From positions 1-55,630 of the forward strand of contig SWDH01000042.1 in assembly GCA_005116945.1 (NCBI GenBank): DNA of 55,630 bases, in the 5' to 3' direction. The position numbers were made by a program, and so were the translations under genes. Source of the stretch: Nitrospira sp. (lineage in GTDB: Bacteria; Nitrospirota; Nitrospiria; Nitrospirales; Nitrospiraceae). Shown here in pieces: positions 1 to 55,630 of the stretch; positions within the stretch are counted from its first letter, which is position 1; every line of letters begins with the position of its first letter. The notes below the pieces were generated by a model. It had not been told where the DNA came from, ran no database searches, and saw only the letters and a program-made list of their open reading frames with translations.

Positions 1-351
1 GATAACCAGCTCTTGGTCAAGGCCTACCTGAAAGCGATGCCGTATAAGGTGGACATCGCGGAAAATGGTCGCATTGCCTGTGACATGGTGACCATCGGCC
101 GCTACGATCTGGTCCTGATGGACATCCATATGCCGGTGATGGATGGCTATACCACGACTGCGACCATCAGGGAATGGGAAATGAAACAGGGCATTCCGCC
201 GACTCCGATTCTTGCACTGACGGCGTACGCGTACCCTGAAGACAAGCGACGAATCAAGGCTGTCGGGTGTAATGGCGTCTTGGCCAAACCTATCAAGAAA
301 GCTGTCTTGCTGGAAGCCATTCTCACACATACGGGATGGTCAACTCCCTGA
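1..351 (+). CDS. Hybrid sensor kinase or response regulator, C-terminal receiver domain (5' partial)
   Basis: The reading frame is open from base 1, so the gene begins before the window. What remains is one receiver (REC) domain. The phospho-acceptor aspartate lies in the motif LVLMDIHMPVMDG at fragment residue 41, and the conserved lysine lies in LAKPIKK near the end. The fragment closely resembles the third receiver domain of the next gene (both have an aspartate followed by a methionine-proline turn and end in KPIKK), so the missing part is probably another hybrid histidine kinase. This is inferred, because the kinase core is outside the window. The stop is 55 bp before the next gene on the same strand, which suggests cotranscription. 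Confidence 0.85.
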   Translation, partial: DNQLLVKAYLKAMPYKVDIAENGRIACDMVTIGRYDLVLMDIHMPVMDGYTTTATIREWEMKQGIPPTPILALTAYAYPEDKRRIKAVGCNGVLAKPIKKAVLLEAILTHTGWSTP

Positions 352-406
352 AGCCGTGAAGTAGGGTTAGGCATCTATTAGAAGAGTTCGAAGGAGAACG
401 CGGTCT

Positions 407-2962
407 ATGATCGTCCTTGCCATCCAGGATAACGCACGGGAGATGGCTCTGCTGCGAGACGCACTCTCCAATTTCACGAACGTTCCCATTCTGGTGGAGC
501 ATGCGGATCGGCTGTCAGTCGCGCTTTCTTGTCTAGCCGTGAGGCGTTTCGATCTCATCCTCCTGGATCTCAACCTGCCAGACAGCGCTGGCCTCGACAC
601 GCTCGCGCGCGTGCAAGCACGGGCGCCGGAGCTTCCGGTTGTGATCCTCACAGCCCCCAATGCCGAACCAGTTGCGATGCTAGCCGTTCAGAATGGGGCG
701 CAGGATTATGTGTTGAAGGGGCCATACGATGGGGGAGCGATCGGCCGTGCTCTCTGTACAGCCGTCGAGCGGAAGCGGCTGATGACGGACCTCAATGAGC
801 GAATTGCCGGACAAGAAAGCCGGCGCGTCAGTTTGCTCGAGGAGTATCAGGCCGGGTTGCTCGAATTGACTGAGAACAAGGCGATTATCTCAGGAGAACT
901 TCACCTTGCGGCTCAGGCTATCACCGAGACGGCGAGCCGTGTGTTGGCGGTCGAGCGCGCCAGCATCTGGCTATTCCAGGAAGATCGCTCAACGATCCAG
1001 CTGCAGGATCTGTATGAGTCTTCCACCTGTCAGCACAGTGCTGGAGCTGTTCTCCAGACCGACCAATTCCCGTCGTACCTTCAGGCGTTGGATCGGGAAG
1101 AACGCGCGCTTACGGCCCTCGACGCCCACTTAGATTCGCGTACCCGTGAACGTTCATCGTCGTCTCTCACGCCATGTGGAGGCGGGGCAAGGCTTGATGC
1201 ATTGATCAGGCATAGAGGAAAGACGGTGGGCGTCTTGTGCCATGAACACCTCGGCTCACCCCGCACATGGACTAGCCATGAAATGACTGTTGCCACATCG
1301 TTAGCCATAATGGTGACGCTCGCGATGGAATCGATGGAACGTCGGGAGTCGGAGAAAGCCCTCCGCCAGGCCAAAGAACGAGCAGAGAAGGCGAGTGCAG
1401 CCAAGAACGAATTTCTTGCCAGCGTGAGTCACGAGATCCGCACGCCTATGAATGCCATTGTCGGTATGGCTGATCTCTTATGGGAAACAGATCTGGTCCC
1501 AGAGCAACGGAAATACCTGCGCATTTTCCGCCGTGCCGGCGGAAATCTCTTAAATCTGATCAATGACATTCTTGACTTGTCGAAAGTCGAGGTCGGCCAT
1601 CTGGAACTTGAATCAACCGAATTTGATTTAAGCGACTTGATTGAAAAGGCCATCGAGATCCTCGCCCTGCGGGCCAATGAAAAAGGCCTCGAACTTGCCT
1701 GTCATATTTCCCCAGACGTCCCCTGTACGGTGATTGGAGACCCTCACCGGCTCCACCAGATCATCTTGAATCTCATCAGTAACGCGATTAAATTCACCGA
1801 CAGCGGGTCTGTCATGGTGTGGGTGAAGCCGGATCCTGAAGTCCCTTCCCTTGGCGCTATTCGATTCGCAGTGAGTGATACAGGGATCGGCATTCCATCG
1901 GATAAGCTTGCCTCCATATTCGAAAGCTTTACGCAAGCTCACGCTTCGACAACGCGTATGTATGGGGGCACCGGGTTAGGGTTGGCCATTTCAAAGCGAT
2001 TAGCAGAACGCATGGCGGGACGAATCTGGGTGGAGAGCACTCTAGGAGAGGGCAGCACCTTTCATTGCTGCGTGCGGCTTGCGGTGCCATCCAGCCAGAC
2101 CGCAACCCATCACAACATCCCGCTCGATCTTCATGGGATCAGAGCCCTTGTCGTCGATGACCATGCCATCAACCGCTTGATCCTTCACGAATCCTTGGCG
2201 GCCTTGGGTGCGGAGGTGACGGATACTGCCTCCGGTCACGATGCCATCGAAGAATGGCGGCGAGCGGCTGAGTCGTCGCGGCCCTACCAGCTGGTGCTTC
2301 TCGACTGTCGTATGCCGGAGATGGATGGGTTTCACGTTGCCGAAGAGATTAAACGGGCCGACCCTTCCCTGGGACCGACGATTGTGATGCTGACCTCTCG
2401 TCATTGGGCCGATGATATCGCCCGCACCTACGACATGGGACTAGGCGGTTATTTGATCAAGCCTATCAGGAGATCGGATTTGATTCAGACCATCAGCATC
2501 GCCTTCGACCGTGCGAAGGGGATTCAACAGACGGCCGGGTTTGCATCGGTGGCATCCACAACTCCAACTGAACTCAAGGCGCTTCGCATCTTACTCGCTG
2601 AAGATTCCACAGACAATCAGATGCTCATTCGTGCTTATGTGAAGCAGACTCCGTATTGCCTTGATATCGCGGATCACGGCGCCATCGCGGTGGAGCGATT
2701 CAAAGCCGGCGACTACGATCTCATCCTGATGGATATGCAAATGCCGGTGATGAATGGCTATGAGGCGACACGAGCCATTCGAGCGTGGGAGCATGAGCAT
2801 CACCTCGTTCCTATACAGGTGATTGCATTGACTGCCCAGGCACTGAAAGAGGACGGAGTGAAGATTTTCGATGCCGGCTGCGATGCGCATTTGACGAAAC
2901 CCATCAAGAAACACACCCTCCTGGAGGTTCTCCGGGCTTGCAAAGGACGGCATATATCATGA
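407..2962 (+). CDS. Hybrid histidine kinase: REC-GAF-like-HisKA-HATPase-REC-REC
   Basis: This 851-residue protein has no clear membrane segment and is probably cytoplasmic. An N-terminal receiver carries Asp54 in [11 protein letters not shown]. Residues about 150-310 look like a GAF-type sensory region. The HisKA box has phospho-accepting His342 in [11 protein letters not shown]. The ATPase domain shows the N box (around Asn459), DTGIGI (491-496) and GGTGLGL (520-526). Two more receivers follow, with Asp633 ([11 protein letters not shown]) and Asp776 ([13 protein letters not shown]). With three receivers and a separate HPt protein overlapping its 3' end, it looks like the hub of a multistep phosphorelay. 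An AAGGAG motif lies about 10 bases before the ATG. The signal and the output are not evident. Confidence 0.93.
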
Positions 2963-3288
2963 CGAAGGGACCAGACAAAAACGCCGACAACCTCATCACC
3001 GTGTATATCGACCAAGGGCTTGAAGAAATCATCCCGGGATTTCTAGAAAACCGTCGCCGCGATGTCCAGATACTCGAAGCCGCATTGCAAGAACGTAATC
3101 TAGTCCAGATTCAAATTATAGGACATCGGATGAGAGGGGACGGAGGTGGGTACGGTTTCGACGCCATCAGTATGATGGGGACCGCCTTGGAGCAAGCGGC
3201 AGCACGAGAAGATTTTAGCGCAATACGCCGCCATATCGCGGAACTTATTGATTTTCTTGCCAGAGTCACAGTGGTGTACCAGCGATAA
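2959..3288 (+). CDS. HPt (histidine phosphotransfer) domain protein
   Basis: This 109-residue protein consists of a single HPt domain. The motif GHRMRGDGGGYGFDAI matches the HPt signature, in which a histidine (His56 from the start chosen here) is phosphorylated, followed by a small glycine-rich helix turn. Such proteins carry phosphate from a hybrid kinase receiver to another receiver. The ATG at 2959 overlaps the stop of the upstream hybrid kinase as ATGA, indicating translational coupling and a functional pairing. An in-frame start 21 bases upstream is possible but sits further inside the kinase gene. The output receiver of this relay is not in the window. Confidence 0.85.
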   Translation: MTKGPDKNADNLITVYIDQGLEEIIPGFLENRRRDVQILEAALQERNLVQIQIIGHRMRGDGGGYGFDAISMMGTALEQAAAREDFSAIRRHIAELIDFLARVTVVYQR

Positions 3289-3731
3289 GGAAAAAGACCT
3301 GTGCGACATGCATCGCATACTCTCCGTGGGAGAAATGGAGGGGATGCGATCAATCAAGGGTACTCTCTCACCGCGTTCTGACAATACCTCCTTCTCTTTG
3401 CCAACAAGCCGGGCGCCTCAAAATACGATGCCTCGGTGAGGCAATGGTCGAGAACGCCATCGCTCAAGGCCATTGCATCGAACCACCTCGGAGCATCCGA
3501 TGAATCCCGACGTGGCCTCTACAGGAACAGGATGATGTGCGTGTATACTGTGGTACAACATCGCATCGGCCAACTCGATGGGTGCCATGCAGGTGGACGT
3601 TTCCGCCCGGAGTTGAGATAAAGACCAATGGGCATACAACAGCTCCTGCTCAAAGTATCGACGAGAATAATCCGTCAGGGTCATAGACATTGGAAGATAC
3701 GCGAGAGATCGCGGCTGATCGAGGAATTCAC
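3289..3731. other. Intergenic stretch with no convincing gene
   Basis: This stretch of about 440 bases lies between the HPt gene and the adhesin-E-like gene. It contains a small perfect hairpin (GCCTC-GGT-GAGGC) near 3430 and one weak minus-strand reading frame, listed separately. I see no repeat copy, tRNA or recognisable promoter. Confidence 0.5.
3418..3690 (-). CDS. Possible small hypothetical protein or gene remnant
   Basis: This minus-strand frame of 90 codons begins MSMTLTDYSRRYFEQELLY. I do not recognise it. Its first 60 residues have a natural amino-acid mix, but the C-terminal part is arginine-rich like a chance frame. No Shine-Dalgarno sequence precedes the ATG. It could be the broken 5' end of an old gene. 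It is listed only because the stretch is otherwise empty. Confidence 0.2.
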   Translation of the reverse strand: MSMTLTDYSRRYFEQELLYAHWSLSQLRAETSTCMAPIELADAMLYHSIHAHHPVPVEATSGFIGCSEVVRCNGLERWRSRPLPHRGIVF

Positions 3732-4124
3732 ATGCTACGACTGATCTTTTTCACACTCCTGGTTCTGAATAGCAGCGCGGCATATGCGGAGTGGGTGAAA
3801 GTGAGTGACCGTGATGAGGCAGGGAAGACGGTATATGTGGATCCAGCCACGATACGCCGTAACAGCAATCTGGTCAAGATGTGGCAATTCTACGATTACC
3901 AGACGGTACAAACCGTGGGAGGCATCAGGTTTTTAAGTAACAAGGTAGAATGGGAATTTGACTGCGTCGAGGAGCGCAGTCGATCGCTTGGGCTCAAGGA
4001 ATTCTCGGGAAATATGGGAAGTGGAACCGTGGTGTTTACCAATTCGCAAGTGGGGAAGTGGTTGCCAGTCGTTCCCGGCACAATTGGTTACTCAGTGTGG
4101 AAAGTTGCGTGTCATAAAGACTGA
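3732..4124 (+). CDS. Secreted surface-adhesin-E-like protein
   Basis: This 130-residue protein starts with a signal peptide (MLRLIFFTLLVLNSSAAYA) with likely cleavage after AYA. The mature part has the pattern of the adhesin E / surface-adhesin family: an early WVKVSD segment, YVDPATIRR, VKMWQFYDYQ, a central EFDC, and a C-terminal region with a second cysteine. These are small periplasmic or surface proteins whose exact role outside Haemophilus is unclear. The frame extends 14 codons upstream, but the ATG at 3732 is chosen because the signal peptide begins there. It stands alone, and the next plus-strand gene is distant. Confidence 0.75.
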   Translation: MLRLIFFTLLVLNSSAAYAEWVKVSDRDEAGKTVYVDPATIRRNSNLVKMWQFYDYQTVQTVGGIRFLSNKVEWEFDCVEERSRSLGLKEFSGNMGSGTVVFTNSQVGKWLPVVPGTIGYSVWKVACHKD

Positions 4125-4199
4125 TGACACCACCGCGCTTTCGCATGAGTTGTTGCGCAGGAGGCAGAGCCAACAGGGGAACTGTCCATATTGTGGGCG

Positions 4200-4373
4200 T
4201 CAGTAATCGTCTATTTCTTCCGTTTCATCGATTAACTCAGCCGTGATGTCGGTCCTCTCGGTTTCCCACTGCGTCAAGGGGATAACCCCGGCTTTGAGAA
4301 TTGCCTCCTGTTCCGAGCCGGCGGCGATCATCAAATCATAATGAAGGCTTTGTCGCACCTGAAATGTTTTCAT
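4200..4373 (-). CDS. Small hypothetical protein, 57 residues
   Basis: On the minus strand an ATG at 4373 follows AAGGGA by five bases and opens a 57-codon frame ending with TGA at 4200-4202. The protein starts MKTFQVRQSLHYDLMIAAGS and ends in a strongly acidic tail (LIDETEEIDDY). The shape of a short beta-strand start, then SEQEAILKAG, then an acidic end, resembles small DpnD/PcfM-like proteins. That resemblance is by eye and not certain. The ribosome-binding site, balanced composition and clean start support a real gene. Function is unknown. Confidence 0.55.
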   Translation of the reverse strand: MKTFQVRQSLHYDLMIAAGSEQEAILKAGVIPLTQWETERTDITAELIDETEEIDDY

Positions 4374-4408
4374 ACGGTTCCCTTGTGAGGCTGATTTTTC
4401 ATGGCGTT

Positions 4409-4606
4409 ATGTCTGTAAAATACTCGACGGCGAACGTGCATCTGGGGACCCACAAGGCGATCAGAGTGATCCAGCGAGACCTCGCCACAGGAACGTCCAA
4501 ATGGCTGCATCAGGCTGCGAAGCAGATGGCAGATGCGACAACCAGCGACTGGAGGGAGTGGAAAAAACCTAATCCTGCTTTTCGTGAGGTCTTAGCACGT
4601 CGTTGA
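4409..4606 (+). CDS. Possible 65-residue hypothetical protein
   Basis: This frame starts MSVKYSTANVHLGTHKAIR and ends NPAFREVLARR, with an amphipathic middle (SKWLHQAAKQMADATTSDW). It begins just after, and diverges from, the 57-residue minus-strand gene. No good Shine-Dalgarno sequence is visible. The composition is plausible for a small DNA-adjacent or toxin/antitoxin-type protein, but nothing identifies it. Confidence 0.25.
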   Translation: MSVKYSTANVHLGTHKAIRVIQRDLATGTSKWLHQAAKQMADATTSDWREWKKPNPAFREVLARR

Positions 4607-4628
4607 TCTCACGGCAAGGCGAGAGTCC

Positions 4629-5105
4629 TTATTGCCTGTCCCAATATTGGATTTCTTTCCCGATGGGGTTTGAGCTCACATAATCGATCTCGATCTTGAG
4701 GACCTTGCCATCGGGCGAGACTTCCGCCTTTGAGACACCGGTCTCCTTCCCTTTAAACTTCAAGATAGTGACCGTGCGGTACGTGTCGATCCTTTTTATC
4801 CCCATTGTCTGGCCCGATGGTTTGCCATTGACTAAAAGAGGAACCTCCTTGCCGTTGAGCGGTGTCTGGACGGTCGAGACAGTGCTTGCCGGCGCATCTG
4901 GGCCGACAACCTGGTAGGTCAGGGTCCATCCGGTGTCCACCTCCTCTACGGTCATGATGAGGCGACCTTCTTGCGGAGGCACACGCAGAACCCATGCCCC
5001 ATTCCACAGACTGTCAGCGCTCACCACGGAGCTCAGGCTGAGTAGGCACACCACGAATAATGCGATGCTGTAGGAGCGACGGTAGAGGCTAATCGAGAAG
5101 GGCAT
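4629..5105 (-). CDS. Secreted hypothetical protein
   Basis: This 158-residue protein begins MPFSISLYRRSYSIALFVV, a signal peptide with a basic n-region and hydrophobic core, probably cleaved after VVSA. The mature protein opens SLWNGAWVLRVPPQEG and is rich in beta-strand-like segments. It may be a small lipocalin-like or single-domain beta protein, but I recognise no family. The frame could extend to 5156, but a GAGG motif and the signal peptide favour the start at 5105. It is monocistronic as far as can be seen. Confidence 0.65.
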   Translation of the reverse strand: MPFSISLYRRSYSIALFVVCLLSLSSVVSADSLWNGAWVLRVPPQEGRLIMTVEEVDTGWTLTYQVVGPDAPASTVSTVQTPLNGKEVPLLVNGKPSGQTMGIKRIDTYRTVTILKFKGKETGVSKAEVSPDGKVLKIEIDYVSSNPIGKEIQYWDRQ

Positions 5106-5347
5106 AAGAGGGGCCTCGTAGGCGGGCATTGTAGAATGGTACGAACTACAGTGCAAGAGTTTATGTGCAGTAGCGTTGAAAATAGTCCGGCATTAATTTA
5201 TCTCCTCGGAAGGTCCATCTCGTCGTGAAGAACCATCGTATGGACTCCGCGTCTAGTGGCGTGGTGTGGTAGAAGGCAGGCGCAACCGGCTAAATGTTTT
5301 CCCTACTATTTGAGTGCGTCTGAGGGCTACGCTGATGAGTGCCAACG

Positions 5348-5500
5348 CTAAGAAGGAAGCTTGCTCTCCGGCGGTGGTACGGGCTGTGGATTAGCTCACA
5401 AGCCTTTACCGGCTTCTCTCGCTTTTCTCTCCAGTTCTTCCAGCACCAGCCCTCGTTGACGACGAGTGATTGACGTCGGTGCCAGCTATCTAGTAATGTT
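5348..5500 (-). pseudogene. Decayed thermonuclease (SNase-like) 3' remnant, copy 1
   Basis: On the minus strand, pieces of a staphylococcal-nuclease-like C-terminus can be read in shifting frames: GTDVNH, then VVNEGWCW, then VLEELERKAREAGKGL, then NPQPVPPPE. Family members normally have GWCWWYRKYAPGDTVLE followed by GLW. Here about ten codons between WCW and VLE are missing, which fits a deletion between two GTGCTGG words. A TGA (5396-5398) stands where the tryptophan of GLW is expected. Upstream frameshifts complete the decay. It lies just before the RsbRD-like gene, with another remnant on the far side. Confidence 0.6.
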
Positions 5501-5565
5501 TCCACCCAGAATGAGGGGTCCGCGAATTCCCCTACGCAGATGCCTGTTCTACCTGGAGGTGCGCC

Positions 5566-6039
5566 ATGCTGGCCGTCAAATTGGTGCGACTGATCGAGAA
5601 TAACATCGAACAGCTTTCCCGCGATCTTAGCGAGAAGGTGTGGAACTCTCCCCGGTGCAGCGATTTGAGCAAAGTCCCGGCAAGCGAACTCCAAGCCCGC
5701 ACCCGTGAGATCTATCGCAACCTAAGTGACTGGCTGCTGGACATGGACAAAGGCGAGGCCCAGTTGGAGCGGCGCTATACCGAGCTGGGAGCAGCACGTG
5801 CCCAGCAGGGCGTGGCCTACAGCCACTTTGTCTGGGCCATTATCTCCACCAAGGAGCATGTGCGTGACTTCATTCAGCGCGAAGGTCTGTCCGAGAGCGC
5901 CCAGGAACTGCATGGAGAGCTGGAGTTGTTGTACCTGCTCGGCCGATTCTTCGATCGCGTGCTCTATTACGCTGCCTTGGGCTTTGAGCAAGAGCGCAAC
6001 CGGGTAGGGGGGAAGCAACGGCGGCGCAAGGGCGATTAG
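5566..6039 (+). CDS. RsbRD N-terminal-like sensor domain protein
   Basis: This 157-residue all-helical protein (starts MLAVKLVRLIENNIEQLSRD) consists of one domain that looks like the RsbRD N-terminal / histidine-kinase-N-like sensor fold. It has a leucine-rich first helix, a tryptophan near residue 26, the middle helix LSDWLLDMDKGEAQLERRY, and a final helix FDRVLYYAALGFEQER before a basic tail. In other bacteria this domain is fused to STAS, PAS or kinase modules; here it stands alone. A GGAGG six bases before the ATG fixes the start. It lies between two decayed nuclease remnants and 470 bp before another single-domain sensor (MEDS). The partner is unknown. Confidence 0.6.
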   Translation: MLAVKLVRLIENNIEQLSRDLSEKVWNSPRCSDLSKVPASELQARTREIYRNLSDWLLDMDKGEAQLERRYTELGAARAQQGVAYSHFVWAIISTKEHVRDFIQREGLSESAQELHGELELLYLLGRFFDRVLYYAALGFEQERNRVGGKQRRRKGD

Positions 6040-6512
6040 CAGAGAAAATCCATGTAGTGCCTGAACGGGTAGGGACTCGTGCTTTCAGTAGCACTCATTG
6101 GGGGCTGGCTGTTGATCTACCCATAAGCCTTTCCGCCCTTCTCGCGGTTCCTTCTTTAGTCCTTCCATCACTGTATCCCCCGGTGCATACCGCCGGTACC
6201 ACCAACACCAACCTTGCTTGACCAACTCTTATTTGAGGTTCATGCAATCGGGCAAGAACACATCACGAAGGCTGTACTTGTACTGGCCTGCCCCGTCTTT
6301 TTACTAAACCAACTCTGACGCAGTCTGCTGTAAGAACTGTTTACAAAAGAAAATATGCTCCGAGCCATTGCGGACGGCCCAGAACTCCACCTAGCGGGTG
6401 AAGTGTCGCTACCAGAGCAATCGCGGGGCGGATCTTTTTGCGGCTGGAGCGTATGGTGGCATTTGAATTAGTAATTTAAGTATGGTAAAGAGTTTTTTCT
6501 AGAGGATAAATT
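6040..6512. other. Gene-poor stretch around the nuclease remnant
   Basis: Apart from the thermonuclease remnant, this stretch holds no gene. Bases 6457-6472 look half like a sigma-54 promoter (TGGCAT present), but the -12 part does not fit. The stretch becomes A+T-rich just before the MEDS gene, which probably contains its promoter. Confidence 0.4.
6085..6350 (-). pseudogene. Decayed thermonuclease (SNase-like) remnant, copy 2
   Basis: A single minus-strand frame reads as the C-terminal half of an SNase-like nuclease. FLQQTASELV is followed by two in-frame stops, then KYSLRDVFLPD, an in-frame TAA at 6229-6231, then ELVKQGWCWWYRRYAPGDTV, KEPREGRKGLW and a final TGA at 6085-6087. GWCWWYR and YAPGDT are hallmark strings of this family, so the identification is firm. 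Three internal stops and the lack of a signal peptide or catalytic N-terminus make it a pseudogene. It is better preserved than the remnant at 5348-5500. Confidence 0.72.
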
Positions 6513-7016
6513 ATGACCCCACCTCATGCGGTCCAATTTTACAACGATGACGTGTTCCTGATTGATACAGTATCCGCTTTTATCACAGCTGGCCTCAAGG
6601 AAAACGGTGCAATTATCGTGATAGCGACAGCACAACATCGTGAGGAGCTCCGCAATACCCTGCAGGCAGCAAACAACTCCTCGATCGCATACATCGATGC
6701 TGATGAGCTATTATCAGCCTTCATGGTAGATGGTTGGCCGAATGAGACACGATTTATCTCGACGGTTGGGCCGCTTCTTCAACGGGCCGCTCTGAAAGGT
6801 CCAGTCCGCATTTTTAGTGAAATGGCGGCGGTACTGTGGGCAGAAGGAAAGACGCGGGCGGCCATTCGTCTGGAGGAACTGGGGAATGAGTTGGCATCCC
6901 AACACGCCTTTTCCCTTTTGTGTGCGTATCCGATGTCGAGCTTCCCGGATCAGAAAAATAACCTCTCATTTCTTCAGGTCTGCCGAGCTCATACACATGT
7001 GCATCCCGCTCAGTAG
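6513..7016 (+). CDS. Stand-alone MEDS (DcmR-like sensory) domain protein
   Basis: This 167-residue protein is a complete MEDS domain, a RecA/KaiC-derived sensor fold first noted in DcmR-type regulators. Diagnostic parts are HAVQFYNDDVFLIDTV at the start, FITAGLKENGAIIVIAT, YIDADELLSAFMVDG, IFSEMAAVLWAEG, AAIRLEELGNEL and FSLLCAYPMSSF. In most bacteria it is fused to a histidine kinase, PAS or helix-turn-helix module; here it ends right after the sensor. AGAGGA seven bases upstream fits the ATG. It may act by protein contact with a kinase elsewhere. Confidence 0.85.
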   Translation: MTPPHAVQFYNDDVFLIDTVSAFITAGLKENGAIIVIATAQHREELRNTLQAANNSSIAYIDADELLSAFMVDGWPNETRFISTVGPLLQRAALKGPVRIFSEMAAVLWAEGKTRAAIRLEELGNELASQHAFSLLCAYPMSSFPDQKNNLSFLQVCRAHTHVHPAQ

Positions 7017-7599
7017 AATTCCGTTCCGCTATCTGATTTATTCTCCTTCGCCGAATACCCCGTAGCTTCCAGCCTTCGCAGCCGAAGCGACTGCTTCGGC
7101 GGAGTAGGCTGCTGCGGGGAGCTTCATCTAAGCTAAGGATTTGCGTCCTGCTGAGAACAAGGCAGGCGTACGCCAATGCCATGAAATGATGCCTGTCTCA
7201 TACCGTGAGGTCCTGTCCGCCATTCCCAAGTCGGTACCGGCTACGGATTACCTTTGCGGTAGGTCAGCTGAAGGACTTTGGGCCAGTTCTCAGGACGATG
7301 TTGTTACGCAAAGTCTGCTGGAGGGAATAAAAATACAGACCGATAATAAGTATCCAGATGTCCCGGATCGTCATCTGGACGGGATAAGGAAGCGCGGGTG
7401 TATCGCAGGTAAAAGAAGGAAAAACCACGCGGAAGAGAAAATACAGAGGCCGGATGGGTTTATCCGCGCGCAACGATGGGAGATTAGCGCGCGGCACGCG
7501 TAAGCATAATCTCTGAAATGACTGCTGGAGGGACATATCCGGCGGCAACAATGAAGAGAGGCTTCGCTCGGTGAACCGCCGGCACGAGCAAGCTTGGTT
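7017..7599. other. 583-base stretch without a convincing gene
   Basis: This stretch lies between the MEDS gene and tRNA-Ala. It holds the strong nested inverted repeat at 7058-7119. Two overlapping frames of 95-120 codons on opposite strands have no recognisable domain, and neither has a good start signal. No integrase and no duplicate of the tRNA 3' end is seen. Confidence 0.4.
7058..7119. other. Nested stem-loop structure (candidate structured RNA or DNA)
   Basis: Three stems nest inside 62 bases. The outer stem pairs CCCCGTAGC (7058-7066) with GCTGCGGGG (7111-7119), nine pairs with one G-T. A middle stem pairs AGCC (7071-7074) with GGCT (7107-7110). The inner stem is a perfect 8-bp hairpin, GCCGAAGC-GACT-GCTTCGGC (7081-7100). 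No U-run follows on either strand, so a plain terminator is unlikely. It lies 42 bases after the MEDS stop codon. Confidence 0.5.
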
Positions 7600-7675
7600 T
7601 GGTGGAGGGCAGGGGAGTTGAACCCCCGACCCCTACGTTGCGAACGTAGTGCTCTCCCAACTGAGCTAGCCCCCC
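7600..7675 (-). tRNA. tRNA-Ala (anticodon CGC)
   Basis: Read on the minus strand, the 76 bases fold as a full cloverleaf. There is a 7-bp acceptor stem (GGGGGGC with GCCCTCC, one G-T), a D arm GCTCAGTTGGGAGAGC, an anticodon arm CTACG-TTCGCAA-CGTAG with anticodon CGC, a 5-base variable loop, a T arm with TTCAACT, discriminator A and an encoded CCA. Anticodon CGC reads the alanine codon GCG. It lies 124 bases downstream of purN on the same strand. Confidence 0.95.
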
Positions 7676-7799
7676 ACTCAACCGAATCGTGATCAGTGAG
7701 ACGAAGATCTCACCATCGGCTGCATTATACACAACCGCTTTCAGAGTCTCCATCCGAAAGGGCTGACGTTCAGGTCGAGATGAAGAAACAAACGTAGCA

Positions 7800-8474
7800 C
7801 TATGACGGGCTGATTACTGCATCACCTTCCGGCTTTCCACCCTCGATCAATACGCGCCGGCCTTCAACCCGCAGACGTCCCTCGGCAAACAGCTGGACCG
7901 CTCGCGGGTAAATTTTGTGTTCTTGGGCGAGGATCCGAGCGGCTAATGTGTTGGACGTATCGTCATCGAGAATCGGCACTGCTGCTTGTAAAATGATCGG
8001 CCCTTCATCCACGCCTTCCGTCACAAAGTGGACTGTGCATCCGGCGAGTTTGCAGCCCCATTCGATCGCTTTCTTCTGTACATCCAGCCCTGGAAACGAG
8101 GGCAACAGGGACGGGTGAATATTCATCATGCGGTTGGCAAAGGCCTCCACGAGGACTTTGGTCACAATCTTCATGTACCCCGCCAATAACACCAACTCTA
8201 CATCGTGCCGCTGTAGGATCTCGAGGAGTTCGCGATCGTACGCTTCGCGACTATCGGGTTTTCCTGCATAGGGTTTGGGATCGACGAAGAGGTCGGAGAG
8301 TCCATGCCGGCGGGAGCGCTCTAATGCCGGAGCGTCCTTCTTGTTGCTGATGACGGAGACGATCTTCGCCCGCACCGCTCCTGTTTCGATTGCATCGATG
8401 ACGGCCTGAAGATTCGACCCGCGTCCGGATGCCAAGACCGCGACTCGCAGTGCATCAGCCCGTTTAATCGACAT
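7800..8474 (-). CDS. purN: Phosphoribosylglycinamide formyltransferase
   Basis: PurN uses 10-formyltetrahydrofolate to formylate GAR, the third step of purine synthesis, in the cytoplasm. The 224 residues match the normal length. GRGSN (17-21) binds the substrate phosphate, [12 protein letters not shown] (118-129) carries the catalytic Asn and His, and [13 protein letters not shown] (149-161) supplies the catalytic Asp. The start codon lies inside the 3' end of purM (11-base overlap), so the pair is one transcription unit and probably translationally coupled. A short C-terminal tail follows the last domain strand. The tRNA gene lies downstream. Confidence 0.96.
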
Positions 8475-9501
8475 ACTCTACCAACGGTGCGGTGCCGGTC
8501 GATGGCACGATGGTTCCGATCTGGCAAGCTGGGTCACCTAAGGAAGTGGCGCGTGCGATAACAGACTGGGCGGCTGACGCCGGCACGACGAGAATCAACC
8601 CGATGCCCATATTGAAGACGCGGTACATCTCCTCGCGCTTAACTTGCCCAAGTCGGGCAATCGCTTGGAAAATAGGCGGCACAGACCAGGCGCTCCGCCG
8701 CACCTGTGCCCGTACGCCGGCTGGAAACACTCGTGGAAGATTCTCGGTAATGCCGCCGCCGGTGATATGGGCGATGCCGTTGATGGGACATTCCTGGATC
8801 AAGGTGAGCATCTGCTTAGCATAGATTCTGGTCGGCGTCAGCAACACGTCTCCAAGCGGCTGATCGAGCTCAGGTAGGCGACTGGTCACGGTGAGTTGCG
8901 CTTGATCCAACAAGACGCGGCGCGCGAGCGAATAGCCGTTGCTATGAAGACCGGTCGAAGCCAGTCCAATCAGGGCATCACCCGGCGCGATACTGCGGCC
9001 ATCGATGATCTTGGGGCGATCCACCACTCCGACGGCAAACCCTGCCAGGTCATATTCGCCCTCCGCATAGAAAGAGGGCATCTCGGCGGTTTCTCCACCG
9101 ATCAAGGCGCAGCCGGCTTGACGGCAGCCTTCGGCAATCCCTTTGAGCACGGATTCAGCCTTGGGGACGGCAAGCTTACCCGTTGCGAAATAATCCAAGA
9201 AGAACAGCGGCTCGGCCCCGCTCACGACGATGTCATTGACACACATGGCCACCAGATCGATGCCGACGGTATCGTGGCGATCCGTGAGGAAGGCGATTTT
9301 CAGTTTCGTGCCGACTCCATCGGTGCCGGAGACCAGGACCGGTTCGGCATAGCGATGGGCCTGAAGTTTAAACAATCCGCCGAACCCACCAAGGTCCGTG
9401 AGGACTTCCGGACGGAACGTGGATCGCACCAGCGGTGAAATACGGTCGACGAACTCGTCGCCCGCATCGATATCGACCCCGGCATCTCGATAGGTGGTCA
9501 T
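8464..9501 (-). CDS. purM: Phosphoribosylformylglycinamidine cyclo-ligase (AIR synthetase)
   Basis: PurM closes the imidazole ring of FGAM to AIR with ATP, step five of purine synthesis. The 345-residue length is typical. [11 protein letters not shown] opens the protein, GTDGVGTK (59-66) is the ATP/phosphate loop, and [14 protein letters not shown] (132-145) and [13 protein letters not shown] are family signatures. It is the first gene of the purM-purN unit. The 5' gap of 217 bases separates it from a divergent receiver gene and presumably holds both promoters. No PurR-like operator was recognised. Confidence 0.97.
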
Positions 9502-9718
9502 TGGGAAGGCATCTTAACGGAGCGCTGGCAGATCGGTCAACGAAGAGAAAAAACAGCTTTCTCTTGCAAACTTGCATTTGACCCGTATCATTCATGAATA
9601 GCACCTCCACGGCGATATCCCTCCTTCATTGCAGACGACTCTGGAGGCAGGTGGTCGTGGCTTCTGGGCAGGCACATGAGCTGTACCGCACTGATCGAGA
9701 TCTCGTCATGGCCATCGT

Positions 9719-10342
9719 ATGAACATCCTCCTGGTTGATGATTCCCCCGACGCACGGCTGCTGCTCCAAAAGATTTTGAGGGAAGCAGGGTATCGCGACA
9801 CCTTTTCTGCGTCTACAGCCTACGACGTATTCAAAAAGCTAGATGTGGAACATGGAGGAGCCGGCGCGAGCGAGATCGACTTGATCGTGATGGATGTCAG
9901 GATGCCGGAAATCGACGGAATCGAAGCGTGCCGTCGAATCAAGGACGTGGAGGCCTTGCGGGATATCCCGGTCATCATGATGACCGCGCGGAGCCAACCG
10001 GAGGTCTTGCGTGCCGCATTCGAAGCCGGCGCCATGGACTACATCAAGAAACCGTTCGAGGAAGTGGAACTGCTCGCCCGGATTAAAGCAGCATTGAAGC
10101 TAAAAAAAGAAATTGATGCGAGAAAGAGTTGGGAGCAGGAGTTAAATAAAACCATTCAAGATTTGGACGCAGCCTTGCAAGAGATGGGCGTTCTGCAGCA
10201 GCTTATTCCAGTCTGTCCCGTTTGCAAGAAGTCGTCGGGAGACCAGACCGTCGTGTCTGCGCTCGAATCGTATATTCAGGCACATCCCAATACCAAGTTC
10301 CATGACGCGGTCTGTCTCAGCTGCTCGACCCGTAAGGGGTAG
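9719..10342 (+). CDS. Receiver-domain protein with coiled-coil and CxxC...CxxC tail
   Basis: This 207-residue protein has an N-terminal receiver with Asp59 in LIVMDVRMPEIDG and the conserved lysine in YIKKPFEE. A helix of about 40 residues (KLKKEIDARKSWEQELNKTI onward) is probably a coiled coil. The tail has CPVCKK, then SALESYIQAHPNTKFHDAVC, then LSC. This matches the short cysteine-pair module often found at the C-terminus of PAS or receiver proteins (PICxxCKK...YIxxH...F...CPxC), which may bind metal. There is no DNA-binding domain, so output is probably through protein contact. It diverges from purM. Confidence 0.85.
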   Translation: MNILLVDDSPDARLLLQKILREAGYRDTFSASTAYDVFKKLDVEHGGAGASEIDLIVMDVRMPEIDGIEACRRIKDVEALRDIPVIMMTARSQPEVLRAAFEAGAMDYIKKPFEEVELLARIKAALKLKKEIDARKSWEQELNKTIQDLDAALQEMGVLQQLIPVCPVCKKSSGDQTVVSALESYIQAHPNTKFHDAVCLSCSTRKG

Positions 10343-10394
10343 GCCTGCATAGTTCAGAGTCGAAACGCTGCCTGCGCCATCTCCTCCAGCGCGC

Positions 10395-10635
10395 CTCTTT
10401 CAAATTCCCATTTACATTTTCAAGGGTAGCCTGGTCGATCCTCGATTGCGCGACCTTCTCACCCGCCCACCCATTGGCACACCGAGACGTGCCAGTAACC
10501 CGGTGGAGAGTCTTCTCATTCCCCAATTTCCCCAGAGGGAGTAGGTAGATTGTTCTTCAATGCGCGCATCGAGCGACCACCGCTTTATCGTGGGGGCTCT
10601 GCGAGCAAGAAGAACGGTCTGCCTGCTCCCTCCAT
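10395..10635. repeat. Dispersed repeat family 2, interrupted copy
   Basis: Bases 10398-10448 match the core of the copy at 18165-18310 (shared words CAAGGGTAGCCTGGTCGATC and CTCGATTGCGCG). The second half resumes near 10558 (TGCGCGCATCGAGCGA, then CTCTGCGAGCAAGAAG). About 105 bases of unrelated sequence lie between them. The copy fills the gap between two convergent regulatory genes. Confidence 0.6.
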
Positions 10636-10639
10636 CTCT

Positions 10640-12040
10640 CTATCCTTCGGGGCGCATCTCCACATCCAAGAGTTTGATCTTTCGATGGAGGTGGCTCCGT
10701 TCGACTTTCAAGTCTTCAGACGTGCGAGAGATATTCCAGTGATGCTCACGCAATTTTCGCGCGATGTAGTCCTTTTCAAACGCATTGCGGGCCTCCCTAA
10801 GCGAGTCATACGATTGAGTGAAGAGTGGATTGACCGTGGGAGGAGGAGTCGTCGCCTGGGATGTGGACCCAACAGGACGCGCCTGCAGCGAAAGACCCGC
10901 TTGCGCCGCCTCGATGACGGGCCCCGGCACCATGATCATGAGTCGTTCGATGAGGTTCCGCAATTCTCGAATATTTCCTGGCCAGTCGTATTGTTGAAAC
11001 ACGATCATCGCGTCCGGTGAGACCTCTTTCATCCGCAGGCCCTGCTCCTCGGCGTGGACTTTCATGAAGTGGCGAATGAGCAGCGGGACGTCTTCGCGGC
11101 GTTCCCTGAGCGGTGGTACGATGATTGGCACCACGTTCAGCCGATAGAAGAGGTCTTCGCGAAACAGGCCTTTTTCGATTTCCTTGATCAAATCCTTATT
11201 GGACGCGGCTAAGACCCGGACATCAACTTTCATGAGCTTGGTGCCACCGACACGAGTGAATTGTTGTTCCTGTAACGCCCGCAAGACTTTAGCTTGGGTG
11301 TTCAGGCTCATGTCTGCGATTTCGTCTAGAAACAGTGTGCCTCCGTCCGCTTGCTCGAACTGACCGCGTTTCATTGAGGTGGCGCCAGTGAAGGAACCCT
11401 TTTCGTGTCCGAACAGTTCACTCTCAATCAAGGTCTCCGGGATGGCCGCACAGTTCACCGCCACAAATGTTCGACCGGTTCTGGCACTGTGCTGGTGGAT
11501 GGCCCGCGCGACCAGTTCCTTCCCCGTTCCATTTTCTCCACCGATCAACACGCGACTGTTGGTTGGGCCAGCCGTCTCGATGAGTTGCCGTAACTGTTGC
11601 ATCGCCGGCGCCTGCCCAATCAACTCAAACTTCCGCTGGACCGTGGTCCGGAGTGTCCGGTTCTCTTGTTCCAACCGGTGTTGGTCCAAAGCATGTTTGA
11701 CACGCAGCGTGACATTCTCGAGCGACAAGGGTTTTTCAATATAGTCATAGGCCCCCAGCTTGATCGCCTTGACCGCTGTTTCGATCGAGCCGTGCCCGGA
11801 CATCATCATGATTTGTGCCGTCGGCGTCACCTCGCGAACCCGGCGCAGCGTTTCCATGCCGTCCATTTCCGGCATCCAGATATCGAGGAGCATAAGGTCT
11901 GGCGGATCCATGGTGTAGACGCGCAACGCCTCCAAGCCGTTCTTGACCACCGCCACGTCATACCCTTCGTCCCGCAGAATACTGCTCAAGGATGTGAGAA
12001 TTGACTCTTCGTCATCTACGACTAAGATCGATGCAGACAT
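10640..12040 (-). CDS. ntrX: NtrX-like sigma-54-dependent response regulator
   Basis: This 466-residue protein has a receiver with Asp53 (LMLLDIWMPEMDG), a sigma-54 AAA+ domain and a Fis-type helix-turn-helix. Walker A is GGENGTGKE (167-175) and Walker B is GGTLFLDE (233-240). The sigma-54-contacting loop reads GSFTGA (215-220) instead of the usual GAFTGA. The arginine-rich LREHHWNISRTSEDL near the C-terminus starts the DNA-binding helix pair. It follows the NtrY-like kinase on the same strand by about 80 bases, the usual NtrY/NtrX arrangement, which senses nitrogen or redox state in proteobacteria. The role in this organism is inferred. Confidence 0.88.
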   Translation of the reverse strand: MSASILVVDDEESILTSLSSILRDEGYDVAVVKNGLEALRVYTMDPPDLMLLDIWMPEMDGMETLRRVREVTPTAQIMMMSGHGSIETAVKAIKLGAYDYIEKPLSLENVTLRVKHALDQHRLEQENRTLRTTVQRKFELIGQAPAMQQLRQLIETAGPTNSRVLIGGENGTGKELVARAIHQHSARTGRTFVAVNCAAIPETLIESELFGHEKGSFTGATSMKRGQFEQADGGTLFLDEIADMSLNTQAKVLRALQEQQFTRVGGTKLMKVDVRVLAASNKDLIKEIEKGLFREDLFYRLNVVPIIVPPLRERREDVPLLIRHFMKVHAEEQGLRMKEVSPDAMIVFQQYDWPGNIRELRNLIERLMIMVPGPVIEAAQAGLSLQARPVGSTSQATTPPPTVNPLFTQSYDSLREARNAFEKDYIARKLREHHWNISRTSEDLKVERSHLHRKIKLLDVEMRPEG

Positions 12041-12072
12041 GAATCCCCCGTAATACGTAAACAGTGACCAGT

Positions 12073-12118
12073 GAGGTAGTACGAATCCTACCTCTCAGCA
12101 CTCAACGCTCAGCACTTT
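12073..12118 (-). other. Hairpin and iterated CAGCACT words between ntrY and ntrX
   Basis: GAGGTAG (12073-12079) pairs with CTACCTC (12088-12094) across an 8-base loop. It is followed by a short run of related words (CTCAGCACTCAACGCTCAGC). The site lies in the 81-base gap between the two coupled genes. It may modulate NtrX expression or be a repeat scar. Confidence 0.35.
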
Positions 12119-12121
12119 TTC

Positions 12122-14473
12122 TCACACAGGCAATTCGAACGTGAATACGGCCCCTTTCGGCTGATTCTGACCGGCCTGAATCTGGCCCTCATGATCGGTA
12201 ATAATGCGCCGTACGATTGCCAATCCCAGCCCGGTTCCCGTTTTCTTTCGCGTAAAGTATGGCACAAACAGTTTTTCCTGGTCTTCCGGCGCAATGCCCG
12301 GGCCTTCATCTGCCACACTCACGACGGCCCGCCGGCGTTTCGTATCATACTTCGTCGACAGCCACACTTTCCCTTTTTGTTGGCTCGCCTGGATTGCGTT
12401 GTCCAGCAGATTGACCATCACCCGCTTCAGTTGCTCGCGGTCGAAATTGAGAGACGGAAGATCTTCGTCCAATTCCACCATCAGCTCAATATCCTTGTGA
12501 GCCCCTCGATAGAGCGCCGTGACTTCGCTGATCACGTCGTGGAGCGACTGATGCGCCATCTGCGGGGTCGGCAGCCGGGCGAACTTCGAAAACTCATCAA
12601 CCATGTGCTTCAGGCTCGTTACTTCGTTGACGATCACGTTGGTCGCCTCGTCGAAGATGGTGTCGAAGTCCGGTGATTTTTCGAAGAACTTCTTCCGCAA
12701 CCGTTGCGCAGATAATTGGATGGGCGTCAACGGGTTCTTGATTTCGTGGGCTACTCGCCGCGCCACCTCTTGCCATGCCGCCACTTTTTGCGCCTTGATC
12801 AACTCCGTGAGATCTTCGAACACCAGCACAATACCGAGATCCTTATTTGCCTCATCCTTCATCCGCGACCCGTGCAGCCCTACGGTCAGGAATCTTCCAT
12901 CGATCTCCATCGGACCCTCGATCGTCAGCGTATCGCGCTGATCCGCCAGCATCCGATCGTAGACCGTCTGGAATAGATCGAGGTGAAACTCTTTAAACAC
13001 CTCATTGGCTTGTCTGCCGTGAAACCGATCCGCCGTCAGGCCAAGGATTCGCTCGCCGGACGGATTGAAATTCATGATCAGCCCGTTCTTATCGATGGAG
13101 AGCAAACCGGCGGCAATCGTCTCGACCACCGTTTCGATGTAGGCCCGACGGCGATCGAGTTCAAGGTTGCTGTGGCGCAATGAAATATTGGCGGCTTCGA
13201 TCTCGGACTTACTGCCCTGCAGATCCGCTGTCATATGGTTGAACGAATCGATGAGCGTGCCGATTTCATCGGTAGCCGTGGCTTCGATACGGACAGAGAG
13301 GTCCCCTTGGGCGATGGCTTTTGTGGCTTCCGCCAACCGTTGAATCGGCACCGTGATGCTGCGCGCAACATAAAATCCAAACCAGGTCGCTCCGAACAAA
13401 ATGAGCACGGTGATGACGGCGACGAAGAGATAGGCTCCGACTTTAATGGGGTTCTTCATGGCCTTGGTCTGCTTATACTCGTCGTACTGATGGCCAATCC
13501 CTTCCATTTTCGCCAGCAATGATTCCGGCACATAGGCCTCCACCACGACCACACCGCCGATCTCGCCGTTCCGTCCGCTGGCAGCGATCGGGGCAGCAGC
13601 TCGAACCAAACGCCCCGTTTGGGCCTCCTGCACCGCATTCACTTCCTGCTTCCCGGTGATCACTTGAAGGACCAGTTGACCGATGGGTAGATCGAGCGCT
13701 GCAGAAGGGATGTCGAGATCCAATGCCTTGGTGAGCGTTTCCATTTTCGCCGAGAAGACTTCAATCCCTGCCACGCCGAACTCCGTTCGCTTGCGCGCCA
13801 TCGCCGCGACCAACAGATCGCGGTGCTCTGTCAGCAGCATGTCCTCTCGATAGATTTCATGGCTGATGGCTCGGGCACTGTTTACCGCGAGGGTAATGTG
13901 GCCGGCGTGTTGCATCTTGGCCACGTCGTACGAGTCACGCATGACCTGTTCAATCTGATCGCTGAACCACACGTCTACGGCTTTATTGACCAGTCCGCTT
14001 GCGACCAGCGCGAGGAGCACTGTTGGAATGAGCGAAAAACCGATGAAGGCCGCCACTAACTTAGTCCTGAACCCCGACCCGAACAGCCGATGTCGCCGCT
14101 CGAAATACGCCTTAATGAGGTTGCGAGAGAGCAGCAACAATAAAACGACAAACCCGATCAGATCGAGATTGAGTAGCAGGAGGACGAACGCATAGCTGGT
14201 CGTCGGGAGAAAGGAGTCCGTTTCTTCGCCGCTAGGAGCCAAGAAATGTGAATAGTAAAAGGTCAGCGCGAGACAGGGGATCAGCAGAATCAGGACGATC
14301 CAGACCGGCCGCAAATGCATGGTTTTGCGTTCCGGCTCCGGGGTAGGCTCAGGTCGTGGGGAAGACTGATCAGCATGAGGACGCGGCGGCGCGATCCCGC
14401 TCATAGCACGACGGTCCGGTGTTGCCCCGGATAGGGAGCGTGAGTTCTTTTGAGTATCATTCACATCCGGCAT
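12122..14473 (-). CDS. ntrY: NtrY-like membrane sensor histidine kinase
   Basis: This 783-residue protein has a proline-rich cytoplasmic start. Membrane segments lie at about 55-75, 95-117 and 140-163, a large extracytoplasmic region follows, and a fourth segment lies near 345-370. Next come HAMP, PAS (YIETVVETIAAGLLSIDKNG), HisKA (VARRVAHEIKNPLTPIQLSA) and the ATPase domain ([25 protein letters not shown]). This order is typical of NtrY. It probably phosphorylates the NtrX-like regulator encoded immediately downstream. The input signal is not evident from sequence. The frame is intact and of normal length. Confidence 0.9.
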   Translation of the reverse strand: MPDVNDTQKNSRSLSGATPDRRAMSGIAPPRPHADQSSPRPEPTPEPERKTMHLRPVWIVLILLIPCLALTFYYSHFLAPSGEETDSFLPTTSYAFVLLLLNLDLIGFVVLLLLLSRNLIKAYFERRHRLFGSGFRTKLVAAFIGFSLIPTVLLALVASGLVNKAVDVWFSDQIEQVMRDSYDVAKMQHAGHITLAVNSARAISHEIYREDMLLTEHRDLLVAAMARKRTEFGVAGIEVFSAKMETLTKALDLDIPSAALDLPIGQLVLQVITGKQEVNAVQEAQTGRLVRAAAPIAASGRNGEIGGVVVVEAYVPESLLAKMEGIGHQYDEYKQTKAMKNPIKVGAYLFVAVITVLILFGATWFGFYVARSITVPIQRLAEATKAIAQGDLSVRIEATATDEIGTLIDSFNHMTADLQGSKSEIEAANISLRHSNLELDRRRAYIETVVETIAAGLLSIDKNGLIMNFNPSGERILGLTADRFHGRQANEVFKEFHLDLFQTVYDRMLADQRDTLTIEGPMEIDGRFLTVGLHGSRMKDEANKDLGIVLVFEDLTELIKAQKVAAWQEVARRVAHEIKNPLTPIQLSAQRLRKKFFEKSPDFDTIFDEATNVIVNEVTSLKHMVDEFSKFARLPTPQMAHQSLHDVISEVTALYRGAHKDIELMVELDEDLPSLNFDREQLKRVMVNLLDNAIQASQQKGKVWLSTKYDTKRRRAVVSVADEGPGIAPEDQEKLFVPYFTRKKTGTGLGLAIVRRIITDHEGQIQAGQNQPKGAVFTFELPV

Positions 14474-14607
14474 CGCTGATTGTCGGCGCTAGGAATCTGG
14501 AAAACGGAATACGCACGCTCACCGAATCTGGGGAGTGTTCCCCACGTCGTATAGAATGTGATGGCTGACAGACATGTTTGGGGTCGGCAGGCGGCAAGGG
14601 GGTACGA

Positions 14608-15006
14608 CTACTTGGCAGCCAAACTCACGTATTTCATTCGAAGGGCGTAGAGCATATCCCTCAGCACCGCCTGTTCTTCCGTTGTGAGATTGCCGTTGGT
14701 CTTGTCCTCTAAGACCGAGAGTAAGTCGATAATGTCTTTCGCTTGCGGTAGATTCGGCGGCATCGGAGGCTGCTGGGGATCAAGCTGTTCCCCCATCAAC
14801 ATCATCGAGGAACTGCCGAGTGAAATGACAAAGGAGGAAAAGGTGACGGGAATTCCCGAACTCTGGTGCGGATCGGATGATGCCGCCTCCTGGTGGGGCT
14901 GTACCTCCGACGCGGCAGGTGAGGCGCTAGAGGGACGGTCTGGTCCACTCCCGCCCCGCCGATCTCGAACGACAAACCCTTCTTCCTGTTCTGCGGCCAC
15001 AGACAT
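14608..15006 (-). CDS. DUF1844 domain protein
   Basis: This 132-residue protein has a low-complexity, proline- and serine-rich first half. The C-terminal half matches the DUF1844 family: FSSFVISLGSSSMMLMGE, a DP pair, NLPQAKDIIDLLSVLEDKT, GNLTTEEQAVL and a final LRMKYV. The family's function is unknown and it is widespread in bacteria. It is the first gene of the minus-strand group that continues with ntrY and ntrX, separated from ntrY by 134 bases. A family-1 repeat lies just upstream of its start. Confidence 0.8.
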   Translation of the reverse strand: MSVAAEQEEGFVVRDRRGGSGPDRPSSASPAASEVQPHQEAASSDPHQSSGIPVTFSSFVISLGSSSMMLMGEQLDPQQPPMPPNLPQAKDIIDLLSVLEDKTNGNLTTEEQAVLRDMLYALRMKYVSLAAK

Positions 15007-15070
15007 TTCCCCTGCTCTAGATGCAGCGATGGTACCCTATCATAGGCTCTAAAGCGGCGCAAGCCGCACA

Positions 15071-15196
15071 GCAGGGCGCTGGAAAAGTCCGTCAGCGGCG
15101 TTCTCGCATCGTTCAGATCCTCAACGTACCCTAGAGGGTACGCCTCCCGATCTTCACTCGCTGTGGCCTTGCTGACGGCCTTTTTGAGCGCCCTGC
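15071..15196. repeat. Dispersed palindromic repeat family 1, copy A
   Basis: The ends are inverted (GCAGGGCGCTGGAAAAG and CTTTTTGAGCGCCCTGC). Inside are CCGTCAGC and GCTGACGG arms and an apex hairpin (CGTACCCTAGAGGGTACG). The single-stranded form would fold into one long stem. It lies between the divergent DUF1844 gene and the mazG promoter. Confidence 0.9.
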
Positions 15197-15279
15197 GCTC
15201 GGTTCTTCTGCTGTGCGATACGTGTCGGGAATTGATTTTCCACCGTGCCGCAATAGTTGTCCCCCAGCCTGTTAACCGA

Positions 15280-15307
15280 TTGAAGCCTGTCTAGAACCAG
15301 GTATAAT
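15280..15307 (+). promoter_or_regulatory. Sigma-70-type promoter of mazG
   Basis: TTGAAG (15280-15285) and a perfect TATAAT (15302-15307) are separated by 16 bases. Transcription would start near 15314, after an upstream in-frame ATG that overlaps the -10 box. This makes the later ATG at 15342 the likely mazG start. Confidence 0.7.
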
Positions 15308-15341
15308 GAGCGCCCAGATTCGTGGGGCCATCAGAGGAACG

Positions 15342-16220
15342 ATGTCGGAACGATTTCATACATTGGTCGAATTGATGGCCGCGTTACGTGCGCCGGACGG
15401 CTGTCCATGGGACCGCAAGCAAACACATGACTCATTGAAACCCTATCTGCTCGAAGAAACCTACGAGGTGCTAGAAATTCTGGACCGGCAGGATCGGACG
15501 AAACTGCCGGAAGAGCTGGGTGATGTGCTGCTGCAAGTGCTCTTTCATAGCCAGATCGCCTCGGAGGAGGGGCGCTTTACCATTGAGGATGTGTTGGAAC
15601 AACTGGCCGACAAACTGATTCGAAGGCATCCCCACGTATTTGAACAGGGGGCGTCAGATCTGACCCCCAAGAATGCAGATCAAGTGGTCGCGCGGTGGGA
15701 AGAGATTAAACGGACGGAGCGCCAGGCTTCTGGACGACCGGACTCGGTGCTCGACGGTGTGCCGCAGACCTTGCCGGCTCTTCTGAGAGCCTATCAATTG
15801 CAAGCCCGTGCGTCGCGCGTTGGCTTCGATTGGACCCACGATGCAAAAGGCTTCGATCAGGTTCTTGGCAAGATTGAAGAAGAAATCCAGGAACTCCGTG
15901 CCGCGATCCGAGCCCCTGCGTCGAATCCGACAGAGTCAGACTCCGGCGCCGCAATTGCCCGGCAGGCGCAGATTGTCGCAGAATTCGGCGATGTGCTATT
16001 TTCACTTGTGAACCTTGGTCGCTTCATCAAGGTGAATCCGGAAGACGCGCTACGCCAATCTGCCAATCGATTCGTCGAGCGGTTTCAATTCATCGAAGCC
16101 CAGGCCGTTGCGTCAGGCCGTGCGGTTGGAGACCTTTCGTTCGCAGAAATGGATCGATTGTGGGATGAAGCCAAGAAGCAGAATCCCGTTACCGTCACCG
16201 AGGAACGCCGTCATGAGTGA
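15342..16220 (+). CDS. mazG: Nucleoside triphosphate pyrophosphohydrolase
   Basis: MazG hydrolyses NTPs or dNTPs to monophosphates and pyrophosphate, with roles in nucleotide-pool cleaning and (p)ppGpp control. This 292-residue copy has two MazG-type repeats. The first contains DGCPWDRKQTHDSLKPYLLEE and EELGDVLLQVLFHS, with the EExxE and ExxD metal-binding glutamates. The second ends near EFGDVLFSLVNLGR. The start at 15342 is preferred because AGAGGA lies just before it and the promoter covers the ATG at 15306. Its stop overlaps the next gene by eight bases, so the two are coupled. Confidence 0.93.
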   Translation: MSERFHTLVELMAALRAPDGCPWDRKQTHDSLKPYLLEETYEVLEILDRQDRTKLPEELGDVLLQVLFHSQIASEEGRFTIEDVLEQLADKLIRRHPHVFEQGASDLTPKNADQVVARWEEIKRTERQASGRPDSVLDGVPQTLPALLRAYQLQARASRVGFDWTHDAKGFDQVLGKIEEEIQELRAAIRAPASNPTESDSGAAIARQAQIVAEFGDVLFSLVNLGRFIKVNPEDALRQSANRFVERFQFIEAQAVASGRAVGDLSFAEMDRLWDEAKKQNPVTVTEERRHE

Positions 16221-16830
16221 TGAGTCCAATCCCTACCAGGAAGGCAAGCGCGCTGGCATTCACCCGCTCATCGTCGTCTTCGTCGTCTTGATTGGGCTCT
16301 GGTTATTTGTGTTTCTCATCGTGCCCGGCTCGAAGAACAAGCAAGCCACCGGGACAGAGGGGCCAGCCGGACCGATCATCGAAGATCCTGAAGCGGCGGC
16401 TCTACTTTTCAAAGTCCAGGCCGTCGTCTCAGACATGAACGCCATCAGCCTCTCGGTTCCTCCAGAAGCAACCGACAGCCAAGTCGCCGGGCTCTTGAAG
16501 AGGTTTAAAAGCGACCGGCTGGCCGGCACCTTGACCGACCTCCTACCTCCTACCACCCCCGGCCACAAACTAGGGGACCATGCCGTTGCTGACATTTACA
16601 TTGTGTCCGACGCCCAATATGCGCAGGCCGATGTGATCCGTATTTTGACACGCGGCGCGCATGCACCAGGCAATCTCTACCCACAGGCCGTTCCCTTCGA
16701 AACGGCGATGGAAGCCATCCGTGGGCACTACCGCATCGATCTCAACGACACCGGCAATCCCGACAGCGCCTCCCTCGGCTTTGCGGATGAGTCGGGGGTG
16801 CATTCGCGTCAGTATCGAAAAATCTTTTAG
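16213..16830 (+). CDS. Membrane-anchored hypothetical protein
   Basis: This 205-residue protein has a short cytoplasmic head, one membrane segment at about 18-37 (HPLIVVFVVLIGLWLFVFLI) and a soluble, probably periplasmic domain. The soluble part has a helical region (LLFKVQAVVSDMNAISLSV) and a final alpha/beta part (ADIYIVSDAQYAQADVIRIL). I recognise no family. The ATG overlaps the mazG stop. The gene ends right at the start of family-1 repeat copy B, which may serve as its transcription terminator. Confidence 0.65.
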   Translation: MSDESNPYQEGKRAGIHPLIVVFVVLIGLWLFVFLIVPGSKNKQATGTEGPAGPIIEDPEAAALLFKVQAVVSDMNAISLSVPPEATDSQVAGLLKRFKSDRLAGTLTDLLPPTTPGHKLGDHAVADIYIVSDAQYAQADVIRILTRGAHAPGNLYPQAVPFETAMEAIRGHYRIDLNDTGNPDSASLGFADESGVHSRQYRKIF

Positions 16831-16956
16831 CAGGCTGCCCCAAAAGGCCGCCAGCTTTGTTCTCGGTTCGACAAAATCCTCAACGTACCCCAGAGGGTAC
16901 GCCTGCGGTTTTCTCTCGCCTGCGGCCGCGCTGGACGGCCTTTTTGAGCAGCCTGC
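16830..16956. repeat. Dispersed palindromic repeat family 1, copy B
   Basis: It begins at the last base of the upstream stop codon. Ends are GCAGGCTGCCCCAAAAGG and CCTTTTTGAGCAGCCTGC, with apex hairpin CGTACCCCAGAGGGTACG. The remaining 184 bases to the next gene show nothing recognisable. Confidence 0.9.
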
Positions 16957-17140
16957 AGTTCGGTACCGAAGCGGCGTTCTCATTGTCTCTGGAGCAGGAA
17001 CCTGTAGAATCTCCATCAGGCTGTCCCGTAGCATTAACGGCATGGGTGCCTGTGTGATTGCAAGATCTGACATTCATTGCCCGCGTCCGTCCAGGATACT
17101 TGTAAGAAGTGCTGTCGAAGAAACCTGACGGGGCGATTGC

Positions 17141-17515
17141 TTGGACCGCCGCAATAACTATGAGCCTATCAGGTACAAAAAAGCAATTCTCCTTGGTTCT
17201 GGCATTGTGGTTTTCTTGCTGATACTGATGATCAGCGCAAGGGTTATTCGCAATCAAATATTTGGAGATGAGTATAGACGCCTGGAAGCTGTAACGGTTG
17301 GAATGTCAGAAAGGGAAGTCATAGATCTTTTAGGACAACCGCACAAAACTTATTACAGAGACTCAGCGCCAAAGGATTATTACGTTCCCGGCTATGCTCA
17401 TAAAGAAAGGGCCATTTCTAATAAGGTATTCATCTACAGCTTCAGTGAGCCGATTGCTTATTATTACCTGGATAACAATAACAAGGTTGAAGATGCCTTC
17501 GTTGGCGGGAGTTAG
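17141..17515 (+). CDS. Membrane-anchored BamE/SmpA-like protein
   Basis: This 124-residue protein has a membrane segment at about residues 14-33 (KKAILLGSGIVVFLLILMIS). A soluble domain follows with the BamE-like signature VTVGMSEREVIDLLGQP and a later tyrosine-rich strand (EPIAYYYLDNNNK). BamE-type domains bind outer-membrane assembly partners, but this one is anchored by a helix rather than a lipid. The start is TTG at 17141, with GACGGGG about seven bases upstream. The gene is visibly more A+T-rich than its neighbours and uses AAA, AAT and ATA codons freely, which suggests transfer. Confidence 0.6.
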   Translation: MDRRNNYEPIRYKKAILLGSGIVVFLLILMISARVIRNQIFGDEYRRLEAVTVGMSEREVIDLLGQPHKTYYRDSAPKDYYVPGYAHKERAISNKVFIYSFSEPIAYYYLDNNNKVEDAFVGGS

Positions 17516-17636
17516 TTGTCCCGCCCGCCTATCCGGTAGGGGATCCGGTTCGACTTGCCATCTGTATTCACGCCTCAACCTTAGACTCGACCTTTACGTC
17601 GCGCCTTTCTCGCTTGTCGCGCGCGTCACGCAGTTA

Positions 17637-18044
17637 CTACAGTCCCACCAGATTTTTGATTTCTGCTCGCAACGAGTCACGCTGTTCAACTGCCCAGGTT
17701 TCGAGTCGTGGGAACAGATGAACTAATGGGCCGGTAAAGGGGGCCACGACTGTGTCGCGGCGCTCTGTCAACATGCCGTCGGCTTCTACGATGCGGATTT
17801 TTTCGTCTGCGATATGTCGCGACAGGCATTTCGAAATCATGAGTTGCTGACCTGGTGTCCCGACGACGTTCCCTAAAATCTTGCTTCGAAGCACATCCAA
17901 CTCTTCCGGAATGGCCACCTTCACTCGTATCGCTTGGGCGGTCGGCCAGGACGCTCGTTGGACCGAATAGTCGTAGGAAAACACCTGTTCGCGGGGTTCG
18001 CGGTAGGGTCCCGTCACATCTAAAATCTTCATCCGGGCATCCAT
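17637..18044 (-). CDS. Hypothetical protein
   Basis: This 135-residue protein begins MDARMKILDVTGPYREPREQ and has a mixed alpha/beta composition with no signal peptide or membrane segment. The frame opens further upstream, but GGAG six bases before the ATG at 18044 fixes this start. I recognise no family. It is followed on the other strand by an A+T-rich gene and preceded by the composite repeat at 18100-18324. Confidence 0.5.
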   Translation of the reverse strand: MDARMKILDVTGPYREPREQVFSYDYSVQRASWPTAQAIRVKVAIPEELDVLRSKILGNVVGTPGQQLMISKCLSRHIADEKIRIVEADGMLTERRDTVVAPFTGPLVHLFPRLETWAVEQRDSLRAEIKNLVGL

Positions 18045-18099
18045 GGCAATCTCCAGTAGGCTGCGAAACACTCAATTTACACGCAAACACCGTATACCC

Positions 18100-18324
18100 G
18101 CAGGCTGCTCAAAAAGGCCGTCAGCAAGGCCGCAGCTCACGATCACTCTATTTAAGGGGTGGCTGAGATAATCCCAACTGCGCGCATTAACTCAATCCCC
18201 AATTCATTTTCAAGGGTAGCCTGGTCGATCCTCGATTGCGCGCGTCGAACGAGCACATTCTTATCGTGCGCGTTCCGCGAGCAGGAGGACTGCCAGGCCA
18301 CCCAACCCCTTTTCAGCATCCTGC
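18100..18324. repeat. Composite repeat: family-1 ends enclosing a family-2 core
   Basis: The left end (GCAGGCTGCTCAAAAAGG, then CCGTCAGCAAGGCCGCAG) is one half of family 1. The right end (CTTTTCAGCATCCTGC) is the other family-1 end in inverted orientation. Between them lies a family-2 core of about 145 bases (CAAGGGTAGCCTGGTCGATC, CGATTGCGCGCGTCGAACGA). The last base touches the hemG stop codon. The frame that crosses it is not a gene. Confidence 0.8.
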
Positions 18325-19772
18325 TAGGCTCGTTCGCCAGACAAATAGCGTACTACTCTCTCCGCCGCGAGCGCCCCGTCACGGATGCAGTCAGGAATGC
18401 CGACGCCGCGATAACCGGCGCCGGTGAGGATCAGGCCTCCATAGCGACTGAGTGCCGCTTCAATTTGGTTTAGACGATCGAGATGTCCCAACGTATATTG
18501 CGGCATGGCCTTCATCCAGCGATTCACTTCCACATACCCCGGCTCCGCCGTCACGCCACACATACTGGCCAATTCTTCCCTGACCCGTGCCACCAGGGCT
18601 TTGTCATCTAATGTTAAAATAGCTTCTCGACCAACCCCACCGACGTAACAACGCACCAACAGTTGATCTGGCGGAGCGCGGTGCGGCCACTTGAGTGATG
18701 TCCAGGTTGCCGCAATGAGATCGCGTCCTTCTGCTCGCGGGACGATAAACCCAAAGCCCTCAGCCACACTGGACACCGCTGCACGCGGATAGGCCATCGC
18801 GATTGTGGCTGTCGAGGCATAGGGAATGAGTTCTAGCAACCCGCCGGCGATGGGTGTGAGTGGGCGAACCAGTTCAGCGGATACATAGGCCGGGGTGGCC
18901 AGTACAAGACTGTCTACAGACAGGGCTGAGCCGTCGTGGAGAATGACATCATACGTCCAACGACCGAGTTGATGGGATCGTACGCGTAATGCATCGACGG
19001 TGCAATGTCCCTTGAGCGTGACGCCGCGCTCTGTCAATCGACGGACGAGGGCGGCGACCAAATCCGACAGCCCGTTCTTCAAACTGATGAACATCGTACG
19101 CTTCGGACCAGAGTGTGAGGTGGGGGAGGCCTCCTTCCGGGACGCCATCATTCCGCGAATCACACTGCCGTATTGCTGCTCCAGTTCGACAAACCTGGGG
19201 AAGGTCGCCTGCAGGCTCATCTGCTCCGCATCTCCTGCATAGATACCGGCCATCAAGGGTTCCAGCATTCGTTCGAACGCTTGTGAACCCACACGCCGCC
19301 GGAAGAACGAGGCCAGCGATTCATCTTCTTGCGATCGCTTCACCGGTACGGCCAGATCCATTCCCATTCGCGCAAGCCCCGTCCAACTCAAGAGTCCGCT
19401 TCGGAGAAAGGGCCCGAGCTGACCGGGAGTGATGACGACTAATCCTTCTGGCAGTTCATGGAGACGTCCATGTGAATAGACTGAGGCTCTCTTGCTGGTC
19501 TCGTTGGTGTTGATAAGCTGATCAATCAGTCCTAACTTCGTGCAGAGTTCGATGCCGGCGGGTTTCTGGGACAGAAAGGAATCGGGTCCCGCCTCCGTGA
19601 CAAGATCACCGACCCGATGGGTGACGATCTTGCCTCCCCAATCTGGTGCAGCGTCGACCACCGTGCAGCGGATTGGGATGCCAGCAGAAGCCGCCCGCTC
19701 CTGAATGGCAAAGGCCGTTGAGAGACCGGAGATCCCTCCACCGATGACGGCGACTGTGCGGAGATTGTTCAC
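18324..19772 (-). CDS. hemG: Protoporphyrinogen oxidase, oxygen-dependent type
   Basis: This 482-residue flavoprotein oxidises protoporphyrinogen IX to protoporphyrin IX, the penultimate step of heme synthesis (the HemY/PPOX type, here under the general symbol hemG). The N-terminal dinucleotide fold VIGGGISGLSTAFAI binds FAD. Family features are VVDAAPDWGGKI, EAGPDSFLSQKP, FISLKNGLSDLVAAL and the C-terminal FAD motif LTGAGYRGVGIPDCIRDG. It lies upstream of a repeat and downstream of hemE on the same strand, 99 bases apart, so the two are probably one heme unit. It could also act on coproporphyrinogen III, because the two families overlap in sequence. Confidence 0.93.
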   Translation of the reverse strand: MNNLRTVAVIGGGISGLSTAFAIQERAASAGIPIRCTVVDAAPDWGGKIVTHRVGDLVTEAGPDSFLSQKPAGIELCTKLGLIDQLINTNETSKRASVYSHGRLHELPEGLVVITPGQLGPFLRSGLLSWTGLARMGMDLAVPVKRSQEDESLASFFRRRVGSQAFERMLEPLMAGIYAGDAEQMSLQATFPRFVELEQQYGSVIRGMMASRKEASPTSHSGPKRTMFISLKNGLSDLVAALVRRLTERGVTLKGHCTVDALRVRSHQLGRWTYDVILHDGSALSVDSLVLATPAYVSAELVRPLTPIAGGLLELIPYASTATIAMAYPRAAVSSVAEGFGFIVPRAEGRDLIAATWTSLKWPHRAPPDQLLVRCYVGGVGREAILTLDDKALVARVREELASMCGVTAEPGYVEVNRWMKAMPQYTLGHLDRLNQIEAALSRYGGLILTGAGYRGVGIPDCIRDGALAAERVVRYLSGERA

Positions 19773-19871
19773 GACGTAGGACAGAGAGAGGATTCGTGTG
19801 CCTTGAGCACAGACACCAACGTGTCGGCGAGTAAAAGCAAATTATTCAACATAGGCGGTATGCTATTGGCA

Positions 19872-20900
19872 CTAGCGTTGACTCAACTTATGCACCATGT
19901 CGATGGTCGCGGCGACATGTTCAATGGGTGTCGTGGGGAGGATTCCATGGCCCAGGTTGAAGATATGTCCCGGACGACCACCAGCCCGGCGCAGAATGTC
20001 TTCCACTCGCCGTTCGATTTCATGTAATGGGGCAAACAACGTGAGGGGGTCGAGATTGCCCTGCACGGCTACGTCATGTCCCACTATTGCCCAGGCCTCA
20101 TCGAGATGAATGCGCCAGTCGACTCCGATGACATCCCCGCCCGCTTCCCGCATCTGAGGCAGCATCGCCGAGGTCCCGGTGCCGAAGTGAATCATCGGCA
20201 CGCCTTCGTGCTTCAGCCCCTCAAAAATCAGCTGGACGTGCGGCATCACATATTCGACATAGTCACCAACCGAGAGGCAGCCTACCCAACTATCGAACAA
20301 TTGAATTGCCTGCGCGCCGGCCTTGATCTGCCGACGCAGATAGCCGGTGATCACCCGCGCGAATTTGTCCATGAGTTGGTGCCAGGCCTTCGGCTCGCCA
20401 TACATCAGTTGTTTGGTCAGGAGATAGTTTCGCGAGCTTCCACCCTCGATCGCGTAACTGGCGAGTGTAAACGGCGCCCCGGCGAATCCAATCAGTGGCA
20501 CCCGTCCATTCAGGGCACGCCGAGCTTGACGGATAGCTTCAGCGACATAATCGAGTTCACCGCCATCGATGACGTTGAGCCGGTCTACGGCTGCTTGGTC
20601 CCGGATAGGATTGTGGATGACCGGTCCCTCGCCTGCGGCAAACTCCAGGCTCAGCCCCATCGGTTCGAGCGGTAACAGGATGTCGGCGAAAATGATGGCC
20701 GCATCGAGCGGAAAGCGATCGATCGGCTGGAGAGTGACCTGTGCCGCCAGTTCGGGTGTCTTGCACAATTCGAGGATCGAATGTTTCGCGCGGAGGGCAC
20801 GATAGTCTGCCATGTACCGGCCTGCCTGACGCATAAACCAAACCGGCGTACAATCGACCGGCTCACGCCGACAAGCTTTGAGAAAGCGATCGTTGACCAT
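19872..20900 (-). CDS. hemE: Uroporphyrinogen decarboxylase
   Basis: HemE removes four acetate carboxyls from uroporphyrinogen III to give coproporphyrinogen III. The 342-residue length is normal. The signature WFMRQAGRYMADYR (an arginine-rich substrate-binding loop) and the second signature GFAGAPFTLASYAIEGG are intact, as are IQLFDSWVG and the C-terminal NLGHGILP. It precedes hemG on the minus strand. No other heme-pathway gene lies in the window. Confidence 0.97.
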   Translation of the reverse strand: MVNDRFLKACRREPVDCTPVWFMRQAGRYMADYRALRAKHSILELCKTPELAAQVTLQPIDRFPLDAAIIFADILLPLEPMGLSLEFAAGEGPVIHNPIRDQAAVDRLNVIDGGELDYVAEAIRQARRALNGRVPLIGFAGAPFTLASYAIEGGSSRNYLLTKQLMYGEPKAWHQLMDKFARVITGYLRRQIKAGAQAIQLFDSWVGCLSVGDYVEYVMPHVQLIFEGLKHEGVPMIHFGTGTSAMLPQMREAGGDVIGVDWRIHLDEAWAIVGHDVAVQGNLDPLTLFAPLHEIERRVEDILRRAGGRPGHIFNLGHGILPTTPIEHVAATIDMVHKLSQR

Positions 20901-21099
20901 ATTTGGTATTCTAGAGACGAGGGGGCGAGAGTGTCAATTCGCAACAATGATACAGGTGTTCAGGCTGAAGGCAGCAGGGTAGGCGTTATCGCTATTCCTC
21001 TGATTGACAGGGTGTGAAGTTCTCCACTAGACTTACGATGACTATTGGAAGTTTGCAGTCCACGCGATCAACGAGGTTAACAGGGAGGCCCGAATCCGG

Positions 21100-21309
21100 A
21101 TGGCGAAAAAAACGGTAAGTGAGTCGGATGAAACCAGGCTCAAGAAGAAGGTGGCGGCGAAATTGGCCGACAACAAGAACTCCAAAGAGGATGACGCTCT
21201 TCGTTCGCTGCAAAAGCGGTTGCGCCGGGTACAACGAAAACGGCGTGCGCTTGCGCTGCGCAAGAAAAACTCTGCGAGCCAGAAGACGGCTGCTCCTGCT
21301 GCGAAGTAG
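21100..21309 (+). CDS. Small basic hypothetical protein
   Basis: This 69-residue protein is very rich in lysine, arginine and alanine (MAKKTVSESDETRLKKKV; QKRLRRVQRKRRALAL). It is probably helical and may bind nucleic acid, though that is only inferred from charge. GGGAGG about ten bases upstream is a fair ribosome-binding site. It lies 50 bases before the HEAT-repeat gene on the same strand and could be cotranscribed. Confidence 0.6.
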   Translation: MAKKTVSESDETRLKKKVAAKLADNKNSKEDDALRSLQKRLRRVQRKRRALALRKKNSASQKTAAPAAK

Positions 21310-21359
21310 ATGTCCTGCCCAGTAGTTGATGGGCCAGTGAATCTTTAAGATTGGGACGA

Positions 21360-22175
21360 ATGGAACCATCACAATCCACAGAAGCGGGTGCGATCCCTGC
21401 TGTTGCCGACCGGGTGACCGATGCGTTGACCGATCAGGTGGCGGCGGAGTTCACAGGAGAACAGCCGGTCCCGGTTGAGCCGACAGCGGAATCGACCGAG
21501 CCAGTTGTCCTTGAAGAAGAGAAGGTCAAGGACGAGATCGAGATCCAGATCGATCTGCTCAAGGATTCCGACTGGGTGGTCCGTCGCGAGGCCGCCATTA
21601 CGCTCGGGGAAATGGGCGATGAGCGTTGTGTGGAGCCCCTGGGTCGGGCGTTGCGTGACGGCGACTGGCAAGTCAGGGAAGTGGCCATCGAGGGATTGGG
21701 ACAGATCGGGTCCCCAGCCGTCGAACTGTTGATCAAGTTGCTCCGCGATTGGGATGTTAGGAAGTATGCGATTGCCGCCTTAGGGAAGATTCGTGACGAG
21801 CGTGTGCTTGATCCGCTCATGCTGCAGTTGCGGAACGATGAATTTAAAGACGATGCGCTTAATGCATTGGTCGATCTGGGTCAACCGGCGTTGCCTCGAT
21901 TGGTCTCCGCGTTGAAAGACAAAGATGAGAACGTTCGGAAGCAGGCGGTGTTGGCCTTAGGGCGGATCAAACATGCTGAGGCCATCGACCCGCTGATCGA
22001 CATGCTCGCCGACAGCGATTGGTTTACCCGCTTGACCTCTGCGGCGGCGCTCGAAGCGATCGGCGACGACCGGGGTCGTGAAGCGATCAAGCCGTTGATG
22101 AAGGATCCGGATATGGTCGTTCGGATGCGGGTAGAGCGGATTCTTGCGAAATGGAAAAAGAAACAGCCCGCATGA
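21360..22175 (+). CDS. HEAT-repeat protein (PBS-lyase type)
   Basis: This 271-residue protein has a 50-residue acidic, proline-rich lead. Six or so HEAT-like repeats follow, each of about 31 residues with a D-x-x-VR-x-x-A pattern ([54 protein letters not shown] and so on). Such scaffolds mediate protein-protein contacts or, in lyase-type members, bilin attachment. There is no catalytic motif. The ATG at 21360 is chosen over an earlier TTG at 21351. Family-1 repeat copy D overlaps its stop codon. Confidence 0.83.
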
Positions 22176-22296
22176 CGCTGAAAAAGTCCGTCAGCTTCGT
22201 TCTCACCTCAAAAGCATCCTCAACGTAGCCCAGAGGCTACGCCTCCGGTGCTTCCATCGGCTGCGGCCTTGCTGACAGCCTTTTTGAGCATCCTGC
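22170..22296. repeat. Dispersed palindromic repeat family 1, copy D
   Basis: It overlaps the stop codon of the HEAT gene. Ends are GCATGACGCTGAAAAAG and CTTTTTGAGCATCCTGC, with apex hairpin CGTAGCCCAGAGGCTACG. The apex stem has matching changes on both sides compared with copy A (CGTACCC to CGTAGCC, GGGTACG to GGCTACG), which supports pairing. Confidence 0.9.
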
Positions 22297-22342
22297 AATC
22301 ACAGAAGCCGTGAAGGTGGAACGGGAACTGTCGGAGGATCTT

Positions 22343-22372
22343 TATCCGTAACATTTTACGTTTCACGGATCC
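22343..22372. terminator. Weak hairpin between convergent genes
   Basis: ATCCGT pairs with ACGGAT around a loop containing TTTTACGTTTCAC. It sits between two convergent genes and may end transcription from either side. It is weak as a terminator and is proposed with low confidence. Confidence 0.3.
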
Positions 22373-22373
22373 G

Positions 22374-22829
22374 TTACTTATTTAACTGCCGGTCCACTTC
22401 CCTCTGAATTTCGTCGAGCTTCTTGATCGACACCGGTTTTCCCATCGACACATCCAGTCGCACTTCTCGAAGCGTTCCGGTCAGTGACCGTATGGCGAGG
22501 ATCGACTCATCCTGCTTCGCGCCCTTTATGGCATTGTCCAGTATGTCGGCTGCCTCGCCAAGTTGCTTGGCTGATTCCCCAAGATTCTTATCGAACAGTT
22601 CTGACTTCGCCTGCACCATGTGTGATTTGGCGTCCAGCAGCCCTTGCCGTCTGCGCAGGTCTTTCTCGATTCCCATCGTGGTGTCGATGATATTGCGTGA
22701 GGTGTCTTTGAGCGACTGTTGCAGGCTTGAAACTGTTTGTTGCAACGTGCCGACGGGACGTTGGCCGAAGTAAAACCCGAGACCGAACGATACGGCAGTC
22801 AGGATGAGAACAGCGACAAACTTCCACAT
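22374..22829 (-). CDS. Membrane-anchored coiled-coil hypothetical protein
   Basis: This 151-residue protein has an N-terminal membrane anchor (WKFVAVLILTAVSFGLGFYF), then a long helical, probably coiled-coil region rich in Q, L, K and E. It has no recognised domain. The ATG at 22829 lies four bases after the stop of the upstream HEAT gene, so they form a pair. An earlier in-frame ATG lies inside that gene and is unlikely. Function is unknown; it may be a partner of the HEAT scaffold in the envelope. Confidence 0.6.
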   Translation of the reverse strand: MWKFVAVLILTAVSFGLGFYFGQRPVGTLQQTVSSLQQSLKDTSRNIIDTTMGIEKDLRRRQGLLDAKSHMVQAKSELFDKNLGESAKQLGEAADILDNAIKGAKQDESILAIRSLTGTLREVRLDVSMGKPVSIKKLDEIQREVDRQLNK

Positions 22830-22833
22830 GACA

Positions 22834-24237
22834 TTATTTCTTTCTCTGACGTATGTTGGGTGCAGGTATGGAACGGCGGAGTTGCTGAAGTAGACTGCCT
22901 GCTGCAGCAAGTCTGACGGCGATATCCGAGTCTTGCAAGGCTATTTTGAGCAACGGCACCACTGGTGCACCGGTGGTGCCTAAAGCCTTTGCCGCAAAAA
23001 GACGTGGTTGTGGCTGTTTGTCTTTCAGCAGGGCTTGCAAGATTGTTACGGCTTCTTTGTCAGTGGTCATCCCTAGCGCATGGGCCGCCGCGGTTCGGAT
23101 CGAGGGGTCCGGATGCTTGGCTAAGTCTGCGGCGAGCGTAATGGCCGACGTATCGCCCAACCTCAGTAATCCCTCTACCGCGCTGGCCCGCACCTGCATA
23201 CTGGCATCGCGCGTAAGCGCCCGCAGCAATGGGTGATTCTCTCGAATGCCTAGCTTCCCAAGACTTTGGGCTGCGACAGCCCGCACGCGCGCAATGTCGT
23301 CCCCGAGCGCATGGGTGAGCGGGGCCACGGCACCGGCTTGTCTGTAGTCTCCCAAGGCGCCGGCGGCGAACGCGCGAACCGATGGTTCCGGATCGTAGAC
23401 GCCTTGGCTCAGGACCGAGAGACTCGATGGCCGTTTCAAGCGCCCTAAGACTCCCAAGGCTGCCATGCGGACATCGGGTTCCGGAAGTGTTGCCGCTCCA
23501 GTAATGTCGGTCAGCATATCCTGTTTACCAAGCCTGTACAGTGCCGCAGAAGCGAAGACGCCTTCCGGTCCGTCGTCTCTTCTTGCAATGTCGATGAGGT
23601 AGGGCATGATGTCGGTGACGTTGGCTTCACTGAGTGCATTCATGGCGGCAATGCGCACAGGTGGCGTGGCATCGCTCAGCGCGCGTCGTAAGGGGCCGGA
23701 CTTCCCTGCGAGTCCGGCTTTACCGATGGCGTCCGCGGCACGAGCACGCACAAGGACCGATGCATCGAGGAGGCCATCTTCCAGGACGGCCTGTATGTCT
23801 GAGAGGCCGAGTTCCGCCAGGATTGTATAGGCTTCGATCCGTACATGTTCTTGTGTGTCGCGGACATGGCTGGTGAGAAAGCTGAGGGCCAAGGGGCGCA
23901 GCAGGGCGGGATCGTCCGGCTGACCCGTAGGAATGAGACGTTGATAGAGCGTGAGGGCTTCTTCTGGACGCCCCAGCTTGAGAGAACTCTGGAAGGCGAG
24001 GCGGATGAACGGCTTGGATGCTGTGGCTTCGGGCGGAATCGAATACCAGAACTGCAAGACGTGGTCGTATTCGGCGCGGTTGAATGCGGCGGTGGCCTCA
24101 CGTTCGAGGGTTGGGCCGGTCGGCGCCGTAGGCGCGGCTGCTATAGCCGGTGGCAGGCTGACGGCGATCGTTCCCAGGGTGAGCAGTAGGAGGAGTAGCA
24201 GACGTGTAGTGGTGTCGCGACGAGCTCTCTCACACAC
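22834..24237 (-). CDS. Secreted HEAT-repeat protein
   Basis: This protein of about 467 residues has a signal peptide (basic RARRDTTTR, then a leucine-rich core, then a PAIA-like end) and a TPR-like first part (EATAAFNRAEYDHVLQFW, RPEEALTLYQRLIP). A long HEAT-repeat array follows, with about nine units of the form DxxxxVRxxAAxALGxxG. It is probably periplasmic. The start is uncertain: GTG at 24237 gives a clean signal peptide but no Shine-Dalgarno sequence is visible, and upstream ATGs overlap the 3' end of glgP. It forms a pair with the coiled-coil gene downstream. No catalytic motif is seen. Confidence 0.7.
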   Translation of the reverse strand: MCERARRDTTTRLLLLLLLTLGTIAVSLPPAIAAAPTAPTGPTLEREATAAFNRAEYDHVLQFWYSIPPEATASKPFIRLAFQSSLKLGRPEEALTLYQRLIPTGQPDDPALLRPLALSFLTSHVRDTQEHVRIEAYTILAELGLSDIQAVLEDGLLDASVLVRARAADAIGKAGLAGKSGPLRRALSDATPPVRIAAMNALSEANVTDIMPYLIDIARRDDGPEGVFASAALYRLGKQDMLTDITGAATLPEPDVRMAALGVLGRLKRPSSLSVLSQGVYDPEPSVRAFAAGALGDYRQAGAVAPLTHALGDDIARVRAVAAQSLGKLGIRENHPLLRALTRDASMQVRASAVEGLLRLGDTSAITLAADLAKHPDPSIRTAAAHALGMTTDKEAVTILQALLKDKQPQPRLFAAKALGTTGAPVVPLLKIALQDSDIAVRLAAAGSLLQQLRRSIPAPNIRQRKK

Positions 24238-24313
24238 GTGAAAGGTAAAACGACTGAGTCCATTCCCGCTGTAGCGCTTCACATCTAACGTTTCACGTCT
24301 CACGAATCGCTGG

Positions 24314-26473
24314 TTACCATGTCGAAGGTGCGACGACCATGGCGGGCGCATACATCGTGTTGACATACTCCTTGACCATCCGTTTGGTGCAGAAGCGGGG
24401 GGCGTTGGTCCGAAGGTTTTCTTTTATGAGCTGCAACCAGCCGCGAGGGGTCCCGTCGAGGTCTCGCCGATAATAAAGTGGGATGGCTTCTTGTTCCAGT
24501 ATGCCGTAGAGCTGTTGCGCGTCATGTTGGTCTTGGGCCTCAATATCTTGGTTTCCCATTAAGGGTTCGATGCCCCATCCGTTGGCGCCGTTGTAGCCTT
24601 CTTTCCACCATCCATCAAGGACGCTTAGATTCATGACGCCGTTGAGCGCGGCTTTTTGACCGCTTGTTCCGCTCGCCTCCAAGGGAAAACGCGGGGTGTT
24701 GAGCCAGATATCGACCCCTTGGACAAGGAACTTCGCCATGTGCATATCGTAATTTTCCAGGAACGCCACATGGCCACCCAACTTATGGTCGTCGCAAAAC
24801 CTTAACACTTCATGAATGAAATAGCGGCCTGGTTCATCAGCTGGGTGAGCTTTGCCGGCAAAAATTAATTGGACGGGCCGCCATTGGTTATGGAGCAACC
24901 GTTTCAGCCGTTCAAGATCGCGGAACAACAAAGTCGCTCGCTTATAGGTGGCAAAGCGTCTGGCGAAGCCGATGGTGAGTGCTTCGGGGTCGAGCAGCGT
25001 ACCTCGCGTGATGACCTGCGAGGCTTGGAGATGCCCCTGCATCCAACCGCTCCTGGCACGTTCTCGAATAAAGCTCATGAGTTTGCGCTTCATGGTTTGG
25101 CGTACAGCCCAGAGTTCCTGATCGGGGATATCCGACACCCGTTGCCACATGGCCGTGTCGTCGCATTTCTCCGTCCATTCGGGGCCGAGATACTTGCCAT
25201 AGAGGTGGGTGAGTTCCGGCGCGATCCAGGTCGGTGCATGGATACCGTTGGTCACGCTACGGATCGGGATTTGTTCGATCGGAAGGCCGGGCCACAGATG
25301 TTTCCACATTTCTCGCGAGACCTGCCCATGCTCACGACTGACTCCGTTCACGTGGGCGGCCAGCCGCATGGCGAGTGCTGTCATGTTGAAGCCGTGTCCC
25401 TGAGATTCGGGGGTGTCGCCCAGGCGAAGAAAGTCTTCACGCGATAGGCGCAATTGCTCCCAATAGCCGGCAAAGTACCGATCCATGAGCTGATGGGGAA
25501 ATACATCGTGGCCGGCCGGCACGGGTGTATGGGTGGTAAACACTGTGCTCTGCCGGACCATTTCACAGGCGTCTGCGTGCGTCGATCCCTTCTGGATCAA
25601 TTCGCGAATGCGCTCCAATGTGAGAAAGGCGGAGTGGCCCTCATTCGCATGCCAGACCGTTGGCGCAATCCCCAAGGCACGCAGCATACGGACACCACCG
25701 ATACCTAACAGATATTCCTGACAGAGGCGCATCTCCTGGTCGCCGCCATATAGTCGGGCTGACAGTGCTCGATTTTCAGGACTGTTCTCGGGGACGTCTG
25801 TATCAATAAGATAGAGGGTGACCCGCCCGACGAGGACTTTCCAGACCGCTGCCGCCACGACCCGGCTGCCGATTTCGACCGTCAGTCTGCATGGGTCTCC
25901 TGACGGGGTGAGGGCCGGGTGAATCGGCGATTCGGCTTGATTGAATGGGGCGTAGGCTGCTTCCTGCCAGCCCTCTGGCGTGATCCGTTGCCGGAAATAT
26001 CCTTGCGGGTACATGAATCCCACTCCCACTAGGGGCACACCGAGATCGCTGGCTTCCTTACAATGGTCTCCGGCGAGAATACCCAGACCTCCGCTATAAA
26101 TGGGAATGGACCGATGCAGACCAAACTCAGCAGAAAAGTAAGCGATAGTGGGAGATTTCAAATCGCTGTGCTGTGTTTTAAACCAACTGTGTCCGTTCTG
26201 ACGGTACTCGTCGAACATCTTGAGGGCGGCAGAATAGAGCCGCACATACGAGGGGTCTTCGGCAAGATGCGTGAGTCGGTCCGGCCTAACTTTGGCCAGT
26301 AGTTCGACAGGGTTGTGATGGGTCAATACCCAGAGGGTCGGATCGATGTGTTCGAACAGCCGGCGAGCTTCCGGAGTCCAACTCCACCAAAGATTCTGCG
26401 CCAATTCCTTGAGACGTGAGAGCCCTGATGGAATGGCCTGTGGCGATGTATCTGCTGTTCGCGGAGTATCCAT
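24314..26473 (-). CDS. glgP: Alpha-glucan (glycogen/maltodextrin) phosphorylase
   Basis: This 719-residue GT35-type phosphorylase releases glucose-1-phosphate from alpha-1,4-glucans. The N-terminus NLWWSWTPEARRLFEHIDP is typical of the shorter bacterial/archaeal branch. The PLP-lysine region reads EASGTSGQKAALNGVMN and the C-terminal GYNGANGWGI loop is present. HANEGHSAFLTLERIREL, with conserved histidines, is also intact. GAGGAAATGCA lies just before the ATG. It may support use of stored glycogen. The neighbouring HEAT genes show no obvious link. Confidence 0.94.
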   Translation of the reverse strand: MDTPRTADTSPQAIPSGLSRLKELAQNLWWSWTPEARRLFEHIDPTLWVLTHHNPVELLAKVRPDRLTHLAEDPSYVRLYSAALKMFDEYRQNGHSWFKTQHSDLKSPTIAYFSAEFGLHRSIPIYSGGLGILAGDHCKEASDLGVPLVGVGFMYPQGYFRQRITPEGWQEAAYAPFNQAESPIHPALTPSGDPCRLTVEIGSRVVAAAVWKVLVGRVTLYLIDTDVPENSPENRALSARLYGGDQEMRLCQEYLLGIGGVRMLRALGIAPTVWHANEGHSAFLTLERIRELIQKGSTHADACEMVRQSTVFTTHTPVPAGHDVFPHQLMDRYFAGYWEQLRLSREDFLRLGDTPESQGHGFNMTALAMRLAAHVNGVSREHGQVSREMWKHLWPGLPIEQIPIRSVTNGIHAPTWIAPELTHLYGKYLGPEWTEKCDDTAMWQRVSDIPDQELWAVRQTMKRKLMSFIRERARSGWMQGHLQASQVITRGTLLDPEALTIGFARRFATYKRATLLFRDLERLKRLLHNQWRPVQLIFAGKAHPADEPGRYFIHEVLRFCDDHKLGGHVAFLENYDMHMAKFLVQGVDIWLNTPRFPLEASGTSGQKAALNGVMNLSVLDGWWKEGYNGANGWGIEPLMGNQDIEAQDQHDAQQLYGILEQEAIPLYYRRDLDGTPRGWLQLIKENLRTNAPRFCTKRMVKEYVNTMYAPAMVVAPSTW

Positions 26474-26603
26474 TGCATTTCCTCGATATTGGTGTCGATG
26501 TGGGTGTTGTCGTGAGAGAGCAGCCTAGCGGGCTGCGGAAAAGCTCTGTGTGCGCACCGAAGTTTCACTCATTCACATGTCTATGAAATGGGGAGAATAT
26601 TCC

Positions 26604-26730
26604 AGCAGGATGCTCAAAAAGGCCGTTCAGCAAGGCCGCAGGCAAATCGAAACCGGAGGCGTACCCTCGGGGGTACGTTGAGGATTTCAATGAGCCGAGA
26701 ACGAAGCTGGCGGACTTTTTCAGCATCCTG
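26604..26730. repeat. Dispersed palindromic repeat family 1, copy E
   Basis: It is in inverted orientation relative to copy A. Ends are GCAGGATGCTCAAAAAGG and CTTTTTCAGCATCCTG, with apex hairpin CGTACCCTCGGGGGTACG. It lies six bases after the stop of the minus-strand gene at 26737, mirroring copies B and D. Confidence 0.9.
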
Positions 26731-26736
26731 ATCGGC

Positions 26737-27600
26737 TCACGCGTGACCGGCCTTATGCCAGGTTGTCCATTCGTCCGAGAATGCCACGGAAGCATACCGT
26801 TCGCCAAGTATTTTCGCCACTCGGTTCATTAGTTTGGCGATTCGTTGTATATCTTCCGGAGGAAGATCTTGTCGAAATCGAGGGTGTAGCCCCCACCTGG
26901 TTTCCACTTCTTCATCGGCAACAGTCGACATCACGCTCACCAATGTAATCTCAGCCCCCGTCGGACCTTGATGCTCTGGCATCGGGGTGAGTTGTGGCGG
27001 CGCGGACGGCAGATGGGTTGCCATGGATGTGGCAGCCCCGACTGCGGCAACCGGAGGGGGATCTCCGGCCAGAATGGCCTTGATGGCCGGAATCACGGCA
27101 CTCGCACAGAGCGATGCGGCGGAGGACACCTTTGCATGTCCTGCGATTCCCATCGAGTCGGCGACGCGTCCGCCAAAATCTTTCAACATTTCGTCCCTCA
27201 CGGGATTCTGCTCGGTGACGAGGAACCGGTACCGCTCATAGGTTTGCCGACTCTCCGCCACCGCTGCACCGACGGTGAGCATCACTTCTGTTTGGTCGGC
27301 GCCGGAACCGAATGCCGGCTCCAGGACGTTTTTCAATTGCACGGTGACCGCGTCTTCGAGGCTATCCATGAATTGGGGCTGTGTTTTGATCGGCAGGTAC
27401 AACGCGGAGAGTCGATCGGTCAGATTAAACATGACTTTGAGGAACTCAAGGTAGATGTCCCACTCATCGTGTCGTTTCAATTTCAACGCCCGCTCCGGGG
27501 CGTTCCGTTTCATGACGGTCACGGATTCGCCTGCGACGGCCAGTAGGAGTTCGGCGAGTTGGCGAAGTTGAAGTTGGTGTTCTTGGTTGGTGGTGGCCAT
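26737..27600 (-). CDS. Hypothetical protein
   Basis: This 287-residue soluble protein has a helical first half (LQLRQLAELLLAVAGESVTV, YLEFLKVMFNLTDRLSALYL) and an alanine-rich low-complexity linker. It ends with EEVETRWGLHPRF and LMNRVAKILGERYASVAF. There is no signal peptide, and no recognised domain. It is flanked on both sides by family-1 repeats: copy F lies 14 bases before its start and copy E lies just after its stop. It could be a transferred cassette, though its base use looks ordinary. Confidence 0.6.
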   Translation of the reverse strand: MATTNQEHQLQLRQLAELLLAVAGESVTVMKRNAPERALKLKRHDEWDIYLEFLKVMFNLTDRLSALYLPIKTQPQFMDSLEDAVTVQLKNVLEPAFGSGADQTEVMLTVGAAVAESRQTYERYRFLVTEQNPVRDEMLKDFGGRVADSMGIAGHAKVSSAASLCASAVIPAIKAILAGDPPPVAAVGAATSMATHLPSAPPQLTPMPEHQGPTGAEITLVSVMSTVADEEVETRWGLHPRFRQDLPPEDIQRIAKLMNRVAKILGERYASVAFSDEWTTWHKAGHA

Positions 27601-27613
27601 AGAGTTCTCCTGT

Positions 27614-27822
27614 CAGGATGCTGAAAAAGTCCGCCAGCATCGTTCTCGCATCGTTCAGAGGCTCAACGTTGAGGGGTACCCCTCGGATATTCGAATTACC
27701 GAAGGGGCTTATCCGTTCGCCAAGATTCATTGCAAGGGCGAACGGTCACACGAAGTGCGGTCCGTACCTCCTCGCCTCCTCGCTCGCTGCGGCCTTGCTG
27801 AACGGCCTTTTTGAGCATCCTG
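27614..27822. repeat. Dispersed palindromic repeat family 1, copy F (expanded apex)
   Basis: Ends are CAGGATGCTGAAAAAG and CTTTTTGAGCATCCTG. The apex is expanded by about 80 bases (GGGGTACCCC at its centre, then an A+T-richer segment) compared with other copies. The arms GTCCGCCAGC and GCTGAACGGC are typical. Confidence 0.85.
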
Positions 27823-27999
27823 AAGCGATTGGAACATCGGCGCCGTTCTGGAAAATCCCACGGTGCTTTGGTACATGCACCGAGTTTTTCCGGCGCATGT
27901 TGGTTCGTGCGGGATTATAACGGAGACAGGTTCGGCGATCAAAGCACTTGTTTTCGCAATTGCTTGTCGGTACAGCACCTCGCAGGTACGATTGCTTGA

Positions 28000-28168
28000 C
28001 AGGATGCTGAAAAAGAGAGGGCGGGTAGCCTGGCCGTCCTCCTGCTCGCGGAACGCGCACGATCAGAATGTGCTCGTTCGACGCGCGCAATCGAGGATCA
28101 ACCAGGCCACCCTTGAAAATGAAATGGGGAATTGGGAAGACGCGCGCAGTTGGGATCATTTCAGTCAC
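28000..28168. repeat. Dispersed repeat family 2 with one family-1 end
   Basis: In reverse orientation to the core at 18165. It starts with the family-1 end CAGGATGCTGAAAAAG (28000-28014). The family-2 core follows (CTCCTGCTCGCGGAACGCGC, then CGTTCGACGCGCGCAATCGA, ending GATCAACCAGGCC and CACCCTTGAAAAT). The second family-1 end is missing. The frame running through it on the minus strand (27746-28168) is a repeat product, not a gene. Confidence 0.75.
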
Positions 28169-28220
28169 CCCTTGTAAAGTGATAGTTCACTCGACGGTGA
28201 ATAGGTCTGAGGAGTTTGCG

Positions 28221-28475
28221 ATGAAGAAATCAAGATACAGTTTTTCATTCGTTGTTGGGTTGCTGGCTATGGTGGGGCTATTCGGTTGTAATCAGGAGAC
28301 GCCGGCGGAGAAGGCAAAGGCAGCGGCTGCGTCCGGCAGTGCGGCGACGCAAGCAGCAGGGCAGGCCGCGGTGGATTCGATAAAGACTCCAATGGATCAA
28401 GCCCGTCAGACGGAAAGTGTATTGGAGAGGTCGGCTGAGCAGAGGGCCGCTGAGGCCAAGAAATTGACGGAGTAG
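28221..28475 (+). CDS. Small lipoprotein
   Basis: This 84-residue protein begins with a lipoprotein signal peptide and the lipobox GLFGC (cleavage before Cys). The mature part is short and rich in alanine, lysine and glutamate (EKAKAAAASGSAATQAAGQA), so it is probably helical or disordered. GAGGAG seven bases before the ATG supports the start at 28221; the frame runs further upstream through repeat DNA and should not be extended. Function is unknown; it may be a small envelope protein. Confidence 0.75.
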   Translation: MKKSRYSFSFVVGLLAMVGLFGCNQETPAEKAKAAAASGSAATQAAGQAAVDSIKTPMDQARQTESVLERSAEQRAAEAKKLTE

Positions 28476-28687
28476 CAGGAAGAGGGGCGGCTTGGTTGGG
28501 CCCCGTATTTACGGAACCCTCACGATCATGCAGTGGTCGCTTGGGGAAAGGGCGTGCTCCAACGCGACTGAGGTCGAGCGGTTGAGTGAGAAGGTTGACG
28601 CAGTTACGAAGCAGGCCAGCGCTTGATGACTGGTAAGGTTGCCCGTGGCTGACTATCCACTTGTGAGAGTAGGCTCAGCGCCTGAAT

Positions 28688-30103
28688 TTATGCCGCGATT
28701 GAGTTGAGTCGTTTTTGGCGCTGACCAACGATATCCAATGCTGCGACGCGGTAGGTTTCAGCGAGGGTAGGGAAATTGAAGATGTTCTCGACGAATGAGT
28801 CAACGGTGGCTCCATGCTGAAGCGCCATCTGGCCGAGATGAATCAATTCCGTCGCGCCTTCTCCGATGATCTGGACCCCAAGGAGATATTCGCCCTTCGG
28901 ATCGGCCACCATCTTCAGTAAGCCGTCACGAATATCTGAGATCTGGCCGCGGGCGATCTCGTTAAATTTTGCCCGGCCAATCATGACCTCTCGATATCGT
29001 TTCAGGCCTGCCGCTTCATCTAGTCCGATACTGGCCATCTCTGGAATGGTATACACTCCGGTCGGAATGATCTCGGCTGATTGCCCCACAGGGAGACCCA
29101 GAGCATGGCATACAGCCCGGCGTCCTTGTTCCATGGCCGAGGAAGCTAGACCGGGGGGACCGATGAGATCGCCGACACCGTAAATGTTGGGAATGGCCGT
29201 CTGGCAATGTTCATTGACAGCCAGCGTTCCCTTTTCAGTGACGATCAAGCCGGTCGTGCTGAGATTGAGCTCTTCAATATTGGCCTGTCGCCCCAAGGCC
29301 ACGAGCATTTTATCGCTTGTGAATACCTGCCCGTTCTGGAGTGTCGTCACGACCTGAGAGATTCCATCCCATCGGACGTCTTTGATGGCCTGTTTCCCGC
29401 AATAGCGGCCGCCGGCTTGCTCAAAGCTTTGCACAAACATGCGAACGAGTTCCGCATCGAAAAATTGAAGAGGACGATCAGCCCGATCGATGATCGTGAC
29501 CTGTACGCCGAGCGCGGCAAAGATTGATGCATATTCCAACGCAATGATTCCCCCGCCCAATACCGTCAGGGAGCGTGGCAAGTAAATCATAGAAAGAATG
29601 GAATCACTGTCGAGAATGTGTTCATGGTCGATTGGAATGTCGACCGGGGCGCGAGGCCGCGACCCTGTGGCGATGACGATCGTGTCGGCGCTGAGAGTTT
29701 GTTTCATGCCGTCGACCGTGAGCATTTCGATCAGACTATCGGAGCGGAACTGGGCGCGGCCATGGAACAACGTGACGCCATTGCGTGTCAGCTGGTTCAT
29801 CATGTAGTCGCCATGTGAGGTGACGACCTCGTCCAATCGTTGCATCAGTGTGGCGACCAAGATGTTCGAAGGGATTGCGGCGTTCGGCGTAATGGCAGAT
29901 CGTGTCATCCGGTCCAGTTGCAGCGCACTCTCGCGAAGCGTTTTGCTCGGGATTGTTCCCCGGTAGACACAGCCTCCGCCGACACCTGGCTCACGTTCGA
30001 TCACCGCAACGTGCTTGCCTGCTTTGGCGCCCTGGATGGCAGCTTTTTGGCCGGCAGGACCACTTCCGATCACCACGATGTCATAGTGAAGGACTGTGCT
30101 CAT
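28688..30103 (-). CDS. sthA: Soluble pyridine nucleotide transhydrogenase
   Basis: SthA is a soluble flavoprotein that moves reducing equivalents between NADPH and NAD+. The 471-residue protein has the FAD fold IVVIGSGPAGQKAAIQGAK. The former active-site region reads GCVYRGTIPSKTLRE, with a single cysteine rather than the disulfide of lipoamide dehydrogenase, as in the SthA branch. A second NAD(P) fold (LTVLGGGIIALEYASIFAAL) and a dimerisation domain follow. It overlaps the upstream HDOD gene as ATGA, so they are coupled. In a nitrifier it may balance NADH and NADPH made by reverse electron flow; that is inference. Confidence 0.93.
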   Translation of the reverse strand: MSTVLHYDIVVIGSGPAGQKAAIQGAKAGKHVAVIEREPGVGGGCVYRGTIPSKTLRESALQLDRMTRSAITPNAAIPSNILVATLMQRLDEVVTSHGDYMMNQLTRNGVTLFHGRAQFRSDSLIEMLTVDGMKQTLSADTIVIATGSRPRAPVDIPIDHEHILDSDSILSMIYLPRSLTVLGGGIIALEYASIFAALGVQVTIIDRADRPLQFFDAELVRMFVQSFEQAGGRYCGKQAIKDVRWDGISQVVTTLQNGQVFTSDKMLVALGRQANIEELNLSTTGLIVTEKGTLAVNEHCQTAIPNIYGVGDLIGPPGLASSAMEQGRRAVCHALGLPVGQSAEIIPTGVYTIPEMASIGLDEAAGLKRYREVMIGRAKFNEIARGQISDIRDGLLKMVADPKGEYLLGVQIIGEGATELIHLGQMALQHGATVDSFVENIFNFPTLAETYRVAALDIVGQRQKRLNSIAA

Positions 30104-30969
30104 TGTGCCATCGTGTCCACAAGACTGAGGACTTTCTCTTTGAGCCCGAGCAACGTGTCAACATCGTTGGGGTAGAGATTAAGATCGGCAAAGACACTGT
30201 GATCGCGCAGTGTGCTGTCATCGTAGAAGTCGGGAACGAGTAGGCAGGTGGCCAACCGGTCTGCCAGACAGGTCATCATCGCCTCCTGGCGGTGTGTAGG
30301 TGTGTGTTCATAGTCTCCATAGTAGGCGATAGCCTCAGCTACCTGTGGGGGTAAGGCCCATTCAGCTGCAATCAGGCTGCCTACACGAGCATGATAGCCG
30401 TCAAGGAAGGCATGGAGGGTATCAGGCTTAAGTGGGATATGCAGGTCTGCGGCAATGGTCGCGATGGTTTTGAGTACGACCGGTTTTCCGACTGCATGTA
30501 AAAGTCCGCAAAGATACGCGCTTTCTACGTTATAGCGGCGCATGCGCGCGATCTCTTTCGCATAGGCACCGCTGGCCAGCGCGTGCCGCCAGAGCTGCCG
30601 GATGTCCGCTTCATGCCCAGGAATCTTGACGGCTGCACTCTTCAGAGAGACCGTGACGGCGATCTCCGATAGCTGATTCACGCCGAGCATAGCCACGGCA
30701 TGTTGGAGCGAGGCAATCGGAGTCCGAGGCATATAGGCGGGTGAGTTGGCTATCCGTAACACATGTGCCGCTAGGGCTTGGTCTTGGTGGATCAAGGTAG
30801 ACAAACGGGCTGCATCTGCTGAGGGATCTTGGGCCAGAGCCATAACCCGGCCAGCGACTTGTGGCAGGACTGGAAGCTCGAGTCGATCCTTATTGATCCG
30901 CTCGACTAAGGCCTGTTCGATCTGCTCAGGCATTTCCACGTTGTGAGGGGCACGTATCGCGGTGTCCAT
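30100..30969 (-). CDS. HDOD domain protein
   Basis: This 289-residue protein is a single HDOD domain, a signalling relative of HD phosphohydrolases. Marks are LPVLPQVAGRVMALAQDPSA, LIHQDQALAAHVLRIANSPA, ASLQHAVAMLGVNQLSEIA and LWRHALASGAYAKEIARM. The metal-binding HD pair of true hydrolases is not clearly conserved. Such proteins link two-component signalling to motility or stress responses in other bacteria. It is the first gene of the HDOD-sthA pair, and its stop overlaps the sthA start. No Shine-Dalgarno sequence is obvious before the ATG. Confidence 0.85.
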   Translation of the reverse strand: MDTAIRAPHNVEMPEQIEQALVERINKDRLELPVLPQVAGRVMALAQDPSADAARLSTLIHQDQALAAHVLRIANSPAYMPRTPIASLQHAVAMLGVNQLSEIAVTVSLKSAAVKIPGHEADIRQLWRHALASGAYAKEIARMRRYNVESAYLCGLLHAVGKPVVLKTIATIAADLHIPLKPDTLHAFLDGYHARVGSLIAAEWALPPQVAEAIAYYGDYEHTPTHRQEAMMTCLADRLATCLLVPDFYDDSTLRDHSVFADLNLYPNDVDTLLGLKEKVLSLVDTMAQ

Positions 30970-31626
30970 AGTGGAGTCGATCCCTGAGCCGATTGGTGTT
31001 CACTGGAGGTCAGTACACTCTCTTGTCGGTAGGATGTTGAGAAACCTTTACCTGTATCTTTACCTGTATAACGGTTCAACGCTTCTGCAGCATTCTGTGA
31101 CCCATGGCCTTTGATCATGAGTCGTGAATTGAGCGATGGAAGATAATTATGGATCGGACGGTTTGATGGGCTTCAACTATTGACTGGGTTTATGAATTGT
31201 CATCCGAATGACGAACGAGAAGAGCGCCTATACTTGACAAGTTCCCTCGGTGAGTCGGGAAGCGGAATAGTCAGACGTCTCATCGCTGCTCCCGTTGCGC
31301 ATGTCTACGTAAGTCATTGTGTGTCGGTTTATCTGTGCGAGTCGATGTGTGGAGACGCCCGTATTACTTATAGGCATACATAGGGCCGAATGACTCGTTG
31401 ATATAGACATGGAAGAAATAGTATGGTTCCGAACAATATCGTGAAAGTCATCTTGTGAGGTAAATAACATGAGAATACTGCCCTCTGCTCCTCTCTCATC
31501 TGTTTTACCGTCTGCTGTCTCCATGCTCTCTTTGCCCGATCAAGCCTCCTCTCTGCTGTTGACCATTCGCGAGTATGTATATTGAAGTGCTGACTCGGTA
31601 GATCGAGTTGTTTGCACTGCCGGGCC
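30970..31626. other. 657-base intergenic region, partly A+T-rich
   Basis: This region separates the divergent HDOD and NarL-type genes and must hold both promoters. It contains a direct repeat (TTTACCTGTATC and TTTACCTGTATA near 31046-31072) and the possible 38-codon leader ORF listed below. No recognised riboswitch or sigma-54 promoter is seen. Confidence 0.4.
31469..31585 (+). CDS. Possible 38-residue leader peptide
   Basis: ATG at 31469 follows GAGG by eight bases and opens a 38-codon frame (MRILPSAPLSSVLPSAVSML and on to REYVY), ending at a TGA 41 bases before the NarL-type start. The composition (Ser, Leu, Pro) is unusual. It could be a leader peptide or chance. It lies in the 5' region of the regulator. 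Confidence 0.25.
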   Translation: MRILPSAPLSSVLPSAVSMLSLPDQASSLLLTIREYVY

Positions 31627-32340
31627 ATGTCCGACGAAAGGAAGATCTTGCGCAAGCGTCATGAGAAGTCGATCAGTGTTCTGATTGTAGACGATCATGA
31701 AATCGTTCGAGAAGGATTGCGAACGATGTTGAGTCGATATGACGATATCGCTGTGATTGGTGAAGCCGCGACGATGAAAGATGCGATAGCGGAATCCTTC
31801 CGCCTGAAGCCGGATGTGGTCTTGATGGACGTCCGCTTGTTCGGTGGAAGCGGAGTAGATGCCTGCCGCGCGATCAGAGACAGTTGTCCCGCCATACGTG
31901 TCCTGTTTCTCTCCTCCTATGAAGACGATGAGGCGGTTCTCGCCGCGGTCGTTGGTGGGGCGTCCGGCTATGTATTGAAATACATCAACGCGGAGGGGTT
32001 ACTACTCGCCATTCGTACAGTGGCGAGAGGGCAGTCGATTCTTGATCCGGCCATCACTCAGACTATCTTGACCCGCATGCGGCTCCAGAAAGAACAGGCA
32101 TCAGAGCCTCAGAGGACGACTCTCTCCGCCCAGCAACAGCGCGTTCTCGCGCTTCTTGCGGAGGGGAAAACAAATAAGGAGATCGGCTCATCGCTCGAAT
32201 TGAGTGATAAGACCGTGAAGAACTATATTAGGTTCATCTTCCAGAAGATGCACGTGACCCGGCGCGGTCAAGCGGCGGCCCAGTTCATCCGCGATTCCAC
32301 CTTAGGGAAGCGATCGGCTGATCAACGTAAGGATCTGTGA
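31627..32340 (+). CDS. NarL/LuxR-type response regulator
   Basis: This 237-residue protein has a receiver with Asp68 in VVLMDVRLFGGSG and a LuxR-type helix-turn-helix (LLAEGKTNKEIGSSLELSDK, TVKNYIRFIFQKMHVTRRGQ). This is the DevR/NarL plan, in which phosphorylation lets the C-terminal domain bind DNA. The start could be TTG at 31612; the ATG at 31627 is used here but neither has a strong Shine-Dalgarno sequence. No cognate kinase is next to it. It starts a series of regulators leading to the flagellar genes. Confidence 0.9.
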   Translation: MSDERKILRKRHEKSISVLIVDDHEIVREGLRTMLSRYDDIAVIGEAATMKDAIAESFRLKPDVVLMDVRLFGGSGVDACRAIRDSCPAIRVLFLSSYEDDEAVLAAVVGGASGYVLKYINAEGLLLAIRTVARGQSILDPAITQTILTRMRLQKEQASEPQRTTLSAQQQRVLALLAEGKTNKEIGSSLELSDKTVKNYIRFIFQKMHVTRRGQAAAQFIRDSTLGKRSADQRKDL

Positions 32341-32742
32341 AATCTTCATAACCTGCCACGATCGAACATTCTGAAAACCTCGAACGTCAGATCTTGAATT
32401 CTCGCCCATCTCGCTTTTCCCGCATGCCAGGAATATCTCCAGCTTCATATGCCACCGTCAATTCAAGCTGTCGTCTCAATCTGTAGTCCCGCAAGATAGA
32501 GCCGAATAGGGCCTTCTGGTCCACTTTAGCAGAACGTTATAGCTCTGCTTGTGTAGATCTGAATTGTCTTCAGCATGAGAGCCATGAGGCACTTTCCGAT
32601 ATGGGAATCTCTTATACGCTTAGTAGCGATGCGTATGTCACGACGGCGGGATGTGATGCGAACGGATCTAACGATCGTGCAACGTCTATTGCCTTGTTGT
32701 GTTTCGGACTCATATTCCAGAACTTTATAGAGGGGATGCAGC
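32341..32742. other. 402-base intergenic stretch
   Basis: No gene, repeat or clear promoter is seen. The last 30 bases hold the GAGGGG ribosome-binding site of the downstream activator. Confidence 0.4.
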
Positions 32743-34152
32743 ATGAATGTGTTGTCTATTCTTGTGGTCGAAGACGACGAAGGCATACAGAACCTGCTTC
32801 GGCGACTGCTGACTCGGGAAGGCCATCGGGTCACGGTTGTTGGAAGTGGGCAGGAGGCTCTTCGTGTGGTCAAAGAAATTCCCGTGCATGTGCTGATGGC
32901 GGATCTGAAACTGCCTGATATCGATGGCGTGGCGGTCCTTGAGCGTGTCCTTCAGATCGACTCCAAAGTGCTCGGGATTATGATGAGCGGGTATGGCTCA
33001 ATCGACTGTGCCGTCAAGGCTATGAAGGCCGGAGCCGTCGACTTTCTGACAAAACCATTTGAGCACGAAGGCGTCGTTGCCTCGATTAACAAAGCCTTGG
33101 AGGTGCAGCGTTGTCGGAATTCCGCACAATTATCACGGAAGGCCGTTCGGGAGCACTATCGGCTCAAGCAGTTTATCGGCACGAGTGAACCGATCCGGCG
33201 TGTCATCGAGTTTGTGACGAAGGTCGCAGACTGCGACAGCACCGTCCTGATCCAAGGGGAGAGTGGAACGGGGAAGGAATTGGTCGCGCGGATGCTGCAT
33301 TTCCATGGCGAGACGAAAGACCGCCCGCTCGTTCCAGTCAATTGTGGCGCGATTCCTGAGAATCTGCTCGAGTCTGAGCTGTTCGGACATGAGAAGGGGG
33401 CGTTTACCGGTGCAGCACATGCGCGAATTGGCCGTTTCGAGTTGGCGCATGGCGGGACCATCTTCCTCGATGAAATTGGTGAGTTAAGTCTCGGGTTGCA
33501 AGTGAAGTTGCTTCGGGTGCTGCAAGAGAGGTCGTTTGAACGAGTGGGAGGCACGAGAACGATCGATGTGGATGTTCGCGTCATTGCGGCGACGAATCAG
33601 GATCTCGAGTTGGCCGTGCAGCAGAAGCGTTTTCGGGAGGATCTGTATTATCGCCTGAATGTCATCCCGGTTACCGTTCCACCGCTGAGAGAACGACGAA
33701 GCGATATTCCGGAACTCGTACGCCATTTCTTGGTGCGATTGAATCATGGCAAGCAGGTGGCTTCGACCGGCTGTTCCACGGATGCCATGGCCCGGTTGAT
33801 GGACTATCATTGGCCAGGAAATATTCGAGAGCTGGAGAATATGATTGAACGCCTCGCGGTGCTGAGTCAATCGGGGACGATCGAAGTATCGGATCTGCCA
33901 GAGCGTCTCCAGCGCCGGTCGGTCGCGGCTGAACAGATGACACCTCATCTGATCAGCTTTGGCGATCAAGGGGTGAACTTGTCCCAAGAGATTGAACAGT
34001 TTGAAAATCGGTTAATTGTCGGCGCGCTTCGACAAGCCAATGGAATTACGAGCAAGGCGGCGCAGCTGCTCCAAGTAAACCGCACGACCTTAGTTGAGAA
34101 GATGAAACGAAAAGGGTTCGCTCCGAAGAATCAGGGATGCCCTGCCTTCTAA
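32743..34152 (+). CDS. Sigma-54-dependent response regulator
   Basis: This 469-residue activator has a receiver with Asp54 (LMADLKLPDIDG), a AAA+ domain and a C-terminal Fis-type DNA-binding region. Walker A is GESGTGKE, the sigma-54 loop is intact GAFTGA, and Walker B is GGTIFLDE. The C-terminal helix pair begins NGITSKAAQLLQVNRTTLVE. The start has GAGGGG seven bases upstream. It lies at the head of the motility block, so it may act with the FleS/FleR-like pair downstream, but the link is by position only. Confidence 0.9.
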   Translation: MNVLSILVVEDDEGIQNLLRRLLTREGHRVTVVGSGQEALRVVKEIPVHVLMADLKLPDIDGVAVLERVLQIDSKVLGIMMSGYGSIDCAVKAMKAGAVDFLTKPFEHEGVVASINKALEVQRCRNSAQLSRKAVREHYRLKQFIGTSEPIRRVIEFVTKVADCDSTVLIQGESGTGKELVARMLHFHGETKDRPLVPVNCGAIPENLLESELFGHEKGAFTGAAHARIGRFELAHGGTIFLDEIGELSLGLQVKLLRVLQERSFERVGGTRTIDVDVRVIAATNQDLELAVQQKRFREDLYYRLNVIPVTVPPLRERRSDIPELVRHFLVRLNHGKQVASTGCSTDAMARLMDYHWPGNIRELENMIERLAVLSQSGTIEVSDLPERLQRRSVAAEQMTPHLISFGDQGVNLSQEIEQFENRLIVGALRQANGITSKAAQLLQVNRTTLVEKMKRKGFAPKNQGCPAF

Positions 34153-34457
34153 CCGTATAGTCTGGACCCGCCTCACTCCCTGATCTTCAGGCGCGAGACA
34201 ACGCGTGGACGATCACCTCTCTCCCATCGTGCCGCTCGATCCTTGCCCGGAGTTCAGACGACTATCCCACGAACCGTTATGCATCATGTGAACGTCGCGT
34301 TTCCGTTCGTCAATCGATTGACGAACACAATGGCGATGCGTCGGATGTTTGACGAGTTTAAGCACGACATCGCGCGGCCATTGAAAGTTCTCTCATCTGG
34401 CACACAGTTATTCACTCGATGTGAAGGGCATGGAAATTGCTGAACCACACTGTATCT
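34153..34457. other. 305-base intergenic stretch
   Basis: No gene is seen. A TGGCAC at 34398-34403 resembles half of a sigma-54 promoter, but the -12 element is not there. Small frames here have no start signals. Confidence 0.35.
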
Positions 34458-36617
34458 ATGAGAAGAAGCGGGACATATATGTTGTTGGCCCTGTATGTGT
34501 GCGCGCAGAGTGTTGCCTGGCATGTCGCCTGTGCAGCTGAGCCGCACTCGTCGGAGGCGACACCTCCAGTCTCTCGCCATGCGATGCCTCCAGAAGTGAG
34601 TTCACGAACAGTCTCTCCACGGATCGCATTGCCTGATGATGGGCCTATCTATGATCGAACCATGGAGGGGCCGGGCGTCGCACAATTCCAAGAAGCGGTA
34701 AAGGCCTTTACCCGCGGGCAGTATGCGGCGGCTCGCGCAGGATTTTCAGCGCTTGACACACTTGATTCCTCCAGTCCGCTGATCCCTCCCCTGAAGGCGT
34801 TCTTAGCCGAACTCACCCTGCTTGAACACCCTTCAGACCATGCGCGAGGAGAGGCGGTTACGCTCTATCGCGGCATCATTGGCTCATACCCGAAGAATCC
34901 CAATGCATTCCGGGCGCACTGGCGGGTCGGTGACTTGTATGCGGACATGGGATGGCTCCAGGATGCCGTGACCGCGTATGAATATGCGCTTTCCCGCGAG
35001 CTGCCTCGTCATGATGCGGATCGGACGTTGCTCGCGTTGGGCGGCGTACTTGGGGAGTTGGGACGATTGAAAGAAGCTGAGCGGGCATTCGGTGTGGTTC
35101 GGGAACGTGCGGTTGACGATCGTCTTGTCGTAAGGGCCACATTGGATCAGGCCAGCGTCCTCTATGCCCAGCAACGCAAGCGAGAGGCAATACCACTGTA
35201 CGATTTTTTGTATCAGCGTTGGCCAAATACACTGAAATACAATCCTGATGCCCTGCAGCAGTATGGCGATGCCCTTTTTGACCATCAGGAGCTGACAAGA
35301 GGCCGTGAAATCGATCTGCTCCTGTACAACCTCTTTCCGTCGCATCGACATGCGGGAACGGTTCTCGTCCGTCTTGGAGACAGTCATAGCCGACTTGGTC
35401 TGCGAACACCGGCAGAGCTTTTTTACAACGTTGCTCAGGCAGATTATGGAGATACGGCGGCAGCGGTCGTTGCCCGTATGCGCTTGTCACGGATGGAACA
35501 GGAAATTGCGGCGTCGGCAGGAGAGAGTTTTTTGCATAAAAAAGTGGAAGGTATGATTCGAGGGGGCGGCATATCCTATTTGGAGTCATCAGAGGGCGAA
35601 GGGCTGTATAAGTCGATCGCGCTTAGTCATCAGGGTGACATGCTCGGCAGCGAGGCGCTCGTTCGTTTGGCGGAGCACTATGAATTGCACGGTGACACAC
35701 CACGCGCTATCCAGATGTATCAAGACGTCACTCGTCGGGCGGGTGTCGTTGCGCATGATCCCTGGCCGTCTGCGGCGGGGTTCCATCTGGCCGCGATCTT
35801 AAAACCCCAGTTGGAAACGGCTATCAAGAACAAGAACGACGTTCAGGTGCTCACGCTCTTTCATAGTCACGGGCGGGATCCGGAACAACATTATGCCGGG
35901 ACGCAGACATTATTGGAGGTGGCCGACACGCATCGCCGGCTCGGTTTTTCGCCTGAAGCCGTACGACTCTATCAAACATTGGTTCGCAATCGTAAGGTGG
36001 CGTCGCTCCACGAGGCGGCGCTCGCCGGCTTGGGAGAAAGTTATTTGGACCAGTCTGACCCTGAGGCCGCCAGGAACGTATTTGAAAGTTTCCGGCTTCA
36101 CTATCCCAAGAGCGCGCGTTCTACGCGAGTCTCGCGCGAATTGACGACGGCATTGTTGGAGCAGGGAGACCGTCAAAGTGCCGTCCGTATCATGCGGCAC
36201 TGGACGCGGGCGCATCCCCATGATCCCGCGCATCATTGGATGTATGTGGCCCTTGCGCGGGCGTTGGCGGAAGATCAGAAACCGGAGGAGGCAGCCGCGG
36301 CATTCGAGGAAGCAGTGAAACACAATGCACTCAATAGGCCCCAGGATCTTCGACGGTATGCCGACCTACTGTTGCAACTGAACAAGCCTGAACGTGCCAC
36401 GGATCTGTACCGACAGGTACTGAAGTCCAGACCTGATCCCATGGAGACTGAGTGGGCGCAGGTACAGATCATGCTCAATTCAGGGGGTAAGAACCGTACA
36501 GAGGGCCGCCCGATGGGTGAGCTTGCGGACGCGGCAATTCACGATCCGCTATTCCAACGCGCTGCTGGCGCCATGCAGATAGGTCTCAAATCGGCCATTG
36601 GGGATACAGGGAGATAA
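34458..36617 (+). CDS. Secreted TPR-repeat protein
   Basis: This 719-residue protein has a signal peptide (RRSGTYMLLALYVCAQSVAW, then ACAAEP) and a long series of TPR-like helical pairs across its length. Examples are FQEAVKAFTRGQYAAARAGF, WLQDAVTAYEYALSRELPR, AAAAFEEAVKHNALNRPQDL and ERATDLYRQVLKSRPDP. The frame opens at TTG 34437; ATG 34458 gives a basic n-region and is preferred. The stop is four bases before the FleS-like kinase, so they are cotranscribed. It is probably a periplasmic scaffold whose role with the kinase is unknown. Confidence 0.78.
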   Translation: MRRSGTYMLLALYVCAQSVAWHVACAAEPHSSEATPPVSRHAMPPEVSSRTVSPRIALPDDGPIYDRTMEGPGVAQFQEAVKAFTRGQYAAARAGFSALDTLDSSSPLIPPLKAFLAELTLLEHPSDHARGEAVTLYRGIIGSYPKNPNAFRAHWRVGDLYADMGWLQDAVTAYEYALSRELPRHDADRTLLALGGVLGELGRLKEAERAFGVVRERAVDDRLVVRATLDQASVLYAQQRKREAIPLYDFLYQRWPNTLKYNPDALQQYGDALFDHQELTRGREIDLLLYNLFPSHRHAGTVLVRLGDSHSRLGLRTPAELFYNVAQADYGDTAAAVVARMRLSRMEQEIAASAGESFLHKKVEGMIRGGGISYLESSEGEGLYKSIALSHQGDMLGSEALVRLAEHYELHGDTPRAIQMYQDVTRRAGVVAHDPWPSAAGFHLAAILKPQLETAIKNKNDVQVLTLFHSHGRDPEQHYAGTQTLLEVADTHRRLGFSPEAVRLYQTLVRNRKVASLHEAALAGLGESYLDQSDPEAARNVFESFRLHYPKSARSTRVSRELTTALLEQGDRQSAVRIMRHWTRAHPHDPAHHWMYVALARALAEDQKPEEAAAAFEEAVKHNALNRPQDLRRYADLLLQLNKPERATDLYRQVLKSRPDPMETEWAQVQIMLNSGGKNRTEGRPMGELADAAIHDPLFQRAAGAMQIGLKSAIGDTGR

Positions 36618-36621
36618 CCTC

Positions 36622-37926
36622 ATGAACGCACACCATGCCGTCGTGACTACTGATAGCGATTTATTGCACCAGGCGTTTCAGAGTTTCGACGATGCCGCCG
36701 TGACCTTGCAACAGTCCTATCAGACCTTGACCACTCGATTGGAGCAGCTTGATGTCGAACTGGCCGATCGCAACGAGGCGCTTGGAAAAAATTTGCGCGT
36801 CAATGAAGAACTGCGTGAGCATTTGACGGCGATTGTCGAGTCCCTTTCGACAGGTTTACTGGTGATGGATACCGAAGGAATAATTACACGGTGTAACCGA
36901 GCGGGTGAGCAACTCCTCGGGTTGCCGCGTGAGCAGATTGTCGGCTGCTCCTTAGCCGCCTGCCTCAAGGACGCGCAACTGGACGGTGATGTGTATCCCC
37001 TGACGACGCGACAGGGCGCGGCCGTGTCGCTCTCCCAACGCGCCTTGCACACGAGCGAAGGACGTCATGCCGGACGTGTTCTCCTGATTCAGGATGTGAC
37101 GGCGGTTCGAGAACTGGAGGATCGGCTGCAGCGCCGTAATCGGTTGGCGGCCATGGGTGAGATGGTCGGGCGGATTGCTCACGAAATTCGGAATCCCCTT
37201 GGCAGTATCGAACTGTTTGCATCGATGTTGCGCCGTGATTTGCACGGCCTTCCTTCGCTGCGTGGATACGCGGAACATATCTCATCGTCTGTTCACATGA
37301 TGAATCGTCTCTTGACCAATCTCTTGCTCTATACCAAACCCGATTGCTCACATGGGGAGTGGCATGAGACGGAAGGACTGATGGTCGATGCATTGACGCT
37401 GGCGGCCCATGCTGTTGCGCAGGCCAAAATCGACATTCGTCTGGATGTGAACCCTCGTGCATCTCGGATGTGGTGCGACGAGGGGCAAATGAAACAAGTG
37501 CTCTTGAACCTCATTCTCAACAGTATCCATGCCATGTCAGGTGGCGGAACGCTGACCCTATCGGCAACCCTCACAGAAGAGCAGGCACCGGGAAATGCGG
37601 CGTTTCGTCTTTCGGTCTCGGATACCGGCGTCGGCATTCCTGCTGCACAGCGATCAAGAATATTCGATCCATTTTTCACCACACGAGACGAAGGGACGGG
37701 GCTCGGGTTGGCCATCGTCCACGCAATTGTTGAAGGGCATCGGGGACGGATCGACGTTGAGAGCGTGGAAGGGCGCGGTACGACGTTTACGATGGTGTTC
37801 CCGCATCCTTGCGAAGACAATCGCACCGAGAGGCGAACATTGACTGCGCGTGATTGTGGAGGTGAGGCCGGCAACCCCATCATGATCGACGCGCACCACT
37901 TTATTGAAGAGGAGACCTCTGCATGA
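36622..37926 (+). CDS. FleS/FlrB-like PAS histidine kinase
   Basis: This 434-residue soluble kinase has an N-terminal coiled coil (QQSYQTLTTRLEQLDVELAD), a PAS domain (IVESLSTGLLVMDTEGI), HisKA (MVGRIAHEIRNPLGSIELFA) and ATPase domain ([30 protein letters not shown]). No membrane segment is seen. GGAG eight bases before ATG 36622 sets the start. The last codons overlap the downstream sigma-54 activator as ATGA. The gene order (kinase, activator, sigma-54 promoter, flgB) is that of FleS/FleR or FlrB/FlrC, which switch on class III flagellar genes in other bacteria. Confidence 0.9.
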   Translation: MNAHHAVVTTDSDLLHQAFQSFDDAAVTLQQSYQTLTTRLEQLDVELADRNEALGKNLRVNEELREHLTAIVESLSTGLLVMDTEGIITRCNRAGEQLLGLPREQIVGCSLAACLKDAQLDGDVYPLTTRQGAAVSLSQRALHTSEGRHAGRVLLIQDVTAVRELEDRLQRRNRLAAMGEMVGRIAHEIRNPLGSIELFASMLRRDLHGLPSLRGYAEHISSSVHMMNRLLTNLLLYTKPDCSHGEWHETEGLMVDALTLAAHAVAQAKIDIRLDVNPRASRMWCDEGQMKQVLLNLILNSIHAMSGGGTLTLSATLTEEQAPGNAAFRLSVSDTGVGIPAAQRSRIFDPFFTTRDEGTGLGLAIVHAIVEGHRGRIDVESVEGRGTTFTMVFPHPCEDNRTERRTLTARDCGGEAGNPIMIDAHHFIEEETSA

Positions 37927-39329
37927 GCGAACAGGACAGAGGAGGTCATGTGTCGGATATTTCTGAGCACGTTGAGCGAGTGTTGATCGTCGATGACGAT
38001 TCATCCATGAGGACCGCACTCATGGAGTCTGTCCGTCGTTTGGGTTTTGACGTGCAAGGTGCGATCGATGGCGTCGAGGCCGTGGACCGCGTCGGTCGCT
38101 ACAAGCCCTGGCTGGTGGTGACCGATCTGAAGATGCCGCGTCTTGGCGGGCTGGATCTGATCAAAGAGATCAAATGCCGTTCGCCGCACACATTGATGGT
38201 GTTGATGACCGCATACGGGACTGTGGAGACCGCCGTGGAGGCGATGAAATACGGCGCGAGCGACTATATTCTTAAACCATTTTCCACTGATCTGCTTGAG
38301 CGGGTGATTGCCAATCTGAAAGCTCGTGGCGTGAATGCCTCAACGCTGCCATCTGAGCCGATCGATCAGCGGTCTATTCTGACGCAGGACCCTGGCATGG
38401 TCCGCCTGCTCAGTACGGTTGAGGGAGTTGCCGCAAGTCAAGCAACTGTTCTCATCAATGGAGAAAGCGGCACTGGAAAAGAATTGCTGGCCCGTTTCAT
38501 CCATAGCAGAAGCCCTCGTGCCCATCGTCCATTTATTGCAGTGAATTGTGCGGCGTTGCCGGACGGGCTTCTGGAAAGTGAATTGTTTGGTCATGAACGG
38601 GGGGCGTTCACCGGAGCCATCATGAAGAAAATCGGCAAGTTCGAGATGGCCCATACCGGCACGTTGCTTCTGGATGAAATTAGTGAAATGAACATGGGTT
38701 TACAGGCCAAGTTGCTCCGTGTGATTCAGGAGCGAGAAGTGGATCGAGTGGGAGGCCGAGAACCTGTCTCAGTCAACATTCGGGTCATTGCCACGACAAA
38801 CCGGTCGCTCTACCACGAAGTGGAACAGGGACGGTTTCGCGAAGACTTGTATTATCGTTTGAATGTGTTTCCTATCACCGTGCCTCCGTTGCGGGAGAGG
38901 CCCGCCGATATTGCGTTGCTCGCAAGACATTTCGTGACAGCCTCTGCCGCACGGAATGGGCTCCCGATACCAATGGTGTCGGCGGAGACATATGCAACGC
39001 TTCAGGACAGACGATGGAAAGGAAACGTGCGCGAGCTGGAGAACGTCGTGGAGCGTGCTGTGCTGTTGGCCGGAAATGGCCCGATCCTTCCAGGCCACGT
39101 GTTAGTGGAGTCCGGTAGCCAGCCGGTGATCCCCGCCTCAATCTCAACGGTGTCGCAACCGTCCGGCAATGGGTCGCTGTGGGAAATGGAACGGAACTTG
39201 ATATTCCAAACTCTGGCGCGAGTGAGGGAGAATCGCACTCATGCGGCAAAGGAATTGGGGATCAGCATTCGCACGTTGCGGAACAAGCTTCGAGAGTATC
39301 GGGAGACCAATTGCCGAGCTTCCGCATGA
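37923..39329 (+). CDS. FleR/FlrC-like sigma-54-dependent flagellar activator
   Basis: This 468-residue response regulator has Asp68 (WLVVTDLKMPRLGG), an AAA+ domain with Walker A GESGTGKE and loop GAFTGA, and a C-terminal Fis-type helix-turn-helix (HAAKELGISIRTLRNKLREY). The linker LWEMERNLIFQTLARVRENR before it is typical of FlgR/FleR proteins. Its start overlaps the kinase stop. The gene lies 120 bases upstream of a consensus sigma-54 promoter that reads into flgB, so it is the likely activator of that operon. This is inferred from position and family. Confidence 0.92.
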   Translation: MSEQDRGGHVSDISEHVERVLIVDDDSSMRTALMESVRRLGFDVQGAIDGVEAVDRVGRYKPWLVVTDLKMPRLGGLDLIKEIKCRSPHTLMVLMTAYGTVETAVEAMKYGASDYILKPFSTDLLERVIANLKARGVNASTLPSEPIDQRSILTQDPGMVRLLSTVEGVAASQATVLINGESGTGKELLARFIHSRSPRAHRPFIAVNCAALPDGLLESELFGHERGAFTGAIMKKIGKFEMAHTGTLLLDEISEMNMGLQAKLLRVIQEREVDRVGGREPVSVNIRVIATTNRSLYHEVEQGRFREDLYYRLNVFPITVPPLRERPADIALLARHFVTASAARNGLPIPMVSAETYATLQDRRWKGNVRELENVVERAVLLAGNGPILPGHVLVESGSQPVIPASISTVSQPSGNGSLWEMERNLIFQTLARVRENRTHAAKELGISIRTLRNKLREYRETNCRASA

Positions 39330-39449
39330 TCCGGCCATTCATCCAGGCGTGGGGAGAAAGTATCCGGCATGTATTGCCGATGGGCAGAGATGAGTCGTAC
39401 GAGGTCGTCGGCCGTCTGTATTGCATAGTGTCTCGATGACTGCCGGTAA

Positions 39450-39465
39450 TGGCATTACGATTGCA
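39450..39465 (+). promoter_or_regulatory. Sigma-54 (-24/-12) promoter of the flagellar operon
   Basis: TGGCATTACGATTGCA matches the sigma-54 consensus TGGCAY-R-N4-TTGCW except at the R position, with GG at -24 and GC at -12. It lies 37 bases before the flgB start codon and downstream of a sigma-54 activator gene. This makes it the best-supported promoter in the window. Confidence 0.82.
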
Positions 39466-39502
39466 ATGGTATCGCTAGTCCGACAACTCGAGGAGGCATC
39501 AC

Positions 39503-39910
39503 ATGACGATTTTTGATCGCACCATGCAATTGCTCCATCGCACGCTGGATTTGCGCGAAGCCAGACAACGGGTGATTGCCTCCAATATCGCGAACGAAGA
39601 AACGCCTGGCTATCGAGCCACCGATCTCAATTTTCAGGACTCCTTGCAATCTGCACAACGCGGGAGGAGTCCGGTCACACTTGCTGTTACTCGGGGCAGT
39701 CATATCGGTCCTCGCGGAGATTCGTTGCAGCGGGTCATGGGAAAGCTCGGTCCCGTGCCCGCGGGGGACCTGCCGTTGGATGCCAACTCGGTGAACATCG
39801 AACTGGAGATGGCAAAAATGTCAGATAACGCTATGCAGTACAATGTTGCCGCAGACCTGCTCGCAAGGAAGTTTCGAGGGTTACTCAATGCCATCCGCGA
39901 GGGGCGATAA
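39503..39910 (+). CDS. flgB: Flagellar basal-body proximal rod protein FlgB
   Basis: FlgB forms part of the proximal rod of the flagellar basal body. The 135-residue length is normal. LDLREARQRVIASNIANEET and PGYRATDLNF are the family signature, and the C-terminal MQYNVAADLLARKFRG packs in the rod. GAGGAGG six bases before ATG is an excellent ribosome-binding site. It is the first gene after the sigma-54 promoter. Confidence 0.95.
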   Translation: MTIFDRTMQLLHRTLDLREARQRVIASNIANEETPGYRATDLNFQDSLQSAQRGRSPVTLAVTRGSHIGPRGDSLQRVMGKLGPVPAGDLPLDANSVNIELEMAKMSDNAMQYNVAADLLARKFRGLLNAIREGR

Positions 39911-39987
39911 TCAATAGCCGTCAGCCTTCAGCAGTCAGCAAGAAGCTGATGGCTGAGAGTTGATCGCTGATAGCAAGGAGGTTGTCC
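39911..39987 (+). other. Spacer with iterated CAGC words, then a strong SD
   Basis: Between flgB and flgC lie related words in both orientations (AGCCGTCAGCCTTCAGCAGT; GCTGATGGCTGAGAG). They can form imperfect hairpins. The segment ends with AAGGAGG, the ribosome-binding site of flgC. It may tune expression within the operon. Confidence 0.3.
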
Positions 39988-40437
39988 ATGGAAATGACCG
40001 ACAGCATGGCGGTGTCCGTTACAGCCTTAGATGCACAACGTCAGCGGCTCAACGTGATCTCCAGCAATCTGGCGAACGCACAGTCCACGCATACGCCAGG
40101 AGGCGGTCCGTATAAGCGTCGAGATGTGGTGTTCCAATCCACGCCGGTCGCCAGCCCATTCCAAAAAACGTTTCGTCAGGTGTCGACGGGGCCAGGGGCT
40201 CACGCGCTTGATGGCGTGAAGGTGCTGCGCGTGCAGGAAGATAGAAGGCCTGGGCAGGTGATCTACGATCCGCGCCATCCGGATGCCGATAAGAAAGGCT
40301 TCGTCAAGATGCCGAACATCAACGTCATGGAAGAAATGGTGAACATGATGGGAGCATCCCGCTCCTACGAAGCCAATGTGCAAGCGATCAATGCGACACG
40401 CGCCATGTGGAATAAGGCGCTGGAGATTGGGAGGTAG
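39988..40437 (+). CDS. flgC: Flagellar basal-body rod protein FlgC
   Basis: FlgC is a proximal rod subunit. It begins MEMTDSMAVSVTALDAQRQR and has the family pattern NVISSNLANAQS and YKRRDVVFQ, then a C-terminal NVMEEMVNMMGASRSYEANV. The 149-residue length is typical. AAGGAGG six bases upstream supports ATG 39988 over a TTG two codons earlier. It ends two bases before fliE. Confidence 0.95.
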   Translation: MEMTDSMAVSVTALDAQRQRLNVISSNLANAQSTHTPGGGPYKRRDVVFQSTPVASPFQKTFRQVSTGPGAHALDGVKVLRVQEDRRPGQVIYDPRHPDADKKGFVKMPNINVMEEMVNMMGASRSYEANVQAINATRAMWNKALEIGR

Positions 40438-40439
40438 GC

Positions 40440-40745
40440 GTGGATCAGATTAAGGCGATCACATTCCCAACCGTGCCGTCGATGGATAATGCTGGAGCCT
40501 CCCATGTAGCCGGTGGCGCGTCCTCAAACGGGTTTATGAGTACGCTGCAGCAGGCGATCGGTAAGGTCAACGACATTCAATTGGAAGCAGGACAGGCGAC
40601 CCAGGCGCTGATGACCGGCCAGACGCAGAATATCCATCAGACGATGGTGGCGTTGCAGGAAGCCGATGTGTCGTTCCAACTGATGATGCAAATCAGGAAC
40701 AAGCTGGTGTCGGCCTATGAAGAAATTCAACGGATGCAGATTTAA
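40440..40745 (+). CDS. fliE: Flagellar hook-basal body protein FliE (GTG start)
   Basis: FliE links the MS ring and the rod. The 101-residue protein has a variable head and the conserved C-terminal part with NDIQLEAGQATQALMTGQT, NIHQTMVALQEADVSFQLM, QIRNKLVSAYEEIQRMQI. It starts with GTG at 40440, preceded by GGGAGG. Family-1 repeat copy G begins one base after its stop. Confidence 0.94.
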   Translation: MDQIKAITFPTVPSMDNAGASHVAGGASSNGFMSTLQQAIGKVNDIQLEAGQATQALMTGQTQNIHQTMVALQEADVSFQLMMQIRNKLVSAYEEIQRMQI

Positions 40746-40746
40746 T

Positions 40747-40880
40747 CGGATGCTGAAAAAGCCCGCCAGCAGCGTTCTCGCATCGTGCAGACCCTCAACG
40801 TACCCAGAGGGTACGCCTCGGGCCTGCACTCGCTGCGGCCTTGCTGAACGGCCTTGCTGAACGGCCTTTTTGAGCATCCG
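40747..40880. repeat. Dispersed palindromic repeat family 1, copy G (inside the flagellar operon)
   Basis: It begins one base after the fliE stop and ends 43 bases before fliF. Ends are CGGATGCTGAAAAAG and CTTTTTGAGCATCCG, with apex hairpin CGTACCCAGAGGGTACG. A 13-base tandem duplication (CCTTGCTGAACGG twice) is present in the right arm. It would interrupt or attenuate transcription from fliE into fliF. Confidence 0.9.
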
Positions 40881-40923
40881 TTTTCTGATATGTGCAATGT
40901 CAGCTAGCCAGGAGTAGATTCGT

Positions 40924-42483
40924 ATGCTGTCTAAGTTTTCCATCAATCAGCGCATGATCATTCTGATTGCGCTTGCCGGCTCTGTTGCCGGCCTTATCGC
41001 GCTAGCATTATGGACGCAACAGCCCGATATGCAGGTGCTGTTCACAAACCTCAATCCTGAGGATGCGGCAGGGATTGTGGATAAGCTGAAAGAAACGAAA
41101 GTCCCATATGAGACGACCGGCGGCGGCGCCACGGTGCTTGTTCCTAGTGCACAAGTTCATGAATTGCGGTTGCAGTTGGCCTCCCAGGGCCTTCCCCATG
41201 GGGGTGGAGTGGGTTTTGAAATCTTCGATCGATCGTCGATCGGCATGTCCGATTTCGTTCAGAAACTCAATTATCGTCGCGCACTGCAAGGCGAATTGGC
41301 ACGGACGATTGCCCAAATGCCGGAGATCGAACGAGCCCGCGTTCACCTCGCCACTCCGGAGCGGCGCTTGTTCTCCAGTGAAGAGAATCGGGCGCGGGCT
41401 TCGGTTGTCGTGTCGTTGCGGAACGGGCAAGCACTTGCGAAGACCCAAGTGAATGGGATTGTCCATCTCGTGTCGAGCAGCGTCGAGGGCCTACAAGTCA
41501 AGGATGTCACGGTGGTAGATGGACATGGACGGCTCCTTTCATCCGCAGCCGGAAGCGACGATGCTGCGGGGCTCACCGGATCGCAACTGGAATACCAGCG
41601 AACGGTTGAAAAAGATATCGAAACTCGCATCCAAACGATGTTGGAACGAATCGTCGGGGTGAATAAAGCCGTGGTGCGGGTGTCCAGCATTCTCGACTTT
41701 CGTAAAGTGGAAACGACTGAAGAGAAATACGATCCGAATAGTCAAGTCGTTCGAAGCGAACAGCGAGGTCAGGAAAAGGCGAATGGGGTCAACGGTGTAT
41801 CCGGCGGCGTGCCGGGTGTCCAGTCGAATGTCCCGGAAGGGGCGGCCCAAGAGCCGGCTCAAACGAGTTCGAGCGCGAATCAGACCAAGAACGAAACCGT
41901 GAATTATGAAATCAGCCGGACCGTCTCTCGAGTCGTCGAATCGACCGGCAGCATCAAGCAACTTTCCGTCGCGGTGTTGGTGGATGGGATGTACGAAGGC
42001 GGCAAGGCCTCCGAGGGTGAGAAAACGTCAACCAGCGTGGCGAAGAAGTATGTGGCACGATCTGAAGAGGACATGAAGCGTATCGAAGAAATCGTCAAAA
42101 AAGCCATGGGTTATTCAGCGGACCGGCAGGATCAAGTCCAAGTGACCAACGTGCAATTCGATATTGCGACGGAAGAACCGCCCGCGCAGGGCGTCGAGGC
42201 TGCGGCTGAGCCGGCCAATTCCTTTACTCCCTATATTCGTTATGCGGTTGGGGGAGGGCTCTTTCTTCTCATCCTCTTCATGGTGGTACGTCCTCTGATG
42301 GCTATGCTGGGGACGACGGGGCAATCGGCTGAAGGGGTCACCACGCCGCAGTTGCCCGCTTCGGTGAGTCAGGTCGAAGCCTCAATCGCAGGAGGAAAGC
42401 CCCGCGCACAGATCGTCGATATGGCGCGTGGTAATCCTGATGCTGCGACGATGGTCGTCAAACAATGGTTGAAAACCAGCTAG
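40924..42483 (+). CDS. fliF: Flagellar MS-ring protein FliF
   Basis: FliF forms the MS ring of the flagellar motor in the inner membrane. The 519-residue protein has an N-terminal membrane segment (MIILIALAGSVAGLIALALW), a large ring-forming domain (ALQGELARTIAQMPEIERAR), a variable low-complexity linker and a second membrane segment (YAVGGGLFLLILFMVVRPLM). The C-terminal FliG-binding helix reads AQIVDMARGNPDAATMVVKQ. The protein is complete. AGGAG nine bases upstream supports the ATG. No fliG or other flagellar gene follows, so the usual operon stops here. Confidence 0.95.
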   Translation: MLSKFSINQRMIILIALAGSVAGLIALALWTQQPDMQVLFTNLNPEDAAGIVDKLKETKVPYETTGGGATVLVPSAQVHELRLQLASQGLPHGGGVGFEIFDRSSIGMSDFVQKLNYRRALQGELARTIAQMPEIERARVHLATPERRLFSSEENRARASVVVSLRNGQALAKTQVNGIVHLVSSSVEGLQVKDVTVVDGHGRLLSSAAGSDDAAGLTGSQLEYQRTVEKDIETRIQTMLERIVGVNKAVVRVSSILDFRKVETTEEKYDPNSQVVRSEQRGQEKANGVNGVSGGVPGVQSNVPEGAAQEPAQTSSSANQTKNETVNYEISRTVSRVVESTGSIKQLSVAVLVDGMYEGGKASEGEKTSTSVAKKYVARSEEDMKRIEEIVKKAMGYSADRQDQVQVTNVQFDIATEEPPAQGVEAAAEPANSFTPYIRYAVGGGLFLLILFMVVRPLMAMLGTTGQSAEGVTTPQLPASVSQVEASIAGGKPRAQIVDMARGNPDAATMVVKQWLKTS

Positions 42484-42559
42484 CAGTTTGTTGACAAACG
42501 AGATGGCACCACCCGAAATGACACCTCGTCTGAGATCACTGACGGAAGCTGAATGGCCT

Positions 42560-42688
42560 GCAGGCTGTTCAGAAAGGCCGTCCAGCAAGGCCGCAGAGAG
42601 CGAAGAGGCGGAATCTCGCACTCTGTGCCGTACGTTGAGCCTCTGAGCGATGCGAGAACGAGGCTGGCGGACTTTGTCAACAGCCTGC
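42560..42688. repeat. Dispersed palindromic repeat family 1, copy H (more diverged)
   Basis: In reverse orientation. Ends are GCAGGCTGTTCAGAAAGG and CTTTGTCAACAGCCTGC. The apex hairpin is weaker than in other copies. It is the most diverged copy and merges into a frame that continues as the remnant at 42718. Confidence 0.8.
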
Positions 42689-42717
42689 TAGCAAGTTGTC
42701 CACCAACTTTAAACAAT

Positions 42718-42915
42718 GTGGAGATCAAGCCCTACGGCGGGTATCCCCAGTTCTACGACGTGAAGATCACCCAGCTGATTGAGCAGGTGAATCCGGGGGG
42801 ACAGGTGTGGAACGTCCGAGTGGGCCGGAAACACCCCGCGCCCTATGGTGTCACCTGGCCTGCGGGTCTTTTTGTTACGTCGAGAAAGTATTTTCCTGCC
42901 CGGCCTTGTTCATGA
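42718..42915 (+). pseudogene. Possible 3' remnant of a lost gene
   Basis: Sixty-five codons read as protein-like sequence (VEIKPYGGYPQFYDVKITQL and later NPGGQVWNVRVGRKHPAPYG), ending at TGA 42915. The frame is open back through repeat copy H, but no start signal is convincing; a GTG at 42718 is possible. I recognise no family. It may be the tail of a gene whose 5' part was replaced by the repeat. Confidence 0.35.
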
Positions 42916-43079
42916 GAGCTTCACAGCAACCTTCAAAGGCCGGTGTAGCTGGAACTGTCTGGCGATCTAATGGTACTGTTTCCCTCGCCTGACTTGTACG
43001 AGATGTCCTGCCACCCGTTATGATGATGGGTCTAGATGGTGGCACAAGCTGACTTACTGCATGATGAGCGCAGAGCGCG

Positions 43080-44540
43080 ATGCCAAATAAGGCGAGTCTC
43101 GATATTCGTTCTCCTGCAGCCGCCACGGATGATACGGAGATACTCAACCGCAGCCTGAGTCTCTGGAACAGCCTGACGATTGGCTTTGCCACTGTATCAC
43201 CAGTGGCTGGGCTGTACGCGATCATTGGTGTGCAGACGGTGGTGACAGGAGGCGGGTGGTTTGGCGCGCTGGCGCTCTGTCTCGTGATGCAGATGTTGGT
43301 GGCGACCGTCTACGCAGAGCTCTCCTCGCAGATTCCGATTGCGGGAGGCGCATACAAGTGGGCACGGCAACTCGGAGGCGTCACCGCCGGGAAGTATGCT
43401 GGTGTCATCTACGTCAGTTCCACCATCGCCATGCTCACCACGACCGCCTATACCGGGGGTGTCTGGCTTGCGCTCTTTTTTGGATCTGGGAGTAGAGGAG
43501 GGCTCACCTTAGTGATATGGGGCGCTGTGTTTTTAATACTCTGCACGCTCCTCAACCTGGCTCACGTGAATGTGTTTAAACTGGTGATTTCCCTGGGTGT
43601 GTATGCGGAAATCGTCGGGTCGTTCGGCGTGGCGCTGCTGCTGTTTTTCTTTTTCAGACAACATTCATTTTCCGAACTGTTCCAGCATCTCGGGACAGGG
43701 ACTGCACCCAGCCAGACGGCGGCATTTCTGGCAGCGCTCGCCATTTCTGGGTGGGCCTTCATCGGCTTCGATGCCTGCTCCACCATCGCGGAAGAAACCC
43801 ACAACCCCAAGCGGATGGTTCCACGCGCGATCTTTTTGTCCCTTTGCATGGTGGGAGGGGTGGTGCTCTTCAACTCCGCCGCCCTGACCTTGAGCTTCAA
43901 TCGTGAGGCTTTGGTGAATACCAGTGCCACGTCCGACCCTGTCACTCCTGTGATAGTCAGCAGCTTTGGAGCCTGGGCTGAAACACCTTTTCTCGCGATC
44001 GTCATGATTGCCTTCCTGGCGTGCGGGGCCTCTATGGTGCAATACACGTCGCGGATTGTGTACTCCATGGCTCGCGAGGGCAACATGCCTATGGTGTTGA
44101 GCCGGGTCACGGCCTCCAAGATTCCACGCAATGCAGTGATCTGCGTGGTGCTGTTGGCAGGGATCGGGCTGCTGTTCGGCCTGAACGATGGAGCCGTAGC
44201 CACAATAATCGCCTTCGGCACAGGCGGGCTGTACGCCATGTTTGCCATGACGACCGGGGTCGGGCTCTATACTCGGCTCACAGGCCGTTGGAACCCGGCT
44301 CTGGGTGAGCTTAGGCTGGGAGGCTGGGGTCTTGCGATCAATGTGGCCGCCTTTTTCTGGTCCTTGTTTGAATTCGCGAACATCGCCTGGCCTCGTGTCT
44401 ACGCGGTTGCACCGGATGCGCCCTGGTGGCAGCTCTGGGCTGTCCCGCTGGTATTGGGTAGTATTCTAGGTGTCACGACCCTGTATGTGCTCATCAGTCA
44501 TGTTCGTAGGGATTCCTCGATTGAATCATTCGATGTGTAG
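43080..44540 (+). CDS. APC-family amino acid/polyamine permease
   Basis: This 486-residue protein has about 12 membrane segments and the APC-family pattern. LWNSLTIGFATVSPVAGLYA opens the first segment, ELSSQIPIAGGAYKWARQLG is the conserved loop, and WAFIGFDACSTIAEETHNPK is the typical mid-protein motif. It is an amino-acid or amine importer of the basic/BAT1-like branch; the substrate cannot be read from sequence. It faces the ureohydrolase gene, and the pair share a terminator. The link suggests that the substrate is a guanidino or amine compound. That is inference. Confidence 0.85.
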   Translation: MPNKASLDIRSPAAATDDTEILNRSLSLWNSLTIGFATVSPVAGLYAIIGVQTVVTGGGWFGALALCLVMQMLVATVYAELSSQIPIAGGAYKWARQLGGVTAGKYAGVIYVSSTIAMLTTTAYTGGVWLALFFGSGSRGGLTLVIWGAVFLILCTLLNLAHVNVFKLVISLGVYAEIVGSFGVALLLFFFFRQHSFSELFQHLGTGTAPSQTAAFLAALAISGWAFIGFDACSTIAEETHNPKRMVPRAIFLSLCMVGGVVLFNSAALTLSFNREALVNTSATSDPVTPVIVSSFGAWAETPFLAIVMIAFLACGASMVQYTSRIVYSMAREGNMPMVLSRVTASKIPRNAVICVVLLAGIGLLFGLNDGAVATIIAFGTGGLYAMFAMTTGVGLYTRLTGRWNPALGELRLGGWGLAINVAAFFWSLFEFANIAWPRVYAVAPDAPWWQLWAVPLVLGSILGVTTLYVLISHVRRDSSIESFDV

Positions 44541-44549
44541 GAAAATACA

Positions 44550-44585
44550 ATGAGGCGTCTCGCATTATGTTGCGAGACGCCTCAT
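44550..44585. terminator. Bidirectional terminator hairpin
   Basis: ATGAGGCGTCTCGCA (44550-44564) pairs perfectly with TGCGAGACGCCTCAT (44571-44585) around a 6-base loop. It sits ten bases after the permease stop and 18 bases after the hydrolase stop on the other strand. It probably ends both transcripts, though no long U-run follows. Confidence 0.8.
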
Positions 44586-44603
44586 CTGACCCGCGCGCAC
44601 CTT

Positions 44604-45755
44604 TTACAGCTTCTTTTTCCGGTTCGGTAGATGGCCTGAGCGCACCTGGCAGGCCAAGACATCCATAATGACGCGAGTGGAGATCAGCGCGGTGATCTCC
44701 GCTGCGTCGTAGGGCGGAGAGCACTCGACAATTTCAATTCCAGCGATTGGCTTGCTGTCTGCAATGACTTGAAGGAACTTCAACACTTCGCGCGGCAAGA
44801 ACCCGCCTGGTTCCGGCCATCCCGTTCCAGGCACGAAGGCGGCGTCCAAGCAATCCACGTCGAAGCTGAGCCAGACCGCATCGACGCCATCCCAGGCCAC
44901 TTCGAGCGCTCGTTTTGCCGCAGTCTCAATCCCCATCTCCACACAATCGGTGACGGTCATGATCGTGGTTTGCCGTTCACGTCCTGCCTTCACACCGGGT
45001 CGCGGCGCTTGCCAGCCGCCAATCCCGATTTGCACGAGATTTTTTGCGGGCACGTTGGGCATGTTGGTCGCGTGAAACCAGGGTGTGGTGTGCATGCGCT
45101 CATCGAGATCGGTCTCTTGTGTATCCACATGCCGGTCGAAATGGATGATGCCGAGCTTGCCTCCGTTTAGATTTTCGGCGATTCCCCGCACGGTCGCGAA
45201 GCCCAGGGAATGGTCCCCGCCAAGCACGACGGGCAACGCTCCACTGGCGTAGACGTGCGACACCCCCTTGCTGACCTGATCGAACGTCTTTTCGATGTTG
45301 CCGGGAATGGTAAACACGTCGCCGAGATCGCATATGGTAATGGATTCCCGCAGATCCACGCCGAGTTCGAAACTATAAGATCCATAGAGAGCCGAGATTT
45401 TGCGAATGCCCTGAGGGCCGAATCGTGTGCCGGCCCGATAGGTCGTGCCGCCGTCGAATGGCGCCCCAAGAATGGCCACGTCATATTGGCCACACTTGCG
45501 TACGTCTTCGATGTAGGGCGCTTTGACAAAAGTGTTGATCCCGGCGAAGTGAGGGAGTTCTCCTCGACTGAACGTGGGAATCCGTTTGTCCTTAATGGAA
45601 TCGGCGCCAGGAAGGCCTAATTCAAGTCCACGGGCGACTTCTTCTTCCCACTTTGTGGTCGGCAACAGCGCTTCGGCTTCGACAGCGTACTTGGCTTCAG
45701 GGCCATAGTTGTCATGCAAGGGAACCTTTCCTCGGTATTTTCGCTCTTTCGCCAA
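44604..45755 (-). CDS. Arginase/agmatinase-fold ureohydrolase, candidate guanidine hydrolase
   Basis: This 383-residue protein has the ureohydrolase fold with an N-terminal extension of about 60 residues (LELGLPGADSIKDKRIPTFS, then HFAGINTFVKAPYIED). The metal site is built by GGDHSLG, HFDRHVDT (usual DAHxD, here with Arg for Ala) and SFDVDCLDAAFVPGTGWPEP. Length, extension and motifs fit the Ni-dependent guanidine hydrolase (GdmH) branch known from cyanobacteria and ammonia-oxidising Nitrospira, rather than classic agmatinase (about 300 residues). The substrate is inferred. The start is TTG at 45755, fixed by a perfect AAGGAGGTGA. No nickel chaperone gene lies next to it. Confidence 0.82.
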   Translation of the reverse strand: MAKERKYRGKVPLHDNYGPEAKYAVEAEALLPTTKWEEEVARGLELGLPGADSIKDKRIPTFSRGELPHFAGINTFVKAPYIEDVRKCGQYDVAILGAPFDGGTTYRAGTRFGPQGIRKISALYGSYSFELGVDLRESITICDLGDVFTIPGNIEKTFDQVSKGVSHVYASGALPVVLGGDHSLGFATVRGIAENLNGGKLGIIHFDRHVDTQETDLDERMHTTPWFHATNMPNVPAKNLVQIGIGGWQAPRPGVKAGRERQTTIMTVTDCVEMGIETAAKRALEVAWDGVDAVWLSFDVDCLDAAFVPGTGWPEPGGFLPREVLKFLQVIADSKPIAGIEIVECSPPYDAAEITALISTRVIMDVLACQVRSGHLPNRKKKL

Positions 45756-45759
45756 CGCA

Positions 45760-45769
45760 TCACCTCCTT
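45760..45769 (-). promoter_or_regulatory. Strong Shine-Dalgarno setting a TTG start
   Basis: On the minus strand AAGGAGGTGA, a full match to the 16S anti-SD, ends four bases before the TTG start of the ureohydrolase (AAGGAGG itself is seven bases away). It decides the start and suggests efficient translation despite the rare start codon. Confidence 0.85.
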
Positions 45770-45857
45770 ATACGCACTCATGGTAGGACACTGCCTGAGT
45801 CCCTATTGAACGGAATTTTAGGAGTCAGAGGAAGGGGAAGTCAAACGAGAGAACTGG

Positions 45858-46050
45858 GGAGCAGCCGGGTGCCCTTCTTGCTCGCAGAACAGAGGAAGGG
45901 ATGGAGCCGATGATCTTCTGTGCTCGCGCAACGCGCGGCCTCGGAAGGCCCTCGTTGGACGCGCGCAATGGAAGATCCATCAGCCCCCATCCCTGAGGAA
46001 AGAACGAGCGAGCGTGGAAGGAACATGTATATCGTTCGATGCGCGCAGGA
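45858..46050. repeat. Family-2-related dispersed repeat
   Basis: Shares words with the family-2 cores: CTTGCTCGCAGAAC, GCAACGCGCGGCCTCGGAAG, TTGGACGCGCGCAATGGAAG. It also matches the copy at 50574-50900. It lies between the ureohydrolase and the envelope gene cluster and ends just beyond the stop of the coiled-coil gene. Confidence 0.6.
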
Positions 46051-46051
46051 A

Positions 46052-46576
46052 TCAGGCTGCTTTGTTGGGTGGAAAAGCTTGGTGGGCGTCTGCTTGGTTC
46101 TGCTGCTCGAGTTCACGGATGTGCTGATCTCGTTCGGCGAGTTGGAGCATGACTTCATCAAGTGCAATTCGGTGCTTCTCATCTCGTTGCGTCAGTTGTA
46201 TGTCTAGCCACTCGATCCATCCCCCGGCCTCTTCCGATTCCTGCAATCGCGCATGAAGTCGATCGGTATCGATGCCGAGACGTCCTGAGCTCGTAACCGG
46301 CTCTTGGGATGTGAAGTTCTCTTGGTTGAAATTGCTGAGGGTTTGGGATGTCGCCAGCTCACTTTCTCCTGGCGGTAATTTCGAAGTGGCCTCTCCTCTC
46401 AGCTGCTGTCTGGCCTTCTCCAACATCTGTTCTTTGAGATGCATCATGGCGGTGACGTCTGCGAGTTGTTGCGCGCTTTTGTCGGCGGAGACGTGTCTCA
46501 GGAGCCATCCGACTGCGCCGCCGATGCCGGCTGCGATGATGAGACATCCCAACATTTGATTGAAGAACAGCGTCAT
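46052..46576 (-). CDS. Membrane-anchored coiled-coil hypothetical protein
   Basis: This 174-residue protein has an N-terminal membrane segment (QMLGCLIIAAGIGGAVGWLL). The rest is charged and helical (LHARLQESEEAGGWIEWLDI, EVMLQLAERDQHIRELEQQN), probably coiled coil. It overlaps the stop of the upstream OmpA-family gene as ATGA, so they are coupled. No family is recognised; a role beside the OmpA protein in the envelope is likely but unproven. Confidence 0.65.
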   Translation of the reverse strand: MTLFFNQMLGCLIIAAGIGGAVGWLLRHVSADKSAQQLADVTAMMHLKEQMLEKARQQLRGEATSKLPPGESELATSQTLSNFNQENFTSQEPVTSSGRLGIDTDRLHARLQESEEAGGWIEWLDIQLTQRDEKHRIALDEVMLQLAERDQHIRELEQQNQADAHQAFPPNKAA

Positions 46577-47613
46577 AACTCAGGCTGCCCTTTCACACGT
46601 AGTTCGATGCGCCGGTTGCGCTGGAGGCTGGCACGTTTTTCCGACACCGACAACGGTTGTGAAGCCCCGTAGCCGACGGCGGTGAACTGCTTGGGTAGAC
46701 CCTGCTTGGCAAAGTAGCGCCTCACGGCATCAGCACGGCGCTGGCTGAGTTGACGATTGTATTCAGGCTCGCCGTACTTGTCCGTATGACCACCGATCTC
46801 AATGTCTGTGTATGGGAATGGCCGCATTTCGGCAATCAGTCGGTCTAATGTAGGTAAACTGGTGGGAGTGATCGTCGAGCTCTTCGATTCGAACTCGATG
46901 GACCCACGCACGAGGATCTCATTTAACTTCTTCTGTAGCGAGGCAGGGGAAGCTTCTGCCATTGATGGAGCTACCGGTGGGGTTGGAGTCTTTGAGGCCA
47001 GAGCCACCACCGGAGAAACCGTCGGGCGCGTTGAGGGTGCGAGGGCTGGAACCTTTGGCGCTAGGGCCACCAACAGAGAGGGATTTTTCTTGAATGAGGG
47101 AGAGGGTGAGTGAACCTTTGGGGAGGGACCACCCGAGGCTGGACTCATCAGCATTCGATCTTCTAACTCTAACCCAGTCTGAATCAGAGGGGCAATCGTT
47201 TGCAGCACTGCAGACTTGGCCTGAGCACTACCAACTTGGCCACTCACAACAATCGTGCGACCGTCGATGATAATCGAGCCTCGTTCTGTCATATGGCCAA
47301 AGATGGGGAGGACTTGGGAAACGTTGTCGGCCCAAGCGACAAGTCCTACTCTCGAATCCACCGCTAATTCATCGACGATGGTGCCTGGCGTGGCCCCATA
47401 AAGCGCTAGGGCTTGTTGGAGAATTGTGGCCTTGCTGGTTTCATTGGGCAGTGAGCCGCGGAGGATCAGCGTTCCATACTCTACGCGCGCATGAAAATTC
47501 GCAGGGGTCGGAGTGGGCGATGCCGTCGATGAGGGAAGGTGTCGCGGGAGGCAGAGCACGGCAAGGAGAGCCAGGGCCACAATACCCACGGCAAGAATGG
47601 CGGCACTCTTCAT
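46573..47613 (-). CDS. OmpA-family protein with BON-like domains
   Basis: This 346-residue protein has an N-terminal membrane segment or signal anchor (AAILAVGIVALALLAVLCLP) and two BON-like domains (FHARVEYGTLILRGSLPNET; RGSIIIDGRTIVVSGQVGSA). A low-complexity proline/alanine/serine linker follows, then a C-terminal OmpA domain (DIEIGGHTDKYGEPEYNRQL, SQRRADAVRRYF, VGYGASQPL, RNRRIEL). OmpA domains bind peptidoglycan, so it probably tethers the envelope. GGGG before the ATG is a fair ribosome-binding site. It is first in a two-gene unit. Confidence 0.88.
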   Translation of the reverse strand: MKSAAILAVGIVALALLAVLCLPRHLPSSTASPTPTPANFHARVEYGTLILRGSLPNETSKATILQQALALYGATPGTIVDELAVDSRVGLVAWADNVSQVLPIFGHMTERGSIIIDGRTIVVSGQVGSAQAKSAVLQTIAPLIQTGLELEDRMLMSPASGGPSPKVHSPSPSFKKNPSLLVALAPKVPALAPSTRPTVSPVVALASKTPTPPVAPSMAEASPASLQKKLNEILVRGSIEFESKSSTITPTSLPTLDRLIAEMRPFPYTDIEIGGHTDKYGEPEYNRQLSQRRADAVRRYFAKQGLPKQFTAVGYGASQPLSVSEKRASLQRNRRIELRVKGQPEL

Positions 47614-47990
47614 GGTTTACCCCAATGGCACACAGGCACCTGCCGATCTCAGTAAAATTTAGCAGATATGGGAAAAATGTGCCGGGGTTGCTCGGCTCTC
47701 AAACTTCGTCTGGCATGGGAATTCTGGGTAACGGGGGCTCATAGGAGTTCTGCAGCTCCTAACAGGTCTTGGACGCGATCAATTCATGCCACCAATCGTA
47801 TGCACATGTTCTGCTTGGGCGCTGGGAGGAATCGATAGAGTGGGGTAAGTTCCAAAGGGAACGGCAGGCGTAGTTCATTTATTTTCAATGGGTTATGCAT
47901 CAAAACCCTTGGTGCGATCCTCGTCTTGATAGCCGGAGTTGGAAACCAATATTGTAAAATAGGCGGAGAACCGCATGGATGGTGCAATGG
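47614..47990. other. 377-base intergenic stretch
   Basis: Contains no recognised gene. A frame of 67 codons on the minus strand (47784-47987) has no start signal or domain and is discounted. No repeat copy is seen. Confidence 0.4.
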
Positions 47991-49220
47991 TTAGAGGGAG
48001 GCCAGAACGACGCGTAAGAGACCAGAGATATCTTCTGTGCCTGTAGCAGATGTGGCGCGATGTGTCATCCGATTATAGCCGGCTTCCAAGGAGATCAGCG
48101 TGGTCCATCCCTGTGATTTCTGGATATCCCATGCAAGCCGTCCTCTTCCACCCATGCGCACCGTATCAATCAGTCCATCGCTCGAGCGTATTCCGGCGTA
48201 GTTGCCCATCGCGCTGAACATTATCTCAGGACTCTGCCTGTACTGCAGAGCCACCGACGCCGAGGGCGAATGGATTCGGACTCCAGACCAATCCCGTAAT
48301 TCTTCCCGATACCCTAGGGTAGGAGAAATAGTCAGGGTATCCAAGGGACGAACGGTCGCGGTGAACGTCTGCATCCTCACCGTATACTCTGCTCCACTAC
48401 GAAGGAGATCGCTCCCAAGTATAAAGGTCGATGCAAGGCGGGCATTCCAGCCCATGCCGTCATAGGCGAGAGCACTTTCCAGGCTGTGACTGTGGTTTCG
48501 TTGAGGAGCGATGCCGAGAGGGTCAAGGGTGCTGCTCAAGGAGTTGTGCGCATAGGTCAGTGTGATCTCAGGCCAGACTGGACGCTTCCAGGCTACACCG
48601 AATTTCCCATAGGTCTGCTCAAGCCGAGGTCTGGTAGCGTCTTCGGTCACGTTATTCCATTGTTGTCCGATCGCGCTCCGAAACGAAGTCCTACCGGATA
48701 TCCATTCTCCCCATACCTCACGCCTTGTCTGGTCCGGCACTTGTAAGAAGGCCTGCCCAGCGGATCGAGACAGTAACCCATAACGAATCGATCCTGCTGT
48801 GCCTGTGAGACCGAGTCGGATCATGCGTTGTGACGCATCGCCAGTCGTATCACCGGGAATCCTGCTTTGGAGCCACCCAGCTCCTCCTTGATTCTGGGCC
48901 AGCTCAGTTTCAGTGACCAAGACTCCATTGAGCCAAGTGGTCGAAGACAGGAAACCTTGCGTGCGAGCTTGATGGGACTCTGGTGCGAGGTCGCGCAGAC
49001 GAGGCGAGGATGTGGAAGGAGTAAATGAGGTCACGGTGAGACTGGTTTGGTAGAGAGACGGGATGGCCTGATTCGATTGAGCGTGGAGATCACGATCGGA
49101 GAATAGTCCTGTCCAGCGTTGAGCAAGAGGGTCTGACGGTGACTGATCATTTCCCCAAGCTGGAAGAGTACACAGAGCCAATGCAATCACAAAGGGCAAC
49201 TTCAAGAGTCTGTGCATCAT
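47991..49220 (-). CDS. Predicted outer-membrane beta-barrel protein
   Basis: This 409-residue protein has a signal peptide (MMHRLLKLPFVIALALCTLP, AWG cleavage). The rest alternates strand-like segments with aromatic girdles (GFLSSTTWLNGVLVTETEL, IRYGLLSRSAG, ITLTYAHNSLSSTLDPLG) and ends in a hydrophobic strand LLRVVLASL. This is the profile of an outer-membrane barrel. I do not recognise the family; a porin-like or assembly role is possible. It is transcribed alone or with the neighbouring secreted proteins. Confidence 0.65.
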   Translation of the reverse strand: MMHRLLKLPFVIALALCTLPAWGNDQSPSDPLAQRWTGLFSDRDLHAQSNQAIPSLYQTSLTVTSFTPSTSSPRLRDLAPESHQARTQGFLSSTTWLNGVLVTETELAQNQGGAGWLQSRIPGDTTGDASQRMIRLGLTGTAGSIRYGLLSRSAGQAFLQVPDQTRREVWGEWISGRTSFRSAIGQQWNNVTEDATRPRLEQTYGKFGVAWKRPVWPEITLTYAHNSLSSTLDPLGIAPQRNHSHSLESALAYDGMGWNARLASTFILGSDLLRSGAEYTVRMQTFTATVRPLDTLTISPTLGYREELRDWSGVRIHSPSASVALQYRQSPEIMFSAMGNYAGIRSSDGLIDTVRMGGRGRLAWDIQKSQGWTTLISLEAGYNRMTHRATSATGTEDISGLLRVVLASL

Positions 49221-49400
49221 TCACATGATCGAGGTGGTTGAGATTCATATGAACTCTAGCACTTGATAATTAGACTGTAAGATATTGATAATATTGCCGT
49301 ATGTTAACGTCTACGGGAGAGTTTCGCGGAGATCAGCCACTTGTTTCGATGGTTCAGTGACGCCAAAGCAGTCGCAAGGGGAGCGCGGTGAAAATATATG

Positions 49401-50408
49401 TTAGTTCCGGATTCGAAGAGAAATCGATCGTGAAGCGGTGAGATTCGTAGGCAATGTGGAGTCGCGGACGGTATAGATTCGGCTCAAGGTGCCTCTAGTT
49501 GGTGGGGTGCCCGTAAGAGACCCAGTCGACTCATCGAGTGCAAGCCAGTCCGGCAGGGCTGGAGAGACGGACCATGCGTAAGGCTGGGTGCCACCTGATG
49601 CCTCGAATGCTTCACTATAGGGTTCATTCACTCTCCCATTGGGTAATGTGTTTCCGGCAGGCAACACGATTGTAAGGGGTGGCACGACTACACTGATCGT
49701 CAAGGATAGTTGTCGGTCGCTCGTTTGATTGATGGGGTTCGTGGAATCGGTCACGGTGAACGTATGGTTTGTGGTGCCTTCCGTTCCAGCCAGCGGAGTG
49801 CCACTGATCGTGCCTGACGATACGACATTGAGTTGTAACCCGTTTGGCAACGCAGGGTTCACCGACCATGTATAGGGCCGGATGCCGCCTGTCGCAGCCA
49901 ACGTCGTGTTGGGATAGGGTTGATTAACAATACCCTTCGGAAGCGATGCAGTTGTCATCGACAAGACCTGCGGGGTAGTTAAGATCGAGATCGTCAAGGG
50001 TTTTTGAACAAACCCAGCTGGCGACGACGCATCTTGCAATCGGAATATCGGAGTCGTTGTGATAAGGGCAGTCGGTGTCCCGACGATTGCACCGGTTGTT
50101 GCATTCAATGAAAGGCCTGCCGGCAGGGCTGGAGAGCCGCTTGCGAGACTCCATGTATAGGGTGTCGTCCCCCCTGAACCTCCTACGACGGCGGCGTAGG
50201 GCTGATTGACCGTACCGCTCGGGAGCGGTGAATTTGTGGCGATCGACAACGGCCCTGGTCCGGCAGGGGGAGGCGAAACATTCGAGGTGTCACCACAGCC
50301 AGTTAGGCTGGAGCCATAGACTAATGCCAAAAGAATAATTTGAAATGAATGTGTGATGAACTTGCGACGATGTTTCAGGCTGTGTTGATGAAACTGGATC
50401 AGCGACAT
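49401..50408 (-). CDS. Lipoprotein with Ig-like (He_PIG-type) repeats
   Basis: This 335-residue protein has a lipoprotein signal peptide with lipobox GSSLTGC. Three repeats of about 85-95 residues follow, of the putative-Ig (He_PIG) type, each with LPxGxVNxPY and PYTWS or PYAWS followed by LPxGL and a GTP turn. These occur in surface and adhesion proteins. AGGAG before ATG 50408 fixes the start; the frame extends further upstream without support. It is one of four surface-repeat proteins in this block. Confidence 0.8.
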   Translation of the reverse strand: MSLIQFHQHSLKHRRKFITHSFQIILLALVYGSSLTGCGDTSNVSPPPAGPGPLSIATNSPLPSGTVNQPYAAVVGGSGGTTPYTWSLASGSPALPAGLSLNATTGAIVGTPTALITTTPIFRLQDASSPAGFVQKPLTISILTTPQVLSMTTASLPKGIVNQPYPNTTLAATGGIRPYTWSVNPALPNGLQLNVVSSGTISGTPLAGTEGTTNHTFTVTDSTNPINQTSDRQLSLTISVVVPPLTIVLPAGNTLPNGRVNEPYSEAFEASGGTQPYAWSVSPALPDWLALDESTGSLTGTPPTRGTLSRIYTVRDSTLPTNLTASRSISLRIRN

Positions 50409-51055
50409 TGGTTTGACTCCTAAAGAAGCATGATGTTCCTCAGTACGCTGCAGCCCACTACTTCTTATCTCAGTATCGATCCACGCAAATCGTTGCAGGG
50501 GGCCGATGTGCAGCCACTCCACGAATTAGGTCCGCATCATACAAGGCGCGCCTTCATGCGGTCTGCCCTACGAAGGTAGGTAGGCGAGTAAGATGAAAGA
50601 CCATTTTTGCCCCACTGCGGCGGCTGGAGCAGACGATGCCACGCATCTAATCAGCTGCGAAACTTGTTCCGTTGCACGCTTCGATGAACAAAACGTCGAA
50701 CAGTTCTCGCGGTCGCCTTGTTGTGACCCATATCCTGGATGAAGCAGTACCCAAGGCGCTATGCAACGCGCGGCCTCAGAAGGCCCTTGTTGGATGCGTG
50801 CCATGGAGACTTACCAGCCACCTTGCTGGATACGGGTAAAGGGCAGTGAAATCACTCGCTCGACGCGCACAGTGGGGGATAAGCCAGGCCAGTTATTGTG
50901 AGAGGAGGAGGAAGGAAGTTAACGTTACAGATCGATCATCAAACCCAGGTCCTTTTTGACAGAAAGATTCATCGGATCCGTTATGGTGAAAGTGCGAATT
51001 ACATTAATTTCAGTAGCCGTTGGTGTCCAGCTCGGGGTCGGCCACTCGTGCGATA
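50409..51055. other. 647-base spacer, half of it repeat
   Basis: The part from 50574 to 50900 is a family-2-related repeat. The remaining bases show no gene. Convergent or same-strand surface-protein genes lie on both sides. Confidence 0.45.
50574..50900. repeat. Family-2-related dispersed repeat, second diverged copy
   Basis: Matches the copy at 45858-46050 in GCAACGCGCGGCCTCAGAAG and in the adjoining words TTGTTGGATGCGTGCCATGG. Longer flanking parts are diverged. The minus-strand frame through it encodes a peptide (GPSEAARCIAPWV) with a counterpart at 45.9 kb, which comes from the repeat rather than from a gene. Confidence 0.55.
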
Positions 51056-52306
51056 TTAGTTGGTGATTATGATCACGCTGTTGGGAACACTGTTCACTGT
51101 ACCATCATTCACGATGAGCTGAATCTCATAGCTCCCTGCTAGATCTGCTTCAAGGGTCGGTGAAACCGTGGTGGGATTATTCAATGTCGCTGTACTGCTG
51201 GCTGGTTGGCTCACTATTGTCCAGCTGTAGGTGAGTGTATCTCCGTTGGTATCAGAGCTGCCGCTGCCATTCAACGGGATCGATCCTGGAGCTGTGGCGA
51301 GTTGGTCTGGGCCGGCGTCGGCCACTGGTGCGACATTATCGCTGGTGATCATCACATTATTGGGGAAACTATCCACCATACCGTCATTCACAATGAGTCG
51401 GACGACATAGTCTCCGTCGCGGTCAACGCTGAAGGTCGGCGACAGGCTGGTGGGGTTGGCCAGGACCGCGGCGCTCCCAGCCGGTATCGAGACAAAATTC
51501 CACGCATAGGTGAGTAGATCCCCATTGGCGTCGGAGCTGGCGCTGCCGTTCAGCGTGACGAGCGAGCCAGGAGCCAAACCGAGTTGATCTGGGCCGGCGT
51601 TGGCCACCGGCCTGACATTGTTGGTCGAGATGTTCACGGTGTTGGTAGCGCTGTTCACGGTACCATCGTTGACGATGAGCTGGGCCGTGTAGGTGCCAGC
51701 GACGTCGACGACAAAGGTCGGCGATACGCTGGTAGGATTGGCCAAAACGGCCGCGCTTCCGGCTGGCGTACTGAGAGACCAACTATAGGTGAGCGGGTCT
51801 CCGTTGGCATCGGAGCTGCCGCTGCCATTCAGAGTGATGGTCGAGCCCGGGGCCACTCCGCCTTGGTCGGGGCCGGCGTTGGCCACCGGCGCGACATTGT
51901 TGCTGCTGAAGATTGCGATGTCAGGCGCACTGTTCAGGAGGCCGTCGTTCACAATAAGTTGCGCGACATAGTCGCCGTCGCGATCGACGGTAAAGGCCGG
52001 CCTCACGCTGGTGGGATTCGTCAGGGTTGCGGCGCTTCCGGCCGGTGGGCTCAGGGACCAACTATAGGTGAGCGGATTCCCATCTGGGTCGAAACTGGTG
52101 CTGCCGTCTAACGTGATGGTTTGACCGGGGCGGATGTTCCCTATGTCTGGGCCTGCATTGGCAACTGGCGAACCTGGGGCTGGTGGTGGTGGCCCAGGCG
52201 GAGCCGACACATTGTTGCTATCGCCGCAGGCGGTTAGAGCCAGTGTCGTTAGTAGCGAGAAGAGAACGGTCCACACGGTATTCTGCGTGGAAAGATAATG
52301 CCGCAT
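51056..52306 (-). CDS. PKD-domain lipoprotein
   Basis: This 416-residue protein begins MRHYLSTQNTVWTVLFSLL with lipobox ALTAC. Four repeats of about 90 residues follow, each starting VANAGPD or VADAGPD. They carry TITLNGSGSSDANGD and LTYSWSL, the PKD-like fold of surface proteins. The head is shared with the protein at 52817-54424. These domains usually mediate protein or polysaccharide contact. No protease or other catalytic part is present. Confidence 0.83.
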   Translation of the reverse strand: MRHYLSTQNTVWTVLFSLLTTLALTACGDSNNVSAPPGPPPPAPGSPVANAGPDIGNIRPGQTITLDGSTSFDPDGNPLTYSWSLSPPAGSAATLTNPTSVRPAFTVDRDGDYVAQLIVNDGLLNSAPDIAIFSSNNVAPVANAGPDQGGVAPGSTITLNGSGSSDANGDPLTYSWSLSTPAGSAAVLANPTSVSPTFVVDVAGTYTAQLIVNDGTVNSATNTVNISTNNVRPVANAGPDQLGLAPGSLVTLNGSASSDANGDLLTYAWNFVSIPAGSAAVLANPTSLSPTFSVDRDGDYVVRLIVNDGMVDSFPNNVMITSDNVAPVADAGPDQLATAPGSIPLNGSGSSDTNGDTLTYSWTIVSQPASSTATLNNPTTVSPTLEADLAGSYEIQLIVNDGTVNSVPNSVIIITN

Positions 52307-52816
52307 CAGACGACCTCGTTTACGTGTTGGTTTCCGCCCGTGGTGTTAGTATTTCTTTTAAAAAAATCTATTCTATCCAAGCATAGGATCACGGTAGTCG
52401 TGTAGTAGGCCTGTGTCCACCCCACAGTAGACCGTGTTCACCCTACCAATGTAGCGGACGAGTCCGCATGATTTATGACGATTTGTCGCGAAAATACCCT
52501 GCGCGTCAGGCTTCACGAATGACGCTGCACTCGCAAGAGCAGCGGATCGGCGATTGCAGCAGAAGCATGCATGAATAATGGGGCTAGGCGGAGCGATACG
52601 TGAGTGACTCTACAAGTCGCCGCAGAAGGTCTTCTGCTGCTACTCGATTGGGCAGGGAATATTTAGGGGATATTTGACACCAGCCAATGTTCCGGAAATT
52701 TAGCCGACTCCGTCGTTCAGCAGAAGAGCAGTCGGGAATGTAGGAGGGATCGATCAGGCGTATGTGGAGCGAGTTACACAGTCAAGCAATGACTCCATCT
52801 CTTGCTCCATTCTAGC
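52307..52816. other. 510-base spacer between surface-protein genes
   Basis: No gene, repeat or terminator is recognised. The segment is moderately A+T-rich near 52350 and 52660 and probably holds the promoter for the PKD gene. Confidence 0.4.
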
Positions 52817-54424
52817 TCAAGGCGCTGTGATATTTACTGTATACGTTTTCGGTGTTCCGTTTTCTGCAGTAACGACGATGGGAATCGAAGTCGTCGCCCC
52901 CGGGGCTAGAGGAATACTCACTGACGGCACCCCAGAAGCTGTCAGCGAACCGTTAATGGTTAAGGTTGCTGTGGAGTCTGCTACCGTCGCGGTAACCGTG
53001 GTGTCTGCTGTTGTACTGGCTAGAGCTGTCACAGTGTAATTCAACGTCCCGGCATCAAACGGCTCATTCAGAGCCCCTGCTGAAACGGCCAATGCCGAAA
53101 GATTATTGTTTCCCGAAGGTATAAATGCGGCACGACTCACGACCACGGTATATGTCCTCTGACTTCCGTTTGGCGCCATCACATCGATGTCGATCGACGT
53201 ATTAGGTCCCCCCGCTAGCCCCAGTAGAACGGACAGGCTTGTCGTCGTCTGATCATTGATGTTGACGGTGGCTCCGGCGTCTTGTGGTTGTGCCGTCACT
53301 ACAACGCTGGGAACAGTGCTGTCGACGTTTACTGTATAACGCCTCTGGTTCGCCGAAAACTGGGGGGTCAAGGTGCCTGGTGTGACGGTTAAACTCTGGA
53401 GATTGTTATTGCCTCCGAGGGCTTCTCGATTTACGAGCACGGTATATGTTTTCTGGTTTCCGTTTGGCGCTGTCACTTCGATCGCAATCGGCGTGCTGGA
53501 TCCCGGTGCTCCGAGGGCCACTGACTGGCTGGTCGTTGGTTGGCCATTGATGCTGACCGTGGCCCCTGTGTCTTGCGCTTGTGCCGTCACGGTAACACTG
53601 GGGACGGTGTTGGCGACGTTGACCGTATAGCTCGTTGTGCTCGCCGCAAACGCTGGGACTAAGGGACCTGGCGTGACAGTCAAATTCTGGAGATTGTTAT
53701 TGCCTCCGAGGGCTGTCCGGCTCACGGTCACTAGGTACGTCTTCTGAGTCCCATTCGGCGCCGTCACGACGATGGGGATCGGTGTGCTGGATCCCGGTGC
53801 CCCGAGGGCTACTGACTGGCTGGTCGTCGGTTGGCCATTGATGCTGACTGTAGCCCCGGGATCCTGCGCTCGCGCCGTCACGGTGACGTTGGGGACGGTG
53901 TTGGCGACGTTGACCGTATAGCTCGTCGTGCTCGCTGCAAACGGTGGAGCCAGAGGTCCGGGCGACACGGACAAACTCTGGAGATTGTTATTCCCCCCCG
54001 GGGGCGCTCGTCTCACAGTCACAATGTAGGTGTTCTGACTCCCATTCACGGCCGTCACGACGATGGGGATGGGTGTACTCGACCCCGCTACTCCAAGCAG
54101 AATGGTTCGACCCTGGCCAGAGTTGGTTGCCTGTCCATTGATCGTCATGCTCGCATTGGCATTCTGAGGTCGCGCCGTCACTGTGACGTTGAGGACTGAC
54201 GTCGCAACATCCTCCGTGTAATTGGCAACATCGCTTGAGAATGCCGGATCGAGCGGTCCAGTGTTGATCGTCAAGCTGGATAGTTTTGCATCCGGCGAGA
54301 GTGGGATAGGAGGAGGAGGACCGGTCACATTGTTGGAATCACTGCAAGCGTTTAATGTCACGACGAGGAGTATCGAGAAGAGAGCTATCCAGACAATGTT
54401 TCGGTGGAAAGAATAATGCCGCAT
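52817..54424 (-). CDS. Cadherin-like beta-sandwich repeat lipoprotein
   Basis: This 535-residue protein has the same head as the PKD lipoprotein (MRHYSFHRNIVWIALFSILL, lipobox TLNAC, then SDSNNV). Five repeats of about 95-97 residues follow, each with NNLQSLSVSPG, YTVNVANTV, ATVSINGQ and KTYTV or NTYIV. This is the cadherin-like beta-sandwich pattern of bacterial surface proteins. Repeats near 53.5 and 53.8 kb are nearly identical in DNA with a 291-base spacing. No enzyme domain is present. It is probably surface-exposed. Confidence 0.82.
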   Translation of the reverse strand: MRHYSFHRNIVWIALFSILLVVTLNACSDSNNVTGPPPPIPLSPDAKLSSLTINTGPLDPAFSSDVANYTEDVATSVLNVTVTARPQNANASMTINGQATNSGQGRTILLGVAGSSTPIPIVVTAVNGSQNTYIVTVRRAPPGGNNNLQSLSVSPGPLAPPFAASTTSYTVNVANTVPNVTVTARAQDPGATVSINGQPTTSQSVALGAPGSSTPIPIVVTAPNGTQKTYLVTVSRTALGGNNNLQNLTVTPGPLVPAFAASTTSYTVNVANTVPSVTVTAQAQDTGATVSINGQPTTSQSVALGAPGSSTPIAIEVTAPNGNQKTYTVLVNREALGGNNNLQSLTVTPGTLTPQFSANQRRYTVNVDSTVPSVVVTAQPQDAGATVNINDQTTTSLSVLLGLAGGPNTSIDIDVMAPNGSQRTYTVVVSRAAFIPSGNNNLSALAVSAGALNEPFDAGTLNYTVTALASTTADTTVTATVADSTATLTINGSLTASGVPSVSIPLAPGATTSIPIVVTAENGTPKTYTVNITAP

Positions 54425-54602
54425 CAGAGAATCTCGATTGCCTGTTTTCCCTGGTCAGTGTCCTTCGCGCACAGGTTCGAAAACCGACCCTGTGTGAACG
54501 GGGCAGAATAATAATCTATCCAGGGGATTCTTGTCTACTCAACCGATCAAGTAGCGCGACGACGTTTTTTGCAGGAAGGTTGGCGGGGTAGGACGGGCTA
54601 TT

Positions 54603-54630
54603 GTTCGCTCTATGTTTACATAGAGCGAAC
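54603..54630. terminator. Perfect 12-bp hairpin downstream of the last gene
   Basis: GTTCGCTCTATG (54603-54614) and CATAGAGCGAAC (54619-54630) pair perfectly with a 4-base loop. It lies about 80 bases after the stop of the minus-strand gene that starts beyond the window. No U-run follows, so termination is probable but not certain. Confidence 0.5.
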
Positions 54631-54708
54631 TCTATTCGAAGTTCCAAGTTATAGGATTTGGAGGCTGGCGGGGGGCACGCCGAGCTATGCCCCCAGCTCT
54701 TCCAGATG

Positions 54709-55630
54709 TTATGGGCTGTTAAAAATCTCGATCGAGAAATCCCGTGTAGCAGATTGTTGTCGAGCGTCTGTGACTTGAACTGTGAAAGTAGCTGGGGCTC
54801 CGGCTACAGTCGGTTGGCCAGAAATCAACCCTCCCGCACTTATGTTGCTGAAACCATCCGGTAGCGATCCGGCGATTATCGTCCAAGTGAGAGTTCCGCT
54901 CCCTCCCGTAGCCTGCAACTGCTGGCTGTAGGGTATGCCCACATTCCCATTCGGAAGCGACGTCGTCGTGATAGTCGGCGGGGGAATAGGCGCGGCGCGA
55001 TTTACGCGTACGGTATAGGTTTTCTGGTTATTGTTCGGCGCCGTCACGTCGATCGAGACTATGGTAGGGTTTCCCGCTGGCTCCAGTTGGACGGATAGAC
55101 TTGTCGTCGTCTGGTTTTCGATGCTAACCGTAGCTCCGGCGTCCTGTGCTTGCGCTGCCACCGTGATGCGCTCCACGGTGTCGGCGACGTTTACCGTATA
55201 GCTCCTCGTGCTCGGATTAAACCCGGGGGCCAAAGATCCCGGCGACACGGACAAACTCTGCAGATTATTATTACCCCCGGGAGCCGCCCGATTCACCGTC
55301 ACAATGTAGGGCTTCTGACTTCCGTTCGGCGCCGTCACTTCGACCTGAATCGGCGTATTGGTCCCTGCTGCCCCCAAAGGTATAGACAGGCTGGTTGTCG
55401 TCTGGTTATTGATGCTGACGGTGGCTCCGGCGTCCTGCGCTCGGGCTGTCACTGTCACGCTGGTGACGGAAGTCCCCACATCCACGGTATAGCTCGTCGT
55501 GGTTGCCAAAAACGGTGGAGCCAGCGTGCCGGGCGACACGGTTAAACTCTGGAGATTGTTATTTACCCCAGGGGCTGCCCGATTCACCGTCACGATATAG
55601 GTGTTCTGACTCCCATTCACGGCCGTCACG
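54709..55630 (-). CDS. Cadherin-like repeat surface protein (5' partial)
   Basis: The frame is open to the end of the window, so the N-terminus is missing. The visible 306 residues hold three cadherin-like repeats (NNNLQSLSVSPGSLAPGF, ATVSINNQTTTSLS and similar), closely related to those of the 52817-54424 protein. They end with one Ig-like (He_PIG) module (SLPNGNVGIPYSQQLQATGG, LPDGFSNISAGGLISGQP) like those in 49401-50408. The two module types are therefore combined in one protein. A lipoprotein head is expected but is outside the window. Confidence 0.75.
   Translation of the reverse strand, partial: VTAVNGSQNTYIVTVNRAAPGVNNNLQSLTVSPGTLAPPFLATTTSYTVDVGTSVTSVTVTARAQDAGATVSINNQTTTSLSIPLGAAGTNTPIQVEVTAPNGSQKPYIVTVNRAAPGGNNNLQSLSVSPGSLAPGFNPSTRSYTVNVADTVERITVAAQAQDAGATVSIENQTTTSLSVQLEPAGNPTIVSIDVTAPNNNQKTYTVRVNRAAPIPPPTITTTSLPNGNVGIPYSQQLQATGGSGTLTWTIIAGSLPDGFSNISAGGLISGQPTVAGAPATFTVQVTDARQQSATRDFSIEIFNSP

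Follow-up and report, generated by a model that had tools for sequence, protein, structure and literature searches.

The window, the whole 55,630-nucleotide stretch of Nitrospira DNA analysed here, carries with a probability of roughly 0.87 a locus for guanidine use by a comammox Nitrospira (most likely of clade B), in which a permease gene and a guanidinase gene (gdmH) are convergent, no riboswitch is detectable and gdmH has a promoter box of its own. In the proposed pathway, the APC permease would import guanidinium, and a Ni/Mn guanidinase would convert it to urea and ammonia, as 90% identity to a characterized enzyme and a fully conserved active site suggest. The urea would be split by urease, whose gene is present elsewhere in the genome, and the released ammonia may feed ammonia oxidation, for which amoC and part of amoB are present. 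gdmH would be transcribed from its own sigma70-type promoter box, probably without guanidine-gated control. The identification is ordinary but well-founded. A 2024 publication (PMC11410670) already described guanidine use by a permease-guanidinase pair in comammox, and the arrangement seen here is common in clade B. What is unusual at the locus is the convergent layout together with the missing riboswitch. An earlier note on this DNA did not point these out as unusual, nor did it mention the comammox nature of the organism and the published status of the gene pair. In the open-licence literature searched, the convergent layout was not found in the text of PMC11410670.

The features referred to below are as follows.

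43080..44540, plus strand: APC-superfamily permease, predicted guanidine importer (486 aa; PF13520)
44550..44585, no strand assigned: perfect 15-bp hairpin between both stop codons, probable shared terminator (inverted-repeat search and RNA fold)
44604..45755, minus strand: gdmH, predicted GdmH-type guanidinase (383 aa; TTG start 3' of the AAGGAGGTGATG ribosome-binding site)
45815..45844, minus strand: sigma70-like promoter box of gdmH, TTGACT-18-TAAAAT, 59 nt from the -10 element to the start codon
42844..42949, plus strand: stretch where other comammox loci bear a guanidine-I riboswitch and none was found (place inferred from the distance to the permease in locus L042)
42551-42695, 15070-15196, 16828-16958, 18097-18135 and 22179-22297: copies of a dispersed repeat (similarity matches)
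26602-26730, 27614-27669, 27773-27825 and 40748-40867: further copies of the dispersed repeat (similarity matches)

The hydrolase, the permease and their predicted substrate

The top PDB match of the 383-aa protein is 9FEK (E 5e-247, alignment beginning at residue 1), the guanidinase of Nitrospira inopinata, which has been crystallised and assayed (PMC11410670). The two proteins are identical at 345 of 382 positions (90.3%), and Synechocystis GdmH shares 66% identity with the window protein. All six metal ligands (H182, D207, H209, D211, D299 and D301) and all four guanidine-linked residues (T105, H222, W313 and E344) are found at their N. inopinata numbers; the ligand numbering comes from a figure legend of PMC11410670, where T105 and W313 serve as guanidinase markers. 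The arginase-fold domain PF00491 spans residues 92-367 (256 bits) and thus leaves about 90 residues ahead of it, in agreement with the earlier note, which had described an arginase fold with an N-terminal extension. From the 90% identity and these residues, we infer that the product of 44604-45755 is a GdmH-type guanidinase.

The permease gene encodes a comammox APC permease and faces gdmH, just as the earlier note had read the pair; their stop codons lie 63 nt apart. Elsewhere in the genus, close homologues reach 83-92% identity, and those that precede gdmH in clade-A loci 73-89%. Between the stop codons lies the only inverted repeat found in 43000-46000, with fully complementary 15-nt arms (44550-44564 and 44571-44585) around a 6-nt loop. 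The predicted RNA fold has a free energy of -29.9 kcal/mol (z -6.6), and none of 200 shuffled sequences folds as well. The hairpin is retained in the clade-B MAG CG24A with a different loop and one compensatory change from a C-G to a T-A pair; an exact search for the window's hairpin sequence did not find it in the remaining loci examined. Being a single pair compared between two sequences, this change hints only weakly that the stem is under selection, its simplest role being that of a shared terminator. A hairpin ending both genes had been proposed before, and the perfect stem fits this; a T-rich tail received a score in the minus (gdmH) direction alone.

Two other readings of the gene pair would change its substrate. 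The hydrolase could be an agmatinase or another guanidino-acid hydrolase, with the permease importing an amine or amino acid; the PDB title of 9FEK does read 'putative agmatinase 2', and NCBIfam agmatinase models match the protein at 162-201 bits. However, all five NCBIfam models that match (of agmatinase, arginase and formimidoylglutamase types) remain below their curated cut-offs, including the agmatinase equivalog TIGR01230 (162.3 bits against a cut-off of 174.3), and both T105 and W313 are present. Moreover, the text of PMC11410670 describes very little urea formation from agmatine by the 90% identical N. inopinata enzyme, and none detected from five other guanidino compounds. Identity to proclavaminate amidinohydrolase, guanidinobutyrase and guanidinopropionase is 30-39%, with guanidinobutyrase at 30%. 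The earlier note took placement within the agmatinase or guanidinobutyrase clade as evidence against its reading. In a 69-row tree, with bootstrap unsettled and some end branches long, gdmH lies on the guanidinase side of a branch with 100/99 support, together with all 57 GdmH rows, the N. inopinata and Synechocystis enzymes among them. The 12 rows on the other side are these three characterized enzymes and nine Nitrospira speB-like paralogues, an outgroup that holds no agmatinase of known activity. A guanidine hydrolase rather than an agmatinase, as first proposed, is what these comparisons point to, and the agmatinase reading is very improbable.

It is also unlikely, if less remote, that the enzyme is indeed a guanidinase while the permease opposite takes up a different cation and is merely co-inherited. 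The N. inopinata permease is described as only a putative guanidine transporter (PMC11410670), and the best NCBIfam match of the window permease is the urea-carboxylase-system permease, far below its cut-off. In addition, the permease and gdmH are about 2.8 kb apart in G002, G008, G019 and G003, with other genes between them in G008. Against this, two relatives have an 83-90% identical permease before carboxyguanidine-deiminase-type genes, with no gdmH there, and a guanidine-I riboswitch lies 5' of the permease in clade-A loci. gdmH, carboxyguanidine-deiminase-type genes and the riboswitch all accompany the permease, so that three guanidine features are tied to it, and a guanidine importer is the reading we prefer.

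The comammox host and its nickel supply

The window's own MAG (3.39 Mb, 82% complete) contains three amoC genes, an amoB truncated at a contig end and urease alpha, which together indicate a comammox host; amoA was not found in this 82%-complete assembly. Close copies of gdmH occur in 12 of the 32 genomes of the genus, ten of them near full length, one broken (G006) and one a contig-edge fragment (G016), and all 12 genomes carry amo genes. Four of the 16 amo-bearing genomes are without gdmH (G005, G009, G015 and G018). The other 16 genomes yield no PF02461 match and no close gdmH, except for a broken 53-70% fragment in G023. According to PMC12342949, two non-comammox members have guanidinase-like genes of 54-62% identity, described without transport genes or riboswitches. 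The nearest gdmH on the tree is that of CG24A (pairing 99/94). CG24A and CG24C are presented as clade-B comammox (PMC9929954, PMC6365651), and another gdmH relative goes by the name Rifle_cladeB. By this kinship, the host is most likely a comammox Nitrospira of clade B.

Two of the amo-bearing genomes without gdmH have a different gene set behind the permease. In G005, the permease is followed by two DUF1989 (PF09347) proteins, a family identified as carboxyguanidine deiminase in PMC11410670. In G015, a riboswitch and permease are followed by a gene resembling the DUF1989 protein of G005 (by eye) and a 1204-aa biotin carboxylase. PMC11410670 reports two comammox genomes with the guanidine carboxylase pathway.

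The annotated neighbours of gdmH include no HypA/HypB-like pair, in line with the earlier note, which had remarked on the lack of an adjacent nickel-chaperone pair. hypB (TIGR00073) does not exceed its cut-off in any of the 32 genomes of the genus, our own included. A weaker match is present in 20 of the 32 and in many genomes lies a few kb from a urease gene, and these matches are therefore probably UreG. Nickel loading is likewise unexplained in N. inopinata, for which PMC11410670 mentions that no Ni chaperone was found.

Riboswitch, promoter box and layout in clades A and B

In N. inopinata, the operon runs from riboswitch to permease to guanidinase on one strand (PMC11410670). The window locus resembles this system, as described there, in its enzyme (90% identical over the full length, with the same ligands and specificity residues), its accompanying APC permease, its comammox host with urease and the absence of a detected Ni chaperone. 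It differs in that the pair is convergent rather than co-directional, no guanidine-I riboswitch is detected, and an intergenic hairpin and a separate gdmH promoter box are present. The Synechocystis enzyme Sll1077 (7ESR/7OI1) shares the guanidinase clade and the specificity residues, whereas its operon, as given in PMC12186494 and PMC11410670, includes an ABC transporter, Ni-delivery proteins and a guanidine-I riboswitch, none of which was found at the window locus. The closest resemblance is to the clade-B MAGs CG24A, CG24C and RCB, with 95-97% identical gdmH and a convergent permease. Unlike the window, RCB has an eroded riboswitch 5' of its convergent permease and, in addition, a second copy that is co-directional and keeps an intact riboswitch, CG24C has about 2.8 kb between permease and gdmH, and CG24A lacks flagellar genes in the 7.8 kb examined upstream of the permease.

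The guanidine-I riboswitch model RF00442 of Rfam has no match in the window or in its own genome, where a genome-wide riboswitch search scored 85 of 114 candidates. A further model (R1), built from 11 Nitrospira guanidine-I riboswitches and run with filters off, scores intact Nitrospira riboswitches at 97-128 bits. Its best match in the window reaches 10.7 bits, on the minus strand and inside a repeat, and was rejected as a degenerate riboswitch. The window's permease leader resembles those of relatives only over its last ~60-70 nt (by eye). Across the genus, RF00442 is above cut-off in two of 32 genomes (G010, which is RCB, and G015), and of the 20 group-B genomes in PMC11410670, only four are listed with the riboswitch. 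At the convergent RCB locus, an eroded riboswitch scores 48 bits against the Rfam cut-off of 63, and 58.8 bits with R1. This is the one exception among the eight convergent loci with a readable permease leader; the other seven (the window, G003, G004, G006, G008, G012 and G019) have no riboswitch. In L068 and G002 the leader is cut by a contig end, and G002 is without any RF00442 match. RCB thus has two gdmH-permease loci in one MAG (contigs C175 and C269), a riboswitch operon and a convergent pair with an eroded riboswitch.

The layout differs between the two clades. The pair is convergent in nine of the ten clade-B copies with readable layout (L066, L067 and L097 being unreadable), the exception being the second, co-directional RCB copy, whose intact riboswitch scores 88.9 bits. 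In clade A, by comparison, none of 25 copies is convergent; the permease precedes gdmH on the same strand in all 25 loci, although it is incomplete in three (a piece in L125, two pieces in L073 and cut by the contig end in L071). A guanidine-I riboswitch is present in 23 of these 25, and the contigs of the remaining two (L071 and L095) start within the permease or immediately 5' of it; nine of the 23 also contributed to R1 but were found by Rfam itself, and 14 are new. On the tree, with unknown-layout rows left out, the layouts require two changes (sign test p 0.5), so that only two contrasts connect layout with riboswitch. Support is 100/97 for the clade-A group and 91/92 (not starred) for the clade-B group, names that we carried over from CG24A, CG24C and Rifle_cladeB and from N. 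inopinata. The gdmH relatives compared were the best 80 of 560, of which 36 are Nitrospira-like (one titled Proteobacteria and one Nitrosospira) and 44 are others, mainly actinobacteria; of the 44, seven were searched with R1 and 14 are in the tree. Absent from the tree are G006 (broken gdmH), G016 (contig-edge fragment) and, as duplicates of the genomes of G004, G010, G002 and G012, loci L063, L064, L065 and L070.

Several gdmH loci lie outside this pattern. In L090, L091 and L094, no permease accompanies gdmH in the DNA examined; these loci belong to neither clade group and branch outside both with modest support. L091 is from Nitrospira sp. BO4, whose gdmH (in the region L091:9968-12741) has no close permease within 10 kb on either side, and the membrane protein encoded next to it on the 3' side resembles an ammonium transporter (by eye). 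Guanidine-I-like matches of 55-65 bits occur in four of the seven actinobacterial or Chloroflexota gdmH loci searched (L096, L098, L100 and L103), directly 5' of gdmH in L096, L100 and L103, and L099 has a weak match of 26 bits. The enzymes of these loci are 84-87% identical to the Nitrospira enzyme, a similarity that suggests transfer of gdmH between phyla.

The gdmH promoter box alone is not above chance, with one found and 1.3 expected in shuffled sequences. A box with the same 18-nt spacer nevertheless lies 5' of gdmH in eight of the 13 clade-B loci checked (G000, G002, G004, G006, G008, G012, L066 and L067), as against none of 28 others. The RCB operon copy is outside this count, and the five clade-B loci with no box before gdmH are G003, G019, the convergent RCB copy, L068 and L097. 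Clade-A gdmH would not be expected to have it, since there the permease gene fills the corresponding position. The loci examined (1.95 Mb, counting repeated loci) contain 37 matches to the box, five of them of different sequence, and the reversed control has none. The box also occurs away from gdmH in L036, L044, L045 and L055 and is thus probably a general promoter type. The gdmH leader would be at most 59 nt long and so leaves no room for a ~105-nt aptamer. Together, this leader and the gene's own sigma70-type box suggest that gdmH is probably transcribed without guanidine-gated control.

Flanking rearrangement, decay and the regulation of clade-B guanidine use

In window positions 40924-43080, fliF is followed by the intergenic repeat 42551-42695 and then by the permease. 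The repeat belongs to a dispersed family with matches of ~40-137 nt at 73-91% identity in the window and in other Nitrospira contigs. The junction between fliF and the permease arose either by rearrangement at the repeat or by a misjoin in the assembly: contig C24 has fliG at its extreme end, beside a copy of the fliF-side repeat, and fliF and fliG are adjacent in CG24A. The permease-side flank of CG24A has one 752-base and one 46-base match in our own genome, on other contigs, and synteny is therefore broken on that side. These observations could be extended to the view that the convergent layout itself is an artefact of this MAG. This is hardly credible, since the convergent pair sits downstream of the fliF-side repeat and the genes are also face to face in eight other tree loci (directly in G004, G010 and G012, farther apart in the rest) and in G006. 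The idea that a misjoin at this repeat had removed a riboswitch was likewise rejected, because the usual place of the riboswitch is downstream of the fliF-side repeat and could not have been cut off.

The loss of riboswitch and operon could mark the loss of guanidine use in clade B, leaving the locus a decaying relic. Besides the missing riboswitch here and the eroded one in RCB (R1 score of 58.8 bits, intact ones scoring 97-128), this would account for the G006 gdmH (G006:C23, L045:9024-9745), which lacks approximately codons 49-179, and for the four of 16 amo-bearing genomes without gdmH, though two of these (G005 and G015) have carboxyguanidine-deiminase-type genes after the permease. In G006, the permease facing the broken gdmH is nearly full length and the pair is convergent. 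At the window locus, however, both frames are open (383 and 486 aa), the active site is intact and the promoter box is kept. The dN/dS against CG24A is 0.025 for gdmH, within a range of 0.02-0.07 in six comparisons with relatives, and 0.10 for the permease. Decay is thus quite unlikely, and we favour a functional guanidine-use locus.

We hypothesize that in this locus the guanidinase has been uncoupled from guanidine sensing. A tentative history, which we regard as possible but short of probable, is that a riboswitch-gated operon in the clade-B lineage gave way to two convergent, separately transcribed genes, that the riboswitch was lost stepwise (RCB keeping both forms), and that gdmH came under a housekeeping-type promoter, the guanidinase now being made without guanidine sensing.

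These results add a further genome, probably of clade B, to those with the published comammox guanidinase trait, and point to a contrast in regulation, with clade A riboswitch-gated and clade B mostly without a guanidine riboswitch. If this is true, a riboswitch-based screen would miss many clade-B guanidine users, and clade B might degrade trace guanidine at levels too low to induce clade A.
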